A DNA stretch of 64,000 bases from Alcanivoracaceae bacterium (lineage in GTDB: Bacteria > Pseudomonadota > Gammaproteobacteria > Pseudomonadales > Alcanivoracaceae): positions 558,001 to 622,000 of the forward strand of contig JARGPN010000009.1 in NCBI GenBank assembly GCA_029213045.1, written 5' to 3'. Numbering within the stretch: position 1 is the stretch's first letter; the number at the start of each line of letters is the position of its first letter. This document shows, one piece after another, positions 1 to 64,000 of the stretch. The notes beneath the pieces were generated by a model, which was not told the origin of the DNA, ran no database searches, and saw nothing but the letters and a program-made list of their open reading frames with translations. The position numbers and the translations under genes are program-made.

Positions 1-219
1 CACCCACCACTGGCCATCAATCTGATGACCTTGCGCAGGCTCTGATTCGGGAATGCCATACACCGACGCCAGCCAAACCGGCAGCGGGCGTTGATTTAAA
101 TGAAGGAGTTCAAGATGGTTAAGCGGCAATCCGGTGGTCGCTAAAACCAACACCGGCACCACGACGGCGAGCCCGAGCCAACGATGCCAACGTCGCCATT
201 TGCGACTAGGAATTGCCAT
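1..219 (-). CDS. PepSY-type inner-membrane protein, N-terminal part
   Basis: The gene starts at the ATG at 219 on the minus strand and runs off the left edge, so only 73 codons are visible. A basic, Trp-rich start (MAIPSRKWRRWHRWLGL) leads into one hydrophobic segment (about residues 14-32) ending TTGLPLNH, and then an extracytoplasmic stretch. This is the usual opening of small PepSY-associated membrane proteins. It follows a porin and an FMN-binding protein on the same strand, which suggests a shared role in periplasmic electron transfer or metal uptake. Family assignment rests on the N-terminus alone and on context. Confidence 0.55.
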   Translation of the reverse strand, partial: MAIPSRKWRRWHRWLGLAVVVPVLVLATTGLPLNHLELLHLNQRPLPVWLASVYGIPESEPAQGHQIDGQWWV

Positions 220-256
220 AGGTTTCTACCGTTAAACAAAAGGCGATTGTAACGGA

Positions 257-799
257 TCACTCCGCGATTGCACGCTGATGCAACCACAGCGCTAAACGCG
301 CCGCTCGCTGCAAGGCGTTTACCGAAAGCGTTGCACCAGTAATGCCATCAATGGTGCTATCGAGTTTTTTATTTTCAAGCTGAACGCCATTAAATTGTCG
401 CGTGAAAAATTCGTGGCGCACTTCCCAGCCACGGGACTCCCGATAAACCAACACGCGCATTCGAGAAATGCCGTCTGCGCCGACAATAATCCCCACCGTG
501 ATGGGATGATCGCGGCCGATCACATCGAGCACCCATGCCGTGACATCACCATCACGCCAGTAACGCCGGCGAAACCCAGGGTCTTCGCCGCTAATATCTT
601 TTGCGGTTGTGCGCGCATCAGCATCTAGCCATAACATTTTTGCGTCAGGGATACTGGCAAAGTTTTCTTGCAGAAACGATTCAACCGGCAGAAAAACTTG
701 ATCTTCCCCTTCCGCTGCGCACAACGCACCGGAATAAAAAAACAGCACGGCAACACTCAGCTGCCGTACTGTTTTGAATATCACCGTCAATGCACGCAT
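257..799 (-). CDS. Periplasmic FMN-binding domain protein
   Basis: About 180 residues: an N-terminal hydrophobic signal segment ending near CAAEG, then an FMN-binding domain. The C-terminal motif DGITGATLS matches the (S/T)GAT-type motif where FMN is attached covalently to a Thr in RnfG/NqrC-like and FMN-binding family proteins. The ATG at 799 is preferred; an upstream in-frame TTG at 814 would add five residues. It lies between a porin gene and a PepSY protein gene on the same strand, with gaps of 43 and 37 bp, so the three are probably one operon. A flavin-based periplasmic reductase, perhaps for ferric iron given the Fur box upstream of the porin, is an inference. Confidence 0.75.
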   Translation of the reverse strand: MRALTVIFKTVRQLSVAVLFFYSGALCAAEGEDQVFLPVESFLQENFASIPDAKMLWLDADARTTAKDISGEDPGFRRRYWRDGDVTAWVLDVIGRDHPITVGIIVGADGISRMRVLVYRESRGWEVRHEFFTRQFNGVQLENKKLDSTIDGITGATLSVNALQRAARLALWLHQRAIAE

Positions 800-842
800 C
801 ACTAAATGTGACAACGGTATTGTTTGTTATGACAGCACACGA

Positions 843-2036
843 TTAGAAGCTCCAGCCTAAACCGAGGCTCACTGTATCGTCAGCGCCGTCGTCTTTACCG
901 CTGGCGTCATAGCTAATGTCGTTATAGTCAGCTTTCACCACCACACGCGGAACAATCCAATAATTCACACCCACGGTTTTCGCTTGAACTTCACTATCGA
1001 CGCTATCACCGGCACCGTTGTCGTAGGCGGTATAACGGGTAAATACGCCGACATGTGGGTTAAACCGATAGGATGCTTCCGCCAAAAAGCCATCCTGTTT
1101 AGTCGCCGCTTTTGAGCCTGACACATCGGCGATGGCGTCATCAAAATTCCACGTCGCTTGCATCACAGTAAAGGTCGCTTGGGCAATGGAATAAACCGCA
1201 TGCGCTTCAACCAAGGTTGCACTGACGCTCGAAATGGTGGGCGACGCCTGAAACACATCTTGCTGGTACTGCATACTCACACCGAGGTCTAACCCTGGCA
1301 CACCGGAATAACGTACACGGCCCGTCACGGCACCTTTGTTGGCTGGCGCTTCCGCTGATTTTTTACGGCCACTGCGAATGCTGTTCACACCAAAAGTAGT
1401 CGTCCCATTATCATAAGTGAGCATATCCAAACCTGAATGCGCAGCGATATCGTAGCTCAGGCCTGCACCCACATTTTGCGAAAACATTGCGCCGGTTTCC
1501 CACCACGTTGTGGGGATAATTTTATTTTCCAGCAGGTTGCGCTCAACGCCGTAAAATGTGTCTGGCTCATGCGTTTCGTTCATCAAGCCGACGGGCACCA
1601 AGAATAAACCGGCTTTCACTTTAGTATTTTCTGACGTATCAACTTCGATGTATGCCTGCTCCAGTTCCACTTCGCCCGGTTTACCGTCGCCGGCCAAGCT
1701 GTGCTCTAGCTCAAACTCCGAAACAAAACGCACCGTATCAGTGAAGTCGTATCCAAAGTACAGCACGAAGCGGTGCGCATCGATTTGATCATCGTGACCG
1801 CTGTCGGTGACATCGTTATAGCGTGTGTCTGAATCGAGGTAGTTGTTGTAATGCAGCTCGCCGTAACCACCGATATGGATGTTATCCAGAGCGGAGCCGC
1901 CGGACGTATTGGTTTTTAGGCTTTCAATTTCTTGCGCCAAAATATCGATCTGTGACTGCAGCTCTTCGAGTGTTTGCGCTTGCGCATTCAGTGCGCACAA
2001 CGACAAGCCCGCAACCAACGCCGTTTTCTTCAGCAT
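843..2036 (-). CDS. Outer-membrane porin
   Basis: 397 residues with a signal peptide (MLKKTALVAG...NAQA, cleavage near residue 21). A short coiled-coil/SLH-like stretch (EELQSQIDILAQEIESL) follows, then a beta-barrel rich in alternating aromatic and polar residues that ends in the outer-membrane C-terminal Phe (GLGWSF). This is the layout of the small putative porins annotated as OprO/P-like or DUF3138-like barrels. A good Shine-Dalgarno (GGGGAAG) precedes the ATG. A Fur-box-like site lies about 57 bp upstream, and the next genes are an FMN-binding and a PepSY protein. The cargo cannot be read from sequence; an iron-related substrate is inferred from context. Confidence 0.75.
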   Translation of the reverse strand: MLKKTALVAGLSLCALNAQAQTLEELQSQIDILAQEIESLKTNTSGGSALDNIHIGGYGELHYNNYLDSDTRYNDVTDSGHDDQIDAHRFVLYFGYDFTDTVRFVSEFELEHSLAGDGKPGEVELEQAYIEVDTSENTKVKAGLFLVPVGLMNETHEPDTFYGVERNLLENKIIPTTWWETGAMFSQNVGAGLSYDIAAHSGLDMLTYDNGTTTFGVNSIRSGRKKSAEAPANKGAVTGRVRYSGVPGLDLGVSMQYQQDVFQASPTISSVSATLVEAHAVYSIAQATFTVMQATWNFDDAIADVSGSKAATKQDGFLAEASYRFNPHVGVFTRYTAYDNGAGDSVDSEVQAKTVGVNYWIVPRVVVKADYNDISYDASGKDDGADDTVSLGLGWSF

Positions 2037-2092
2037 GCTTCTTCCCCAATTCCGGTTAAACGTTGGGGGCGATTCTACTTAATGTAAACGGA

Positions 2093-2111
2093 AATGCAAA
2101 TCTTTCGCATT
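2093..2111. promoter_or_regulatory. Putative Fur box upstream of the porin operon
   Basis: AATGCAAATCTTTCGCATT agrees with the gammaproteobacterial Fur-box form AATGCGAATGATTCGCATT at 16 of 19 positions and is an inverted repeat (AATGC...GCATT). It sits between grxD and the porin gene, 57 bp before the porin start. Iron-dependent repression of the porin/FMN/PepSY set is an inference. Confidence 0.6.
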
Positions 2112-2125
2112 AAGTTATCGAGAGC

Positions 2126-2180
2126 CAAAAAAAGCCTGAACTCGTCAGGCCTTCTTGGGTATTCAGGAAAACCCTGAATA
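2126..2180 (-). terminator. Terminator(s) downstream of grxD
   Basis: Read on the minus strand, GCCTGA-CGAGT-TCAGGC (2134-2150) is followed by seven T residues, a typical intrinsic terminator. A second hairpin (8-bp stem TATTCAGG/CCTGAATA, 2160-2180) lies between it and the grxD stop codon. Confidence 0.8.
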
Positions 2181-2201
2181 ACGCGGCATCAATCCTTCGC
2201 T

Positions 2202-2534
2202 TTATTCCGCAGGAGGTACTTCTACCGCTGCAGTTTCAAGCATTTTCGCTAAATCGCCGGAGCGCTGCATTTCTAAAATAATGTCACTGCCACCGACCAG
2301 TTCACCGTTAATCCACAGCTGTGGGAAGGTTGGCCAGTTACCGTATTGCGGCAGGCTCGCGCGAATTTCTGGCGCTTCTAAAATGTTCACATAGGCAAAT
2401 GGCTTGCCGATGGTTGTCATCACTTCAATTGCACGGGCAGAAAATCCACACTGCGGAAATTGTGGGGTTCCTTTCATATAAAGAATGACCGGATTGCCTT
2501 CGATCTGCTCTTTAATGACCTGCATTACGTCCAT
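2202..2534 (-). CDS. grxD: Monothiol glutaredoxin Grx4
   Basis: 110 residues, the normal size for bacterial Grx4. The monothiol active-site motif CGFS is present (QCGFSARAI, residues about 29-32), preceded by KGTPQFPQ; the glutathione-binding TFPQLWI and GGSDI motifs follow. Grx4 homodimers hold a glutathione-ligated [2Fe-2S] cluster and pass it to Fe-S assembly partners in the cytoplasm. The gene stands alone, with a strong terminator after it. The C-terminal extension after LETAA (VEVPPAE) is non-conserved. Confidence 0.95.
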   Translation of the reverse strand: MDVMQVIKEQIEGNPVILYMKGTPQFPQCGFSARAIEVMTTIGKPFAYVNILEAPEIRASLPQYGNWPTFPQLWINGELVGGSDIILEMQRSGDLAKMLETAAVEVPPAE

Positions 2535-2622
2535 ACATCACCTACTTACATTGAGACTGGATTTGATTTGGTTCGATCCCTGACATGACCCGCTGAGGGC
2601 TTAGCGCCGTCCGCACTGGCGG

Positions 2623-4188
2623 CTAGTCTACCACTTCGCCGTAGCCTCCGCCTCCGGGGGTGGCAATCAAAAGTCGATCACCTACGTTGGCCTGCCCCGT
2701 GTATTTGGGGGCGAGAGGCTTGTCATTCAAGCGGTTTTCGCCACATGCACCAGATTTTCCGCCAGCCAAGCCCCACGGGGCATGCAAACGTCGCTCCGTA
2801 AGCAGCGTAAAAATGGCCGGGCCGAGAAACTCTAGTTCGCGAACAATGCCGTCGCCACCACGAAACTGCCCTGCACCACCGGATCCACGGCGCACCGCAT
2901 ACCGCAGCACGCGCAACGGGTAGTGCCGCTCCAAGCTTTCGATAGGGGTGTTTAGGGTATTGGTCATATGCGTTTGCACGGCGCTCAAGCCGTCACCGCG
3001 TGCGTGCGCGCCCATGCCGCCACCCATCGTTTCGTAATAATCCCAACCACCTTGGCCCGGCATGCCCATCGCCACATTATTCATGCTGCCCTGACTGGCC
3101 GCCGCCATACGCTCAGGAATTGCTTGGGCCAATGCGCCCATGATCACGTCGACCACCCGCGAGCTGGTTTCGACATTGCCCGCCGCCACCGCGGCTGGCC
3201 GGTTTGCATTCAGTAAACTGCCCTTCGGCGCCGTCAGGCGAATCGGTCGAAACGTACCGGCACAGGCGGGCACATCGGCGGGCATCAAGCAGCGAAAAAC
3301 GTAGTACACGGCCGCAGCTGCCACGGACAAAGGACAGTTAATATTTCCTGCGACTTGATTCGCGGTGCCAGCAAAATCCACCGACACGCTGTTGTCGGCA
3401 ATCACCACACGGGCCTTAATCACAATATCTTTTTGACCTTGACCGTCGTCATCCATCACATCGGAAAACACATATTCGCCTTGCGGCAGCGTCGCCAGCA
3501 CTGCGCGAGCGCGACGCTCCGCATAGGCGTTTAACGCGTCTAATCCCTGCGCAAACCACCCCGCACCCCGTTCAGAAATTAAATCTGCCACCCGTTTTGC
3601 GCCGGTGTTGCAGGCACTGGATTGCGCCAAAAAATCAGCAAGACGGGGAGAATTTAGCGGTACCTCGTTTGCATCCGTAGCCTCATCAAGGCCCGCCAAC
3701 GCACGGGTTAATGACGTGTTCCATTGTCCGTTTCTTTTCAGCCACGTCGGGGCTATCACCAGCCCTTCTTCGTCTAAGGTGCGGGACACGGGCATTGAGC
3801 CAGGCGCACTCGCGCCGATATTAGCGTGGTGCGCTCGCGTAACGGTAAATGCGATAGGCGATGGGTCATCCGCAAAAACAGGCGCAATAACCGTGACGTC
3901 CGGTAAATGTGTGCCGCCAAGATAAGGATCGTTTACCACCAACAACGAGCCCGGCTGCCAATCTTTGCCCTCTACTAAATCACGCATGGCATAGGCCATG
4001 CTGCCTAAATGAACGGGAATATGCGCCGCTTGCGCGCACAGCTCGCCATCGCGGTCGAACACCGCGCAAGAGAAGTCGAGTCGATCTTTGATGTTCGGCG
4101 ACAAGGCGCTACGGCGCAGCACGGCCCCCATTTCATCGCAAATGCCGCTCAAGCGATGGGCAAAGATAGACAGCTGTACCGGATTCAT
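2623..4188 (-). CDS. Hydantoinase B/5-oxoprolinase family protein
   Basis: About 521 residues, full length for HyuB/OplahB. Signature stretches include PNIKDRLDFSCAVFD, CAQAAHIPVHLGSM, VVNDPYLGGTHLPD, HHANIGASAPGSMP and the Gly-rich C-terminus TPGGGGYGE. HyuB subunits work with an ATP-binding HyuA partner in ATP-dependent hydrolysis of N-methylhydantoin, 5-oxoproline or related cyclic imides. No hyuA lies next to it here: upstream is the divergent argD gene. The ATG at 4188 gives the usual MxP start; an in-frame TTG at 4200 is possible. Its substrate is unknown, and the missing partner gene is unusual. Confidence 0.85.
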   Translation of the reverse strand: MNPVQLSIFAHRLSGICDEMGAVLRRSALSPNIKDRLDFSCAVFDRDGELCAQAAHIPVHLGSMAYAMRDLVEGKDWQPGSLLVVNDPYLGGTHLPDVTVIAPVFADDPSPIAFTVTRAHHANIGASAPGSMPVSRTLDEEGLVIAPTWLKRNGQWNTSLTRALAGLDEATDANEVPLNSPRLADFLAQSSACNTGAKRVADLISERGAGWFAQGLDALNAYAERRARAVLATLPQGEYVFSDVMDDDGQGQKDIVIKARVVIADNSVSVDFAGTANQVAGNINCPLSVAAAAVYYVFRCLMPADVPACAGTFRPIRLTAPKGSLLNANRPAAVAAGNVETSSRVVDVIMGALAQAIPERMAAASQGSMNNVAMGMPGQGGWDYYETMGGGMGAHARGDGLSAVQTHMTNTLNTPIESLERHYPLRVLRYAVRRGSGGAGQFRGGDGIVRELEFLGPAIFTLLTERRLHAPWGLAGGKSGACGENRLNDKPLAPKYTGQANVGDRLLIATPGGGGYGEVVD

Positions 4189-4200
4189 GGGCTCGACCAA

Positions 4201-4516
4201 ATGAATTGAAACAAGGAACGCATCGGCGCATTGGACTGCGAAGCAAGCACCTACGAAAAAAGCACCTGCGACTACAGCCTATTGTCCCACGCTAGCGCCT
4301 GCAAGCCGCGCTATCACTCAGCCTGACCAGCCGCGTCATGTTGCACCCCTTGTGGTCGAGGTCTATTATCGGGATTTATCCGGCAGCACATATCGCTGCC
4401 GTTTTTCGTTTCTGGGGATTGGGAAGATAAACGCCAACAGGCCCAGCCTCTAATTTGGCTGAAACGCCGCTGTTCAAAACTCAAGAACGCTGAAAGAAAA
4501 CCTATTAGGTAATGCT
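4201..4516. other. Intergenic region between divergent hyuB-like gene and argD
   Basis: About 316 bp containing promoters for both divergent genes. No clear operator (for example an ArgR box) or hairpin terminator was recognised. Confidence 0.4.
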
Positions 4517-5704
4517 ATGAGTGACAATTTTCTGATGCCGACCTACAACCGGCAGCCGATTTTATTTACCCGCGGCGAAGGATGTTGGTTATACGACGAC
4601 GCAGACAATGCCTACCTTGATGGCATTGCCGGTATCGCTGTGTGCAACCTTGGGCATTGCCATCCAGAAATTACTCGCGCCATTAGCGAGCAAGCAGCCA
4701 CCTTAGTGCATACCTCCAATCTGTATCGCATCGGTGCGCAAGAACAACTGTCGGCGTTGCTATGTCAGGCATCAGGCATGGAGAAAGCCTTTTTCTCCAA
4801 CTCTGGTGCGGAAGCCAACGAAGCGGCAATTAAATTAGCGCGCCTTTATGGCCACAGAAAAAACATCGATAACCCAACCATTATCGTAATGGAAGCGGCG
4901 TTCCATGGCCGCACCATGGCAACACTGACCGCCACCGGAAATCGCAAAGTGCAGGCAGGTTTTGAACCGCTGGTGTCCGGTTTTGTCCGCGCGCCGTGGA
5001 ACGATCTCGACGCGGTGAAAAAAATCGTCAGCCACAATCGCGATGTCGTTGCCGTATTGTTAGAGCCGATCCAAGGCGAAGGCGGCGTAAACCCCTTATC
5101 GCCCGGTTATTTAAAAGCACTGCGTGAATTCTGCGACGAAAATGAATTGCTATTAATGCTCGACGAAATTCAAACCGGCAACGGTCGTACCGGCAGCTAT
5201 TTTGCCTATCAGCAAGAAAATATTTTGCCGGATGTGGTTACCACCGCGAAGGGATTAGGAAACGGCTTTCCCATTGGCGCATGCCTCACCAGTGGCAAAG
5301 CGTCCGATGTGTTAGGCCCAGGCAGCCACGGCAGTACCTATGGCGGCAACCCTCTCGGTTGCGCCACCGCCGTTGCCGTAGTGAAAACGCTGACCGCCGG
5401 CGTTATCGACCAAGTTCATGCCCGTGGCGAATTCCTACGCCAAGCGTTACGCGACGCCTTTGCGGATGTCGCTATGGTAAAAGAAGTGCGCGGCCAAGGG
5501 CTGATTAACGCAGTGCAATTTGATCGTCCGTGCGCGGCGCTAGTGGGTCTTTGCCGCGATCGCGGTTTATTAATTAATGTCACTGCTGAGTCAGTGGTAC
5601 GTTTAATCCCGCCACTAGTGATCAGTGAGCAGGAAATCACCTTATTGGTTGAGCGCCTCAAGGATGCGGTTGCGGCCTTTGCTGAGGAACAGGAGGCGGC
5701 ATGA
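4517..5704 (+). CDS. argD: Acetylornithine/succinyldiaminopimelate aminotransferase
   Basis: 395-residue class III PLP aminotransferase. The PLP lysine lies in [14 protein letters not shown], the cofactor Asp in [12 protein letters not shown], and the substrate loop in [16 protein letters not shown]. It converts N-acetylglutamate semialdehyde to N-acetylornithine in arginine synthesis and can also serve lysine synthesis. The stop codon overlaps the argF start by four bases (ATGA), so the two are translationally coupled, which supports the arginine assignment over other class III enzymes. Confidence 0.93.
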
Positions 5705-6609
5705 CAGTGCGCCACTTTCTCACGCTGCAGGACTTATCGCCTGCGGAGTTGAAAAAATTAATTGACCGCGCCATCGAATTAAAAGCGATGCAAAAGCGTG
5801 GTCAAAAGCACGACATTATGTGCGGCAAAACGCTGGGAATGATTTTTGAAAAATCATCCACCCGCACGCGCGTATCTTTTGAAGTCGGCATGACCCAATT
5901 TGGCGGGGCGAGCATTTTTCTTTCGCCACGCGATACTCAATTAGGTCGCGGCGAACCCATCGAAGATTCCGCACGCGTCCTCTCGCGCATGGTAGACGCG
6001 GTGATGATCCGCACCTTCGCACACAGCACCATTGAAACATTCGCACAGCATTCCTCTGTGCCGGTAATCAATGCGCTGACCGACGATTTCCATCCTTGCC
6101 AACTGCTCGCTGATATTCAAACCTTTGTTGAACATCGCGGCAGCATCCAAGGTAAAAAAGTCGTCTGGGTTGGCGATGGCAACAATATGTGCAACTCGTA
6201 TATCAATGCCGCACGCCAGTTCGATTTTGAACTAGTGGTGAGCTGCCCAGAAGGCTTTGAGCCAAACCAAGCGTTACTCGCTCGCGAAAGCGATCGAGTG
6301 TCCATTGAGCGCGATCCGCTTAAAGCAGCCAACAATGCGCACCTATTGGTGACGGACGTGTGGGCATCCATGGGTCAGGAAGAAGAACAGGCCGTGCGCG
6401 AAAAAGCGTTCGCAAATTATCAGGTCAACAGCGAACTCATGGCATTAGCCGCCAAAGACGCCCTCTTTATGCATTGCTTACCTGCGCACCGCGGCGAAGA
6501 AGTTAGCGCCGAGGTTATGGACGATCCACAATCCGTAGTGTGGGATGAAGCTGAAAACCGTTTGCACGCGCAAAAAGCACTGCTCGAATTTTTGATGGTT
6601 GGCTATTAA
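5701..6609 (+). CDS. argF: Ornithine carbamoyltransferase
   Basis: 302 residues. The carbamoyl-phosphate loop SSTRTR (residues about 50-55), [10 protein letters not shown], and the ornithine-binding [10 protein letters not shown] motif with its catalytic Cys are all present. It makes citrulline from ornithine and carbamoyl phosphate. Transcribed with argD (4-bp overlap) and ended by a strong hairpin terminator directly after the stop codon. Confidence 0.96.
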
Positions 6610-6610
6610 C

Positions 6611-6639
6611 AACACCCCCGCGCGCAATGCGCGGGGGTT
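6611..6639 (+). terminator. Intrinsic terminator of argDF
   Basis: A 9-bp GC-only stem (CCCCCGCGC/GCGCGGGGG) with a 5-nt loop, flanked by AAC and TT, starts two bases after the argF stop. The T-run is short, but the stem is very stable. Confidence 0.75.
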
Positions 6640-6669
6640 AGCGTAATAGCTCGACTGGGACACTTGCTC

Positions 6670-7731
6670 ATGTCGACCGCTGTATTAGAGATCAACCAAC
6701 TTGCCTGTCAGTACGGCTCACAGAAAATCGTCAATGATGTGAACTTGGCGTTAGACGCTGGCGAGATTGGCTGCCTGCTTGGACCTTCCGGCTGTGGCAA
6801 AACGACCACCTTACGCGCCATTGCCGGCCTCGAAGACATTAGCGGCGGCGAAATCCTATTACACGGCACCAGCGCATCACGAAAAGGCTTTACCCTGCCC
6901 ACCGAACAACGACAGCTCGGTATGGTGTTCCAAGATCACGCCCTATTCCCCCATTTATCGGTCGCCGACAATATCGCGTTCGGCTTACAACATATCGAGA
7001 AAGCAAAGCGCCGCGCTCGCGTAACCGAGTGTCTATCGTTGGTGCATTTATCAGGAATGGAAAAGCGCATGCCGCACGAATTATCTGGCGGCCAACAACA
7101 ACGTGTTGCACTCGCTCGCGCCTTGGCACCGTCTCCTTTATTAATTCTGCTCGACGAGCCGTTCGCCAGCCTTGATTTAGATCTGCGCCGACAATTGAAT
7201 TTAGAACTGGCGAGTATTTTACGCGACGCTGGCACGTCCACGTTAATCGTGACGCACGATCACGAGCAAGCCTTCACCATTGCCGACAAAGTAGGCGTTA
7301 TGGCGGAAGGCACACTGCAACAATGGGGCGCACCGGCCACGTTACACCGTGAACCCAACAATAAGCGTGTCGCCGAATTTATTGGTTTAGGAACGGTTCT
7401 AGACGCCGAGCAAATAGAATCAAATGGCACAGAAAAAAAAGTGCGCACGGTATTCGGCGAATCTGTTCTCACAACCGAATTTCACTTCGACGATACCGTG
7501 CACCACGTTTTGATTCGCCCAGAGCAATGCACATTACATGAAGTCGATAACAATGAAGCAAACGCCACCATTGAAAGTTTGCTGGCACAGGGCAGCACGT
7601 TCTTATGTCGTGTCGTGGCAGATAACGGCGTCATCATCAGCGTGCACGCAGATCGTCAGCAGGGATTTCATACCGGTCAACGAGTGCGACTCAGCGGCCC
7701 GTCTGGCGCACTAACGCCGATCAGAAATTAA
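6670..7731 (+). CDS. fbpC: Ferric iron ABC transporter, ATP-binding subunit
   Basis: 353 residues from the ATG at 6670 (a TTG two codons upstream is also in frame). Walker A GPSGCGKTT, Q-loop VFQDHALFPH, signature LSGGQQQRVALARAL, Walker B LLILLDEPF and H-loop VTHDHEQA are intact. A TOBE-like regulatory domain fills about residues 240-353. It probably powers Fe3+ import with the FbpB/FbpA-like proteins encoded convergently just downstream (the fbpB stop is 14 bp away). It sits immediately behind the argF terminator with very little promoter space, so its own promoter must be compact or it depends on read-through. Confidence 0.85.
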   Translation: MSTAVLEINQLACQYGSQKIVNDVNLALDAGEIGCLLGPSGCGKTTTLRAIAGLEDISGGEILLHGTSASRKGFTLPTEQRQLGMVFQDHALFPHLSVADNIAFGLQHIEKAKRRARVTECLSLVHLSGMEKRMPHELSGGQQQRVALARALAPSPLLILLDEPFASLDLDLRRQLNLELASILRDAGTSTLIVTHDHEQAFTIADKVGVMAEGTLQQWGAPATLHREPNNKRVAEFIGLGTVLDAEQIESNGTEKKVRTVFGESVLTTEFHFDDTVHHVLIRPEQCTLHEVDNNEANATIESLLAQGSTFLCRVVADNGVIISVHADRQQGFHTGQRVRLSGPSGALTPIRN

Positions 7732-7744
7732 TTCCCTGCCAGCA

Positions 7745-9433
7745 TTACACCGGAGGATGGGTTAGCCCGTCTTCCGCATCGGATGATTTGCGTGGCCGTT
7801 CGCGCATCAACAACATCACTGGAAGCAAGCCGACCAGCACCAACGTGAGTGCGGGCAGTGCGGCTTTCTCCCACAATCCTTCAGATGTCATGGCATAAAT
7901 ACGCACGGCCAGCGTGTCTGCGCCAAACGGCCGCAACAACAAGGTCGCGGGCATTTCTTTCATCACATCGATCATCACCAACAACACTGCGGCGCTGAGC
8001 CCCGGCGCTAAAAGCGGCAAATATAAGCGACGCAACACATACCACCGCGTGACGTTGAGCGTGCGCGTCACTTCCAATAAAACCGGCCGCAATTGCGCAT
8101 AGGCAGCTTCTACCGGACCAAATGCCACGGCAATAAAACGTACTAAATAGGCCAACAACAAACCGATCCAACTGCCCATTAAAATCGGCGGCCATGAAAA
8201 CCAATCGGCCACCCAATGATCAACCGCGATAAAACTAAATAAAATACCCACCGCCAGTACAGAACCGGGTAGCGCATAGCCCAACGTGGCAATACGCGCA
8301 GCAACCGCCGTGACCACACCGGCATAGCGTTGCCGCGCATGTGCCAGACACCAGGCTAACGTCACGGTTAACAACGCAGCACCAATACCCAGCGCCAGCG
8401 TATTACTGAGCAACCCAAAATAATGCTGATCAAATCCGGCCAGCCCTTGCTGCCACACCCATTGCAGCAATCGCAATACTGGCCAGACAAACGCTAACGA
8501 AAGAATAAAACTGAGCAACGCAGTGAGCGCCCAACCGCGAAAACGAGACACCACTTTTCGTGGCAATGCTTGCGACGACGACTGCACATAACGGGCGCGG
8601 CCTCGTCCGTATCGTTCAAGCGCCATCAATAACAACACCAACACTAATAACGTCGACGCCAACTGCGCGGCAGCGCCTAAATTAAATAGCCCGTACCAGC
8701 TTTTATAAATGGCGGTGGTAAAGGTTTCGAAATTAAACACCGAGACCGCACCGAAATCCGCCAGCGTCTCCATTAACGCCAACACCAAACCAGCAACAAT
8801 AGCCGGACGCGCCATCGGCAAGGTCACGCGCCAAAAACGCATGCGCGCACTGACGCCGAGCACTCGCGCTTGTTCAAGAAAGATAGGATTACGCGCAATA
8901 AAAGCGCTACGCGCTAAAAGATAAACGTAGGGATAAAACACCAACACCAAACAGAGCACCACCAACCATGGTTGGCGACCACTAAACCCTGAAAACGACG
9001 CGCCGAATAATGACGGCCACACGTCACGCAAAAAAGTTTGCACAGGGCCGGCATAATCAAAGGTTTCTAACATGACAAATGCCAGCACATAGGCTGGCAT
9101 GGCAAACGGCAGCATTAACGCTCTTTCAAAAAAGCGACGTCCTGGAAACTCTACACTGGTCACCAGCCAGGCCAGCCCGACGCCGAGCAGCAACACTCCA
9201 ACGCCCACTCCCACCACTAAAATAAGGGTGTTGATTAACAAGCGTGACAATACCGTATCGGCCAAGTGCTGCCAGACTTCGCCTTGGCTATCGAGCCACG
9301 CAAGAGACAACACCAATACGGGCATCACAGCGAAACTCGCCAACAATAGCGCGATAAAAATAAAGCTACGCCGACGCCAATCCACGCCGCCGCGTGACCG
9401 ACCAGCGATGGAATATTTAGCGGTAGCCAGCAC
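7745..9433 (-). CDS. fbpB: Ferric iron ABC transporter, permease
   Basis: 562 residues with about 12 membrane segments: two fused BPD-type permease halves, as is normal for FbpB/SfuB. The EAA loops are seen as EQARVLGVSARMRFWRVTLPMARPA and LEVTRTLNVTRWYVLRRLYLPLLAPG. It overlaps the end of the fbpA-like gene by 17 bp, so the two are expressed together under the Fur box upstream of fbpA. It passes periplasmic Fe3+ into the cytoplasm using the ATPase encoded on the opposite strand. Confidence 0.88.
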   Translation of the reverse strand: MLATAKYSIAGRSRGGVDWRRRSFIFIALLLASFAVMPVLVLSLAWLDSQGEVWQHLADTVLSRLLINTLILVVGVGVGVLLLGVGLAWLVTSVEFPGRRFFERALMLPFAMPAYVLAFVMLETFDYAGPVQTFLRDVWPSLFGASFSGFSGRQPWLVVLCLVLVFYPYVYLLARSAFIARNPIFLEQARVLGVSARMRFWRVTLPMARPAIVAGLVLALMETLADFGAVSVFNFETFTTAIYKSWYGLFNLGAAAQLASTLLVLVLLLMALERYGRGRARYVQSSSQALPRKVVSRFRGWALTALLSFILSLAFVWPVLRLLQWVWQQGLAGFDQHYFGLLSNTLALGIGAALLTVTLAWCLAHARQRYAGVVTAVAARIATLGYALPGSVLAVGILFSFIAVDHWVADWFSWPPILMGSWIGLLLAYLVRFIAVAFGPVEAAYAQLRPVLLEVTRTLNVTRWYVLRRLYLPLLAPGLSAAVLLVMIDVMKEMPATLLLRPFGADTLAVRIYAMTSEGLWEKAALPALTLVLVGLLPVMLLMRERPRKSSDAEDGLTHPPV

Positions 9434-10436
9434 GGTCCATCAACATCACCGCTTCAGCCTGACGATGCCCAGCTACAGCCACATTTAAATCGTCCGCCCG
9501 AAACTCTCCCCACGCAGCAATTTCTGCAGAGGGCTCAACAGTCGGGTTTGCGGGGAATTCTTTATTACCGTTAGCGAGAAAACTTTGTGCGGCCGGCGTT
9601 AACATCCACTCCATAAAGGCAATAGCTTTTTCAGGGTGCGACGCGTGCGTGGTCAAACCGACACCCGAAATATTCACGTGTACACCGCTGCTATTTTGGT
9701 TTGCCCAAAAAAGAGAAATAGGCGCATCAGGGGATGCCGCTTTCAAGCGACCAAAGTAATAGGTATTCACAATGCCCACATCGCATTGGCCGGCAACGAT
9801 GGCTTGCATTAACGAATTATCGTTTGAGAAAACATCGGTGGCTAAATTATCCACCCAGCCTTTCACGATCTGCTCGGTTTGTTCTGCACCCAAACGCTCA
9901 ATCATCGTCGCCACTAACGATTGGTTATAAACCTTCTTAGAGGTGCGCAAACATAAACGCCCTTTCCACTGTGGCTCCGCCAGCGCGGCATAGCTTGAAA
10001 GGGTTTCAGGATTCACGCGGTCAGAGGAATACACAATGGTGCGCGCGCGCACTGTCACCCCAAACCAACGATCTTGTGGATCACGCAGGTTGGCGGGTAC
10101 TGCCGTTTCCAACGCCTGTGATTTGACTGGCTGGAGAAGGTTTTTTTCCGCCGCGAGCCATAAATTTCCGGCATCCACGGTCATCAGCAAGTCAGCTGGA
10201 CTGGCCGCGCCCTCCGCGTCCAAACGGGTAATGAGTGCTGCATCCGCGTCGGTGGTATAACGAATTTCAACGCCGGTCTCCGCCGTGTATTGGTCAAACA
10301 ACGGCTTGATCAGCTCATCCCCACGGGAGGTATAAATCACCAACGCATCGCCGGCAGGCTTGTCGGAACACGCAGTTAGCATCATCGCAGCAAGCCACAG
10401 CGTTACTGCACTGACGAGACGGACACCTGCAATCAT
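9417..10436 (-). CDS. fbpA: Ferric iron ABC transporter, substrate-binding lipoprotein
   Basis: 339 residues. The N-terminal lipobox LTAC at residues about 20-23 predicts a membrane-anchored lipoprotein. The rest is a type II periplasmic binding fold beginning ALVIYTSRGDELIKPLFDQY. The adjacent tyrosines in GIVNTYYFGRL match the iron-ligand Tyr-Tyr pair of FbpA/FutA transferrin-like proteins. It delivers Fe3+ to FbpB. A Fur-box-like site sits 18 bp before the start codon. Confidence 0.88.
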   Translation of the reverse strand: MIAGVRLVSAVTLWLAAMMLTACSDKPAGDALVIYTSRGDELIKPLFDQYTAETGVEIRYTTDADAALITRLDAEGAASPADLLMTVDAGNLWLAAEKNLLQPVKSQALETAVPANLRDPQDRWFGVTVRARTIVYSSDRVNPETLSSYAALAEPQWKGRLCLRTSKKVYNQSLVATMIERLGAEQTEQIVKGWVDNLATDVFSNDNSLMQAIVAGQCDVGIVNTYYFGRLKAASPDAPISLFWANQNSSGVHVNISGVGLTTHASHPEKAIAFMEWMLTPAAQSFLANGNKEFPANPTVEPSAEIAAWGEFRADDLNVAVAGHRQAEAVMLMDRAGYR

Positions 10437-10453
10437 TCGCCTTTCTCCACATT

Positions 10454-10472
10454 AATGAGAATGATTGGCAAT
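10454..10472. promoter_or_regulatory. Putative Fur box upstream of fbpA
   Basis: AATGAGAATGATTGGCAAT matches the extended Fur-box form at 16 of 19 positions and lies immediately upstream of the iron transporter gene. This suggests repression by Fe2+-Fur. Confidence 0.7.
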
Positions 10473-10570
10473 TGTAATTGAGGTGAAAGCAGACCGAAAG
10501 CGCTATAGCAAAAAGAGGTGCGGTTTAACGCGGCAAATTGAAGCAACGATGCAGGCGCGACGCGACTAAA

Positions 10571-11719
10571 TCACGCCCGATGAGAAATACTGCGTGGGCT
10601 ATCCGTATTTTCTGAGAACTCGGCGACGACTTTATTGCGCCCTAATTCCTTGGCGCGATAGAGACAACTATCAGCACGACACAATGCTTCGTCGACAGGC
10701 TCACCGGCGCGAAATTCGGCAATACCAATTGAAACCGATGCATGTAACGCAGGATCTACATCAGAAAAATCCATCGTATCCAAGCGTTGGCGTAACCGCT
10801 CGCAGACATTAAAAGCTTCTTCCTGCTGCGTATCACTTAACACCAACACAAACTCTTCACCGCCAAGGCGGCCGGTATAGTCCGCGTCCCGTAGGGAATC
10901 TTTAAGCAGAAGCGCAAAACGCCGCAACACTTTATCACCCGCGCCGTGCCCGTAGGTGTCATTAATGACTTTGAAATGATCCAAGTCCAAATAGCAAACA
11001 GAGAACGTATAGTCGCCTTCCGCGGCGATAGCGCGTTGCTGCTGCAAAATTTCCATAATATGGCGGCGGTTAAACAAGCCTGTGAGTTCGTCACGGATGG
11101 CCATATCACGCACTTGCGTCAGTGCTTTTTCGAGTAATTCCGTTTTATCTGTTAAGCGACCACGCAAATGATTAATGCCGGTCCCTGTTACCGCAAAGCC
11201 ACAACAGGACAATGAAAAAATAAGCCACTGCAAACCTTCGACAGAAAGATTTAATGTCATGCCACGATCGGCAAACGCGAGCACCAATACCAACGCATAA
11301 CCAACACACGCAAAAATTGAGAGCGCGGCGACTTTCCAAAAATTACAACGAAACGAAGCCAACAATATCGCGCCGAAATACAACATCAATACGCTAATAC
11401 GAAAGGCATCAACAAAATAACTGGTAACGAGAAAAGCGGTGGTTAACCAAAGCGTCCAGGGAACTGTCAGACTAGGGTCACGCCACTTTAGCGCCTTGTC
11501 CGTCACCATGATTGAGAAAAGCAGTAAGTTTCCCGCCCAAATAACTGCAAGGATTCCGATAAATTCTGGGAGGCTGGCAATAAAGTAATCGCCGACAAAG
11601 AAAAACAAGCAAATGACGGTATGAACAAAACTAATGGCAAGCGCCATGAGTCCGTGTCGGCGTATCAGCCTCGGATCGTTATGTGAAAGCCCTCTGGCAC
11701 GTTCCAGCTCGGCAATCAT
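10571..11719 (-). CDS. Membrane-anchored diguanylate cyclase
   Basis: 382 residues. The N-terminal half (about residues 20-185) holds five to six hydrophobic segments with no recognised sensory domain. A GGDEF domain follows, with DELTGLFNRRH at its start, the metal site in DLDHFKVINDTYGH and the active loop GGEEF. The RxxD product-inhibition site is present five residues before GGEEF (RDAD). It should make c-di-GMP from two GTP and be feedback inhibited. Its start overlaps the stop of the next GGDEF gene by four bases. Confidence 0.9.
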   Translation of the reverse strand: MIAELERARGLSHNDPRLIRRHGLMALAISFVHTVICLFFFVGDYFIASLPEFIGILAVIWAGNLLLFSIMVTDKALKWRDPSLTVPWTLWLTTAFLVTSYFVDAFRISVLMLYFGAILLASFRCNFWKVAALSIFACVGYALVLVLAFADRGMTLNLSVEGLQWLIFSLSCCGFAVTGTGINHLRGRLTDKTELLEKALTQVRDMAIRDELTGLFNRRHIMEILQQQRAIAAEGDYTFSVCYLDLDHFKVINDTYGHGAGDKVLRRFALLLKDSLRDADYTGRLGGEEFVLVLSDTQQEEAFNVCERLRQRLDTMDFSDVDPALHASVSIGIAEFRAGEPVDEALCRADSCLYRAKELGRNKVVAEFSENTDSPRSISHRA

Positions 11720-12828
11720 TCACTCCCCTCAGTCGCCGCACACACTTTATTTCTTCCGGTCTGTTTGGCCCGGTACAAGGCATCATCGGCGCGTGCTAGC
11801 AATTGGTCAAGAGACTCACTTCGCGAAAACTGCGCAACACCTACAGAAGTTGATATGCGCAAATCCGGTGCCGAAGGAAAACGTAGCTCTGTCACTGCCT
11901 CGCGCAACTCATCAGCGACGCCCATGCCTTGCGCTAAGTCAGATTTAACCAACACTACAAGAAACTCTTCGCCGCCTAAACGTGCTGCGAAGTCACGTCC
12001 GCTGAGTTTTTCTTTCAATAACGCCGAAAACATCTTTAGCACTTCGTCGCCCACGTGGTGACCGTGCGCGTCGTTCACTTTTTTAAAGAAATCCAAATCC
12101 ACATAGGCAACGACAAAATCTAACGCATTACGCTTCGCCATTTCGCGAATTTTTATCATCCGCTCCACGGCGTGACGACGGTTATACAACCCAGTCAGTT
12201 CATCTCGAATGGCCATTTCTTGAATACGTTCAACAATGCCGGCGAGCTGCCCATTACGACGTGCGAGCTGAGTACGGATGCTGGATATTTCCGCCGCAAC
12301 CATCACCACGCCCGCAGTAATCAATGTAAACGCGGCCCATTGAATTAGCTCCGCGGTCATATCAATCGCTTCCGGGTGATGCACACTTACGCGCCAAATA
12401 ATGACGCCGTAGAAACCAACACAGACACCGCTAATGAGTAAAAAGGAGGGAAAGCGCAGCCGGAAAACGCCAGGCTGCAAAATGGCAAAGAACATTACCA
12501 TCACGCACAAACGCACCTGATCAATAAAGTAAGCCGTTAACAACAACGAAAAGGTGGCCCACAGCATGATCGGCACGGTCATCGATGTATCTTTAAAGGA
12601 ACGGTTCACGCCCAACGCAAAGCAACCCGCGAACGCCAAATAGCCGACCCATACTAAGGCGATAATTTGGTAAAAGAGGTCTTCTCCTCCACGGAAGAAG
12701 TCCAGCTGAAGGGCTAACCAACACACGGCGGTGTGCGCAACCGCGCCCACTAAACTGCCAAGAACAGGGCTGCGCACTAACGACTGCGACACAGGCTCTT
12801 GGGGATGCAATGTTTGTTCAACCATCAC
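11716..12828 (-). CDS. Membrane-anchored diguanylate cyclase, paralogue
   Basis: 370 residues with the same plan as its neighbour: a hydrophobic N-terminal half (about residues 25-190), a short helix, then a GGDEF domain with DELTGLYNRRH, DLDFFKKVNDAHGH and GGEEF. The inhibitory I-site is degenerate (SGRD where RxxD is expected), so this copy may lack product inhibition. The upstream gene of a coupled pair; a CRP/Vfr-like palindrome lies about 130 bp before its start. The pair probably arose by duplication. Confidence 0.9.
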   Translation of the reverse strand: MMVEQTLHPQEPVSQSLVRSPVLGSLVGAVAHTAVCWLALQLDFFRGGEDLFYQIIALVWVGYLAFAGCFALGVNRSFKDTSMTVPIMLWATFSLLLTAYFIDQVRLCVMVMFFAILQPGVFRLRFPSFLLISGVCVGFYGVIIWRVSVHHPEAIDMTAELIQWAAFTLITAGVVMVAAEISSIRTQLARRNGQLAGIVERIQEMAIRDELTGLYNRRHAVERMIKIREMAKRNALDFVVAYVDLDFFKKVNDAHGHHVGDEVLKMFSALLKEKLSGRDFAARLGGEEFLVVLVKSDLAQGMGVADELREAVTELRFPSAPDLRISTSVGVAQFSRSESLDQLLARADDALYRAKQTGRNKVCAATEGSE

Positions 12829-12956
12829 GCCTCTCCGTTTCCAAAGGTTCGGCTTCCTACTCCATGGGCCGAAATGCCCGCTTCTTATACAAATCAGACA
12901 TCAATGTATTATTAGGTAGATAGTATTAGTAAAGATAAGCACATATTATTAGTAAA

Positions 12957-12972
12957 CGTGATCTGTGTCACA
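12957..12972. promoter_or_regulatory. Putative CRP/Vfr binding site
   Basis: GTGA-N6-TCAC palindrome (GTGATCTGTGTCAC at 12958-12971) matching the CRP/Vfr core. It lies upstream of the diguanylate cyclase pair and about 160 bp beyond the glpK stop. Two direct copies of TATTAGTAAA (12924-12933, 12947-12956) lie beside it. Control of the cyclase genes by a cAMP receptor protein is inferred. Confidence 0.5.
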
Positions 12973-13128
12973 GCAGTTATCGGAACTGGGATACCTTTCA
13001 TCCCGTGAACGCCAGCAAAATGGTTGAACAGGAAGACATCTGCGAACCCGCCCAAAAGGCGAGTTGCGCAGAAGAAGGAGAGGAATCAAGGAAAATGGGG
13101 CGATAGCGAGTACTTACGTTTAATGAAC

Positions 13129-14619
13129 CTAGGCGTCGCCAGCGCAGACTCTTGCCACGGCCTTCCGCCATCCCGCGTAGCGGGCCTGACGAGTAGGCTC
13201 ATCAAGCACCGGTCGGAAATGACGGTCGCACTGCCAATGGCTGCTGATTTCATCGAGCGACGTAAACATGCCTACCTGTAAACCGGCCAAATACGCCGCA
13301 CCGAGCGCCGTGGTTTCGGTAACTTCAGGACGATCCACCGTAACGCCCAAGGTATCGGCGAGGGCTTGGGTGAGCCAGTTGTTCACCACCATGCCGCCAT
13401 CAACTCGCAGTGCCGTTGGCTTTGCCGCGCCGTCAGCCATCATCGCTTCAAGCAAATCGAGTGTTTGGTAACACACCGACTCCAAACCCGCAGTGACCAC
13501 TTCAGCAATGCCGGTATCACGTGTTAGCCCGAGCAAGGCACCGCGGGCATGGGGATCCCACCAGGGCGCGCCCATGCCGGTAAAAGCCGGCACAAGGTAC
13601 ACGCCTCGGGCGCTACTAATACTGCGCGCGAGCGCTTCGGTTTCACTGGCATCGCTGATTAGCCGCAAGCCGTCGCGCAACCACTGAATTGCTGCGCCCG
13701 CGACAAAAATAGAACCTTCTAACGCATAGGTGGTTTTACCGTTTAACCGATACCCCACCGTAGTGAGCAACCGATTTTTCGATTCCACCGCTTGGTCGCC
13801 GGTGTTTAGCACCATAAAGCAGCCCGTGCCGTACGTGCTTTTCACCATGCCCGGAGAAAAACACGCCTGCCCCACCAATGCCGCTTGTTGATCACCGGCA
13901 ATGCCGGCCACTTGAATTTCGCCACCCAATAACGCGGCATCAGTGCGCCCAAAGTCTGCGGCACTGTCGCGCACGTCCGGTAATAACGACGCAGGAATTT
14001 GAAACAACGCGAGCAATTCTTCATCCCATTGCTGCGTGTGGATATTGAATAGCAAGGTGCGCGATGCATTGGTCGCATCCGTGGCATGCACTACACCGTC
14101 GGTTAAATTCCACAGCAACCAGCTATCTATCGTGCCAAAGGCTAGCTCACCTTTCTCAGCACGTGCACGAGCGTCGGCAGTGTTATCCAACAACCATGCG
14201 AGCTTGGTTGCTGAAAAATAAGGATCGAGCAACAAGCCTGTTTTTGATGACACATTCGCTTCATGGCCTTCGCTCTTTAACTTTGCGCAGGTATCTGCCG
14301 TGCGACGGTCTTGCCACACAATCGCGGGCGCAAGAGGTTTTCCCGTTTTGCGATCCCACAAGACCGTGGTCTCGCGTTGGTTAGTAATACCAATCGCCGC
14401 AATGTCCGCCGCGCTGACATTCTGTTGCGCCATCAGCTGACGTGTTAACGCCAAGGTGTCTTGCCAAATTTCCGTCGCATCGTGCTCAACCCAGCCATCA
14501 TCTGGATAAAACTGGCGAAATTCTTTTTGCGTTTGCGCAAGCGGCGTCGCTTGCTGATCAAATAAAATTACACGCGTGCTGGTCGTGCCTTGATCGATGG
14601 CGAGCAAATATTGGGACAT
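13129..14619 (-). CDS. glpK: Glycerol kinase
   Basis: 496 residues, the standard GlpK length. FGGY-kinase features: [15 protein letters not shown] at the N-terminus, [42 protein letters not shown] and the C-terminal FGGY signature region around [11 protein letters not shown]. It phosphorylates glycerol to glycerol-3-phosphate using ATP. A clear GGGAG ribosome site precedes the ATG. No glpF, glpD or glpR lies beside it, so it is expressed alone. The region 5' of it is unusually structured (see 14683-14881). Confidence 0.96.
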
Positions 14620-14682
14620 GCGAACTCCCTGTTATGTTCTTGGCGAAGTGTCCAATAGAAAAGCGCGGAATTATCCGTGAGG

Positions 14683-14881
14683 CAAGACTAGCAGTCTTGG
14701 AGGAATAAGGTTGAATGTCTGCAGGCAGAAGCGATGCCGATTAGGCAAAACGCCACAGCGAGGAAAGTAGGTCCCGGGAGCCGGCGCCGTCCTTGGCACC
14801 GAGGGGGAGATCTCGGGGTGGTTAGCCCCGTCATGGCCCGTCTTAATGTGGAGTCGCAGTGGGAAGACGGGTCAGGTCGCT
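14683..14881 (+). ncRNA. Candidate structured RNA or leader element, family unknown
   Basis: A dense run of stems lies between glpK and the two-component genes. They are a perfect 7-bp hairpin with a 3-nt loop (14683-14699), small stems around 14717-14753, GGCGCC/GGCACC (14783-14800), CCGAG/CTCGG, GGGG/CCCC and an 11-bp stem (14834-14844 with 14864-14874, one G-U). AGCGA at 14757-14761 can pair with TCGCT at 14877-14881 and close several of these into a multibranch. Base composition is GC-rich compared with flanking DNA. The strand is uncertain: on the minus strand it would be a glpK 5' leader, on the plus strand a free RNA. No known Rfam family was recognised; a HEARO-like RNA was considered without proof. 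Confidence 0.35.
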
Positions 14882-14991
14882 CACCGGGAAATCAGATTAC
14901 TGTACATCTGGACAGCTATCAAGCATTTTTCTACTACACAAGAAATTCATTAGGTGTAGGAAAACCAACACGGCGAGCAGAAACAGCAACG

Positions 14992-15030
14992 CAAAAAAAA
15001 GAAAACCCGCCTAAAGGGGCGGGTTTTGAA
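14992..15030 (-). terminator. Terminator of the rstAB-like operon
   Basis: On the minus strand the stem AAAACCCGCC/GGCGGGTTTT has a short loop and is followed by a long T-rich tract (TTTTCTTTTTTTT), about 145 bp after the sensor kinase stop codon. It could also work weakly on the plus strand. Confidence 0.8.
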
Positions 15031-15174
15031 TAACACACGAGGGTTGTGAGTTCGATAAAATCAATCTGGAGGTCTTGCGCACGAGATTAGTGTCGCCGAA
15101 CGAGGGGCTTTTGTCTGTTAGCCGTCTGTCCGGTTAATGTTACGGGCTGTTAACGCTCGTCGCCTATGAACAAG

Positions 15175-16821
15175 TCAGAACTGCCCTAGCACATGCGCAC
15201 CCGCGCGACGCTCTCGTGGCCACGTAAGGCGAAACAGCGCGCCACCAAGCTCACCCTCGGTGATCACCACTTGGCCACCATGCCAATCGGCAATACGTTG
15301 CACAATCGACAAGCCCAAGCCGTAGCCACCACTTTTACCGGTACGCTGGCGACTTTCATCCAAACGCGAAAAAGGCTGGAAAATACGCTCCCTATCAGCA
15401 ATTGGAATGCCTGGCCCATCATCTTCCACCTCAATGCACGCTAGGTCTTCTTGCACTGAATAGCGCAGTACTACCTGCTGCTTGGCGTAACGTAACCCGT
15501 TGGTGACAAGGTTCTGCAACACGCGATGAATATACCGCTCGGCACCCTCCACAACATTAAACTCTTCGTTTAATGTTGCGCTAAGGCGGTCATCAATGAC
15601 AATGCGGATATCACCGCTGATTTCTGTTAGCTCTGACTGCAAACGCTGCATGAGCACCGGCACATCAATTTCATCAAACTCAAGCGCCGGACTGCCCTCT
15701 TCAAGGCGTGCGAACGTGAGAATTTCATCAATCAATTCATTCAGCTGATCGACGTCTTTATCCAAGGCGTCCAACTTAACGTGGCGATCTTCTTCACTGG
15801 GCGTGTCGGCAAGAATTTCCATACCAAAACGCAAACGCGCCACCGGCGTACGCAATTCATGCGACACTGCGCGCGTCATTTCCCGTTGCGATTCAATCAA
15901 GCGCCGAATGTGCTCGGTCATGCCATTAAAGGTAGCAGCCAACTGCCCAATCGCATCGTTCGATTCGACTTTGACTTTGACGTCTAACTTGCCGTGTCCA
16001 ACTTGCTCCACGGCACGACCAAGCCGCAACAACCGCGCCTGCAAAGGTCGCACTAACGCGTAGGTCGCCAAGCCCATGGCAGACAAACCAATCAAACCGA
16101 CAATCACCAGCAACTCTACCGGCCTTTCGTCGAATAACGTCATCGGCCCCATCACCAACACTTTGCCCGTGTTACCAATAGGCGCGTAAACATTCACACT
16201 AGAATGCCGACGACTGCCGCTTTCATCCAACGCCAGCACCACTTCACGACGCTGCAAGCGCTGCAGCTGCTCACGGTCTAAGCGCAGGGTGTTGTAATCC
16301 ACACGACTGAGCGGGAAACCAAAACGTGAACGAATGCGGTCAAATTCCACATCCCACTCAGACAAAGGATATTGGGCAAGCTCATCAAGGATAAGTAATG
16401 CGGTCGCCCGCGCCTGCTGCTCGGACACCTTAGTCATGCGCGCGAAGATAAAGCGCTCTTCATCTGGCAACTGATAATAGATATCGGCGTAGCCGCCCGC
16501 TTCATTGAGCTGCATCACCACTTGCCCATTCGCCAGCTCACGTCGCTCTTCTTCGTCGAGCGACACATCCGCTGATCCACGCAGCTCTAACTCCGCTCCA
16601 ATAAGACGGCCTAACACCTGCCGCCAGCGCTCGACTTCATCAGGCGTGGATTGCCGCTGCAAACCGCGCGACATCAAATAAAAGGTGCCACGCGACATCT
16701 GCTCGCGATAGACATCGGCGCGTAAGCCATTCACAAGCTCCACGCCTACAAAGGCTAAGCCGCTGACGATCACAATCGCCAGCAACATGCCGGCGTAAAT
16801 TCGGAAAAAAATACTGTTCAA
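15175..16821 (-). CDS. Sensor histidine kinase, RstB-like
   Basis: 548 residues. Two membrane segments (about residues 8-28 and 232-256) bracket a periplasmic sensor domain. HAMP linker about 257-310, then HisKA with the phospho-His in SHELRTPVARLRFGMEIL, and an HATPase domain with N-box NLVTNGLRYA, DDGPGIP, FQPFSRLDESR and GYGLGLSIV. It lies 11 bp downstream of its response regulator gene. The layout and sequence resemble RstB of enterobacteria and Pseudomonas, so the phosphorelay partner is the regulator encoded by 16833-17537. The stimulus is unknown. Confidence 0.88.
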   Translation of the reverse strand: MNSIFFRIYAGMLLAIVIVSGLAFVGVELVNGLRADVYREQMSRGTFYLMSRGLQRQSTPDEVERWRQVLGRLIGAELELRGSADVSLDEEERRELANGQVVMQLNEAGGYADIYYQLPDEERFIFARMTKVSEQQARATALLILDELAQYPLSEWDVEFDRIRSRFGFPLSRVDYNTLRLDREQLQRLQRREVVLALDESGSRRHSSVNVYAPIGNTGKVLVMGPMTLFDERPVELLVIVGLIGLSAMGLATYALVRPLQARLLRLGRAVEQVGHGKLDVKVKVESNDAIGQLAATFNGMTEHIRRLIESQREMTRAVSHELRTPVARLRFGMEILADTPSEEDRHVKLDALDKDVDQLNELIDEILTFARLEEGSPALEFDEIDVPVLMQRLQSELTEISGDIRIVIDDRLSATLNEEFNVVEGAERYIHRVLQNLVTNGLRYAKQQVVLRYSVQEDLACIEVEDDGPGIPIADRERIFQPFSRLDESRQRTGKSGGYGLGLSIVQRIADWHGGQVVITEGELGGALFRLTWPRERRAGAHVLGQF

Positions 16822-16832
16822 GTGAAACCCGT

Positions 16833-17537
16833 TTAGCCAGAAGTTAAATCAGAAACAAAAAGGTAGCCCTTCGAGCGTACTGTTTTAATGCGCTTCGGGT
16901 TATCTGGGTCATCACCAATTTTCGGACGAATACGGGAGATACGCACATCAATTGAACGATCTTGGCCGTCGTATTGAATGCCGCGAAGCTTCTCGAAAAT
17001 CAACTCACGAGACAGCACGCGACCAGCGTTCGAGGCCAGCAACCAAAGCAAATCGTATTCAGCACTGGTCATTTCGACGGACTCACCGTCGAGCAGCACT
17101 TCGCGAGCGCCGTTATCAATGACCAAATGCCCAAACTCCAAGCGCTGTGGCACGGCTTCCATTTCACCCTCAACGCGACGCAGCAATGCGCGAATGCGCG
17201 CCAATAAAAGGCGGGGCTTTACCGGTTTAGGCACATAGTCGTCCGCGCCCATTTCCAGCCCCAGCACTTGATCCATATCGTCGGAGCGCGCCGTTAGCAT
17301 CAGTATGGGGTTGCGGTAACTCTTTCGCACTTCACGGCACACGGTTAAACCGTCCGCACCCGGCAACATTAAATCGAGTACGACGAGATCCGGTTCCTCA
17401 GAAGGAATACGCCGTATCGCCTCGTTTCCGTTGCTCACTACCGAGACGTCCAGCCCGTTGGCGACCAAATAATCCCGCGTTAACAACGCCAGACGTTCGT
17501 CGTCCTCAACAATCATCACCCTAGGTGCATGTTCCAA
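16833..17537 (-). CDS. OmpR/RstA-family response regulator
   Basis: 234 residues. Receiver domain with acidic pocket EDDE, phospho-acceptor Asp in LVVLDLMLPGADG, conserved T/K in LMLTARSD and PKPVKP. A winged-helix DNA-binding domain of the OmpR class follows (about 130-230; RELIFEKLRGIQYDGQDRSIDVRISRIRPKIGDD, KTVRSKGYLF). It is the first gene of the operon with the RstB-like kinase. Targets are unknown. Confidence 0.9.
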   Translation of the reverse strand: MEHAPRVMIVEDDERLALLTRDYLVANGLDVSVVSNGNEAIRRIPSEEPDLVVLDLMLPGADGLTVCREVRKSYRNPILMLTARSDDMDQVLGLEMGADDYVPKPVKPRLLLARIRALLRRVEGEMEAVPQRLEFGHLVIDNGAREVLLDGESVEMTSAEYDLLWLLASNAGRVLSRELIFEKLRGIQYDGQDRSIDVRISRIRPKIGDDPDNPKRIKTVRSKGYLFVSDLTSG

Positions 17538-17899
17538 AGCGAGCTCCTTTCCTTATCTATAAATGTCTTAACGCAAAGTCGTCACGTAAAGCTGCGAAAT
17601 ATGAGTGTGTTATACGCATCCACCGAGGAGCGGGCAACAAACCTCTGACCCTAATGATCAGCAAACACTCAAAACTTTCGACAAAACTCTGCGCCGTAAA
17701 ATCTAGCTCTGCCGCCGAACTGAGAAGTGTCTAAAAAAGAGGCAAATCACCGCGCCCCAAATAGATCCGCCTCGGCGCTTTTTTCAGCACTTAAACACAG
17801 GGTGATCGCCGATCAAAAAACCAGCCGTTGGACCTGTTTCCATCATACTCTTTCGGCGCATCCCGTCTCTAAGCCGCTATTTTCCAGCATTTCAGCCTC

Positions 17900-17915
17900 C
17901 ACTATATATAGTGTC
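17900..17915. promoter_or_regulatory. NrdR box
   Basis: CCACTATATATAGTGT is almost a perfect match to the NrdR palindrome (consensus acaCwAtATaTwGtgt). NrdR represses ribonucleotide reductase genes when dATP is high. It lies 626 bp upstream of nrdA, farther than usual. Confidence 0.75.
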
Positions 17916-17964
17916 TTTGTAAAATAGAGAAAGCAGAAAAAACCATGCACCGTTCCTCCACAAT

Positions 17965-17973
17965 TTATCCACA
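17965..17973 (+). promoter_or_regulatory. DnaA box upstream of nrdAB
   Basis: TTATCCACA is a perfect consensus DnaA box. DnaA is a known regulator of nrdAB in Escherichia coli, and the location between the NrdR box and nrdA fits that role. A single box does not indicate a replication origin. Confidence 0.6.
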
Positions 17974-18043
17974 GCATTTCCCCTTACGTGATGCTTGCAA
18001 ACCAGACATTAGCGCTATAACTTGTAGTCATTCTGACATCCCA

Positions 18044-18059
18044 ACCCAAGATATAGGGT
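18044..18059. promoter_or_regulatory. Second NrdR-like box (degenerate)
   Basis: ACCCAAGATATAGGGT agrees with the NrdR consensus at 13 of 16 positions and is itself an inverted repeat. It lies 144 bp from the stronger box rather than the usual three helical turns, so pairing between the two is uncertain. Confidence 0.4.
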
Positions 18060-18540
18060 TTTATACCCCCTCACAGGCTGGGGACAACACTTGGGATAAA
18101 ACGGGAATCACCCGGGTATTTTTCTCGGATTAGGCGTTACGGCATAAAAACTGCAGCGCAAACCGAGCAAAGGAACGAGGCAGCACAACACAATATGTAG
18201 TGGTAGGTAGTCATTGTGGTGTCACCTCGACGCAAGGCAGCTACACCCAGAATTCAAACAAGCGTTACCACTAGCGGCACGTAAGAAGCAGCAGGTTGGA
18301 CGTCCAAGCACATTATGAAGAAACACTCGTTGAGCACCCCTGATGAGGTCACACAGTGATATCACCGGGCGTAAAGGTCGTTAGCAGCATTATTGCTTCC
18401 GGCCTTTAGTGCATTCAGCGGTATGGAAATACGAGACACACAGCAAGGCCAGCAATAAAACATTGCACCACAACCGAACATAAACGACGAAATAAACAAC
18501 GAAATAAACAACGAAACAGCATAAAAATCGGAGACGGGAC

Positions 18541-21429
18541 ATGCACACGGATACTCAAGGACAAAGCAGCCCACAGCAGGCACCACAGTCCGGCAACGAA
18601 AACGCCACTTTGGAAACCACCGCGCCGGGGCAAATGCGCGTAATTAAGCGTAACGGCAAAGTTGTTTCCTATACCGACGACAAAATTACCGTTGCCATCT
18701 CTAAGGCGTTTCTTGCCGTAGAGGGTGGCACCGCAGCTGCGTCAAGCCGCATCCATGAAACCGTGAACCGTCTTACCGAACAGGTCACCGCGATTTTTAA
18801 ACGCCGTATGTCCTCCGGTGGCACCATTCATATTGAAGAAATTCAGGACCAAGTAGAATTGGCACTGATGCGTTCAGGCGAACAAAAAGTGGCGCGTGCA
18901 TACGTACTCTACCGTGACGAACAAGCCCGCAAGCGCGCTGAAAAAGCCAAAGTAGAACCGACCAGCAGTGGCCGCTCTACCGACATGACCGTCACCATGG
19001 AAGACGGCAGCAAACAACCGCTCGACTTAGGCCGTATTGAAAACCTCATTCGCGAAGCGTGTGCAGGCCTGGCGGAAGTTAGCCCAGACAAAATCATCGA
19101 AGAAACCATCAAAAACTTGTACGACGGCGTGTCAATTAAAGACGTCAACACGTCCATGGTGATGACCGCGCGCACCCTGATCGAACAAGAGCCAAACTAT
19201 TCGCAAGTAACCGCTCGTTTACTGTGCGACCGCGTGCGTGCAGAAGGCCTACAATTTTTAGGCGTTGCCGACCGTGCCGATCAACAGGAAATGGAAGCGC
19301 TTTACTCACAAGCACTCGAAGCGTACATCGTTAAAGGTGTTGAGTTAGAACTGCTTGATCCAGAACTCGCCCGCTACGACCTGAAAAAGCTTGGCGCCGC
19401 GCTGAAAGGCGAACGCGATATGCAGTTCACCTACCTTGGCCTGCAAACGCTGTATGACCGTTACTTTATTCACTCCAACGATATCCGCATCGAGTTGCCA
19501 CAGTGCTTCTTTATGCGCGTTGCAATGGGTCTCGCTATTCGCGAACAAAACCGCGAAGACCGCGCCATTGAATTCTACAATCTGTTGTCGAGCTTCGATT
19601 ACATGAGCTCCACACCCACGCTGTTTAACTCTGGCACGTTGCGTCCACAGTTATCCTCGTGCTACCTAACCACCGTACCGGACGACCTGCACGGCATTTA
19701 CGGCGCAATTCAAGATAACGCCATGCTGTCTAAATTTGCCGGCGGCTTAGGCAACGACTGGACGCCAGTGCGTGCATTGGGCGCCTACATCAAAGGCACT
19801 AACGGTAAATCACAAGGCGTTGTGCCTTTCTTAAAAGTCGTTAACGACACCGCCGTTGCCGTAAACCAAGGCGGCAAACGCAAAGGGGCTGTATGTGCTT
19901 ACTTAGAAACGTGGCACATGGACATCGAAGAGTTCTTAGAGCTGCGCAAAAACACCGGTGATGACCGTCGCCGCACCCACGACATGAACTCCGCAAACTG
20001 GATTCCAGACTTGTTCATGAAGCGCGTGATGGAAGCTGGCGAATGGACACTGTTCTCGCCACACGATGTGCCAGACCTGCACGACCTGTACGGCAGCGAT
20101 TTCGAAAAAGCCTACGTTGCTTACGAAAACAAAACCCGTGACGGCAGCTTAAAACTGTTTAAGCGCATCCCAGCGCAAAACCTATGGCGCAAAATGCTGT
20201 CCATGTTGTTCGAAACAGGCCACCCATGGATGACCTTTAAAGATCCATGCAACCTGCGTTCACCACAGCAACATAGCGGCGTTGTTCACAGCTCTAACCT
20301 GTGCACAGAAATCACCTTGAACACCAACAAGGATGAAATCGCTGTGTGTAACTTAGGCTCCGTCAACATGGCGCAGCACGTTACCCGCGAAGGCGGCTTG
20401 GACCTTAAAAAGTTAGAAAGCACTATTAACACTGCAGTACGTATGCTCGATAACGTGATCGACATTAACTACTACAGCGTGCCACAAGCGCGTAACTCTA
20501 ACTTTAAGCACCGTCCAGTTGGCCTCGGCATCATGGGCTTCCAAGACTCACTGTACGTACAGCAAATTCCTTACGCGTCAGAGCGCGCAGTGAAATTCGC
20601 TGATGAATCAATGGAAGCCGTGAGCTACTTTGCCATTCAAGCATCAAGCAAATTGGCCGAAGAACGTGGCAGCTATTCAAGCTACGAAGGCTCTTTGTGG
20701 AGCAAAGGCATTCTGCCCATTGATTCCGTAGAGATTTTGGCGCGCGAACGTGGCGAAAAATATTTGAACATGGACCGCGGCCAAACCTTAGATTGGGAAA
20801 GCGTGCGCAACAAAGTTCGCACCAGCGGCATTCGCAACTCAAACGTAATGGCCATTGCACCAACGGCAACCATTGCGAACATCACGGGCGTGTCGCAATC
20901 CATCGAGCCGACGTATCAAAACCTGTACGTTAAATCGAACCTGTCCGGTGAATTTACCGTCGTTAACCCTTACCTCGTGCACGACTTAAAAGCACGCGGC
21001 TTGTGGGATAACGTGATGGTGAATGATCTTAAATACTATGACGGTTCTGTATTGCCGATTGATCGCGTTCCGGATGATCTAAAAGAAATTTATCGCACCG
21101 CCTTTGAAGTAGAGCCGCGCTGGTTAGTCGAAGCCGCCAGCCGTCGTCAGAAGTGGATCGACCAGGCGCAATCATTGAACCTGTACATCTCACAAGCGAA
21201 CGGCAAAAAGCTCGACATCACCTACAAGATGGCGTGGTTAAGCGGTTTAAAAACCACTTACTACCTACGTGCTATCGGTGCAACAACAGCGGAAAAATCC
21301 ACCATCAATGATGGACGCCTCAACAGCGTGTCGTCCGGTGGCGGCGAAGAGCCAGCAGAATTTTCACAAGCTGCTGACGTACCGCAAGCATGCTCCATCG
21401 ATAACCCAGATTGCGAAGCGTGCCAATAA
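18541..21429 (+). CDS. nrdA: Ribonucleoside-diphosphate reductase class Ia, alpha subunit
   Basis: 962 residues. After a low-complexity leader there are two ATP-cone domains (about 35-130 and 150-235), as in Pseudomonas NrdA. The catalytic ten-stranded barrel follows: SSCYLTTVPDD, NQGGKRKGAVCAYLETWHMD, SSNLCTEITLNT with the radical-site Cys, and CNLGSVN. The C-terminal CSIDNPDCEACQ carries the redox-shuttle cysteines. It reduces NDPs to dNDPs with the NrdB radical subunit; the ATP-cones sense ATP/dATP. RBS GGAG seven bases before the ATG. A long leader with NrdR and DnaA boxes precedes it. Confidence 0.96.
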   Translation: MHTDTQGQSSPQQAPQSGNENATLETTAPGQMRVIKRNGKVVSYTDDKITVAISKAFLAVEGGTAAASSRIHETVNRLTEQVTAIFKRRMSSGGTIHIEEIQDQVELALMRSGEQKVARAYVLYRDEQARKRAEKAKVEPTSSGRSTDMTVTMEDGSKQPLDLGRIENLIREACAGLAEVSPDKIIEETIKNLYDGVSIKDVNTSMVMTARTLIEQEPNYSQVTARLLCDRVRAEGLQFLGVADRADQQEMEALYSQALEAYIVKGVELELLDPELARYDLKKLGAALKGERDMQFTYLGLQTLYDRYFIHSNDIRIELPQCFFMRVAMGLAIREQNREDRAIEFYNLLSSFDYMSSTPTLFNSGTLRPQLSSCYLTTVPDDLHGIYGAIQDNAMLSKFAGGLGNDWTPVRALGAYIKGTNGKSQGVVPFLKVVNDTAVAVNQGGKRKGAVCAYLETWHMDIEEFLELRKNTGDDRRRTHDMNSANWIPDLFMKRVMEAGEWTLFSPHDVPDLHDLYGSDFEKAYVAYENKTRDGSLKLFKRIPAQNLWRKMLSMLFETGHPWMTFKDPCNLRSPQQHSGVVHSSNLCTEITLNTNKDEIAVCNLGSVNMAQHVTREGGLDLKKLESTINTAVRMLDNVIDINYYSVPQARNSNFKHRPVGLGIMGFQDSLYVQQIPYASERAVKFADESMEAVSYFAIQASSKLAEERGSYSSYEGSLWSKGILPIDSVEILARERGEKYLNMDRGQTLDWESVRNKVRTSGIRNSNVMAIAPTATIANITGVSQSIEPTYQNLYVKSNLSGEFTVVNPYLVHDLKARGLWDNVMVNDLKYYDGSVLPIDRVPDDLKEIYRTAFEVEPRWLVEAASRRQKWIDQAQSLNLYISQANGKKLDITYKMAWLSGLKTTYYLRAIGATTAEKSTINDGRLNSVSSGGGEEPAEFSQAADVPQACSIDNPDCEACQ

Positions 21430-21543
21430 GCCGCTAGCCAGGAATCGGCGCGAATCAACGGTTCGCGCCGATTCAACCATCACCACCTACAATAAAAAGT
21501 TGTCGGCGGCCATGAGGCCGGCAACCTATACAAGGAGAAAACT

Positions 21544-22836
21544 ATGCTGAACTGGGATGAGTTCTATGCCGAAGAAAAGCAGAACCACAACCAATCTGCA
21601 GCCGCAGCGGCGACGCAATCGCCTGCGCACCTTGACGAGAAAGAAGAACATGTTGCAGCGGCGCCAGCGCGAACAGAACCTGATGCAAGCGAACCGGCCG
21701 TCCAGCAACACGCCGAGCGAGCGGTAGCCACACCGCCAACGGAAGCCATTGCCCGAGCAAAAGCCACCGTTGCTAAAATGGATGTAGAAGAAGCCGTTGC
21801 CGAACTTGAGGGCACGGGTGGTCGCGTACAAGTTGACGAAAAACGCATGATCAACTGCCGCGCCGACTTAAACCAGCTCGTACCATTTAAATATGACTGG
21901 GCATGGCAGAAATACCTCGACGGCTGTTCCAACCATTGGATGCCGCAAGAAGTAAACATGAGCGCAGACGTAACGCTATGGAGAAACCCAGAAGGTTTAA
22001 CCGACGACGAACGTCGCATTGTTAAACGCTCACTCGGTTTCTTCTCAACCGCGGATTCGTTGGTTGCTAACAACCTAGTGCTGGCCACCTATCGCTTGAT
22101 CACTAACCCAGAGTGCCGCCAATACATTCTGCGTCAGTCTTTCGAAGAAGCGATTCACACCCACGCTTACCAATACTGCATCGAATCATTGGGCATGGAC
22201 GAAGGCGAAATTTTCAACATGTACCGCGAAGTGCCAGTGGTCGCGAAAAAAGCGCAATGGGGCATTCAGTACACCCGCGAATTGTCTGATCCATCGTTCA
22301 CCACCGGCACCGTAGAAACCGACAAAGCGTTACTGCAAAACTTGATCGCGTTTTACTGCGTACTCGAAGGTATTTTCTTCTACTGTGGTTTCACTCAGAT
22401 TTTGTCCATGGGCCGCCGCAACAAAATGACCGGCGTGGCAGAACAGTTCCAATACATTCTGCGTGACGAATCCATGCACGTGAACTTTGGCGTCGATGTG
22501 ATCAACCAGATCAAAATCGAAAACCCACACCTGTGGGACGCACAAATGCGCGACAAAGCCACACAAATGATTCTCGAAGGCACCGAACTGGAAATTCAAT
22601 ACGCCCGCGACACCATGCCACGCGGCGTACTCGGCATGAACGCCAGCATGATGGAAGAATACCTCCAGTTCATCGCCAACCGTCGTCTCGCTCAACTTGG
22701 TCTGCCTGAACAATTCAAAGGCGTGTCCAACCCATTCCCATGGATGAGCGAAATCATGGACCTACGCAAAGAGAAAAACTTCTTTGAAACACGCGTAACC
22801 GAATACCAAGTCGGCGGCGCGCTAAGCTGGGATTGA
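21544..22836 (+). CDS. nrdB: Ribonucleoside-diphosphate reductase class Ia, beta subunit
   Basis: 430 residues, with an Ala/Glu-rich N-terminal extension (about residues 10-90) longer than in E. coli NrdB. The diiron ligands fall in [10 protein letters not shown], the [16 protein letters not shown] helix and [11 protein letters not shown]. The radical Tyr sits in the helix after [11 protein letters not shown] by family alignment, and the C-terminal tail ends VGGALSWD. It makes the tyrosyl radical for NrdA. It lies 114 bp after nrdA with a GGAG ribosome site, and is followed by a REP cluster rather than a plain terminator. Confidence 0.95.
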
Positions 22837-22871
22837 TTCCCAGCCCTCTCTTGCCAGCAGCTCCTGCAAAC

Positions 22872-23215
22872 CTGTAGGAGCTTGTTTGCAAGCGAATCGA
22901 CTTACCCACCGCACCATCGCTTGCAGGCAAGCTCCCACAAAAAAACAAACCCCACTCCCCTGTAGGAGCTTGCCCGCAGGCGATACGACCTCAATCACCG
23001 CACCATCCCCTGCAAACAAACTCCACAAAAAACAAATCCCACTCCCCCCTGTGGGAGCTTGCCTGCAAGCGATACAGCCTCAATCACCACACCATCCCTT
23101 GCAAGCAAGCTCCTACAAAAAATCAAATCCCACCGCCCCCCCATGTGGGAGCTTGCCTGCAAGCGATACGACCTTGATCACCGCACCATCCCTTACCAGC
23201 AAGCCCCCACAAAAA
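22872..23215. repeat. REP/BIME cluster A (four inverted pairs)
   Basis: Four copies of a Pseudomonas-type REP, best form TGTGGGAGCTTGCCTGCAAG followed by CGAT, start near 22872, 22960, 23050 and 23143. Each is followed about 45 bp later by an inverted copy (TCCCACA or a variant), giving four potential hairpins with an 88-94 bp period. They lie in the non-coding DNA after nrdB. A fainter inverted copy is seen at 22846-22870. Such repeats are mobilised by RAYT transposases, none of which is in this window. They may protect the nrdB mRNA 3' end or bind gyrase or IHF. Confidence 0.85.
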
Positions 23216-23379
23216 CATTCCACAAACTTGGTCTAATAAAAAAAAACACAACGCCTTACCGCACGTATTCCCAGCCTCGCCACTCGTCGAAAAAAACAAA
23301 AAAATTTCCGAAATTAACCACTAGCAATCAAAAAAAAACCTAGGCAAACTCAGAGAAACCCACCAAACGAGGAAGTGGA

Positions 23380-23589
23380 ATGAGCGATACTCTTGAAAAC
23401 CTCGATATGGAAGCGGAAGACCTGCTCAGCACCATCGAACAGGTAGAAGAAACCCTGACCATCATGACGACCGTGGTCAGTGAATTAAAAGACCAACTCA
23501 TGGAACAGCTCGGCTTCGTAGATACTCGCGAAATGAGCGCAGAAGAATTCCTTGAGTACTGTGAAAACAGTGAAGGCGTCGTACATTAA
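23380..23589 (+). CDS. Small acidic helical protein of unknown function
   Basis: 69 residues, strongly acidic, with a predicted amphipathic coiled-coil helix (residues about 5-45, DLLSTIEQVEETLTIMTTVVSELKDQLMEQL) and an acidic tail (SAEEFLEYCENSEG). A good ribosome site (GAGGAAG) precedes the ATG. It is separated from nrdB by the REP cluster and so is probably a separate transcript. I do not recognise the family. Confidence 0.6.
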   Translation: MSDTLENLDMEAEDLLSTIEQVEETLTIMTTVVSELKDQLMEQLGFVDTREMSAEEFLEYCENSEGVVH

Positions 23590-24189
23590 CTAGCGTACTC
23601 ACTGATGCATGTAACAATGCATCGCAGTGCACAGTTAAAGACTCTCCGTTTACCGTACGCGCGGTAAAAATAATACGGTGAGCCCAGCACTTCGCCCGCA
23701 CGGTTAAACACTACCGACTTAAACACTCGGTACAATCGCGAAAACACCACATCAGGTGCTCATACACCGCGATACACTCTCTCGCACTGAAAAAACCAAT
23801 CTCCCTTACCCTCAGAACCTAATGCCCCCATAACGCATCTCTAATTACTCCATCCAACAATGACTCCACCCAACAAACGAACCACCACGCATTGCCGTTT
23901 ACCGCATTCATCTTTGCGTCATCAAAAACGCCAATAACCCTTATTGTTATCCGGCATACCCTTTCCGCTGCAGAGGGCGTTATAGTGGGTGCCGCTTCGG
24001 CAGGGCTTGTTCCAAATTGGGGCATAATTTTTGCTCCACTGCATGCTGATAGTGCCTTTTTGTCGCTCTACGGCAGTGCAGTGGGCATAAGAGACGGCAC
24101 CAAACTTGCATTCTTAGAGCCCTGGACCACCCCCGGAGGAAACACCTCGGTCCCGTCACCGATTGCCGGCATTGTCAGGAGAGCCGTAA
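23590..24189. other. 600-bp non-coding stretch
   Basis: No supported gene. It contains an imperfect hairpin just after the small acidic gene (about 23600-23630, GATGCAT/ATGCATC) and a TTTACCG/CGGTAAA hairpin (23649-23668). Neither has a clear T-run. The last 70 bp, including AGGAG before 24190, form the leader of the acetolactate synthase gene. Confidence 0.4.
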
Positions 24190-25830
24190 ATGAAAGCATC
24201 AGATTTATTTGTACGCGCACTAGAAGCAGAAGGCGTAGAGCACGTATTCGGTATTCCGGGAGAGGAGAACCTCGATCTACTTGAATCCCTTCGCGGTTCC
24301 AAAATTAAGCTCGTTGTCACACGGCATGAGCAAGCAGCAGGCTTTATGGCCGCCACCTATGGCCGCCTCACCGGGAACTCCGGCGTGTGTATGTCTACGC
24401 TCGGCCCAGGTGCCACCAACTTTGTGACCGCCGCTGCCTACGCCCAACTCGGCGGCATGCCGATGGTCATGATTACCGGTCAAAAGCCAATTAAAAGCTC
24501 CAAGCAAGGGCAGTTCCAAATTATTGATATCGTCGACATGATGCGCCCGCTAACAAAATTCACTAAGCAAATCGTTAGCGGCGATAGCATCCCCGGCCGT
24601 ATTCGTGAAGCCTTCCGCCTCGCCGAAGAAGAGCGTCCCGGTGCAACACACTTGGAATTACCGGAAGACATCGCCCACGAACATTCTTCAATGCCAGTGC
24701 TCGAGCCCAGCGCCACGCGTCGCCCCATTGCTGAAGGAAAAGCCATCGCCAAAGCCGCCGAAGCAATTTCTTCCGCGCGCAAACCTTTGCTACTGATCGG
24801 CGCCGGCGCCAACCGCAAACTGACCTCTAAAATGTTGCGTCAGTTTGTAGAAAAACTCGGCATCCCCACCGTCACCACGCAAATGGGTAAAGGCGTGATC
24901 GACGAAACAGGCCCGCACTTTATTGGCAACACGGCGTTGTCCGATGGCGACTTCGTTCACCGCGCCATTAACCAAGCAGATTTAATTATTAACGTGGGTC
25001 ACGACGTCGTTGAAAAACCACCGTTCTTTATGCGTCCAGGTGGCGCAGAAGTTGTGCATATCAACTTTAATTCTGCGCAAGTCGATCCGGTGTATTTCCC
25101 ACAAATCGAAGTGGTTGGCGATATCGCCAACAGCCTGTGGCAGCTAAAAGAACGCCTTGAACCGCAAAAGCATTGGAGCTTCGCCGATGCACACCGCATC
25201 CGCGACGCACTGCAAAAACATATCGTAGAAGGCGCCGAAGACGATAGCTTCCCTGTTATGCCACAGCGCTTAGTCAAAGAAGTGCGCGAAGTTCTCGACG
25301 ACGAAAGCATCATCGCCCTCGATAACGGCATGTACAAAATCTGGTTTGCGCGTAACTACCCGGCGTACAAACCCAACACAGTGTTATTGGATAACGCGCT
25401 GGCCACCATGGGCGCGGGCTTACCCTCCGCCATGGCAGCAAAACTGGTTCACCCAGATCGCAAAGTCGTATCTATTTGTGGCGACGGCGGCTTCATGATG
25501 AACTCGCAAGAACTGGAAACCGCTGTTCGCTTAAAGCTCGACTTGATCGTTCTCGTGCTCCGCGACGACGGCTACGGCATGATCAAGTGGAAGCAGTCGC
25601 AAATGGACTTCGATGATTTCGGTCTCGACTTCGGCAACCCGGATTTTGTTGCCTACGCGCAATCCTACGGCGCCAGCGGCCACCGCATTGCAGCGACCGC
25701 CGAACTGAAACCGTTGATGGAAAAATGCTTTGCGGAAGGCGGCGTACATTTAATTGATGTACAGGTGAACTACAGCCAAAACGATCGAATTTTGAATAAT
25801 GAAATTCGCGAGTTAGCCAGCAAACTGTAA
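24190..25830 (+). CDS. alsS: Acetolactate synthase, catabolic (AlsS-like) type
   Basis: 546-residue ThDP enzyme. The catalytic Glu sits in VTRHEQAAGFMA, the N-terminal GIPGEENLDLLESL is typical of AlsS/IlvB-like enzymes, and the ThDP/Mg motif is GDGGFMMNSQELETAVRLKLD. It should condense two pyruvates to 2-acetolactate. No regulatory small subunit (ilvN) or alsD follows. Instead an aldehyde dehydrogenase gene lies 216 bp downstream, a pairing that suggests a dedicated catabolic or carboligation route. Other ThDP carboligases of this branch cannot be excluded. Confidence 0.7.
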   Translation: MKASDLFVRALEAEGVEHVFGIPGEENLDLLESLRGSKIKLVVTRHEQAAGFMAATYGRLTGNSGVCMSTLGPGATNFVTAAAYAQLGGMPMVMITGQKPIKSSKQGQFQIIDIVDMMRPLTKFTKQIVSGDSIPGRIREAFRLAEEERPGATHLELPEDIAHEHSSMPVLEPSATRRPIAEGKAIAKAAEAISSARKPLLLIGAGANRKLTSKMLRQFVEKLGIPTVTTQMGKGVIDETGPHFIGNTALSDGDFVHRAINQADLIINVGHDVVEKPPFFMRPGGAEVVHINFNSAQVDPVYFPQIEVVGDIANSLWQLKERLEPQKHWSFADAHRIRDALQKHIVEGAEDDSFPVMPQRLVKEVREVLDDESIIALDNGMYKIWFARNYPAYKPNTVLLDNALATMGAGLPSAMAAKLVHPDRKVVSICGDGGFMMNSQELETAVRLKLDLIVLVLRDDGYGMIKWKQSQMDFDDFGLDFGNPDFVAYAQSYGASGHRIAATAELKPLMEKCFAEGGVHLIDVQVNYSQNDRILNNEIRELASKL

Positions 25831-26046
25831 GACGGGTGTTGAGCATCCGAAGAAGTGTGTGGCGGGGCATGATGCTTTTGCCTCGACACGCACTTCCTTA
25901 TTATTCTTGTCGTCTCGCTAAGTAAGCATTGATGGCCAGAATAACTAATAGAAAGCAGACGTTAAAAGATTCGCCCTTCTCTTCATGATCACCGCTGCAC
26001 AACGTAGCCGAAGAGAGTTATTTGTCCTGCTAAACAGGAGAGCGCC

Positions 26047-27480
26047 ATGTTGAAAGAAACCTATCCCTACTACCTCGCCAATGAAGCGGTGTATGCCAAC
26101 ACCGATCTAGAGGTCACCGATAAATATTCCGGTAAAGTCGCCACCCGCGTTGCCATGGCCGATGCCAAAACCATTGATGAAGCGATTGCTTGGTCTGTCA
26201 AAGCAGAAAAAGCCATGGCGCAAATGGCACCCTACGAGCGCCAAGCTATTTTGAATCACTGCGTAAAACGTTTTCAGGAACGTTTTGACGAACTCGCGTT
26301 AGCCCTGTGCATTGAAGCAGGCAAACCGATTAAAGACGCCAAAGGCGAAGTCACCCGATTGATCGACACCTTCCGCGTTGCCGCCGAAGAAGCTGTGCGC
26401 ATCGACGGCGAAGTATTGAACCTCGAAATTTCAGCCCGCGCCAAAGGCTATCGCGGCTTTATTAAACGCGTGCCAATTGGCCCCTGCTCGTTTATTTCGC
26501 CGTTTAACTTTCCGCTAAACTTGGCCGCACATAAAGTGGCACCCGCTATTGCAGCAGGCTGCCCGTTTGTACTGAAACCCGCTAGCCGCACCCCTATTGG
26601 TGCCATCATTATTGGTGAGGTTCTCGCTGAAACCGATTTACCGAAAGGCGCGTTTTCCGTACTGCCTTGTCATCGCGACGGCGCCGACCTGTTCACCGAA
26701 GATGATCGCTTTAAATTATTGAGCTTCACCGGCTCGCCCGCGGTGGGCTGGGACTTAAAAGCCCGTGCAGGCAAGAAGAAAGTCGTGCTTGAGCTAGGCG
26801 GCAACGCGGCCTGCGTCGTCGATGAAGATGCAGACCTTGATGACGCCGTTGAACGCATTGTATTCGGCGCATTTTATCAGTCCGGCCAAAGCTGCATTGG
26901 CGTGCAACGTATTTACGGTCACGCAAAAATTTACGACGAATTAAAAAGCCGTTTAGTTGAACGCACCAAGCAACTGAAAAAAGGTGATCCTAAAGACGAA
27001 GACACCTTTATCGGCCCAATGATTTCTGAAGGCGAAGCCACCCGTCTGCACAACTGGGTGTTAGAAGGCGTAGAAAAAGGCGGCACCTTATTAGTCGGTG
27101 GCGAACGCGAAGGTGCCATGCTTGATCCGACATTGATGGAAAATGTGCCCGATGAATGCGCCGTTGTTGCGGAAGAAGCATTCGGCCCCGTTGCCATCTT
27201 AGAAAAATTCGATGATTTCGACGCCGTACTAAAACGCGTCAACGACAGTGTCTTTGGATTGCAGGCAGGTATCTTTACCCGCGACATCTACAAAGCACAG
27301 CAAGCCTGGGACGAGTTAGAAGTCGGCGGCGTCATCATCGGCGACGTCCCTAGCTGGCGCGTCGACAATATGCCTTACGGCGGTGTTAAAGATTCAGGAT
27401 TGGGCCGCGAAGGCATTCGCTGGGCCATCGCTGATATGACCGAAGAACGTTTATTGGTTATTCGCACACCGCAAAAGTAA
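26047..27480 (+). CDS. Aldehyde dehydrogenase (GapN/lactaldehyde-dehydrogenase type)
   Basis: 477 residues. Motifs: SFISPFNFPLN, LKPASRTP, FTGSPAVGWDLK, catalytic Glu in LELGGNAACVVD, catalytic Cys in QSGQSCIGVQRIY, and EEAFGPVAI. The GQSCIGVQ context is typical of the lactaldehyde/NADP glyceraldehyde-3-phosphate branch of the ALDH superfamily. A strong ribosome site (ACAGGAGAG) precedes the ATG. It follows the acetolactate synthase-like gene on the same strand. The substrate is not determined. Confidence 0.85.
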   Translation: MLKETYPYYLANEAVYANTDLEVTDKYSGKVATRVAMADAKTIDEAIAWSVKAEKAMAQMAPYERQAILNHCVKRFQERFDELALALCIEAGKPIKDAKGEVTRLIDTFRVAAEEAVRIDGEVLNLEISARAKGYRGFIKRVPIGPCSFISPFNFPLNLAAHKVAPAIAAGCPFVLKPASRTPIGAIIIGEVLAETDLPKGAFSVLPCHRDGADLFTEDDRFKLLSFTGSPAVGWDLKARAGKKKVVLELGGNAACVVDEDADLDDAVERIVFGAFYQSGQSCIGVQRIYGHAKIYDELKSRLVERTKQLKKGDPKDEDTFIGPMISEGEATRLHNWVLEGVEKGGTLLVGGEREGAMLDPTLMENVPDECAVVAEEAFGPVAILEKFDDFDAVLKRVNDSVFGLQAGIFTRDIYKAQQAWDELEVGGVIIGDVPSWRVDNMPYGGVKDSGLGREGIRWAIADMTEERLLVIRTPQK

Positions 27481-27587
27481 GCAAACCCTAGCTGCTGTCC
27501 CACAGCATCCTTTGGGGCACGATAAAGCCACCCAGCTCACAAGGCTTGGTGGCTTTGTCACTTCTGGGCGTTGTGTTTTTTATCTTC

Positions 27588-28056
27588 AACGTCAGCGCAC
27601 CGTGATAGGCCCCATCGCTTGCAGGCAAGCTCCCACATAGACAACACCACTGCTGAGCTTTTTATTACATCACACCACATCATAAACGTAGACATTCCCC
27701 CCTGCATAAGATTACCCAACCCCAAAAGCCCCCCTGTGGGAGCTTGCCTGCAAGCGATAACAACCTCCCAAACCCACATATCCACCAGCAACGAAGTAAA
27801 CCACCCCAACACCCACCAACCAGAAACAAGTTCGACGCCAACGTCAGCGCACCGAGATACGCCCTATCGCTTGCAAGCAAGCTCCCACAAAAACATCTCA
27901 GGAATGAAGTGAACGGTGTATTAGAAAGTTAAGCGCTGACGCCCTATCACACCCAACAATCAAACCAGCACACCCCTGTGGGAGCTTGCCTGCAAGCGAT
28001 ACCAACCTCTCAACCCACACATCCACCAGCAACGAAGTAAACCGCCCCAGCACCCT
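27588..28056. repeat. REP cluster B inside a tandem duplication
   Basis: Four REP copies (27617 inverted, 27735 direct, 27868 inverted, 27976 direct) are embedded in two diverged tandem copies of one block, 27588-27815 and 27839-28056. The blocks share CAACGTCAGCGCACC at the left, the REP pair, and CACCAGCAACGAAGTAAACC at the right. No gene is supported in this stretch. Confidence 0.8.
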
Positions 28057-28139
28057 CACACTCGCTCTCATTGCCAGCTGGCAGGCCATTGCCGCTCCTA
28101 GTAAGCTCATAGCACAAAGAACCAAAGCAAGGACGACAA

Positions 28140-28658
28140 ATGCAGCTCACTAGCTTGCGCGAGTTATCGCACTACAACCGCTGGCAAAACAGAAAGCTGT
28201 TCGCCCTGCTGACAGACGTTGACGATATGCAACGCCAAGCTAATAGGGGTTTATTCTTTGAATCGATACACGGCACGCTCAATCACTTGCTGCTAGCCGA
28301 TCTAATTTGGATGTCACGCTTCACCCAAACACCGCTCACCTTTCAAGTCACATCACTCGCGCAAATACTTCACGAAGATTTCAATGACTTGCAGCAAGCC
28401 CGTAGCGAACTCGATAATAATATTATCCAATACATCCAGCAGCTCGATGAGACATCTTTGCAAGGCGACCTCACCTACACGCCAAGCACCAGCACTAACA
28501 AAGAGGCCCGCAGCCTGCCCTTACGTCGCTGCTTAGTGCATTTTTTTAACCATCAAACACATCATCGCGGGCAAATTTCTGCAGTGGTGAATCAGCTAGG
28601 TCTCGATATCGGCATCACCGATTTCGCGTTTATGCCGAAGGAAGAATTCCAGCTATGA
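28140..28658 (+). CDS. DinB-family four-helix metal-binding protein
   Basis: 172 residues. The DinB/YfiT metal-binding histidines are visible in HGTLNHLLLADLIW and in the C-terminal HFFNHQTHHRGQI. The family includes thiol-dependent transferases and stress proteins of largely unknown substrate, and is not to be confused with DNA polymerase IV. It overlaps the following Kef-type gene by four bases (ATGA), which indicates coupling. Confidence 0.8.
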   Translation: MQLTSLRELSHYNRWQNRKLFALLTDVDDMQRQANRGLFFESIHGTLNHLLLADLIWMSRFTQTPLTFQVTSLAQILHEDFNDLQQARSELDNNIIQYIQQLDETSLQGDLTYTPSTSTNKEARSLPLRRCLVHFFNHQTHHRGQISAVVNQLGLDIGITDFAFMPKEEFQL

Positions 28659-30607
28659 GTAATTTGGCTTTAATCGTTTTAATGTTAGGCGCGGCCGTCG
28701 CGCTGGTAACATTATTTCGACGCTTACACCTCCCAGCAATACTCGCCTATCTCTTAGCCGGTGTGGCTGTCGGTCCGTTCGGGTTTGGCTGGGTAGAAGA
28801 CCTCGACAGCATTCATCACCTTGCTGAATTCGGCATCGTGTTTTTATTGTTTTCGCTCGGCTTAGAATTTTCCATTCCGCAATTAATGTCATTGCGACGG
28901 ATTGTATTTGGTGCCGGGCCGCTGCAAGTGTTGCTCACTGCCGGCGCGGTGGCATTTGTTATGTATCTCGCCGGCTTCAAACTGGAAACCTGCCTCATCG
29001 CGGGCGGCGCCCTCTCTCTGTCTTCCACCGCCATTGTTATTCGCGAATTAATTACCCGTGGTGAAGTGAATACCACCTACGGTCGTAGCGCCACAGGCCT
29101 GCTGCTTTTTCAAGATCTCGCCGCCGTATTAATGCTTGTACTGCTACCGGCACTCGCCACCAGCGAAGGCAACCCATGGGAAGCCGCCGGCGAAACATTG
29201 CTGCAATCAGTGTTGTTATTTGCGGGCATCTTTATCGCGGGCAAATGGATGCTGCCCAAATTACTTGAAGAAACCGGTCGCACCCGCTCTGACGAAGTGT
29301 TCGTCATGATGGCATTACTGCTTGCGTTGGTCGCAGCGTGGGTCACCCATGCACTCGGTTTATCCATGGCGCTGGGGGCATTCCTAGCGGGGATGATGCT
29401 CGGCGAATCGCACTACCGCCATCAAATCGAATCCGATATTCGCCCGTTTAGAGACCTGCTCCTTGGGCTGTTTTTTATGTCAGTGGGCATGCTCATAGAC
29501 CCAGACTTGTTTATTGAAAAGTGGTATTGGATTGTGCCCGCCGCCATCGCGCTACTAATATTTAAATCCCTACTGACTACCACCCTGTTAAAAATTCTGG
29601 GCGGTCGTACCGACACCTCAATGCGCACCGGCATTGTGCTCGCGCAAAGTGGTGAATTCGGATTTGTATTGGTCACTCTCGCCGTAAACCTCGGCATCTT
29701 TAGCCCCGACCGCGCGGGCCTAATTGTGGCCATTACCGTGGTCACCATGGCGGTAACCCCTGCACTAATGAGCAATAGCGCGAAATTGGCCCAGCGCATT
29801 CAGCGCCGTTTAGAAATACCTGCCGAGAACGTTGCGATTTCCGACGACACCAACGGGCACGTTATTTTGTGCGGCTATGGACGGGTAGGACAAAACTTAT
29901 CCCGTTATCTTAATCGCTTTCGCATTGAAACCGTCGCCATTGATGCGGACTTAGTGCGTATTCAAGAAAGTAGCCAAGCGGGTGAAAAAATTCTATTCGG
30001 AGACGCATCACGCAAAGACATGCTGGAACGCGCCGGTATTCGTCGTGCAAGTTTAGTCGTGATTACCTTCGATGACTCTCGCACTGCCGAAAAAATCATG
30101 CACCTGATGCATTCGATTAAACCCGACATTCGCGTTCTTGTACGCACCCGCGACGACAGCAACCTCGAAAGTCTTTTCGAAGCCGGTGCCACAGAAGTCG
30201 TGCCGGAAGTGTTAGAAGCATCGCTAATGCTCATTGCCCACGCGCTATTGTTGCTCGATGTACCCCTCGGCAAAGTACTGGCCACCTTGCGACAATCCCG
30301 TCGTGACCGATACAAACTGCTGCACGGGTATTATCACGGTGACTCGTTCCCAAGCATGGACAGCGCCGGTAATGCATACCGCTTGTTGCACGCGGTCACC
30401 CTCTCGGGGCAACCCCGCTGCGAGGGCAAAGCGCTAAGCGAAACCGGCTTGGGAAAATTAGATGTTGAAGTTCGCGCGGTACGTCGCGGCGGCAAAAACA
30501 TCCAAGACCCAGATGGTGACCTCACCCTCGCACTCGGCGACGTAATTATTCTTTACGGCCCACTCGACGCCGTCGAAGCAGGCGAAGAACTGTTGCTAGG
30601 GGGCTAA
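28655..30607 (+). CDS. Kef/YbaL-type monovalent cation:proton antiporter (CPA2)
   Basis: 650 residues. About 12 membrane segments (residues 5-385) form the Na+/H+ exchanger domain (HLPAILAYLLAGVAVGPFGFG, LASSTAIVIRELI-like LSSTAIVIRE, ALGAFLAGMMLGES). An RCK_N domain follows, with the dinucleotide motif GYGRVGQNLSRYL (about 405-520), and an RCK_C domain (about 565-650, LGDVIILYGPLDAVE). It probably exports K+ or exchanges Na+/K+ for H+. Its stop codon overlaps that of the convergent ggpS gene (CTAA). Both may serve osmotic adaptation. Confidence 0.88.
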   Translation: MSNLALIVLMLGAAVALVTLFRRLHLPAILAYLLAGVAVGPFGFGWVEDLDSIHHLAEFGIVFLLFSLGLEFSIPQLMSLRRIVFGAGPLQVLLTAGAVAFVMYLAGFKLETCLIAGGALSLSSTAIVIRELITRGEVNTTYGRSATGLLLFQDLAAVLMLVLLPALATSEGNPWEAAGETLLQSVLLFAGIFIAGKWMLPKLLEETGRTRSDEVFVMMALLLALVAAWVTHALGLSMALGAFLAGMMLGESHYRHQIESDIRPFRDLLLGLFFMSVGMLIDPDLFIEKWYWIVPAAIALLIFKSLLTTTLLKILGGRTDTSMRTGIVLAQSGEFGFVLVTLAVNLGIFSPDRAGLIVAITVVTMAVTPALMSNSAKLAQRIQRRLEIPAENVAISDDTNGHVILCGYGRVGQNLSRYLNRFRIETVAIDADLVRIQESSQAGEKILFGDASRKDMLERAGIRRASLVVITFDDSRTAEKIMHLMHSIKPDIRVLVRTRDDSNLESLFEAGATEVVPEVLEASLMLIAHALLLLDVPLGKVLATLRQSRRDRYKLLHGYYHGDSFPSMDSAGNAYRLLHAVTLSGQPRCEGKALSETGLGKLDVEVRAVRRGGKNIQDPDGDLTLALGDVIILYGPLDAVEAGEELLLGG

Positions 30608-32880
30608 CCGCACGCCAAAGTCAGTTCGGGCTTTTCTGCCTCACGATTTGCCGTGGCGCTATCCGCCACGGCGCGCAAAAAGTCCTGGCCCCAGTGATCG
30701 ATATCGTTGTACTGCACCACCTCAAACAATTCCCGTAAGCGGCTGCGTGCTTGCGCCGCGCTCATGGTCAGCGCGAAATAGCAGGTATTCACCAGCTCTC
30801 GCGGATCATGCGGATTGGCCAATACCGCGCCGCGTAATTCCGCCGCCGCACCGGCAAACTCAGACAGCACCAACACCCCAGTGCCATCGATCATGCCTTG
30901 CACCGCGGCATATTCTTTCGCCACAAGATTTAATCCATCACGCAACGGCGTAATCCACATCACGTCAGCCATGGCGTAATAGGCCACCAATTCTTCGAAC
31001 GGAAAACCGCGAAAGAAAAACTGAATCGGACTCCATCCTACTTTGGCGAACTGGCCATTAATGCGGCCCACCGCTTGCTCTATTTGCGATTGCAGCTCGC
31101 TATAGATGGTCATCTCACGCGCAGCAGGCACACACACCGTAATTAACGTGATCTTGCCAATTAGCTCTGGGTGTTCTTGCAGCAGCATTTCGTAAGCGTT
31201 GAGCTTTTCCAAAATTCCCTTCGTGTAATCCAATCGTTCTACAGACAAGATCACGCGCACACCTTCGAGCTCCTCACGAAGCTCCGTCATACGCTGCCTC
31301 ACTGCGGCGCTTTCCAGCGCACTGCGCGCACGATTCAAATCCAACCCCACAGGATGCGCGCCTAAGTGAATACTGCGACCGTGCACCTCAATCTCGGTAG
31401 TCATTTCATCTAACCCCACCGCACAACCGTAGGTGAGAAATCGCGGCGCACAGCCAACCTTCTTTCGCACGTTAATTGGCGCAACACCGCGCGCCACATC
31501 AACAAAGTTCTCAGCCTGGCGAGGAATATGAAAACCAACATAATCACATTGCAGCAAGCTACCGATAATCTCGCGACGCCAAGGCAGTACGTTAAACACA
31601 TCCGCGGAGGGGAAATAGGTATGGTGGAAAAAGGCAATAACCAAATCCGGGCGCAACTCACGCAAAAACGCTGGCACCATCCACAGGTTGTAATCGTGAA
31701 TCCAAACCGTTGCACCTTCCGCTGCTTCCGCTGCGGTGCATTCGGCAAACTTCTTATTCACTGCCAAGAACACCTGCCAATGGTCCTCACGGAAACTGGC
31801 GCGCTCCCAAAAGGTGTGGAGCGTGGGCCAAAAGGCCTCTTTAGAAAACTTCTTATAAAAAATATCAACGTCGTTCTTGGTTAACGGCACGCGCGCCGCC
31901 ACCAACTTTGGATATTTCTTCGTGTCCACTTCGGTGTGGGTTTCGAATTCTCCGTACTGCGGATCATCCACCGACCACGCCACCCACGAACCCGCTTTGC
32001 CGTCGGCAAAAAAACTTAATAACGTCGGAATAATACCGTTTGGCGATTGCGGGCGACGACGAATCAACTTGCCGTCTTGCTCCACTTCTTCATAGGGCAA
32101 ACGGTGATAGACAATAATTAAATCTGCTTTTCCGCGTTTCAGCTCTTCGCGCTCCTCGGCCTCCAAACCGGCAGGACCCAAAAATCCGAAATGCGCAATC
32201 GCTTCAAGAATGCCGCCACAGCCGGTATCGTTGGCATGCAGAACACGCGCCCGCTGCTCCGTCGAACGGATTAATTCGCTTTCAGAGTCACCCACACACA
32301 CGCCAAGATAACCTTGCTCGTACATGGATAAATCATTCAGCGTGTCACCCGCCACCAACACGCGCTCTTCGGCAATATTAAGATGCGCCACCAATCCGGA
32401 AAGCGTGTGGCCTTTGTTAATCCCACGAGGTAACACATCTAAGTAACGTTCAGCGGAAAATAATAAATCGCAATCGATGTCTTCAACCACATCGCGCAGC
32501 GCAGGTGTTACTTCACCTGCCGTACAAAAATAGGAACAACGGCGCTCCTGCGGAACATCTTGCCGCTGCAAATCAGCAAAGCCAGCAAGCGCTTCTTCAA
32601 CAACACGCTCGCCAGGCCAAAGCGCATCAATACTTCCCTGCAACGGTTGCACAGGCTGCAAGGTTTCGCCGTGCACCACGGTGCAGCCAACATCACAGAT
32701 GATGTAATGAGGTTGCGGAATGGTTGGATCAGACAGCAACGGCAATACAGATTCGAGGCCGCGGCCAGTGACGAAAACAAGCGTAATATCGGGGTGCGCG
32801 GCAATCAGTTGATAAAGTTTTAAGCGACTTTGCGTATCACCGGCGAGAAAGGTGCCATCTAAATCAGTGGCTAAAAGCAT
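30604..32880 (-). CDS. ggpS: Glucosylglycerol-phosphate synthase/phosphatase, bifunctional
   Basis: 758 residues. The N-terminal HAD phosphatase domain (about 1-230) has intact motif I (DLDGTFL) and motif IV (GDTLNDLSM). It is followed by a GT20 synthase domain (about 240-740) with HDYNLWMVPAFLRELRP, FHHTYFPSADVFNVLPWRREI, SVERLDYTKGI and TPLRDGLNLVAKEY. This HAD-GT20 order with GT20 sequences of GgpS rather than OtsA type matches the GgpPS enzymes of marine Pseudomonas, which make the compatible solute glucosylglycerol from ADP-glucose and glycerol-3-phosphate. A trehalose-phosphate synthase fusion is the main alternative. Confidence 0.8.
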   Translation of the reverse strand: MLLATDLDGTFLAGDTQSRLKLYQLIAAHPDITLVFVTGRGLESVLPLLSDPTIPQPHYIICDVGCTVVHGETLQPVQPLQGSIDALWPGERVVEEALAGFADLQRQDVPQERRCSYFCTAGEVTPALRDVVEDIDCDLLFSAERYLDVLPRGINKGHTLSGLVAHLNIAEERVLVAGDTLNDLSMYEQGYLGVCVGDSESELIRSTEQRARVLHANDTGCGGILEAIAHFGFLGPAGLEAEEREELKRGKADLIIVYHRLPYEEVEQDGKLIRRRPQSPNGIIPTLLSFFADGKAGSWVAWSVDDPQYGEFETHTEVDTKKYPKLVAARVPLTKNDVDIFYKKFSKEAFWPTLHTFWERASFREDHWQVFLAVNKKFAECTAAEAAEGATVWIHDYNLWMVPAFLRELRPDLVIAFFHHTYFPSADVFNVLPWRREIIGSLLQCDYVGFHIPRQAENFVDVARGVAPINVRKKVGCAPRFLTYGCAVGLDEMTTEIEVHGRSIHLGAHPVGLDLNRARSALESAAVRQRMTELREELEGVRVILSVERLDYTKGILEKLNAYEMLLQEHPELIGKITLITVCVPAAREMTIYSELQSQIEQAVGRINGQFAKVGWSPIQFFFRGFPFEELVAYYAMADVMWITPLRDGLNLVAKEYAAVQGMIDGTGVLVLSEFAGAAAELRGAVLANPHDPRELVNTCYFALTMSAAQARSRLRELFEVVQYNDIDHWGQDFLRAVADSATANREAEKPELTLACG

Positions 32881-33078
32881 GTACGGTCTCCTAGTTCAAT
32901 CGGTTAGCCGAATTGCTGACCGGATTCCGTGAATTCAACTTTTTAATTTACTCCCTGTTAAATATCCAAATCATTTTGGTAAGCCGAATTCAAATGATCT
33001 CTTGGCGAATATGCGCGCGAGAACCTAGACAGGAAGAGAGGAGACTAGTTGAAAGAAAAACGTGCGATGACATTTTTC

Positions 33079-34368
33079 TTAGTGCGGTGGCGACCGGTTC
33101 GTTGCGGCATGCGCATCGTCGTCAGAGATATTTTGCTGTTCATCCGTCAAAACATCCTCTGGCAACATTTCCAACGCGGTAGGCGTGGTACGAACCATCG
33201 GAACGAAAGGCGCCGCGTGCTCCAGCTCTTCCTCCTTAAGACTATGCATATTCCGTACCGCATAGAAAGTTAGCAGCAATTGCATCGCTACAAAGTAGAG
33301 CGGCAGGGCTTGTGCGCCCAATAACGCCATCAATTGTCCGGCGAGCGCTGGGCCAACCGCTGCACCAATGCCGTGCAGCAATAACAGTGCGCTACCACCG
33401 GGCAAAATATCTTTTGCTTCCAAATGATCGAGTAAATTAGCGACGGCAATCGGATAAATAGCAAAGGCCAAACCGCCGTAAATGGCGATCGCGATTAACG
33501 TGAGCCACTGCGAACCCGACGACAACCACAAAATAATCGCCGCAAACACCGCCGCTGCACTGATCACCGCCAACACGCGCCGACGATCATGGGTGTCAGA
33601 AAAACGCCCAATGGGATACTGAAACAATGCACCCCCCAAAATCGCGCAACTCATAAAGGTGGCAACACCGCCGCTATCCAAACCAATACGCCCAGCATAG
33701 ACAGGCGCTAAACCCCAAAACGGCCCCATTGCCAAACCAGATAAAAACGCACCCGCAATAGCCACCGGCGCTATTTTTCGCAGGCGTCCAAAGCGCATAC
33801 GTTCTAGTTGATGAATTTCTGGCTGCGCAAAACGTGTCCACGTCACCGGCACTAAACTAATACAGATCAACATCGTGGCCACAGCAAATAATAAAAACGA
33901 TTCAGCACCGTCCAACCGCAATAACTGCTGCGCTAGCGCAAGCGAGCCTAAATTCACCGCCATATAAATCGCAAACACGCGGCCACGTTGCTCCGGTGAT
34001 GTTTGTCCGTTTAACCAACTTTCAATAATGGTGTACAGAATGACCAACGCCGCGCCCGTTACCACACGCAGTGCCAGCCACACGAAGGGATCAATAAACA
34101 GAAAATGTAATAGTACGGAACACGAGGCAATTGCTGCGCACATGGCGAACGCGCGAATATGACCAACTCGACCAATCACCGGCAGCGCTAAAAAAGTCCC
34201 GACAAAAAAGCCAAGAAAATACCCAGACATAATCAGCCCGAGCATGCCGTCGTCGTAGCCTTCTAGCGCGCCACGCACCGCCAGTAGCGTATTGAGTAAA
34301 CCGCTCCCCAGCAGCAGCAACGCCACACCAACCAGGACTGCACCAATCGGCACAATCAGCCGAAACAT
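33079..34368 (-). CDS. Major facilitator superfamily transporter (YcaD-like)
   Basis: 429 residues with 12 predicted membrane segments. Motif-A-like loops are GRVGHIRAFAM after TM2 and GRFSDTHDRRRVL after TM8. A hydrophilic acidic C-terminal tail of about 50 residues ends AATNRSPPH. The sequence resembles the YcaD/major facilitator group, whose substrates are not well defined. It lies between ggpS and the ectoine catabolism genes on the same strand but is separated from doeC by 122 bp, so a link to osmolytes is only contextual. Confidence 0.8.
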   Translation of the reverse strand: MFRLIVPIGAVLVGVALLLLGSGLLNTLLAVRGALEGYDDGMLGLIMSGYFLGFFVGTFLALPVIGRVGHIRAFAMCAAIASCSVLLHFLFIDPFVWLALRVVTGAALVILYTIIESWLNGQTSPEQRGRVFAIYMAVNLGSLALAQQLLRLDGAESFLLFAVATMLICISLVPVTWTRFAQPEIHQLERMRFGRLRKIAPVAIAGAFLSGLAMGPFWGLAPVYAGRIGLDSGGVATFMSCAILGGALFQYPIGRFSDTHDRRRVLAVISAAAVFAAIILWLSSGSQWLTLIAIAIYGGLAFAIYPIAVANLLDHLEAKDILPGGSALLLLHGIGAAVGPALAGQLMALLGAQALPLYFVAMQLLLTFYAVRNMHSLKEEELEHAAPFVPMVRTTPTALEMLPEDVLTDEQQNISDDDAHAATNRSPPH

Positions 34369-34490
34369 AGATTACCCTCTTTGCTCAGTAGCACTCGCGA
34401 TGCAAACATTCACAGCAACCACTACGTTACCTCCCTCTGGATAACGTAGCTATAGCAGTCGCGCCCCCGTCAAATTGATACACATACCGA

Positions 34491-35858
34491 CTATTGCGCC
34501 GGCCCCACCCAAATTTGCTGTGCATTCACAAATTCTTTAATGCCGTGCGGCCCTAACTCGCGCCCGCATCCGGAACGTTTAATACCGCCACTGGGCAAAC
34601 GCGGATCCGTTTTCACAATGCCATTCACCGAGACCTGGCCCACTTCCATACGTCGCGCAATCGCCTCGCCACGCGAAGCACTTGTCCACACACTCCCAGC
34701 CAGTCCGTAAATGGAATCGTTGGCAATGCGCAAGGCATCTTCCGCATCTTTCGCTTTCATAACTACCGCAACAGGACCAAATGTTTCTTCGCACCCGGCA
34801 GCCATTTCGTTGGTCACATCCACTAACAGCGTTACCGGATAAAAGTATCCGTCACTGCTCGGCAATTCGCCGCCCAACAAACAACGCGCCCCCTGGCTAA
34901 TGGATTCCTGTACCTGCCGATGCAGATTTTGCCGCAAATCATCCCGGGCAATTGGCCCAACATCGGTATCTTCCAAGGCCGGATCACCCATTTTCAATGA
35001 CGCCAACGATTCGCGGAATAATTCAATAAACTGATCGTACACAGAGGCTTCAACAATGATGCGTTTTGCCGCGATGCACGACTGCCCCGCGTTAATAATG
35101 CGCGACACCGTCACGGTTTTTGCCGCCGTAGCCAAATCCGCATCGGCCAAAATAATGCAGGGGTCAGAGCCGCCGAGTTCTAATACCGCTGATTTAATTT
35201 CTGAGGCAGCAATAGACGCAACCCGTGCACCCGCATTGCTGGATCCCGTAAACGACACCGCCTGAACGCGTCGATCGCGAATCACCGACTCCACTTGTTC
35301 ATTGGCCAACGGCAAGTTCTGGAAAATACCCGGCGGCGCACCCACCGCATCAAACACCTCGGCAATAGCTTTTGCGCACGCTGTTACGTGCGGGTCGTGT
35401 TTCATCAAACAAGTATTGCCGGCCATCAATGCCGGCGCAGAAAACCGAAACGCCAACCAAAACGGCGCATTCCACGGCAAAATTCCTAACACTGCGCCGA
35501 GGGGCAAATACTGCACATAACTATGACGCGCATCGGAGTTAATCGATTCCTTCGCCAAATACGATTCCGCATGGTGGGCATAGTGCTCAGCGCATAACGC
35601 TGCTTTGTTCACTTCTGCGCGCGCCTCTTTAATCGGCTTGCCCATTTCTTGCGTCATTAACGGCGCGAGTGTTTCCACATTTTCTCGCATGTACGCCGCG
35701 ACGTTTAACAATACGTCAGCGCGCTCAGCAAACGACAACTCACGCCAAGGCGTATATGCGGCGACGGCTTGCCCCATCACTGTTTCTAATTGCGTTGCGT
35801 CGAGCGGCGGCGTTTCACTGATTACTTTTCCGCTGGTGGGATCCGTCACAACTAGCAT
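34491..35858 (-). CDS. doeC: Aldehyde dehydrogenase of ectoine catabolism (DoeC-like)
   Basis: About 455 residues of succinate-semialdehyde dehydrogenase type: GILPWNAPFWLAFR, FTGSSNAGARVA, LELGGSDPCIIL and the catalytic Cys in NAGQSCIAAKR. Start chosen at 35858, because GGGAG is correctly spaced there and directly abuts the ATG at 35864. As last gene of the doeB2-doeD-doeA-doeC order it should oxidise aspartate semialdehyde to aspartate, as DoeC does in Halomonas elongata. A succinate-semialdehyde dehydrogenase role cannot be excluded from sequence alone. Confidence 0.72.
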   Translation of the reverse strand: MLVVTDPTSGKVISETPPLDATQLETVMGQAVAAYTPWRELSFAERADVLLNVAAYMRENVETLAPLMTQEMGKPIKEARAEVNKAALCAEHYAHHAESYLAKESINSDARHSYVQYLPLGAVLGILPWNAPFWLAFRFSAPALMAGNTCLMKHDPHVTACAKAIAEVFDAVGAPPGIFQNLPLANEQVESVIRDRRVQAVSFTGSSNAGARVASIAASEIKSAVLELGGSDPCIILADADLATAAKTVTVSRIINAGQSCIAAKRIIVEASVYDQFIELFRESLASLKMGDPALEDTDVGPIARDDLRQNLHRQVQESISQGARCLLGGELPSSDGYFYPVTLLVDVTNEMAAGCEETFGPVAVVMKAKDAEDALRIANDSIYGLAGSVWTSASRGEAIARRMEVGQVSVNGIVKTDPRLPSGGIKRSGCGRELGPHGIKEFVNAQQIWVGPAQ

Positions 35859-35946
35859 ATCCATCTCCCTTCACACATCTGTGTTCTCATAAATTTTCTT
35901 AGCACTTCACCGCAGCACGCACACGCAATGCTGCGAGAAATAAGCG

Positions 35947-37185
35947 CTACGCAATGCCTTTTTTCTTAGCGTCTTTCACCGGCGCCGACGACGTGGCAAT
36001 TTCCAAACGCTTTTGCGCCTCTTCCGGTTTGCACACCATGTCTCGGTCCATGGTGAAAAACGATTCGCATCCCGTTGCCGTCACTTGAATCGTGTCGGAA
36101 ATGCCCACGGTCTTATCGCCATCAACGGCCCACATCCAAGGAATCAAATGGAACGTCATGCCCTCGCGTAAATAGGCAGAATTTCCCTGCTTTAAGCTGA
36201 TCATGTAGCCCTCATCCCAGCTCGGCGGAAACGCAATACCAATGGAATAGCCCGAACGGGTAATCAACCGCGCGCCCACATCGTTATCGGTAATAATTTG
36301 CCGCATTAAATTATCCGCATCAGACACGGTCAGCCCAGGGCGAATGGCTTTATGGATTTCAGACAGCGCGAGCTTCATGCGCTCTTGCGCCTTGTACATG
36401 GAGTCCGACAACTCATTGAGCACCACAGTGCGCATCATGGCGGTGTGGTAACGTCGATAGCAGCCACCCACCTCCATAAACACGTGCTCACCGGGCTGTA
36501 CAACACGGCCCTCCCACGTGGCATGGCCAATCATCGAACGCGGCCCAGAGACAACGTAGGGCATCACCGCCGGCGCTTCACCGCCGGCGCGGAACATGGC
36601 CGCACTGATTTCCGCAGCAATATCGTTTTCAGTGACGCCCGCACGGCACGCCTCAATACCCGCAGCCATACCTGCTTCCGTGGCGCGCGCCGCTTTTTTC
36701 ATTACTTCAATTTCCACCGGCGATTTACACACACGGCCTTCTTCCACAATGCCGAAACAGTCAATCAGCTTGCCGTCGGTAAACGTGGTGTGAATTGCAT
36801 CTTGGTGATAAGCAGGAAAGAAATAGCTATTACGTTCGTAGCCAATGCATTTCCCTTTTAAACCGAATTCGCGAAAACTTTGCACCAGCATTTGAATGGC
36901 ATCGCCGGTATCTGGATAAGGCCGCGCAATCTCCAACCAGGTGCGGTGATACACATTGGTCGCTTCCAGTTCACGGGTAATCATGAACGGCTCACCGTCT
37001 AGCGGCACCACCAATGCCTGAAAAAACGAATACCCCGTGGTTTGATAATCCGTTAAATACATTAAGTTTTCGGGGTCGGTAATCACCACCGCATCGAGCA
37101 ATCGCTCTTTCATACGACCACGTAAATCGGACAGACGTCGCTCATATTCCTCAAACGGAAAAGTCATATCTTCACGGTATTTCAT
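35947..37185 (-). CDS. doeA: Ectoine hydrolase, M24 family (DoeA/EutD)
   Basis: About 412 residues from the ATG at 37185, preceded by GAGGAAG. It has a creatinase-type N-domain and a pita-bread M24 domain. The usual metal ligands look substituted (FMEVGGCYRRYHTAMMRT, MTFHLIPWMWAVDG), as in the creatinase-like DoeA/EutD family. It opens the ring of ectoine to N-acetyl-2,4-diaminobutyrate. It starts 10 bp after the doeD stop, whose TGA overlaps its ribosome site. Confidence 0.85.
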   Translation of the reverse strand: MKYREDMTFPFEEYERRLSDLRGRMKERLLDAVVITDPENLMYLTDYQTTGYSFFQALVVPLDGEPFMITRELEATNVYHRTWLEIARPYPDTGDAIQMLVQSFREFGLKGKCIGYERNSYFFPAYHQDAIHTTFTDGKLIDCFGIVEEGRVCKSPVEIEVMKKAARATEAGMAAGIEACRAGVTENDIAAEISAAMFRAGGEAPAVMPYVVSGPRSMIGHATWEGRVVQPGEHVFMEVGGCYRRYHTAMMRTVVLNELSDSMYKAQERMKLALSEIHKAIRPGLTVSDADNLMRQIITDNDVGARLITRSGYSIGIAFPPSWDEGYMISLKQGNSAYLREGMTFHLIPWMWAVDGDKTVGISDTIQVTATGCESFFTMDRDMVCKPEEAQKRLEIATSSAPVKDAKKKGIA

Positions 37186-37195
37186 GCTGTCTTCC

Positions 37196-38473
37196 TCACG
37201 CTTTGGACAGAGCGTTAGCAAACGCCTGTTCCAGTAGATCAAGACCTGCTTTCAAATCTTCATCCGGAATGGTTAACGGCGGAATCAACTTGATCACCCT
37301 ACCGCCCGTGCCGCACGGCCCAAGCAATAGCCCCAACTCAAAACATTGCCCGGCAATCTTTTTCGCCACCGCGCCATCGCGTACATCAATGGCTTGCATC
37401 ATGCCTTTGCCGCGAACTTGAAATTTTCCTTCAGGGTATTTTTCAGCGAGCGCTTCTAACGCGTTGCGCAATACCACGCCTTTTTCTTTAACTTCATTCA
37501 TTAGCACGTCGTCGCGGAAATACTCCAAACCAATACGCCCCGCAATAAACGATAAGCCCTGCCCACGGAACGTGCCGGTGTGTTCGCCGGGCGACCAATG
37601 TTTATCGTGCTCTTCTTTCACCAAGTTCATCGCAATCGGCGTGCCGAAACCGCCTAAGCCTTTGGCCAAACAAATAATGTCGGGGTCGATATCCATGCCA
37701 TCAAAACTAAAGTAGCTGCCGGTTCTGCCGCAGCCCGCTTGAATATCATCCACAATCAGCAACGCGCCCAAATCTTTGGCGAGCTTTTGCAGTGCTTGTA
37801 GCCATTCTTTGCTGGCAATGTTCACACCACCTTCTGCTTGAATGGATTCCACAATAAAGGCCGCTGGTGCATCTAAACCGGATGAAGTGTCCTCAAACTG
37901 CGCGCGCAAATACTCCAACGAGCCCACCCCACCGCCGAGTTCGCTGCCGCCGCCCGGGTCATCGCAACCAAAGGGATAATGCATAACATTTTCAAGCGGC
38001 ACGCCCGACGCGTTTCTAAAATAGCTGTTCGCCGTGCACGCCAACGCGCCCAGCGTCATCCCGTGAAACGCATGATTAAACGCAACAACCGTGCGCCGTC
38101 CGGTAACCCGCCGTGCTAACTTTAGCGCCACTTCTACCGCGTTGGTGCCAGTTGGCCCCATAAACTGCATCTTGTATTCCATGCCACGAGGCTTCAGCAC
38201 GTGCTCTGCAAACGCGCTGATAAAATCCCGTTTCGCGCTGGTATACATATCCAAGCTATGGGCAATGCCGTCACTTTGAATGTAATCAATCAACGCTTCT
38301 TTCATGCGCGGATTGTTATGACCAAAATTCAACACGCCCGCACCGGCAAAGAAATCAATAAACGACTTCCCCTGCTCATCCACTTGGCGAGCGTTAGACG
38401 CCGACACAAATACCGTTGGATAGGCGCGGCAATAACCGCGAATTTCCGATTCCCATTTTTCGAACACGTGCAT
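37196..38473 (-). CDS. doeD: Diaminobutyrate aminotransferase of ectoine catabolism
   Basis: About 425 residues, class III PLP aminotransferase. PLP Lys in ICLAKGLGGFGTPIAM, cofactor Asp in IVDDIQAGCGRTG, MGPTGTNAVEVALKLAR near the N-terminus. The ATG at 38473 follows a perfectly spaced AGGAG. It should convert 2,4-diaminobutyrate to aspartate semialdehyde. EctB, the same reaction in the synthesis direction, is close in sequence, but the neighbours are degradative and ectA/ectC are absent. Confidence 0.8.
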   Translation of the reverse strand: MHVFEKWESEIRGYCRAYPTVFVSASNARQVDEQGKSFIDFFAGAGVLNFGHNNPRMKEALIDYIQSDGIAHSLDMYTSAKRDFISAFAEHVLKPRGMEYKMQFMGPTGTNAVEVALKLARRVTGRRTVVAFNHAFHGMTLGALACTANSYFRNASGVPLENVMHYPFGCDDPGGGSELGGGVGSLEYLRAQFEDTSSGLDAPAAFIVESIQAEGGVNIASKEWLQALQKLAKDLGALLIVDDIQAGCGRTGSYFSFDGMDIDPDIICLAKGLGGFGTPIAMNLVKEEHDKHWSPGEHTGTFRGQGLSFIAGRIGLEYFRDDVLMNEVKEKGVVLRNALEALAEKYPEGKFQVRGKGMMQAIDVRDGAVAKKIAGQCFELGLLLGPCGTGGRVIKLIPPLTIPDEDLKAGLDLLEQAFANALSKA

Positions 38474-38634
38474 GGCGTTTCTCCTATTACGACTCTCTTT
38501 ATTCAATTCTTCGCGTTACGCATGTTTATTACAGACGCAACCTGACAGCTCTCGCATTACCAGCGTCGTCGACGCTCGGCGTGAGGTTGGCTCAAGCGCC
38601 CTAGCAATACGTTTATTCATTCAGAATAAAAACG

Positions 38635-39822
38635 TTACTCAGGCAACGGCGCACCGGCTAAACGTGCGTACACGCGGCCCATATGTCGAATTAAACTGTC
38701 GTTAAAATCGTATCGAGTGCTATGACATGGCGCGGCGTGGCCGTTGTTATCGTCGGCCCCGACTAACGCAAACGCGCCTGGAATTTTATTGAGGTAATAG
38801 CTGAAATCTTCAGATGCCATAATTGGAATGGCGGTATCGCTGCTATGCCACGCATCGCCAAATTCTGCTGCCAACACCTGGCGATATTCTGCCGCCGCAC
38901 CTGCGTGATTAATTGTCGCGCCGTAACGGGGAAAGAGTTCGACTTCTGCACGCACACCATAGGCGCGGGCAGTGTCTTGGGAGATGGACGTAATTAAATC
39001 TTCAACGCGCCCACGAATACCATCGTGAGCCAAACGAATGCTGCCACACATCTTGGCCGTATCCGGAATAATTGTGTCAGCGCTTTTCGCATCAATGCTC
39101 GTAACACTCACCACCGCAGCGTCTTGAGGGCGCAAATGGCGGCTGACAATTTGCTGCAACGCGAGTGTCACCGCAGACGCAGCTAACACGGGGTCGCGGC
39201 ACAATTCCGGCTGACTGGCGTGCCCGCCTTGTCCCAACAATTGAATTTCGAAGGTACCGTTGGCCGCCATGACAGCGCCATCGGGGCACACCGCTTTACC
39301 GAAGGGGATCGCAGGCCAATTGTGCCAGCCGAATATTTTTGACACGCCGTCCAGCGCGCCATCTTCAATCATCTTACGCGCACCGTGGCCGCCCTCTTCT
39401 GCGGGCTGGAACACTAACGTGACGGGAGCTGGCAATATGGCTTCGTGTTGCTTTAACCACCACAGCGCCGCAAACAAGGTTGCCGTGTGGCCATCATGCC
39501 CGCACGCATGCATACAGCCCGGCGACGTCGAAGCATGAGAGAGCTGTGTGGCTTCATTAAGAGGGAGCGCGTCAATGTCGGCGCGTAATGCGATCGGCGC
39601 GCCAGTCGCGTTCGGTGCAATGACCGCAACCGTGCCGGTATTCGCACAGGCGCGCCATGCAATACCCACCGCAGACAAACGCTCTCGTATTACGCTTGCG
39701 GTACGCTCTTCTTGCCACGCCAACTCAGGGTGCCGATGTAAATCGTGTCGCAGCATCACTGCGGATTCCACCAGCGAGGTCCAGGTCGCTCGCGCGAGTG
39801 TGTCCTCTCGAATATCAGTCAT
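38635..39822 (-). CDS. doeB2: M20-family N-acetyl-diaminobutyrate deacetylase (DoeB2-like)
   Basis: About 395 residues, M20 amidohydrolase fold. Metal-site residues are visible in GCMHACGHDGHTATLFAALWWL and the catalytic Glu pair in FQPAEEGGHGA. It probably removes the acetyl group from N-alpha-acetyl-2,4-diaminobutyrate, replacing the AstE-like DoeB found in other ectoine degraders. The ATG at 39822 is the likely start; an upstream TTG at 39858 is in frame. It is the first gene of the doe set, 128 bp ahead of doeD. Other M20 amino-acid deacylases are possible alternatives. Confidence 0.7.
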   Translation of the reverse strand: MTDIREDTLARATWTSLVESAVMLRHDLHRHPELAWQEERTASVIRERLSAVGIAWRACANTGTVAVIAPNATGAPIALRADIDALPLNEATQLSHASTSPGCMHACGHDGHTATLFAALWWLKQHEAILPAPVTLVFQPAEEGGHGARKMIEDGALDGVSKIFGWHNWPAIPFGKAVCPDGAVMAANGTFEIQLLGQGGHASQPELCRDPVLAASAVTLALQQIVSRHLRPQDAAVVSVTSIDAKSADTIIPDTAKMCGSIRLAHDGIRGRVEDLITSISQDTARAYGVRAEVELFPRYGATINHAGAAAEYRQVLAAEFGDAWHSSDTAIPIMASEDFSYYLNKIPGAFALVGADDNNGHAAPCHSTRYDFNDSLIRHMGRVYARLAGAPLPE

Positions 39823-39858
39823 GCACACATGATGCGCATAGAAAAAAGCGAGGTGCAA

Positions 39859-40359
39859 GAGGCCATTAACGTACTGAAATAATTAGCTTTATTGCCTATT
39901 TTTTTAGGGGTCTAAAGGTTTGAGCTGTAAATCAATGTTGCGCATCGGTGCACTTTTTTCCGCGCTTTTAAGAATTGCACTAAGTTAGAACAGCCAACCA
40001 AAACGATGACCAAATTTCGGCGCAAACAAAAAATAGCGGGAAAAGCGCCCCTCACTGCACATAACACTGATTGCCTTTCTGCAACACAAGCGCATAAGAA
40101 AAACAGGACAACAAAGAGTCATACGACTATTTCGTCAAATTTTTCGAAATAAATCACGCAAGCAACCCCACAAATGCTTATTGCATGTTAAGTGAATAAC
40201 GATGATTTTCTCGATGCGATGGCAAAATGAGGTCTTTTTACATTACTAAAAGAAATAAAAAAGATGCCGCGCGAAATGTCGCACGAGAAGGAATTAAAGA
40301 AAAAGGGAGTAAAACCGGAGAAGCAACTGAGGCGAATTCAACAGCGCCCCGTCGCAGGC
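39859..40359. other. Non-coding region upstream of the doe genes
   Basis: About 500 AT-rich bases that must hold the promoter of the doe genes. No EnuR/DoeX regulator gene, operator or RNA gene was recognised. Confidence 0.4.
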
Positions 40360-40383
40360 AAAAAAAGCGGGCTAACGCCCGCT
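40360..40383 (-). terminator. Terminator of the GlsB-like gene
   Basis: On the minus strand AGCGGGC-GTTA-GCCCGCT is followed by seven T residues. The hairpin begins inside the stop codon of the gene. Confidence 0.85.
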
Positions 40384-40642
40384 ATGCTTTTTTAATTACT
40401 TGCACCACAAATAGCAACAGCACGGCACCTATGGTCGCCATAATAATAGAGCCAACAAATCCACCTGTGGTAATACCGAGTAGCCCAAATACAAAGCCAC
40501 CTACCAACGCGCCAACAATACCCACAATGATGTTACCCACCAAACCAAAGCCGCCGCCTTTCATCAATAACCCTGCAAGCCAGCCAGCAATAGCACCAAT
40601 GGCGAGAAACACAATCAGTCCTGTGATATCCATAATCTTCAC
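40382..40642 (-). CDS. GlsB/YeaQ/YmgE-family stress membrane protein
   Basis: 86 residues with three hydrophobic, Gly-rich segments: GLIVFLAIGAIAGWLAGLLMKGGG, NIIVGIVGALVGGFVFGLLG and SIIMATIGAVLLLFVVQVI. This is the full-length pattern of the transglycosylase-associated/GlsB family, small inner-membrane proteins induced by stress. Monocistronic with its own terminator. Confidence 0.92.
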   Translation of the reverse strand: MKIMDITGLIVFLAIGAIAGWLAGLLMKGGGFGLVGNIIVGIVGALVGGFVFGLLGITTGGFVGSIIMATIGAVLLLFVVQVIKKA

Positions 40643-40772
40643 TCCGTGATGTAGGAACCTCTGACCATAGTCCTTCTATTGAACAGTTACCACCTAACAA
40701 TGATCAGAACGCGAAAAGCCGTTTATCCTCCGCGCCCAACCAGAAAAATCAGACAGAAAACACCTATCACTA

Positions 40773-40960
40773 TTACGTTTCTGGCCGCTCAATCTCCTGA
40801 ATCAAATAGCCCACCTCTTCCATCTTTTCATTTAATATTTGCTGTGCATCGAAAAGGCCCCGATTGTAATAATAGGCACCGATTTCCTTACCAAAAAAAT
40901 CAATCAGAAACTCTGCCTCAAACCCTCCGATCTCGTGGTCTAGCTCATTAGTAAAATAGG
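40773..40960 (-). pseudogene. 5'-truncated DUF2164 gene
   Basis: The reading frame encodes [20 protein letters not shown] and IGAYYYNRGLFDAQQIL, the core of DUF2164 proteins, and ends normally at 40773. The N-terminal 15-20 residues of the family are missing. The frame instead continues, open, into the antisense of a recombinase remnant up to an ATG at 41048. The homology break is near 40960. Either it is dead, or it makes a protein with a foreign N-terminus. Confidence 0.65.
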
Positions 40961-41157
40961 CCTTTACCTTCGCAACTGAATTGCTCAAGCAAGGCACCGA
41001 TATTCGAACGGTGCAAGAGCTGCTCGGCCACTCAGACCTCAACACCACGCAAATTTATACGCACCTTATTGGCCAGCGCTATGCTGGCACGGTAAGTCCT
41101 TTGGGAAAATCGACGCACGAAGTACGTGAGCAGCAGGCAGCGACATGGGCGGCGTAG
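40960..41157 (+). pseudogene. 3' end of a tyrosine recombinase gene, probably an integron integrase
   Basis: The last 66 codons of an integrase-like gene are readable: [12 protein letters not shown], then [20 protein letters not shown] with the box-II region and the nucleophile Tyr in QIYTH, then a [10 protein letters not shown] tail as in IntI proteins, ending at the TAG at 41155-41157. An in-frame stop at 40957 and the DUF2164 sequence mark the point where the rest was lost. A Xer- or phage-type integrase is possible, but the VSPL tail and the nearby cassette array favour IntI. Confidence 0.7.
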
Positions 41158-41257
41158 GCTTAGTGTCCCACGCTATATACCCGTCACACACAAAGCGTCC
41201 GACAAACAACGAGACCGAAGCCTTTTAGAAAAATCAGTCGCCGACAATCCCGCTCAA

Positions 41258-41770
41258 TTATTCTTGCGCAACAAATATCAGCGCGTCGCTGTTATAACCG
41301 AGCTTATCCACCGTATTAATAAAATGATTTTTCAGTTCATCGCTCACGGTTGGCGTTCTGGATAAGAGCCACAGGGTATTTTCACTGCCTGTGATAAAGG
41401 CGTATTGGTAGTTTTCTTTATCTAATTCAAAGATGACATAAGCGCCGTAAAACGGCCCGAAGAATGAAACTTCTAAATGCCCAACGTCAGGGCTTCCGGC
41501 AAACTTCGCCTTGCCAGTGGCTTCTTCCCATTCTTTGTTTTTCGAGGAGTAGCCTTTATTGATGACGCGCACGGTGCCGTCATCATTCATTGCGTACACG
41601 GCGGTGACGTTGTTCAAGCCTCTTTCAAAGCGATGATCTAGTCGCGCTATCTCGTACCACTTACCAAGGTAGCGTTCCAATTCAAAGTCGGTGACCGGCT
41701 TAATATTTTCTGGCACGCCGGCGCAGGCGCTCAGCAGAAGCGAGAGTAAAACCACTGCGATGTTTTTCAT
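41258..41770 (-). CDS. blc: Outer-membrane lipocalin Blc
   Basis: 170 residues. Lipobox LLSACAG (Cys near residue 16), then the lipocalin GKWYEIARLDHRFERGLNNV signature (GxW), the GYVDRTKYDY-like strand region around FFGPFYGAYVIFELD, and the C-terminal LWLLSRTPTVSDEL typical of bacterial Blc. It is a lipoprotein of the outer membrane that binds lysophospholipids or fatty acids and is stress-induced in relatives. It could be a cassette gene, but no attC was seen beside it. Confidence 0.9.
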   Translation of the reverse strand: MKNIAVVLLSLLLSACAGVPENIKPVTDFELERYLGKWYEIARLDHRFERGLNNVTAVYAMNDDGTVRVINKGYSSKNKEWEEATGKAKFAGSPDVGHLEVSFFGPFYGAYVIFELDKENYQYAFITGSENTLWLLSRTPTVSDELKNHFINTVDKLGYNSDALIFVAQE

Positions 41771-41802
41771 GTCGCCTCTTTCCTATTTTTATATTGGCTA
41801 AA

Positions 41803-41858
41803 GCGCAAACGAGCACGACGCTCTCAATGCTCCTCTCAGTGCTCGTTTGCCACTGCGC
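41803..41858 (-). terminator. Long hairpin after the anti-sigma gene
   Basis: A perfect 12-bp inverted repeat (GCAAACGAGCAC/GTGCTCGTTTGC, 41805-41816 and 41839-41850) with GCGC/GCGC outside it and a 22-nt loop starts at the anti-sigma stop codon. It has no strong T-run, so it may be a weak terminator or an mRNA 3'-end stabiliser. Confidence 0.5.
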
Positions 41859-42568
41859 TACAGTTCAATTAAGCGTGTTTGATACACAACCGGCCCGGTG
41901 GGCTGCCCTGTTGGCGAGCCGCCCTTGGGTTCAAGGCTGATCGCTAAAGAGCGAGATTCAATTAACTCGCGCACTTGGTCGTTGCTCAACTGGATACGCA
42001 GCTCTGCCCCGCCGGTGGGCATAATCGCTAGCGAGACGGGTGCGCCGGATGACGGCAGCAACCAAAGTTCATAGTCCTGATCGAGGCCAACGTTAGACAC
42101 CGCCGGCAACGCTTTTAAAGTTAGCTGGTGTTCTCGCGCAGAGGTGTTCACCAGCCATACGGGTTCGGCTTGCTGATTTTGCACCACACCGAGGTACGCG
42201 GTTTGTTCAGGCGCGGTTGGCGCCCAGACGAGCATTACCATCAGCGCTGCGGTGGCCATCGCGGTGGTCCAACGCCACAGTCGCACTTTGTCCCACATGC
42301 TCACGGGGTCCCACATGGTTTCGGGTTGCTCAACTGCGTCGGGGAACAGCCTTTTTTCCACGGTTTGCCAGACGTCTTTCGGTGGCGGCACGGCAGCAAA
42401 AGATTCATTAAAGGGCTGTAAACGGCGCTCCCAGAACCACACCTGTCGACGCAATTTAGACGAGTCCATCATCCAACGTTCAAAACGAAGGCGCGCTTTG
42501 CCCTGCAACGTACCGACAACATATTCGGCGGCAAGTGCATGATTACGTTCAATATGATCTGGCTTCAT
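41858..42568 (-). CDS. RskA-like anti-sigma factor
   Basis: 236 residues from the ATG at 42568, which overlaps the sigma gene stop (ATGA). An N-terminal cytoplasmic anti-sigma helix bundle without a zinc HxxxCxxC motif (about 1-90) includes HALAAEYVVGTLQGKARLRFERWM. One membrane segment follows (about 98-117), then a periplasmic RskA C-terminal domain (YELWLLPSSGAPVSLAIMP, LAISLEPKGGSPTGQPTGPVVYQ). It should hold the ECF sigma factor inactive at the membrane until a periplasmic signal triggers release. Confidence 0.88.
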   Translation of the reverse strand: MKPDHIERNHALAAEYVVGTLQGKARLRFERWMMDSSKLRRQVWFWERRLQPFNESFAAVPPPKDVWQTVEKRLFPDAVEQPETMWDPVSMWDKVRLWRWTTAMATAALMVMLVWAPTAPEQTAYLGVVQNQQAEPVWLVNTSAREHQLTLKALPAVSNVGLDQDYELWLLPSSGAPVSLAIMPTGGAELRIQLSNDQVRELIESRSLAISLEPKGGSPTGQPTGPVVYQTRLIEL

Positions 42569-43110
42569 GATCCAAGGCACCGTCGTAATAAATCGAGTCC
42601 GCGCCGCACGCGGCTTTTTGTTGTGCCCAGAGGCTGCCCTGTCGCTGTCGCCAACTCTTGATGACTGAAACCACGAAAATACGCCATTTCAATGCTGCTT
42701 CGATATTCGGTATTGAGCTCCTGCAAGCAGGCGCTCAAACGCTGAGAGTCCTTCATGCTGGCTGCCTCGGTCATCGGGCCCATACTGTCATCCGCATAAT
42801 CATGTTCCACTTCGTCATAGGTGCTGTCGTGACGTCGACGGCGCAGCGCATCCAGGCAACGATAACGTCCAATGGACATTATCCATGTCATCGGTGTTCC
42901 TCGATCAACATGGTATTCACCGGCGTGGTGCCACACCTGGATATACGCTTCTTGTAGCACGTCTTGTGCTTCTTCACGGTTACGCAACAAATTCAGACAC
43001 ATGCCATACAGCACGGAACTGGTGGATTGATAAAGATCCGCAAATGCCTTGCGATCTCCCTGCGCGGTTTTTGCTAAAAAAACCACTAACTTGTCTGATG
43101 ACACTGGCAT
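42565..43110 (-). CDS. ECF sigma factor (SigK-like)
   Basis: 181 residues. Region 2 (about 15-95): AFADLYQSTSSVLYGMCLNLLRNREEAQDVLQEAYIQVWHHAGEY, with DALRRRR. Region 4 (about 125-178): LQELNTEYRSSIEMAYFRGFSHQELATATGQPLGTTKSRVRRGL. It pairs with an RskA-like anti-sigma gene. The identical motifs in the two divergent promoters at 43181-43209 and 43230-43258 indicate that it activates its own operon and the facing DUF4331 operon. Confidence 0.92.
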   Translation of the reverse strand: MPVSSDKLVVFLAKTAQGDRKAFADLYQSTSSVLYGMCLNLLRNREEAQDVLQEAYIQVWHHAGEYHVDRGTPMTWIMSIGRYRCLDALRRRRHDSTYDEVEHDYADDSMGPMTEAASMKDSQRLSACLQELNTEYRSSIEMAYFRGFSHQELATATGQPLGTTKSRVRRGLDLLRRCLGS

Positions 43111-43180
43111 ACTGAGCTCACTTTAATCGCTGCGTTAAAATGTGTGCGCGTGACCTTCAGTTAACAGTATCAACATCATT

Positions 43181-43209
43181 AATACGTGAAAGCAGCCCCT
43201 TTGGATGCA
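43181..43209 (-). promoter_or_regulatory. ECF-type promoter of the sigma/anti-sigma operon
   Basis: On the minus strand: -35 TGCATCC (43209-43203), 16-nt spacer, -10 CGTATT (43186-43181), 71 bp before the sigma gene start. The same -35, spacing and CGTA core occur in the divergent promoter. ECF sigma factors of related groups use CATCC or GATCC-type -35 and CGTA-type -10 elements. Confidence 0.75.
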
Positions 43210-43229
43210 TAAAGAAACATATTATTTTT

Positions 43230-43258
43230 TGCATCCACTCACCATTCCTCCGCGTAAG
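43230..43258 (+). promoter_or_regulatory. ECF-type promoter of the DUF4331 operon
   Basis: -35 TGCATCC (43230-43236), 16-nt spacer, -10 CGTAAG (43253-43258), 33 bp before the DUF4331 start codon. It mirrors the sigma gene promoter across a 20-bp AT-rich gap, so both are probably read by the same sigma factor. Confidence 0.78.
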
Positions 43259-43291
43259 TAAGCCAGACATTCTATTTATCGGAGGTTTACC

Positions 43292-44806
43292 ATGCGACAT
43301 CGTACGATTTTCATTCCCGCTGCTTGCGCCATGGCGGCAATGCTTGCTAGCCCCATCGCCCTAAGCTCCAGTCACCGTGAAGCGCCATTTATTACCGGTA
43401 TGCCAAAGTTAGATGGCACCGATTTTTATATGTTTAACAGCTATGAATCCGGTCGCGACGGATACGTCAGTCTGATCGCAAACTATTTGCCGCTGCAGGA
43501 TTCTTACGGTGGTCCCAATTATTTTTCACTCGACAACGACGCCATTTATGAAATTCACATCGATAACGATGGCGATGCAGTAGAAGATATTACGTTCCAG
43601 TTTCAGTTCAACACGGAACGCAAAAACCTCGCTGTCGATGTAGACGGCGTTCAGGTGCCTGTGCCATTAATTAATATTGGCGCCGTGACCGCTGCCAACA
43701 CTGGCGCACAAAATGTTTTAGAAAGCTACACAGTAAAAATGATTACCGGTGATCGTCGTACCGGCATGGTGCAAGACATCGGACTCGCCGGCAGCGGTGA
43801 AACCACCTTTGCCAAGCCGCTGGATAATATCGGTACGAAATCCATCGCCGATTACGCAACCTATGCCGATAGCTTTATTTATGACGTCACCATTCCCGAT
43901 TGCGCCATGCCCGGCAAAGTATTTGTCGGTCAGCGTCAGGAAGGCTTTGTCGTGAACTTAGGTGAAGTGTTCGATCTTGTGTCGCTGAACCCACTCGGCG
44001 CGCGGGATTCGCGTAGCAACACCATTGGCGATAAAAATGTCACCAGTCTTGCGTTAGAAATACCCGCGTCTTGTCTCACTGGCAGCAACAGTGTGATTGG
44101 CGCGTGGACCACTGCAAGCGTGCGTCAAGCGACAGTGTTTAACCCTAGCCCTAAAGGCTCCACCACCACCGGCAGCGACACCGCTAAAGCACCTGCCATT
44201 AAAGGCGGCGCTTACACGCAGGTATCTCGTCTTGGCTCACCGTTAGTGAACGAAGTGGTTATCGGCTTACCCGATAAAGACCGCTTTAACGCCAGCGAAC
44301 CCAAAGACGATGCGCAGTTTGCCACCTACGTGACCAACCCAAGCCTACCGGCACTGGTTGAAATCTTGTTCGGTGTGCCAGCGCCTGAAACACCTCGCAA
44401 CGATCTCGTCACGGTGTTCTTAACCGGCGTTCCGGGTGTAACTCAACTTCCTACCGTAACCGCCAGTGAAATGTTGCGCCTGAACACGGCCATTGCAGCC
44501 ACGGCCGCAGGCTCACAAGTAGACCTTGGTGTTGCAGGCGGTGACTTTGCCGGCTTCCCAAATGGTCGTCGTCCTATTGATGACGTGGTCGATATTGCGC
44601 TAACCGCTGCAGAAGGGTTCTTGTGCGGCAATGACCTGAACGGCGAAGCGGCGGGCGGCGAAATCGGTAACTGTGGTACCCAGGACAGCCAAGTGAACGG
44701 CGGCGCAATCGTGAATGACGGCGCGCTCCCTGATGCCAATGCTTACCTAACCACCTTCCCTTACCTGAACACGCCATTGCCTGGCGCCGACAACGTAGCG
44801 TCTTAA
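43292..44806 (+). CDS. DUF4331 secreted protein
   Basis: 504 residues. Signal peptide (cleavage near IALS-SSHREAP) and the hallmark DUF4331 start SSHREAPFITGMPKLDGTDFYMFNSYE, with IHIDNDGDAVEDITFQFQF, ILFGVPAPETPRNDLVTVFLTGVPG and GRRPIDDVVDIAL. Function of the family is unknown; it is expected in the periplasm or outside. A strong GGAGG site precedes the ATG. First gene of a four-gene operon facing an ECF sigma/anti-sigma pair. Confidence 0.88.
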   Translation: MRHRTIFIPAACAMAAMLASPIALSSSHREAPFITGMPKLDGTDFYMFNSYESGRDGYVSLIANYLPLQDSYGGPNYFSLDNDAIYEIHIDNDGDAVEDITFQFQFNTERKNLAVDVDGVQVPVPLINIGAVTAANTGAQNVLESYTVKMITGDRRTGMVQDIGLAGSGETTFAKPLDNIGTKSIADYATYADSFIYDVTIPDCAMPGKVFVGQRQEGFVVNLGEVFDLVSLNPLGARDSRSNTIGDKNVTSLALEIPASCLTGSNSVIGAWTTASVRQATVFNPSPKGSTTTGSDTAKAPAIKGGAYTQVSRLGSPLVNEVVIGLPDKDRFNASEPKDDAQFATYVTNPSLPALVEILFGVPAPETPRNDLVTVFLTGVPGVTQLPTVTASEMLRLNTAIAATAAGSQVDLGVAGGDFAGFPNGRRPIDDVVDIALTAAEGFLCGNDLNGEAAGGEIGNCGTQDSQVNGGAIVNDGALPDANAYLTTFPYLNTPLPGADNVAS

Positions 44807-44818
44807 AGGAGGACCATC

Positions 44819-45052
44819 ATGCGATTCCTACTAGCGTTCAGCATTACCGTGGCCTCTCTTGGTCTTGCCGCCTGCGGAGGCGGCAACGGCAAAGACCGCC
44901 CACAGGCGCCAGCCAACATCGGCTTTACCGCGTTTGTGAAAGCGCAGCTGGCAAACACAAGTGATGTTCGCGATCCCATCGAGATCAACAACCTCAACCT
45001 CACTGATCGGGATCAAAATAACCCCGACGCTTACAACAGCGTCGTCAGATGA
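44819..45052 (+). CDS. Small conserved lipoprotein of the DUF4331 operon
   Basis: 77 residues with a clear lipobox (LGLAACGGG, Cys at about residue 19) after a typical signal peptide, and a short polar tail containing FVKAQLANTSDVRDPIEINN. A strong AAAGGAGG ribosome site, 12 bp after the DUF4331 stop; its stop overlaps the next start (ATGA). Function unknown; probably an envelope partner of the DUF4331 protein. Confidence 0.75.
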   Translation: MRFLLAFSITVASLGLAACGGGNGKDRPQAPANIGFTAFVKAQLANTSDVRDPIEINNLNLTDRDQNNPDAYNSVVR

Positions 45053-46218
45053 GCGCACTACGAACACGCCATCACCCTTGGGTGATGGCGTTTTTTATCA
45101 GCGTACTGGGACTGCCTGCCACCTTGCAGGCAGCGCCCTATACACCAGCCCAAGACGATGTTGTGCTGATGGAACTCAATGAGCGCCAACAACAACTTGC
45201 GCAACAAACACGAACCTCCGGCGAACAGCACCGCGATGAAGCCACCGCGATTCAACTCGCCCAGGCGCAAATTCGGTACTCCCGCGAACAAGAAGACCCA
45301 CGATTTTTAGGCTATGCACAAGCAACGCTGGCGCCATTTAGTGACAGCAGCGATCCTGCCGTGACCATTCTTACCGCCAGTATCGAGCAACAGCGCCATC
45401 ACTTTTCGCAAGCGCAAACACGCCTCAAACAATTACTCGCACGCGCGCCCAATCAAGCGCAAGGCTGGCTATTGCTCGCCAATATTCAGCGGGTACAAGG
45501 CCAATACAGCGACGCCCAACATTCTTGCCAACAGGCCGCGCCGCATCTTTCTCCCGCCGTCACCATCCTGTGTCAGGCGAGTATTCAAGCAATGACCGGG
45601 CACGCGCAAAAAGCCTATGCCGTGTTGCAACGACTCGCCGACAGTAACCAACACCTCGGCACAGACTACGCACTGTGGCTGCAAACCATTCTTGCGGAAC
45701 TGGCCCTACAACAAGGTTTTGCCGACGACGCACAACGCCACATTGCGCAAGGACTGGCGATCGCGCCTGACGACAATTATCTGCATCTTTTACGCAGCGA
45801 CATTTGGCTTCAAACGAATCAACCCCAACGTGTTATTGCCGACCTTGAACGTTGGCAAGAACGCGACGGCGCGCTGTTACGTCTCGCCATCGCCGGCAAA
45901 CAAAACGGCCATGCCGACGCGAACCGTTGGGCAAATGACTACGCACAACGCATGCAAGACGCGCAAGACAACGGACGCACCATCCACTTGCGCGAACATG
46001 CCCGTTATCTTTTAGACGTCGCCGAGCAACCAAACGAAGCACTCAAGGTTGCAAAAGAAAATTGGCAAAAACAAAAAGAATTGGCCGACCTGCGACTTTT
46101 ACAAGCCAGCGCCAAAGCCAGCAACGACACAGCGACATTACGCGCGCTGCAAGAAGAATACGCTGGCCTTTACGATATTCCACGCAGTAACAATCAACAC
46201 AGCGAGACACCACAATGA
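45049..46218 (+). CDS. TPR-repeat periplasmic protein of the DUF4331 operon
   Basis: 389 residues with an N-terminal signal segment (GVMAFFISVLGLPATLQA-like, cleavage near residue 28). Degenerate tetratricopeptide repeats fill most of the chain, clearest around QGWLLLANIQRVQGQYSDAQHSC and DDAQRHIAQGLAIAPDDNYLHLLRSDIW. TPR arrays bind protein partners, so it may be the scaffold of the system. Overlaps its neighbours by four bases on each side. Confidence 0.75.
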   Translation: MSALRTRHHPWVMAFFISVLGLPATLQAAPYTPAQDDVVLMELNERQQQLAQQTRTSGEQHRDEATAIQLAQAQIRYSREQEDPRFLGYAQATLAPFSDSSDPAVTILTASIEQQRHHFSQAQTRLKQLLARAPNQAQGWLLLANIQRVQGQYSDAQHSCQQAAPHLSPAVTILCQASIQAMTGHAQKAYAVLQRLADSNQHLGTDYALWLQTILAELALQQGFADDAQRHIAQGLAIAPDDNYLHLLRSDIWLQTNQPQRVIADLERWQERDGALLRLAIAGKQNGHADANRWANDYAQRMQDAQDNGRTIHLREHARYLLDVAEQPNEALKVAKENWQKQKELADLRLLQASAKASNDTATLRALQEEYAGLYDIPRSNNQHSETPQ

Positions 46219-47339
46219 CCCGCGCACTCCTCTTGTTACTGTGCCTGATCAGCACCTCAGTGTGGGCCCACAAACCCAGCGACAGCTACCTGAAACTCGA
46301 CAGCGCCAGCGATACACCGCGCATCAATGGCCAGTGGGACATCGCACTGCGCGACTTACAATTAGTTATCGACCTAGACCGCAATAACGACCTCAACATT
46401 ACCTGGGGCGAACTGCGTCAAAGCCGCGAGCAATTGCAGAACACCGTGCTGGCATCGTTAACGCTGCAAGCCGTGCAAGAAGAAAACAATTATTCATGCC
46501 CACTCACACTGACCACTCTGCAAGTGGATGATCATTCCGACGGTCGCTATGCGGTTGTGTCGTTTATTGCCGATTGCGAGCAACCACCGCAACAACTGCT
46601 CGTCGAGTATCAATTTTTATTTTCACAAGATCCAAGCCACCACGGCCTGCTCAACTTTCGTCACAACGGCGACACCCTCAGCACCACCTTTAGTCACGAC
46701 TCGCGCCGCCAACAGTTGCGCATTAACGGCGCGTCACTGTGGTCCGCGTTTGTCGGCTTTGTTGGCCAAGGCATTCACCATATTCTGATCGGCTATGATC
46801 ACATTCTGTTTCTTATCACCTTGCTATTGCCTGCCGTGCTCTACTGGCAACACGGTCGCTGGTATCCCACCCATTCAATGGCCAGCGCGCTCACCCAAAC
46901 ACTGGGTATTGTCACCGCCTTTACCGCCTCCCACTCACTGACCTTGGCCATGGCGACATTTGGCTGGATTACGCTGCCGAGTTGGTTGGTGGAATCTGCC
47001 ATTGCCGCCACCGTAGCGTTCGGCGCGGTAACGAATTTTTATCCACGTCTGTTCCCTAAACGCTGGTTAATGGCACTGATTTTCGGTTTGATTCACGGAC
47101 TGGGGTTCGCCTCCGTTCTGGCAGACTTGGGCCTAACGGGGAGTGGTATTTTCTGGCCGCTACTGGGCTTTAATATCGGCGTAGAACTAGGTCAGATGGC
47201 AATCGTATTGGTGTTCATCCCCATCGCGTTTGCGTTGCGATACAGCCGCTTTTATCAGCGCGGGGTGATGCAAGCAGGTTCAATCATGATCATCGCGCTG
47301 GCGAGTTTCTGGCTAGTAGAACGCCTCACGTCTTCGTGA
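46215..47339 (+). CDS. HupE/UreJ_2-family membrane protein
   Basis: 374 residues. Signal peptide (residues 1-18, SVWA-HKPSDSY), a roughly 150-residue periplasmic domain, then seven or so membrane segments beginning with the HupE motif GIHHILIGYDHILFLITLLLP. Later conserved pieces are ASHSLTLAMATFGW, FGLIHGLGFASVL and GFNIGVELGQMAIV. Members carry conserved His/Asp residues in the membrane and have been linked to nickel or other metal transport. Last gene of the ECF-controlled operon, coupled by ATGA to the TPR gene. Confidence 0.85.
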   Translation: MTRALLLLLCLISTSVWAHKPSDSYLKLDSASDTPRINGQWDIALRDLQLVIDLDRNNDLNITWGELRQSREQLQNTVLASLTLQAVQEENNYSCPLTLTTLQVDDHSDGRYAVVSFIADCEQPPQQLLVEYQFLFSQDPSHHGLLNFRHNGDTLSTTFSHDSRRQQLRINGASLWSAFVGFVGQGIHHILIGYDHILFLITLLLPAVLYWQHGRWYPTHSMASALTQTLGIVTAFTASHSLTLAMATFGWITLPSWLVESAIAATVAFGAVTNFYPRLFPKRWLMALIFGLIHGLGFASVLADLGLTGSGIFWPLLGFNIGVELGQMAIVLVFIPIAFALRYSRFYQRGVMQAGSIMIIALASFWLVERLTSS

Positions 47340-47382
47340 ATATTCCTCACCGATTCACACAGTGATGAACGCAGTGTTTCCT

Positions 47383-47402
47383 AGCACGTTTTATTGCGTG
47401 CT
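47383..47402. terminator. Weak hairpin between hupE-like and VTT genes
   Basis: AGCACG-N8-CGTGCT stem in the 62-bp gap between the convergent genes. It could serve both strands, but the T-runs are poor. Confidence 0.4.
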
Positions 47403-47842
47403 TAATACACTTCCAAAACCATATAGCTGATAACGACATAGCGGAGGAATTTCCCCGCAGACACCAGAATAAGAAACCAGCGCAAACGAATACGCAACAC
47501 ACCCGCAATCACCGTCAACGGATCGCCAATGATGGGCACCCACGCGAACAATAACGAGACCATCCCATACCGAGCAAATCGCTGCTCCGCACGCACAAAA
47601 TCAGCATCTGACATGCGTAACCATTTTTTAACGACCACCACACTCGCCCAATAACCCAACGCATAGTTCACCAGCGAACCCAACACATTACCAACGGTGG
47701 CAACGAGCACCAGCGTTGTGGGGGATAAACCGCTAAGCAATAACGCCGTTAAAACAACTTCAGAGCTCAACGGTAAAATAGTCGCCGCTAAAAATGCGGC
47801 GACAAACAGACCGATGTATCCGAACTCGGAGAGATATTCCAT
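47402..47842 (-). CDS. VTT-domain membrane protein (YqaA/DedA-like)
   Basis: About 146 residues from the ATG at 47842 (MEYLSEFGYIGLFVAAFLAATILPLSSE); a longer frame to an ATG at 47905 adds 21 atypical residues. The VTT signature is in GNVLGSLVNYALGYW and FAWVPIIGDPLTVIAGVLRI, with about four membrane segments. YqaA-like proteins are small relatives of DedA lipid flippases. Convergent with the DUF4331 operon. Confidence 0.85.
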   Translation of the reverse strand: MEYLSEFGYIGLFVAAFLAATILPLSSEVVLTALLLSGLSPTTLVLVATVGNVLGSLVNYALGYWASVVVVKKWLRMSDADFVRAEQRFARYGMVSLLFAWVPIIGDPLTVIAGVLRIRLRWFLILVSAGKFLRYVVISYMVLEVY

Positions 47843-47934
47843 GGGTGCCCTAGGCGCGGAGATGAGTGATGGAGACCGCAACAAACACCAAAGCGGGAGC
47901 ACCAAACATTCCGCTACTAAACTCTAGTGTGTAT

Positions 47935-48333
47935 TTACTCTGGCCATTCCGAATTTTGCAACACAACACGATAACCGTCTAAATCTTCAAAGGTTTTACC
48001 TGCTGCATCCCAGTAGCTGTTATACGACTGAACACCGATAAATCCAGCGGCCTTCATGTTTTTACAGCTCTCCAACCACGCACTATGGTCGGCAATATAG
48101 AAAACCAGCAGATTATCCTGAGTAGGTGCACGGCCAACCACAGTGCCAGAATGATGCGTGAACTCTAGATGATAAGCATGATTGGGGTGACCAATAATCG
48201 ACCCATCAAATCCGTTGTGATCCTTAAAACTGCCCAGCAACTGAAAACCCAAACCAGAAATATACATTGCTGTAATGTCTTCCAGTTTATCTGTTGGCCT
48301 CGCCACTCTAAGAACTGAAGATGTAGGAATCAC
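47935..48333 (-). CDS. VOC/glyoxalase-superfamily protein (YycE-like)
   Basis: 132 residues, one VOC unit: LRVARPTDKLEDITAMYISGLGFQLLGSF, HAYHLEFTHHSGTVVG, DNLLVFYIADHSAWLESC, DAAGKTFEDLDGYRVVLQNSEW. Starts with GTG after a good AAGGAA site. VOC proteins are frequent in integron cassettes, and this is the gene next to the array. No attC was found at its 3' end, so it may be ordinary chromosomal DNA. Confidence 0.85.
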   Translation of the reverse strand: MIPTSSVLRVARPTDKLEDITAMYISGLGFQLLGSFKDHNGFDGSIIGHPNHAYHLEFTHHSGTVVGRAPTQDNLLVFYIADHSAWLESCKNMKAAGFIGVQSYNSYWDAAGKTFEDLDGYRVVLQNSEWPE

Positions 48334-48442
48334 ACGGCATTTCCTTATTGAGTTGTATCCCGTGAAGATTGTTCAATGGAGATGTATTGTTTGAGTGAGA
48401 AGCTCAAGAAACCGACACACCCTTGTCGCGCCTTGTTCACTG

Positions 48443-48904
48443 TTAAGCGAAACTGATAACGCCAAAATTCTCCAAACTCAACATCACACCAACCGAAATA
48501 GCAAAAAACAACAGCATCCACAACAGGCTTACTCCGAATACCTTCCAGCTAGACTGGAACCCAAACACTTCAGAGTCCTCGATTTCCTTTTTAGTTGGCT
48601 GGAATTTTCTAACTGTCAACATAACAGGAATCAAGTAGAGCATTGGAATGACATTATTCGGAATGTTTTCTGGAAAAAATGGCAACGCCGCCAGAAAAAC
48701 GCAGCTAAATATCCCACCTATGACCATCACCCTTCTGGACAAGTCACCCTTATCCAAGGCATCAAAGTTCGATTTCAAAAAATATATTGCTGCAAATGGC
48801 CCACCAATAAATGTGCCTACGCCAACCTGAGCGGGCGAATATAATAATGCCGGCGAGGCCCCCTTATTATCAGAGCGTACATTTGATTTAGGCGGCGCAT
48901 ACAT
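48443..48904 (-). CDS. Cassette-type membrane protein of unknown function
   Basis: 153 residues, AT-rich. Three to four hydrophobic segments: VGTFIGGPFAAIYFL, VIGGIFSCVFLAALPFF, VIPMLYLIPVMLTV and a C-terminal one, after a short polar N-terminus (MYAPPKSNVRS). Its TAA stop lies within a GTTAAGC core preceded by CGCCTTGTT, the usual end of an attC site, which makes it the last recognisable cassette of the left array. I do not know its function. Confidence 0.6.
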   Translation of the reverse strand: MYAPPKSNVRSDNKGASPALLYSPAQVGVGTFIGGPFAAIYFLKSNFDALDKGDLSRRVMVIGGIFSCVFLAALPFFPENIPNNVIPMLYLIPVMLTVRKFQPTKKEIEDSEVFGFQSSWKVFGVSLLWMLLFFAISVGVMLSLENFGVISFA

Positions 48905-48941
48905 TTATTTTTCCATTACCTTTTCTCTTATTGATTGGAGG

Positions 48942-48997
48942 ACTTAACGTCTCAGTCAGCCGGCGCATCAGCGCTCGGTTGCACTGGCTTGTTAGGG
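48942..48997. repeat. attC site
   Basis: ACTTAAC (R'') at 48942-48948 and GTTAGGG (R') at 48991-48997 enclose an imperfect stem including GCGC-ATCA-GCGC. The 56-bp length is that of the shortest attC sites. The upstream gene's last 13 codons are encoded by it. Confidence 0.7.
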
Positions 48998-49377
48998 GGC
49001 TCGTGCAGCGCGCCCTTGATTAGCTTAAGCATTGCCTGATCTACCAAAATGTGGAATTCATTAAATGCATCTTCGTCAGGTCCATGCGTACCGATGCTCT
49101 CCATTCGAGCCTCTCCGGTATCCGTGAGAAGACGGACATAGACCATCCCGGGATCTGCCGGGTGGTCTAGCTTTGTGAAGAAATACCACTCCGCCATATC
49201 TTTATTGTCGTTTTCTAAGACCTCTACAATCAGATAATTACCACGATCCGTTACTCGAGTGGGACCAGATTCCAAAATGCTCTGATACCGGGCATTCTGC
49301 TCCGTCTTTTTGAGCGGGTTGTCAGCAAGCAGCGCCGACGGAAACAGCGCTAATATGACAAACAAAATACGGAACAT
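48952..49377 (-). CDS. Cassette-encoded secreted protein of unknown function
   Basis: 141 residues with a signal peptide (MFRILFVILALFPSALLA, cleavage before DNPLKK) and a mixed soluble domain (YLIVEVLENDNKDMAEWYFFT). The C-terminal tail PNKPVQPSADAPAD is translated from the attC site, a typical sign of a cassette gene that reads into its recombination site. The ribosome site (GGGGA) lies in the next attC. Function unknown. Confidence 0.6.
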   Translation of the reverse strand: MFRILFVILALFPSALLADNPLKKTEQNARYQSILESGPTRVTDRGNYLIVEVLENDNKDMAEWYFFTKLDHPADPGMVYVRLLTDTGEARMESIGTHGPDEDAFNEFHILVDQAMLKLIKGALHEPPNKPVQPSADAPAD

Positions 49378-49383
49378 TCCATC

Positions 49384-49467
49384 CCCTAACGACTAGCTTT
49401 GGGGCAAATGGAGCGAAGCGTAATTTGTCCCAGCCGCGACAGCGGCGACAACAGCGCCTTGTTATGC
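49384..49467. repeat. attC site
   Basis: CCCTAAC (49384-49390) and GTTATGC (49461-49467) enclose an 84-bp imperfect palindrome with GGGGCAAATG/AATTTGTCCC and CAGCCGC-type stems, ending in the characteristic CAGCGCCTTGTTATGC. Confidence 0.85.
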
Positions 49468-49986
49468 ATTCTTGCCACCCAATAATTGGTTAATCTTTGG
49501 CTGGATAAACCAGATGCCTATAGGGAAAAACCAAAAGAGAAAGAAAGAGCCGGAATATAAAGAAAATGATACTTCTTTCCCTTGCTCCAATTTGACAAGT
49601 TGTTTTGCCGTAAAGCCTATTGAATAAAAAATAGACGCCATAGCTAATAAGTGCATCACCACAATATAACCTGGCAACCGGCCATTAGAGCTAAAGAAGA
49701 ATCCGCTACTGATCATGAAATAAACAAGCGCATAGATCAGGCCAAGCTGCATTGGCTTAGTTGAAGACACTAGTTCAGGCGGTAAAGCCTTGGAGCATGC
49801 AGAAGCTACAGACCACAACCACCCAAAGAAAACAATCGCCGCAAAAATAGTTGGAGCAATCATTACCAATGGGCTAGGCAAATCGCCACTTAACATTGAA
49901 CTAGCCATCATGGCTTGAGCAAAAAATATTGAACCAACAAGAGCTATAAATAGCTGCCAATGTTTCGCTTTCAGATAAATTCTCAT
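49462..49986 (-). CDS. Cassette-encoded membrane protein of unknown function
   Basis: 174 residues with four to five hydrophobic segments (LFIALVGSIFFAQAMMAS, VMIAPTIFAAIVFFGWLWSV, LIYALVYFMISSGFFF, IVVMHLLAMASIFYSIG, FFLFWFFPIGIWFI). The stop codon lies in the attC R' core, and GGGAAG precedes the ATG. It is the first cassette of the left array, directly beside repeat copy 1. No family recognised. Confidence 0.6.
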   Translation of the reverse strand: MRIYLKAKHWQLFIALVGSIFFAQAMMASSMLSGDLPSPLVMIAPTIFAAIVFFGWLWSVASACSKALPPELVSSTKPMQLGLIYALVYFMISSGFFFSSNGRLPGYIVVMHLLAMASIFYSIGFTAKQLVKLEQGKEVSFSLYSGSFFLFWFFPIGIWFIQPKINQLLGGKNA

Positions 49987-50002
49987 ACTCTTCCCTATGC
50001 AT

Positions 50003-50390
50003 AACAGTTATTAGACAGCATGCTATGTTTCCAGAAAAAAGAAGCATGCTGTCTAACTCTGCTTCATTCTGGTTCGTTTTTCTAATTATTCAATAAAATC
50101 AATGCTTCGCGTGTAAGCCATTTCTTACAGCCCTGACAAACATAGCAGGGGGTGCTGTCTAATTATTCATACTGTACAAAACATCAGTGATTAAAAACAA
50201 CGCCATAACGGCTCGATTATTGATGGTTTAACGGCTTCCAGACAAACATTGCGTGGTGTGAGAAAGAAGTATAAAAAAGGCCGCCTCGTGGGCGGCCTTT
50301 TTGCGCGTGTTAGATTTCGCGGGTTTCTCGGAAGCGAACATCAGGGTGACGTTCTTCTGCTAGGTTGATGTTCACGTGGATGGGCGCAAG
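50003..50390. repeat. 388-bp direct repeat, copy 1 (attI-like region plus prfC 3' end)
   Basis: Nearly identical to 54305-54692. The non-coding 276 bp differ at only about 10 positions. The repeat starts at AACAGTTATTAGAC, exactly where the neighbouring cassette's GCATAAC core ends, so the boundary is an integron crossover point. It contains a 14-bp inverted repeat (50011-50024/50043-50056), smaller hairpins, the prfC terminator (50272-50303) and then the last 27 codons of a prfC copy. Confidence 0.85.
50310..50390 (-). pseudogene. 3' fragment of prfC
   Basis: The last 27 codons of RF3 including the stop, about 86 percent identical to the intact gene's end at 54613-54692. The reading frame breaks off at 50390 where homology ends. 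It is a by-product of the 388-bp duplication. Confidence 0.8.
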
Positions 50391-50579
50391 GGCTATACAT
50401 TACGGGGCCAGGTCTCACAACGAGCACGAAAATATCCATAGCCTGCAGAATGGCCCCTCAACGTCTTCGATCCTTAATCGCTAAAAATCACGGGTTACTT
50501 TACGAACGATACAGCCCCAATAATGCTGCCGAATGTTCAACGTAATGTCTGCGCCCTAAGCGTATAAACGTTGCTTGTC
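50391..50579. other. Junction DNA between repeat copy 1 and ltrA
   Basis: No gene. It opens with ATTACGGGGCCAGGTCT, a phrase resembling the flank of some IS200-like (Y1) transposase genes, with GGCCCC as an inverted partner at 50452-50458. No transposase is present. Nothing else was recognised. Confidence 0.3.
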
Positions 50580-51740
50580 TTAGTTTTTCAATCGACAAGT
50601 TACATGGCTGCGGGCAATCACACTAAGAAAAGTTAACAATGCGACGCCTTCTAATCCAAGTAATGGCGGCACAGCAACAATCATCGCGCTAAACAATAAC
50701 AAGATATGCTTCATGTGACCGCTCAACACAAACCGATCGCGCACAAACCACAATCCAAACATGTATAACGCCACCGACACAGCGATGACATAGTTGCCTA
50801 CCAACATACTAACGTTGCTGTGATGAGTAATAATATCAATTAACGCAGCGAAACCCGCTCCCATGGCAGCGCCACTGGCGTAGATCAACAAGTGTCCATA
50901 ACTCCACGTAAAGACAAGCTCAAAGCGTTGTTCTTGCAAGTGATCTTCTTTCGAAAAATACAACCACCACAGCGAGAACAAAATCACTAATGACGCCAAT
51001 GCCGTATACACCAACGCAATATCTAAATGATCGGCTGTGATTTCCCCCAGCGCCATCGAACCCGCCAGAAGGGTTTCGCCCAATACGATGATATTCAGTA
51101 ATCCGTATCGCTCAATAATGTGGTGTCGATGCCACGGCGTTAAGCCATGTCGTTCTGACAACACAGGCACCGACAACTCGATTAAAACGCCGACGCCGAA
51201 ACACGCGTAAAACAACGGCTCTGACAAGTGTGGTTTGCCCAGCATCAGCCCCACCCAATATACCTGGGCTAGAGCAATTCCTGATGCATACCATAGGGCC
51301 GTCTTTCTCCGGGAAGGATCGTGAAACGCAGCGCGTAACCACTGAGCCACCATCGATAGCCGCATAATGACGAATCCAGCGACCATTAATATCAAATCCA
51401 GCGAATGGAAAAAGGGCTGAACGCCAGCTGCCATGGTCAGCGCACCCGCCATATTGACCATGGTGAGAAGACGAAAAGAGGCATCATCATTATCGTAGGC
51501 TGAGGCAAACCACGTGTAGTTCATCCACGCCCACCAAATGGCGAAAAACGTGCCCGCAAACTTCAACAAACCATCAAGTAAATGATCTTCAGCTATCGCG
51601 TGATGCAAGCCTGCAGCGGCCGCCGCAATGGCGATAACCGATACAAGATCGAACAATAGCTCCAATGGCGTAGCAGCTCGATGCGTCTCTGCAGTATCAC
51701 GCGGCCCCATAGGCCGGTTTTTTAGAAGTTTACTAAGCAT
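50580..51740 (-). CDS. ltrA: Low temperature requirement protein A (LtrA) family
   Basis: 386 residues with about 10-12 hydrophobic segments. The family start RAATPLELLFDLVSVIAIAAAAAGLHHAIAEDH, WWAWMNYTWFASAYDNDD and HHIIERYGLLNIIVLGETLLAGS are well conserved. It was named for a Listeria cold-growth phenotype; the biochemical role is unknown. It sits between repeat copy 1 and the right-hand cassettes, is large for a cassette, and has no clear attC at its ends. Confidence 0.9.
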   Translation of the reverse strand: MLSKLLKNRPMGPRDTAETHRAATPLELLFDLVSVIAIAAAAAGLHHAIAEDHLLDGLLKFAGTFFAIWWAWMNYTWFASAYDNDDASFRLLTMVNMAGALTMAAGVQPFFHSLDLILMVAGFVIMRLSMVAQWLRAAFHDPSRRKTALWYASGIALAQVYWVGLMLGKPHLSEPLFYACFGVGVLIELSVPVLSERHGLTPWHRHHIIERYGLLNIIVLGETLLAGSMALGEITADHLDIALVYTALASLVILFSLWWLYFSKEDHLQEQRFELVFTWSYGHLLIYASGAAMGAGFAALIDIITHHSNVSMLVGNYVIAVSVALYMFGLWFVRDRFVLSGHMKHILLLFSAMIVAVPPLLGLEGVALLTFLSVIARSHVTCRLKN

Positions 51741-51964
51741 ATGTTTTTGTCTTTACGTGGAATATTTTGTAAGTCATTTGCGGAATACTAAAAGAGTTTT
51801 CCATTTAAGGATAATGCCTACTGCTGAAAGCACTGAAAACAATAGAGGTACAATTAGAAGCTATTCGCCGACTGAAAAACCCGCTTTAGTGACACCGACC
51901 CACAGGCTATATGATGATCGTCCGCCTGCCTTTGCTTGCTATGTGATTCATGCGGCTCAACGCC

Positions 51965-52162
51965 TTATACCGCGAGATCATATATGATGCCTGCCGCAAA
52001 GATCGCTAGGCCAATGAAAGCCGCTGCCCGTATAAATGAAGCCTTCTCCGCAAACTCACCGAACTCAAAATAGCCAAGAAAGGAACCCTCTAACTTCTCT
52101 GCGCCGCCAAAGAATGCAGCCCAAACGCATATCAACCAACCAAATAAGCAGAGCAGCCACAT
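51965..52162 (-). CDS. Cassette-type small membrane protein
   Basis: 65 residues with two hydrophobic segments (LLCLFGWLICVWAAFFGG and ASFIRAAAFIGLAIFAAGIIYDLAV). The TAA stop is in AACGCCTTATACC, a degenerate attC end. Function unknown; the gene is supported mainly by its position between attC-like sites. Confidence 0.5.
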   Translation of the reverse strand: MWLLCLFGWLICVWAAFFGGAEKLEGSFLGYFEFGEFAEKASFIRAAAFIGLAIFAAGIIYDLAV

Positions 52163-52196
52163 TTAACTTTCCTGAATAACGCGTACGGGGTGTAGC

Positions 52197-52253
52197 ACGT
52201 AACGTCGCAAACAGCGGCGCGCTAGCGTCCGCTATTGCTTTGCATGGTTAGAG
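52197..52253. repeat. attC site
   Basis: ACGTAAC (52197-52203) and GTTAGAG (52247-52253) enclose GCAAACAGCGG/CCGCTATTGCTTTGC stems, 57 bp overall. Each core has one mismatch to consensus. Confidence 0.6.
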
Positions 52254-52619
52254 TCTTTTTTCACTTCTGATCCATGCGCCGGCCAAAAAAGATACTGCAG
52301 AGATAACTGTGACCGCCACTCCTGCCGAAAAATCTCTTGCAGCATCAAAATCTAGGTCCATAAGAAGAATGTGCTTAAATAAGGGATGAGCTACAACAGA
52401 GACGGCAATTACAACATAAATGCCTTTTCCGCGTAGAAAATACCCAGCAAGAACCCACGGCACGACTCTCAGTATCTCTACCAATGGGATGAGAATAAGC
52501 GAGGTAATGCTGAACCAGTCAGCTTGAATCTGGCCAGCCATGTAAAATGTAATCCACCTCGAGTAAACAACCAGAGCAGATAGCGCGATGGCCAAAAAAG
52601 CGATAGAAATGTGCTTCAT
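52248..52619 (-). CDS. Cassette-encoded membrane protein of unknown function
   Basis: 123 residues from the ATG at 52619 (MKHISIAFLAIALSALVVYSRW); the frame stays open upstream only through the attC site. Four hydrophobic segments. It ends in charged RSEKRL, with its stop inside the R' core of the attC. No family recognised. Confidence 0.6.
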   Translation of the reverse strand: MKHISIAFLAIALSALVVYSRWITFYMAGQIQADWFSITSLILIPLVEILRVVPWVLAGYFLRGKGIYVVIAVSVVAHPLFKHILLMDLDFDAARDFSAGVAVTVISAVSFLAGAWIRSEKRL

Positions 52620-52627
52620 ACTTGCTC

Positions 52628-52733
52628 TCTCTAACGCCCGGCTCACCGGGTAAATTTTTGTTGGCGGCTTTTGTGCGGCTCCATGCACAAAAGGTGACAG
52701 CGGAAATTTATCCGGTGCAGCCGATTGTTAAGT
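52628..52733. repeat. attC site
   Basis: CTCTAAC (52628-52634) and GTTAAGT (52727-52733) enclose a 106-bp imperfect palindrome: CACCGGGTAAATTT pairs with AAATTTATCCGGTG, and CTTTTGTGC pairs with GCACAAAAG. Confidence 0.85.
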
Positions 52734-52774
52734 GCTCTTGCCACCCTGCGCCTCCTGCATTTCTATCTTTAACT

Positions 52775-53026
52775 CTAATGGGTGACCCATGAGGTGCTTG
52801 GCACCAAAAGAAGCTTACAGCCCTGTTCATGCGCAGCCAACACGATCTGGTTGAACCAATCGACGAAGCTCCATTTGCGAGGTGGTGCGCCATACAAGAA
52901 ATGGCCTTCACCGTCCCAATGAACCTCCATCGCTTCGCGATAGATATAGGGGAATGTAGCAGTAGAAGGCTTAACATAAAGCCTATTGGCCTCGTCGATC
53001 CCTATTTCTTCAATTATGTCTTCCAT
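52775..53026 (-). CDS. Cassette-encoded small soluble protein
   Basis: 83 residues from the ATG at 53026 (MEDIIEEIGIDEANRLYVKPSTATF). An upstream GTG at 53056 would lie in the attC and is unlikely. The sequence is soluble and aromatic-rich (FPYIYREAMEVHWDGEGHFLYGAPPRKW), and resembles small cassette proteins annotated only as hypothetical. Its stop is about 42 bp short of the attC, which is a little unusual. Confidence 0.55.
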   Translation of the reverse strand: MEDIIEEIGIDEANRLYVKPSTATFPYIYREAMEVHWDGEGHFLYGAPPRKWSFVDWFNQIVLAAHEQGCKLLLVPSTSWVTH

Positions 53027-53038
53027 GCTCTCTCGTAC

Positions 53039-53155
53039 ACTTAACGCCCGCTTCACTTGCGCCGAAGCCGGAGCGTTTTTTTGTTATTGTTTGAGCGCAG
53101 CGAGTAACACAAAATCGCGTAGGTTTTGGCGTCAGTCTGGAAGCGCTTGTTATGT
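53039..53155. repeat. attC site
   Basis: ACTTAAC (53039-53045) and GTTATGT (53149-53155) enclose a 117-bp palindrome with CGCTTC/GAAGCG and GCGCCGAAGCC/GGTTTTGGCG stems. Confidence 0.82.
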
Positions 53156-53386
53156 GTTTTGCTGGACAACTTCAAACTCCGCATCCCCCGGCTCAAAGGT
53201 TGCCGCCCAATTAGTACTCCCATCTGGAGCAACAGATTCAAGGTCGAATGCTGCTAAAGGGCTCTCGTATACCTCAATAATCGTTGCTTTGTCGCCTAGA
53301 GCCGGGAGCTTTGACCCTAGCCAAATATCCGAATCCTCGAAATCTCTGTGTAGCGCAGTTATCCGAACTACATCATATTGATTCAC
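53150..53386 (-). CDS. Cassette-encoded small protein, DUF4926-like
   Basis: 78 residues with a GTG start after CAGGAA. It has the small beta-barrel pattern of DUF4926: DVVRITAL, GDKATIIEVYESP, then FDLESVAPDGSTNW. DUF4926 proteins are common in toxin-antitoxin and cassette contexts, but their role is unknown. The stop codon is inside the attC core. Confidence 0.55.
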   Translation of the reverse strand: MNQYDVVRITALHRDFEDSDIWLGSKLPALGDKATIIEVYESPLAAFDLESVAPDGSTNWAATFEPGDAEFEVVQQNT

Positions 53387-53402
53387 GGTAATTCCTGCCT
53401 AC

Positions 53403-53461
53403 ACATAACGCCAAGCTAAGCCGTGCCGTCAGGCATCCGCGACTTCAGCGCCTTGTTAGGA
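53403..53461. repeat. attC site
   Basis: ACATAAC (53403-53409) and GTTAGGA (53455-53461), 59 bp, ending in the characteristic CAGCGCCTTGTTAGG. Confidence 0.85.
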
Positions 53462-53870
53462 AGCTCTCGCACGAGGGCTCTTCTCCCTCACTGGCTTCGT
53501 TAATCACAAGACTCACTTTTCCTCCTGCCTCCCACTTATTGAGATGATGCAAAGCAGAGGACCCCAAACCCGGAGCCGAAGCACATATATTCCAATGCAT
53601 TACCATCAGACCATGCATCAGTAGCGGGGCATCCAGTTTCCAATCCCTGATTTTTCCAAATCTCGCCACTCCGCTTTCGTCAGACCAGGAAACCACGTGG
53701 TTTTCAGTCCGCGCGTGAGGGTTAGATATTGAATATATATGGACTTCTGCCCCCTGAATTGGCAATCCGTTCGCAGTTAAGACATGCACATCAGTCTCCG
53801 GCTGTATCGTGCGAAGTGCAGGATAGCAGCCGGTAAGCGCCAAAAAGAAAATCCATGCGAGGTGCTTCAT
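53445..53870 (-). CDS. Cassette-encoded lipoprotein
   Basis: 141 residues with a lipobox (FFLALTGCYPA, Cys near 15). A transthyretin- or Ig-like stretch follows (DVHVLTANGLPIQGAEVHIYSIS... GVARFGKIRDW). The last residues LTRR come from the attC. The ribosome site AGGAAG overlaps the upstream attC core. Function unknown. Confidence 0.6.
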   Translation of the reverse strand: MKHLAWIFFLALTGCYPALRTIQPETDVHVLTANGLPIQGAEVHIYSISNPHARTENHVVSWSDESGVARFGKIRDWKLDAPLLMHGLMVMHWNICASAPGLGSSALHHLNKWEAGGKVSLVINEASEGEEPSCESFLTRR

Positions 53871-53875
53871 TCTCT

Positions 53876-53948
53876 TCCTAACGCCGCAAGCAAAGGCGCG
53901 CGTTAGCGCGTCCAGCCCGCAGGGCGATTTTGCCTTGCCTTGTTAAAT
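53876..53948. repeat. attC site
   Basis: TCCTAAC (53876-53882) and GTTAAAT (53942-53948), 73 bp, with GCAAGCAAAGGC pairing to GCCTTGC and internal GCGCGCGTTAGCGCG. Confidence 0.85.
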
Positions 53949-53951
53949 GTT

Positions 53952-54287
53952 TCACTGCAATTTCTCACCGCACTTTGAACAAAACTCGGGCTTAACTAAA
54001 AAGTTTTGGTTGATTATAGTTTTACCGCAAGAGTCACAGAATTTCGTTGACCGGAGATTTAGAAAGGTTATGAGAACTACAGCAGGGATCATGATATATA
54101 GAGCCTGTCCACCAAATCCCATAGCAGAAGTGAAGCCTATAAAAAGCACGCCCGCACCTATAACAAAGGGAGGCCATAGTTTACGCTTTAGCTGTGCATT
54201 CTTTCCTAGAAAGAAAATAATGAAGCTAATTATTCCCAATACCACCCAAGTGCCAAAGAATATTGGAAATATTTCATCAGGGCTCAT
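53952..54287 (-). CDS. Cassette-encoded membrane protein with C-terminal zinc ribbon
   Basis: 111 residues. Three hydrophobic segments (IFFGTWVVLGIISFIIFFLG, FVIGAGVLFIGFTSAMGFGG, LYIMIPAVVLITFLNL), then a CxxC...CxxC zinc ribbon (CDSCGKTI, CSKCGEKL). A strong AGGAG precedes the ATG. It is the first cassette of the right array, with its 5' end touching repeat copy 2. No functional family recognised. Confidence 0.65.
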   Translation of the reverse strand: MSPDEIFPIFFGTWVVLGIISFIIFFLGKNAQLKRKLWPPFVIGAGVLFIGFTSAMGFGGQALYIMIPAVVLITFLNLRSTKFCDSCGKTIINQNFLVKPEFCSKCGEKLQ

Positions 54288-54304
54288 TCTTACTCCTTAC
54301 ATTT

Positions 54305-54692
54305 AACAGTTATTAGACAGCATGCTATGTTTCCAGAAAAAAGAAGCATGCTGTCTAACTCTGCTTCATTCTGGTTCGTTGTGGTAATTATTCAATAAAA
54401 TCAACGCTTCGCGTGTAAGCCATTTCTTACAGCCCTAACAAACATAGCAGGGGGTGCTGTCTAATTATTCATACTGTACAAAACATCAGTAATTAAAAAC
54501 AACGCCATAACGGCTCGATTATTGATGGTTTAACGGCTTCCAGACAAACATTGCGTGGTGTGAAAAAGAAGCACAAAAAAAGGCCGCCTCGTGGGCGGCC
54601 TTTTTGCGCGTGTTAGATTTCGCGGGTTTCTCTGAAGCGAACTTCGGGGTGACGTTCCTCCGCTAGGCCGAGGTTCACGCGGGTGGGCGCGA
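54305..54692. repeat. 388-bp direct repeat, copy 2 (attI-like region plus end of prfC)
   Basis: Starts at AACAGTTATTAGAC, the last bases of the ATTTAAC core at 54301-54307, and runs into the intact prfC. On the minus strand the edge reads GTCTAAT-AACT-GTTAAAT, resembling the L and R core boxes of a simple attI site. A 14-bp inverted repeat (54313-54326/54345-54358) lies beside it. Cassettes point away from it, as expected for an attI. Confidence 0.8.
54574..54606. terminator. Bidirectional terminator after prfC
   Basis: AAAAAGGCCGCC-TCGTG-GGCGGCCTTTTT, a 12-bp stem with A/T tracts on both sides, 7 bp beyond the prfC stop. An identical hairpin is in repeat copy 1. Confidence 0.9.
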
Positions 54693-56208
54693 GGTAGCAG
54701 AGGTGGCCCGCGCCGTCTTCGGCGAGGTTGTCGTAGGCTTTGTCGCGAAGCTTATCGATTTCTTTGTGGCTGTCAGCTTCTACCCAGCGGGCGGTGAATA
54801 CGCTGACGGATTCGTAGTTACATTCCACGCCGTATTCATGCTTTAGGCGGTGCGCCACGACGTCGAACTGCAACATGCCGACGGCGCCGAGAATCATGTC
54901 GTTATTTTTTAGCGGCATAAAGACCTGCGTTGCGCCCTCTTCGGCTAGCTGCCTTAAACCCTTGTGAAGCTGTTTGCTTTTGAGCGGGTCTTTCAAAATA
55001 ACGCGGCGGAACAGTTCCGGGGCGAAAAACGGAATGCCGGTGTAGCGCAGCATTTCGCCTTCGGTGAAGGTATCGCCCACTTGAATGGTGCCATGGTTGT
55101 GAATACCGATGATGTCACCGGCGTAGGCTTCTTCGATATTTTCTCGCTCACCGGCCAAGAAGGTAAGCGCGTCGCTAATGCGCACGTCTTTGCTGGTGCG
55201 GCACTGCAGTAATTTAATGCCACGTTTATATTGGCCGGAGCACACGCGCATAAAGGCAACGCGGTCGCGGTGTTTTGGGTCCATGTTGGCTTGGATTTTA
55301 AATACGAAGCCGGTGAATTTTTCTTCATCAGCGTTGACGTGGCGCTCTAGTGAGTCGCGGCCCGTTGGGCACGGTGCCCATTTCACTAAACCGTCGAGCA
55401 TATGGTCGACACCGAAATTACCTAATGCGGTGCCAAAGAAACACGGCGTCAATTTGCCGGCGCGGAATTCTTCTAGATTAAATTCGTGGCTGGCGCCGCG
55501 TACTAGCTCTAGGGTTTCGCGCAGTTCGTCGGCGTAACTGCCGAGCGCGGTGTCCATTTCAGGGTTTTCAAGGCCTTTAATTTCACGCACTTCTTGAATG
55601 GTGTGGCCCATGCCGGTTTTGTAAAGCACGGTGGTGTCGGTGAGGAGGTTATACACACCCTTAAAATTTTTGCCCATGCCGATGGGCCATGTAATGGGGC
55701 AGCATTTAATTTTTAAAACGTCTTCGACTTCGTCCAACACTTCAATGGGGTCACGCACTTCGCGGTCGAGTTTGTTGACGAACGTCAAAATGGGGGTGTC
55801 GCGCAGACGACACACTTCCATCAGTTTAATGGTTCGCTCTTCCACACCCTTGGCGCAGTCGATCACCATTAGGGCGGTGTCCACGGCAGTTAGGGTGCGA
55901 TAGGTATCTTCAGAGAAATCCGCGTGGCCCGGGGTATCCAGCAGATTCACGGTCGCACCGTGATAAGGAAATTGCATCACCGAGGTGGTGACGGAAATGC
56001 CCCGCTCTTTTTCCATCTCCATCCAGTCGGAGGTGGCGTGACGTCCTGACTTTTTGCCTTTAACGGTGCCGGCCATTTGAATGGCGTTTCCGAACAGGAG
56101 CATTTTTTCAGTGATCGTCGTTTTACCAGCATCCGGGTGGGAGATGATAGCAAACGTGCGTCTCTTATTTATTTCATTGACCAAACTGCTATCACCCATA
56201 CCGCTCAT
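54613..56208 (-). CDS. prfC: Peptide chain release factor 3
   Basis: 531 residues, standard RF3 length. G-domain motifs: SHPDAGKTT (G1), [13 protein letters not shown] (G2), [16 protein letters not shown] (G3), [10 protein letters not shown] (G4). A GTPase that recycles RF1/RF2 from the ribosome. Start at 56208 or at the ATG three codons in. Its 3' end is duplicated at 50310-50390. The cassette array is transcribed away from its terminator. Confidence 0.96.
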
Positions 56209-56319
56209 ACCCTAGTTTGCACTTAAATTTGTACTTGTTCGTTACATTACCCTTGCGGGGCGAGAAAACGCATATGTTATCAATTGATAGCTTTATCAAT
56301 AAAACAACCGTGCTATAAA

Positions 56320-57234
56320 TTACTGCTCTAGAATGCTTTCCAGCTCATTTAGTTGCTGCTCATAAGCCTCTGGATTGTTTATCTTGAATTTCTCCAAGTT
56401 AAGAAGCTTCCACTTCACTGAAGGAAAGTTCTGATAGTCGTAAATCGACCAATCTGGCGTGAGGCGATGTAGGCTCAACAAGAAAGCCTTATCCTCTTCA
56501 CTCAAACTGGCTTTTACCGTTTCGATAAGCTGAAGCCTTGTGGCCTCATAATCATCGTAACTAAACTCAATCGCGGACATGCCTTCAAATTGGTTCTCGA
56601 AAGCCGTGCGTTGATCAAGTAAATGTGGATCAAGCATTTCATGGGTCGGGCGATTACTGCTTACCAACCCCAGAATAAATCCTTGCTTAATCTCGTCCGT
56701 AAACCCTTCGTTTTCTAGCCCTTCATTTTCAAACAAGAGCTTTACATCAAATAAATCTCTTGGGTGCTGCCTATCTAAAGCTGCACATAATTTTCCGCCG
56801 TATAGCTGAGCCAACGGCACCAACGGCATGGCGCAAAAGGCATCGAACTTCTCTTGGGCTGCCTCACAAAGAGGCGCTTTGTTGGGTTCACCCAGCAAGC
56901 CACGCCCTACCATATTCACTTCAATCTTGATGAGTACACCATGCTCATCAAGTTGTAGTTTACAAACCTTATCTTTGTGCTGAACCCGTATCGATGGGCG
57001 CAACGCTTCGATACGTTTCTTAATGCGGATCAGCGCCGCATTAATGCCATCAAGCGTTTCTTTACGCTCGGCAATCTCGACATAGGTTAGATCGATGTCC
57101 ACTGAAAGCCTTGGCATATCACGCACAAAGAGGTTAATCGCCGTGCCGCCATGCATGGCAAAGCATGCTTCTTTAGCGACTTCGGGCAACACGTCCAAAA
57201 GAAGCCCAACCTGCTTCTTATAGGCTTCATTCAT
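56320..57234 (-). CDS. abiEii: Type IV toxin AbiEii family nucleotidyltransferase
   Basis: 304 residues. The nucleotidyltransferase core is seen in MHGGTAINLFVRDMPRLSVDIDLTYV (GG...D-I-D motif), followed by KIEVNMVGRGLLG and AQLYGGKLCAALDRQHPRDLFDVKLL, as in AbiEii/JHP933-like proteins. Such toxins act by adding nucleotides to tRNA. It overlaps the antitoxin gene by 8 bp, antitoxin first. It lies beside an ardA remnant, suggesting a defence/counter-defence island. Confidence 0.88.
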   Translation of the reverse strand: MNEAYKKQVGLLLDVLPEVAKEACFAMHGGTAINLFVRDMPRLSVDIDLTYVEIAERKETLDGINAALIRIKKRIEALRPSIRVQHKDKVCKLQLDEHGVLIKIEVNMVGRGLLGEPNKAPLCEAAQEKFDAFCAMPLVPLAQLYGGKLCAALDRQHPRDLFDVKLLFENEGLENEGFTDEIKQGFILGLVSSNRPTHEMLDPHLLDQRTAFENQFEGMSAIEFSYDDYEATRLQLIETVKASLSEEDKAFLLSLHRLTPDWSIYDYQNFPSVKWKLLNLEKFKINNPEAYEQQLNELESILEQ

Positions 57235-58015
57235 GAGCGGCCTCTCCGTTCATAGAATCGAGAGCCTTTGGCACGGTTATCTGATACTTCGAAACATAAA
57301 CACCGTCATTCACGATGGCGCGTTTACCTGAGCCCAGATCAACCTTATCGAGGCTGATATAGCTAAGCCATTCATGGCCTGCCTTATCTGCCAAATACAA
57401 AAACAGGCGTTTTACCTTCACGGAAGTACAGCCTTCCAGCAATTTTTGAACGCTGGCTGGTCTTAGATTGTTTAGCCCTTCCATCAACTCAAACACTTCC
57501 AAAAGTGGTTGAGACTTAGGCGCCAGATAAAGGCACTCCATGACCGCTCGTGCGGGGCTGGATACTTTTACCTTAAAGCCCTTATGCTCTATTTCTACCA
57601 AGCCAAGTTCAGGCGGTAAAAAGGAGGTGAGCTTACAATCCACACTGACACCCCAATCCCGCCTTTTAAACCACAGAGGCAAACTGTCATCCTTGCCACC
57701 AAAGAGCTGTACTGATTTGGTAGACAACTCCAAATAATGCGCTTTGCCTTGCATGGATAGTGCGGTTTTAGCGGCTGGATGCACAGACAGACCTATCTGG
57801 CTTTGCAAGGCATAGATTCCGCCTAGATAGTCCACCTGATCGCTATGGCGTATAAGCGCCCCTGTACCTATAGAATCAAACCACTGGCTACGCTTATAGC
57901 GTTTCTGCAAATCAAGGCTGTAACCCTGATCAGCAAGCCATGCCGAAGAAAGCACGACGCCTAAAGGCTGAGTGCTGAGCAAATGGTTTAATTTTGACTC
58001 GTTTTCGGTACTCAT
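57227..58015 (-). CDS. abiEi: Type IV antitoxin AbiEi family protein
   Basis: 262 residues. An N-terminal winged-helix region (LSSAWLADQGYSLDLQKRYKRSQWFDSIGTGALIRHSDQVDYLGGIYALQ) and a C-terminal antitoxin domain with SSPARAVMECLYLAP and KRLFLYLADKAGHEWLSYI. AbiEi antitoxins repress their own promoter and counter AbiEii without binding it. A candidate operator palindrome lies 64 bp upstream. Confidence 0.87.
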   Translation of the reverse strand: MSTENESKLNHLLSTQPLGVVLSSAWLADQGYSLDLQKRYKRSQWFDSIGTGALIRHSDQVDYLGGIYALQSQIGLSVHPAAKTALSMQGKAHYLELSTKSVQLFGGKDDSLPLWFKRRDWGVSVDCKLTSFLPPELGLVEIEHKGFKVKVSSPARAVMECLYLAPKSQPLLEVFELMEGLNNLRPASVQKLLEGCTSVKVKRLFLYLADKAGHEWLSYISLDKVDLGSGKRAIVNDGVYVSKYQITVPKALDSMNGEAAHE

Positions 58016-58078
58016 AGTACCAATCTAATCTAATTTTTAAACTATATCAATCGAAGGGTTTATATTTTTTAATTTTTG

Positions 58079-58093
58079 GGTACTTTAAGTACC
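58079..58093. promoter_or_regulatory. Candidate AbiEi operator
   Basis: GGTACTT-T-AAGTACC, a perfect 7-bp inverted repeat with one central base, in an AT-rich promoter region directly upstream of the antitoxin gene. Confidence 0.5.
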
Positions 58094-58422
58094 TAAAAAA
58101 AGGATATTTTAAACTAAAAGCGACTTTACCGCCGCATTTTCGCCATTGAGGCCAACAGGATCAATAGCACTTTTGGGGCTCAGCCTTGGCGAGATTAGGA
58201 GACAAGATACGCGAAGCAGGGGCTATTCCTGTTAGTGATTCCAAAATATGTGCACTTCGCGGTATCCCGTCTTAATGGTGAAGATGTCACCACTCAGCTC
58301 CAGCTCACGCCCCATCTTTTCATAGTCGATATAAAACGCGAGGCTTTCGGGAATCTCGGCTGTATCGGTTGCTAGCTCTTCGGCAAAATCAGCGACACTC
58401 CTCGATAACACATGCCGCTGGA
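58094..58422. other. Region between abiE and the DUF1302 gene
   Basis: Contains the ardA remnant at 58232-58411. The rest (58094-58231) has no recognised gene or site. Confidence 0.5.
58232..58411 (-). pseudogene. C-terminal remnant of an ardA anti-restriction gene
   Basis: Sixty codons ending at TAA (58232-58234) read SVADFAEELATDTAEIPESL, FYIDYEKMGRELELSGD and TIKTGYREVHIFWNH. This is the characteristic C-terminus of ArdA antirestriction proteins (domain with IDYE.MGRDLEL.GD and the VHIFWN end). No start codon or N-terminal two thirds are present: upstream the frame runs into the DUF1302 gene. ArdA mimics DNA and blocks type I restriction enzymes. This piece is a relic of a mobile element. 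Confidence 0.75.
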
Positions 58423-59718
58423 TTAAAATCCAAACTCCAACCCCACCACCGCACGATCGGTTTCATCGAATTGTCCGAACTGGCCGTCTGCGTCGCCATA
58501 GAACAGATCGATGCCTGCCCACACGCGTAATGCATCGCTCACCAAGTAAGACGCTTCTGTTCTGAATTGTCCGTCTTGGTCTTCGTCGCTGTAGAGCGCA
58601 AAGAATTCCAGCTCTGCGGTTTCATTGAATAACGACCGCCGCACTAATAATGTTTGCTGCACGCGGGTGCGGTTGCGAACGATGTCCGAGGTGTAATCGG
58701 TGAGGGTGCTTTGAAAAAGCTGGTAGCTCAGAAACCAATCGGTGAAGCCGCGATAGTCGAGCCCAATGACGGAGCTAAACTCGGGGGAGACGGCGATACC
58801 GTCGTCGTCGAGGCTGGTGCGCAATTGGTAGGTGTCGGTGTTGTAACCCGCTTCCATTCTTAACACCCAATCACCAAACGCATTGCTGGCCGTTGCACCG
58901 AACAAATTATTTAATTTATACATAGGCGTCACGTCCACCTGCCCTGCATTGAACCGACGATAAATCACAGGACTGTCTTGACGGTGGTAGAGATAATTCA
59001 GGGTCAAGTCCCAGCCGTGATAAAACATTCGATAGCGCGTGCCGAATTCCGGTTGCCGTTCGGGGCGCTCGATATCATGAACAATAACTGGCGCTGGGGT
59101 CGCGCCCAACGCAGGTCGGAATTTTGAGCTGGTGATTTCATAGGGTGTGCCGGTGTCGGCCGATTTGCTGTAGGTATTATCGGGAATAATTAATACCTGA
59201 AGCGTGGAATCATCGGTGACATTAAATTCGGCGTTGACCATCCACAGAGGAATGCGGGAGTCCTCGAATTCGTCCAAATTAAATTCTCGATAATCCTGCG
59301 GGTTAACCACGTCGAGCACTTTTAGGCCGTCGGCTTGCCCCCATACCACTTGCTGTTTGCCAACACGCCAGTAACCCGCTAGCCATGGAAAATCCAGATA
59401 CGCTTCGGACAACAAGGCTTCACCATGACGGTTTGACTGCCACGGGCCGTTGATAGAATCGTAGTTGCGCTCGTTCGGGTTATCGACATAGATCTCGCCA
59501 TCTGCGACGGCCGTGAATTTTGGCATCAGGGTGTAGCGCAGGGAGGTGGTGATATCGCCACTGATTTCTGGCTTTACGCTGATCTCCGAATTTTGCAGCC
59601 CGGAATGGGTCAAGCCCGCAGCGACAACCGATTCAACGTCAGTGTTGATGTCGGGCGCGCTCATCGCGCCCGCATTGCCTACGCCGAGCAACGTTACAAT
59701 GACAGCGAATACGCGCAT
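58423..59718 (-). CDS. DUF1302 outer-membrane protein
   Basis: 431 residues with a signal peptide (cleavage near GNAGA-MSAPD) and a beta-barrel pattern ending in Phe (VVGLEFGF). The family signature GKQQVVWGQADGLKVLDVVNPQDYREFNLDEFEDSRIPLWM is intact. DUF1302 proteins are usually coded with MMPL/RND exporters and LolA-like proteins. It starts 3 bp after the stop of the MMPL fusion gene. Probably the outer-membrane partner in lipid or hydrophobic compound traffic. Confidence 0.85.
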   Translation of the reverse strand: MRVFAVIVTLLGVGNAGAMSAPDINTDVESVVAAGLTHSGLQNSEISVKPEISGDITTSLRYTLMPKFTAVADGEIYVDNPNERNYDSINGPWQSNRHGEALLSEAYLDFPWLAGYWRVGKQQVVWGQADGLKVLDVVNPQDYREFNLDEFEDSRIPLWMVNAEFNVTDDSTLQVLIIPDNTYSKSADTGTPYEITSSKFRPALGATPAPVIVHDIERPERQPEFGTRYRMFYHGWDLTLNYLYHRQDSPVIYRRFNAGQVDVTPMYKLNNLFGATASNAFGDWVLRMEAGYNTDTYQLRTSLDDDGIAVSPEFSSVIGLDYRGFTDWFLSYQLFQSTLTDYTSDIVRNRTRVQQTLLVRRSLFNETAELEFFALYSDEDQDGQFRTEASYLVSDALRVWAGIDLFYGDADGQFGQFDETDRAVVGLEFGF

Positions 59719-59721
59719 AGC

Positions 59722-62700
59722 TCACAACCCTCGTTCTAACGTACGACGCGTGAACAAGTCATCTTGCACGGGCGTTTGATAATCCACATCGGAAAATTCA
59801 AACAGGCTGTCATGTCCGGTCTTGTGGTTTTTTACTTCTAGGCGATGCTTTGTCCACAGGCCATCGACTTTTGAAATATCGGATGCTGTATAGGTTTTTA
59901 AATGACGATCTTTGAGGTCCCAGTATTCCGTTTTTAGTACGATCCAGTTTTCTGGATTTACCCAAAACGCCATACGCTGATAGCCCAACTCCTCCGCTAT
60001 TTCTGGCGTTTTGGTGGTGGCCGAGACTTTGTAGGTGGTGATCGAACCTCCCTCTACAGAAAGCATTTCCTCAGCGACGGCATGAAAATCAAAATCACTT
60101 TGTTCAATCTTTCCAGCCTTTTTAATGTCTTCATAGGTAAAGTCTGTGCCGAGAAAATAGTCGCCGCGATCGGACGCAGAAATACGTCTGACTTTGCGCA
60201 GCGCGGGTAAATAGAGCCATTGATCATCTTCAACATCGTTATTGGGATAGTCATAGGTCAGAAAGCCGGTATCTTTTACGTTGGTAGGGCTAAGGTAAAA
60301 CAGCAGCGTTCGCTTCTCTTTGCCAAAATATTTTCGATAACTGATGGCCGAGCGCTCGCGAGCTTTACCTGACTTATCGGTAAGCGTCATATGCATTTGA
60401 CTGATCGCGTGCTCGCCCTCATCCACTTGATTAATCTGCGACACGATGGTGTCGCCATCGGGCAGTTCCTTCGCATAGGACGACTTCGGCGCGGCAGTTG
60501 CCGCCAGCCCGATTACCAATGCAAGGCCGAGAGTGTTGACCGAGGCGACGCGACGGGGACTGCGCGCTTCAGTATTGTGCTGGCGATATAAAAACGCTGG
60601 CTTGAAGACCAACACCAGCGCTGGCAACAGCGCCAACGATGCAATAAAGCTCATGGTCACTGACAACACGACGATGGTGCCGAAGTTATTCAGCGGTACA
60701 ACCTTAGAGATGATCAACACGCCGAAACCACACGCCACGGCCAAATAATTAAACAATAAGGCGCGGCCCGTAGACGCATACAAATGCGTGACTAAATCCT
60801 GCGCGCTGGGCACATTGTCTTTAAATAAAGATTTCAAACGGTCGATGGTATGGATGGCAAAGTCGATGCCTAATCCAATGGCCACCGATGCGAACATGGA
60901 AGTGCCGATACCCAAATCAATGCTGAACAACACCATGGTGGCGTACACCATAAGGATCGATGTGATCACCGGCAGCACCGCGAACACACCCGCCACCCAC
61001 GAACGGAACAGCAGCATCGACACCGCCAGCACGCAGATCAAGGAAATGCCCACGCTAACAAAATGGCTACGCCCAATGTCTCTTAACCAGTGGTAGTTAA
61101 GATTGACGCGGCCGGTAATGGTTGCTGTTGCACCACTGTCACCGAAGTGCGATTGCACATAGCTTTCCAGTGATTGCACGACAGGTGATGTTTCAGAATA
61201 GTCGGCGGAGTCGAGATAAAAACGCACGTTGGCTAAACGGTAATCGTAGTCCACCACGTTATCGAAATCGGTCGGGTCACTGCTTGCGGAATACAACAGC
61301 AAATACTGCGCGGCGAGCTCTTTATTTTCTGGTAAGGCGTAAAAGGCTTGTTGATCTTCGTTCAGCGATTTATTCATTTGCTTGAGATAATCGACTAACG
61401 ACATGGAGCCGTTAACGTGCGGCAGCGTTTTTCCGTAGGCTTGTAGCGCCTCGATTTCAGCGAGCACACGCGGATCAAATAGCCCTTCAGCGGCATCCGT
61501 TTCGATGACGACATCGAGCGTATTGCTGCCGTGCATATGGGCGTTAATGGCTTTGTCCGCTTGGTAAATCGGCTCATCGTGATGGAACGTTTCGATGCGG
61601 TCATCGTTCACCCGCAACTGCAAACTCAGCACCAGCCCTGCCAATGCCAGTAGCGAAAATGCTGAAACCGTTGCTTTGGCATGACGCGTGGATGCTGTAC
61701 CCAACAACATCATGGTGCGTGCAAAGACATCTCGACCACTGGTGCGTTGCAACGCGACCCAGCGTTGACTGACCTTCGGTTTCATCAGCGTGATCGCCGC
61801 AGGCAATACCAACAGGGAATAGAACCACGCAATCAACACGCCAAAGGTAGTGAACAAACCAAAGTATTCAAATGGCGGCATGTCCGCCGAGGCATAGAGA
61901 CCGATAAATCCTGCCATGGTGGTGATGGTGGTTAAGGTAACCGGCCCCGCCATGGTGGTAACAGCCTCTTCGATGGCTTGCTTCGGGGTGTAATCTGGGT
62001 GCTTGGCCAATAATTCGTAATAGTGACTAAAGATATGAATTGAATCCGCCACAGCCATGCCAATCAAAATCACCGGCATGGCATTGGTGATCACATAAAA
62101 TGGCACGCCACTGTAGCCCATAAAACCCACCGTCATTAACACGGAGGCAGCGATCACCAAATTGCCCAATAACGCGGGGGCAAAACGACGAAACGCAATA
62201 ATTAAAATGATGGTGATGATTAAACCGGCCAACGGATTTAATCGGCTGGCATCGCGATCAATGTAATGCCCGAGGTAGCCGAGTACCGCCCCTTCACCGG
62301 CGGTATAGACCATGGTCGCGGCGGGCAGTTTTTGGCTAGCCACCAGCGTCTCTAGCGATTGATACGTCGCTTCGGCTTTGCTGTCGTCGTACAGCTCGGC
62401 AATGATTAACGTCATGGCACCGTCTTCCGACACCATCAGTCCATTGTACAAAGGGAAATTTTGAATCGCGTTTCGAACCGCGCTTGGCCCGCCATCTTCA
62501 AGCAAATCCATAAACGGCGAAACATCCATGCCGGCGCTGTTACCGACGATGTTGTTCTCCGTGGACAAACTCATGGTGCGGTCTTCGTTCACATTCGGTA
62601 GCGAATTCACAGCGTCGGTGAGTGACGACACTAACGCCAACACGTCGTCCGTATAAATCCCGTCCGCGCCTTGGTGCTCTATCGCAATAACCAGGGGATC

Positions 62701-62889
62701 ACTGATGCCAAAAATTTTACGTGCTTTGTTTTTATAAATTAGCGCTGGATTATCTGAGGATAAAAACGCATCAGCGCGAGTATCCTTAAATACCTTGCTC
62801 AGGCCGGACGCCAATAAGCCCAGGCAAAGCAGCCCTATCAGCAGTGTGGTTTTAGGGTATCGAATACCGAGTAATGTGAACGTTTGCAT
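59722..62889 (-). CDS. MMPL/RND exporter fused to a LolA-like lipoprotein-sorting domain
   Basis: About 1055 residues from the ATG at 62889, which has a spaced AGGA. The in-frame ATG at 62916 overlaps the operator and is less likely. Residues about 1-785 are an RND/MMPL permease: 12 membrane segments, two periplasmic loops, VILIGMAVADSIHIFSHYYE and SVAIGLGIDFAIHTIDRL. After a junction containing a signal-like segment (ALVIGLAATAAPKSSYA), residues about 820-1055 match outer membrane lipoprotein-sorting proteins (DDQWLYLPALRKVRRIS, GTDFTYEDI, WVNPENWIVLKTEY). In relatives these are separate genes. Confidence 0.85.
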   Translation of the reverse strand: MQTFTLLGIRYPKTTLLIGLLCLGLLASGLSKVFKDTRADAFLSSDNPALIYKNKARKIFGISDPLVIAIEHQGADGIYTDDVLALVSSLTDAVNSLPNVNEDRTMSLSTENNIVGNSAGMDVSPFMDLLEDGGPSAVRNAIQNFPLYNGLMVSEDGAMTLIIAELYDDSKAEATYQSLETLVASQKLPAATMVYTAGEGAVLGYLGHYIDRDASRLNPLAGLIITIILIIAFRRFAPALLGNLVIAASVLMTVGFMGYSGVPFYVITNAMPVILIGMAVADSIHIFSHYYELLAKHPDYTPKQAIEEAVTTMAGPVTLTTITTMAGFIGLYASADMPPFEYFGLFTTFGVLIAWFYSLLVLPAAITLMKPKVSQRWVALQRTSGRDVFARTMMLLGTASTRHAKATVSAFSLLALAGLVLSLQLRVNDDRIETFHHDEPIYQADKAINAHMHGSNTLDVVIETDAAEGLFDPRVLAEIEALQAYGKTLPHVNGSMSLVDYLKQMNKSLNEDQQAFYALPENKELAAQYLLLYSASSDPTDFDNVVDYDYRLANVRFYLDSADYSETSPVVQSLESYVQSHFGDSGATATITGRVNLNYHWLRDIGRSHFVSVGISLICVLAVSMLLFRSWVAGVFAVLPVITSILMVYATMVLFSIDLGIGTSMFASVAIGLGIDFAIHTIDRLKSLFKDNVPSAQDLVTHLYASTGRALLFNYLAVACGFGVLIISKVVPLNNFGTIVVLSVTMSFIASLALLPALVLVFKPAFLYRQHNTEARSPRRVASVNTLGLALVIGLAATAAPKSSYAKELPDGDTIVSQINQVDEGEHAISQMHMTLTDKSGKARERSAISYRKYFGKEKRTLLFYLSPTNVKDTGFLTYDYPNNDVEDDQWLYLPALRKVRRISASDRGDYFLGTDFTYEDIKKAGKIEQSDFDFHAVAEEMLSVEGGSITTYKVSATTKTPEIAEELGYQRMAFWVNPENWIVLKTEYWDLKDRHLKTYTASDISKVDGLWTKHRLEVKNHKTGHDSLFEFSDVDYQTPVQDDLFTRRTLERGL

Positions 62890-62916
62890 GGCGATTCCTG
62901 CCTTATGATTAAACAT

Positions 62917-62931
62917 GTGTATGCATGTAAT
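62917..62931. promoter_or_regulatory. MarR-type operator before the MMPL gene
   Basis: GTGTATGCATGTAAT, matching GCGTATGCATGTAAT at 63430-63444 in 14 of 15 bases. It lies 28 bp upstream of the chosen MMPL start. Confidence 0.65.
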
Positions 62932-62972
62932 TGTGCAGCATTTAATGCCTAACGATTGCGTCGCCGCAAAAA

Positions 62973-63392
62973 TCAGGACTTCATTTCGATCAATGCGCTA
63001 GATGAACTTAAGAGTTGTTCGATGAGCTCGGGGCCAAGCTTTTTCTCAACACTTTTCTGAGCTTGCTTCCAACGTTTCTCCGCGTCTTTGTAGAGCGCTT
63101 TACCGCTCTCCGATAAAGAGCAGAGCATTACCCTACGATCTGCGGCGTCTGCCGTGCGCTCGATATAACCGCCACGGATCAGCGGTTGCAGGCTACGCGT
63201 GAGCGTCGCCTGTTCGACCAACAGGACTTTTTCCAGTTGCTGCTGCGAGCAGCTTTTCATGTGCCACAAGGCGCGCAACACGCTGAACTGGGTAACTTTA
63301 ATGCCCACATCGCTCAGATAACCGTTGTAATGGCTGGTGAGCACGCGATCCGCCTGGCGCAGCTTGAGGTTCAAACAAGGCTGAATTTGCAT
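62973..63392 (-). CDS. MarR-family transcriptional regulator
   Basis: About 139 residues from the ATG at 63392 (AGGA nine bases upstream; an ATG at 63401 abuts that site). Winged helix: VTQFSVLRALWHMKSCSQQQLEKVLLVEQATLTRSLQPLIRGGYIERTADAADRRVMLCSLSESGK. Same strand and immediately upstream of the MMPL/DUF1302 genes. The same 15-bp motif precedes both marR and MMPL genes, so it probably represses itself and the exporter until a ligand binds. Confidence 0.88.
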   Translation of the reverse strand: MQIQPCLNLKLRQADRVLTSHYNGYLSDVGIKVTQFSVLRALWHMKSCSQQQLEKVLLVEQATLTRSLQPLIRGGYIERTADAADRRVMLCSLSESGKALYKDAEKRWKQAQKSVEKKLGPELIEQLLSSSSALIEMKS

Positions 63393-63429
63393 AGTGAGCA
63401 TTCCTGTGTGATCTACCGCTATTTAATAT

Positions 63430-63444
63430 GCGTATGCATGTAAT
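63430..63444. promoter_or_regulatory. MarR-type operator before marR
   Basis: GCGTATGCATGTAAT, 38 bp before the marR start, near-identical to the motif before the MMPL gene. TATGCATG forms its partly palindromic core. Confidence 0.65.
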
Positions 63445-63550
63445 GTCAAAAGCTAATGTGTCATGGGTAGATACTTAGGATTTCTGTAGCGCCGAAAGCT
63501 GGAAAAATCTCGGCAACATCAGTGACACCAAACCATGTGGCACAACCCAA

Positions 63551-63781
63551 TGTGGGAGCTTGCCCGCAAGCGATTGGGCTTCGATCACTGCAGTATCGCT
63601 TGCAGGCAAGCTCCCACAGAGGACCTAGCGAGTTGGGATTCTTTGGTTTTTATCTGAGGCCGACTTGCATCCAAAGCCCGAGAAACCTCAACAACCCCAA
63701 TGGCACAAACCCATGTGGGAGCTTGCCTGCAAGCGATTGGGCCTCGATCACTGCAGTATCGCTTGCAGGCAAGCTCCCACA
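63551..63781. repeat. REP/BIME cluster C (two near-identical inverted pairs)
   Basis: Two 68-69 bp elements (63551-63619, 63714-63781), each with 24-bp arms of the REP form TGTGGGAGCTTGCC...GCAAGCGAT and its reverse, around a shared centre TCGATCACTGCAGT. They are much better preserved than clusters A and B, so probably recent. Confidence 0.88.
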
Positions 63782-63835
63782 GAAGACAGTACCGATTGGG
63801 TGTCTTGGATTTTCAGCCGAGGCTGGGCTGTATTT

Positions 63836-64000
63836 TCAATGAGTATTGCTCAGCTGTTTTTGCCGCATTAGCAGGTACACCACCAAACCAACCGCGACGC
63901 CCGGCACGACACCTAGCAACAGCGCTATCCAACCGCCCTTCACCGATTTTCGCTCGTGGAAAACCCACACAGCCAGTACTGCCCAGCAAGAAAAAATGTC
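63836..64000 (-). CDS. DUF2834-like membrane protein, C-terminal part
   Basis: The last 54 codons of a minus-strand gene that continues past the right edge; stop TGA at 63838-63836. It reads DIFSCWAVLAVWVFHERKS, GWIALLLGVVPGVAVGLVVY and LLMRQKQLSNTH: two membrane segments with a short cytoplasmic tail, as in DUF2834 proteins. Assignment is tentative. Confidence 0.5.
   Translation of the reverse strand, partial: DIFSCWAVLAVWVFHERKSVKGGWIALLLGVVPGVAVGLVVYLLMRQKQLSNTH

Follow-up and report, generated by a model that had tools for sequence, protein, structure and literature searches.

A widespread DUF4331-TPR-HupE gene cassette with a predicted ECF sigma switch and a possible role in periplasmic metal capture

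Of the systems described so far, the anglerases come closest to the effector genes of the locus considered here. For Ang-1, the excerpt of the describing paper used in this study gives a Kd of 74 nM for copper and of 220 nM for nickel, and proposes that anglerases feed metal to a permease (PMC12537917). With respect to regulation, PSPTO_1043, an ECF sigma factor of oxidative stress, has been listed with the promoter TGATCC-N16-CGTA (PMC5507510), and RpoE and ChrR of R. capsulatus, from a study of photooxidative stress, resemble SigK and RskA (PMC7074977). The present locus lies in a 64,000-nucleotide stretch of DNA from an Alcanivorax-like genome (the window). Based on sequence and on structural models, we consider it slightly better than an even bet (probability about 0.52) that this locus is a sigma-regulated module capturing a periplasmic metal, for which Cu(II) is the likeliest candidate and Ni(II) the next. 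While its parts are of known kinds or belong to known DUFs, the system as a whole is, like its regulon, undescribed in the literature searched.

By reading of open reading frames together with a Pfam profile search, six genes were confirmed between positions 41858 and 47339 of the window (Table 1); no Rfam family matched at the locus. The initial annotation had described six packed genes with ATGA overlaps, and genes and overlaps are indeed real; instead of a single run, however, they form two divergent transcription units, one comprising the sigma and anti-sigma genes and the other the DUF4331, lipoprotein, TPR and HupE_UreJ_2 genes, which are separated by an intergenic region of 181 bp (43111-43291). 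In the former unit the ATGA overlap contains the anti-sigma ATG at 42568, and in the latter such overlaps join the lipoprotein to the TPR gene (45049-45052) and the TPR to the HupE gene (46215-46218), with a gap of 12 bp between DUF4331 and the lipoprotein gene. The GTG at 42580, given as anti-sigma start in the list of open reading frames, is probably not the true start, and the ATG at 42568 was taken instead. Adjoining the anti-sigma gene on the same strand, but outside the conserved cassette, is a gene for a lipocalin-like (Blc-type) lipoprotein (41258-41770).

Table 1. Features of the locus, with positions counted in the window
Feature	Position	Strand	Evidence
RskA-type membrane anti-sigma factor	41858..42568	-	RskA_C 6.4e-18; ATGA overlap with sigma stop
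ECF sigma factor, SigK-like clade	42565..43110	-	Sigma70_r2 3e-15, Sigma70_r4_2 2e-10; placed by tree with RskA-linked sigmas
Predicted sigma promoter of sigma/anti-sigma unit, TGCATCCAAAGGGGCTGCTTTCACGTA	43183..43209	-	motif; divergent copy conserved in Alcanivorax relatives
Predicted sigma promoter of DUF4331 operon, TGCATCCACTCACCATTCCTCCGCGTA	43230..43256	+	35 bp before ATG; motif conservation
DUF4331 exported protein (predicted)	43292..44806	+	PF14224 8.7e-143, full length (1-421/421); predicted mature N-terminus SSHREAP
77-aa lipoprotein, acidic [DE]xx[ED]Pxx[VIL]-type motif (VRDPIEIN)	44819..45052	+	sequence; equivalents in most loci
Exported TPR protein (predicted)	45049..46218	+	TPR_19/TPR_16; conserved beside HupE
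Predicted anglerase-type HupE_UreJ_2 permease	46215..47339	+	HupE_UreJ_2 (PF13795) 1.2e-44; His19 and A18 conserved
Predicted periplasmic Ang-like domain of HupE	46269..46754	+	mature His1 start; AF2 pLDDT 92.4; best PDB match 9GCE

The intergenic region carries two divergent copies of the motif TGCATCC[AG]-N15-CGTA, at 43230 on the plus and at 43209 on the minus strand. Upstream of DUF4331 the motif was found exactly in 31 of 78 regions, the window included, and with at most one mismatch in 49 of 78, counts on which related Alcanivorax loci weigh; shuffled upstream sets gave 0.05 per class (about 0.1 expected with at most one mismatch), and none was found in the region within the gene. In the matching upstream regions the spacer is almost exclusively 15 N. 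A sigma-regulated system as proposed in the initial annotation thus finds backing in a conserved predicted promoter at both units, and control of both by the sigma factor, that is, their co-regulation, is strongly predicted from these sequences. The genome itself has five exact matches, of which the pair at this locus is intergenic and the other three are not; the regulon therefore looks local there, and a wide one was rejected. In two other genomes, TPR-HupE is unlinked from DUF4331 and has its own copy (L162) or a near-copy (L020) of the promoter site. In relatives, the motif precedes genes that by eye resemble those for a CuZn-SOD lipoprotein (L043:8211), a flavin amine oxidase (L014:5951) and a TonB receptor (L026:582) and, with one mismatch, a fasciclin-like gene (L071:19203). 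These genes suggest that the inducer is stress of the envelope or oxidative stress. TonB receptors are not claimed as a core part; they lie near some loci, with the promoter only in some (L026, and the related loci L053 and L074). In other genomes (L164, L151, L156) exact sites stand before a gene that may code for a cytochrome P460-like lipoprotein, before one for a rhodanese-like protein and before one for a further ECF sigma factor.

The minus-strand unit has a SigK/RskA-type layout, in which the ECF sigma gene overlaps the gene for a single-pass anti-sigma factor with RskA_C, the membrane segment having been read by eye. In a phylogenetic tree of the cassette sigma factors, a well-supported branch (98/93) separates those linked to RskA from those linked to ChrR, and the promoter site is common to cassettes with RskA-type and to those with the unrelated ChrR-type anti-sigma factors. 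At the locus itself only RskA_C is present, and a profile search of the genome for Cupin_7, the mark of the ChrR cupin anti-sigma factor, found none.

As to the effector genes, sequence and model strongly predict that the HupE gene codes for an anglerase-type permease. According to the -3/-1 rule the precursor would be cleaved between AxA and HKPSDSYL, so that the predicted mature protein begins at His19. In an alignment of 47 HupE proteins this His is conserved in 100% and the preceding Ala in 97%, and it is likewise invariant as His1 in a second alignment of 41 rows; in the membrane part, H-x5-DH and other His and Glu residues are invariant among the 47 proteins. For the AlphaFold2 model of the mature N-domain, Foldseek returned 9GCE, the Cu-bound Ang-1 domain of a HupE/UreJ-2 protein, as the best match in the PDB (E 2e-7), and superposition by VIA (Z 12.7, rmsd 3.4 over 136 residues) placed residue 1 on residue 1; the zinc-binding ZrgA and PA4063 followed as the next matches. 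A search of the PDB with the domain sequence missed 9GCE and gave only chance and EF-hand-like matches. Between helices the domain has an EF-hand-like loop, DRNNDLNITWGE, with D37, D41, W46 and E48 each at least 90% conserved, which might bind calcium, and it contains two conserved Cys.

The nearest relatives of the DUF4331 protein are found in Alcanivorax. In 78 of 78 DUF4331 proteins the -3/-1 rule is satisfied by a predicted cleavage leaving [SA]SHREAP, whereas a cleavage shifted by one residue in either direction fits poorly. The protein encoded here would hence begin with SSH, its His being His28 of the precursor, and the heptapeptide is kept in Actinomycetota and Bacteroidota as well (Streptomyces, Miltoncostaea, Adhaeribacter). 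NH2-X-X-His is the known amino-terminal Cu(II)/Ni(II) motif (ATCUN); the conservation of SSHREAP could also be due to structure or export instead of metal. An AlphaFold2 model with a pLDDT of 82 is beta-rich, its N-terminus being of low confidence. As the search with this model revealed no significant relative among PDB structures (lowest E 0.005; VIA Z no higher than 5.8, with antibody folds making up most of the matches), no function is claimed from the fold, and the sequence itself had no match in the PDB.

The 77-aa lipoprotein has no Pfam match. A small lipoprotein of about 50-90 mature residues follows DUF4331 in most loci, a count that is approximate given selection by a lipobox pattern. 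The acidic-Pro motif [ED]xx[EDQA]Pxx(x)[VILPAS] occurs in 50 of 64 of these lipoproteins, as compared with a mean of 12.8 and a maximum of 22 after shuffling, a significance that is overstated as the motif was derived from the same lipoproteins; the lipoprotein may have a docking role. The TPR protein matches several TPR families, each weak alone.

Gene content comparisons show that the cassette is widespread and not peculiar to this Alcanivorax-like genome. From a species-level genome collection 80 DUF4331 loci were obtained, of which 71 remained after near-identical Alcanivorax loci had been set aside. The TPR gene is present in 55 and HupE in 54 of the 71, usually directly downstream, and about 31 have a linked ECF sigma gene, which may lie on either side of DUF4331 and on either strand, contig ends lowering all three counts. 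In a similarity-independent sample of 276 gammaproteobacterial genomes searched for both families, DUF4331 was found in 25 (about 9%), and HupE_UreJ_2 in 23 of these in contrast to 57 of the 251 genomes without DUF4331 (p = 6e-12, shared ancestry being ignored). HupE lies near DUF4331 in 15 of the 20 loci fetched with flanks from that sample, some genomes of which overlap with the first set. The trio DUF4331-TPR-HupE extends across Pseudomonadota, including plasmids of Marinobacter, Comamonadaceae and Lichenicola; in Streptomyces a "nickel transporter" takes the place of HupE, in Pseudoalteromonas sigma, anti-sigma, DUF4331 and HupE genes occur with unnamed genes in between, and Adhaeribacter (Bacteroidota) and Miltoncostaea have DUF4331-TPR only. 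The co-occurrence of the families outside this genome, set beforehand as a neighbourhood check, was thus borne out from Pseudomonadota to Streptomyces. Tex and ThrRS also recur as neighbours, but this looked like surroundings shared within a lineage. On plasmids of four Rhodobacterales genera (L140, L142, L147, L150; Jannaschia, Sulfitobacter, Paracoccus, Marinovum) DUF4331 lies within a cluster of type II secretion genes, beside a small protein that is unannotated in Sulfitobacter, and may be a secreted cargo; as these loci are without adjacent TPR or HupE genes, the module is not obligate. Streptomyces plasmids (L143, L148, L149) carry two DUF4331 genes, one in the trio and the other beside a sortase gene with a fasciclin gene near, and one plasmid has a molybdopterin oxidoreductase gene.

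In the working model that follows, the ECF sigma factor would be held by the membrane RskA-type anti-sigma factor and, when free to act, would drive its own unit and the four-gene envelope operon, each from one of the two divergent copies of the promoter. From conservation, the effector proteins are strongly predicted to be exported. A divalent transition metal might then be bound by DUF4331, periplasmic or surface-exposed, through its free N-terminal Ser-Ser-His, by the anglerase domain through His1, or by both, the small lipoprotein and the TPR protein would serve as docking or scaffold parts, and the HupE_UreJ_2 membrane domain would carry the metal inward or clear it. That a metal is handled, as the initial annotation had it, is partly supported, since the HupE N-domain matches an anglerase and the N-terminal His motifs are invariant; neither these motifs nor the promoters figured in that annotation. 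Which metal it is, we infer, as we do the part played by DUF4331, the path of the metal from one protein to the next and the signal, which would be oxidative or metal stress in the envelope. More specifically, DUF4331 might be an unrecognised carrier that takes Cu(II)/Ni(II) by its invariant N-terminal X-X-His, docks to the acidic-motif lipoprotein as well as to the TPR protein, and passes the metal on to the anglerase permease, switched by a SigK/ChrR-type sigma factor and secreted via a dedicated type II system in Rhodobacterales, a chain that we put forward tentatively and that is rather unlikely to hold in every link.

Alternatively, the cassette might mainly defend the envelope against singlet oxygen or ROS, with metal handling being secondary, e.g., by removal of Fenton-active metal or protection of exposed proteins. 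The occurrence of cassette and promoter with ChrR-type anti-sigma factors, the near-identity of the promoter to that of PSPTO_1043 (PMC5507510), the likeness of the R. capsulatus pair to SigK/RskA (PMC7074977) and, in relatives, the sites before CuZn-SOD, fasciclin and flavin amine oxidase look-alikes named by eye all speak for such a defence. However, the effectors resemble metal-binding and transport proteins and not repair enzymes, the genome has neither ChrR nor, according to a profile search, CuZn-SOD or fasciclin, and its two local promoter sites are its sole intergenic ones, so that we regard this explanation as unlikely, albeit as one to be reckoned with. The absence of CuZn-SOD, which leaves this genome without an evident copper client, also counts against the capture of copper.

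That DUF4331 is instead a structural or adhesive protein of the surface or the extracellular space, which the other genes process or anchor, would agree with its beta-rich model, its position within type II secretion clusters of the four Rhodobacterales genera and its neighbourhood to sortase and fasciclin genes in Streptomyces, but the close link to an anglerase permease in most DUF4331-bearing Gammaproteobacteria would be unexpected for a structural protein and makes this improbable. Still less probable is an uptake of nickel or cobalt to supply Ni/Co enzymes, the role of classical HupE: while the HupE_UreJ_2 family, the invariant H-x5-DH of the membrane domain and the binding of nickel by Ang-1 (PMC12537917) would fit, Ang-1 prefers copper, and a profile search found neither NiFe-hydrogenase nor urease in this genome, which disfavours a role in nickel-enzyme supply. 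Metal capture under sigma control, most likely of Cu(II), is therefore the reading that we retain. It would provide a testable role for DUF4331, a family that under this name or as PF14224 appears in no paper of the literature searched, where a control search with other DUF names gave papers; the newly described anglerase permeases would gain partners and a regulon dedicated to them, and two unrelated anti-sigma types would be seen to govern one and the same effector operon by way of a single promoter.

In CopC/YcnJ-type histidine-brace copper importers a periplasmic domain with an N-terminal His feeds a membrane permease. HupE shares this way of working by analogy only, as the permease family differs, and membership is not claimed. 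With the anglerase RbAng-1a (9GCE), as presented in the excerpt of PMC12537917, it has in common the His1 right after the signal peptide, the fused HupE_UreJ_2 domain and a beta-sandwich with helices between strands 2 and 3, which is the best match and in register from residue 1. Sequence identity, in contrast, is very low (12-17% in structural alignments), and the excerpt makes no mention of sigma control or of a TPR, lipoprotein or DUF4331 partner. With the SigK/RskA system of Mycobacterium and Yersinia (PMC7509140) the locus shares an ECF sigma factor with an RskA_C membrane anti-sigma factor and, in some relatives of the cassette, fasciclin-type targets, whereas the effector operon of this genome is another one and the promoter reads TGCATCC-N16-CGTA. 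From the RpoE/ChrR (ECF11-type) oxidative-stress systems, e.g., PSPTO_1043 (PMC5507510), it differs by its RskA-type anti-sigma factor in a genome without the ChrR cupin, but it has the same promoter layout (-35 xxATCC, a 16-nt spacer and CGTA), and in other species the cassette itself comes in ChrR versions.
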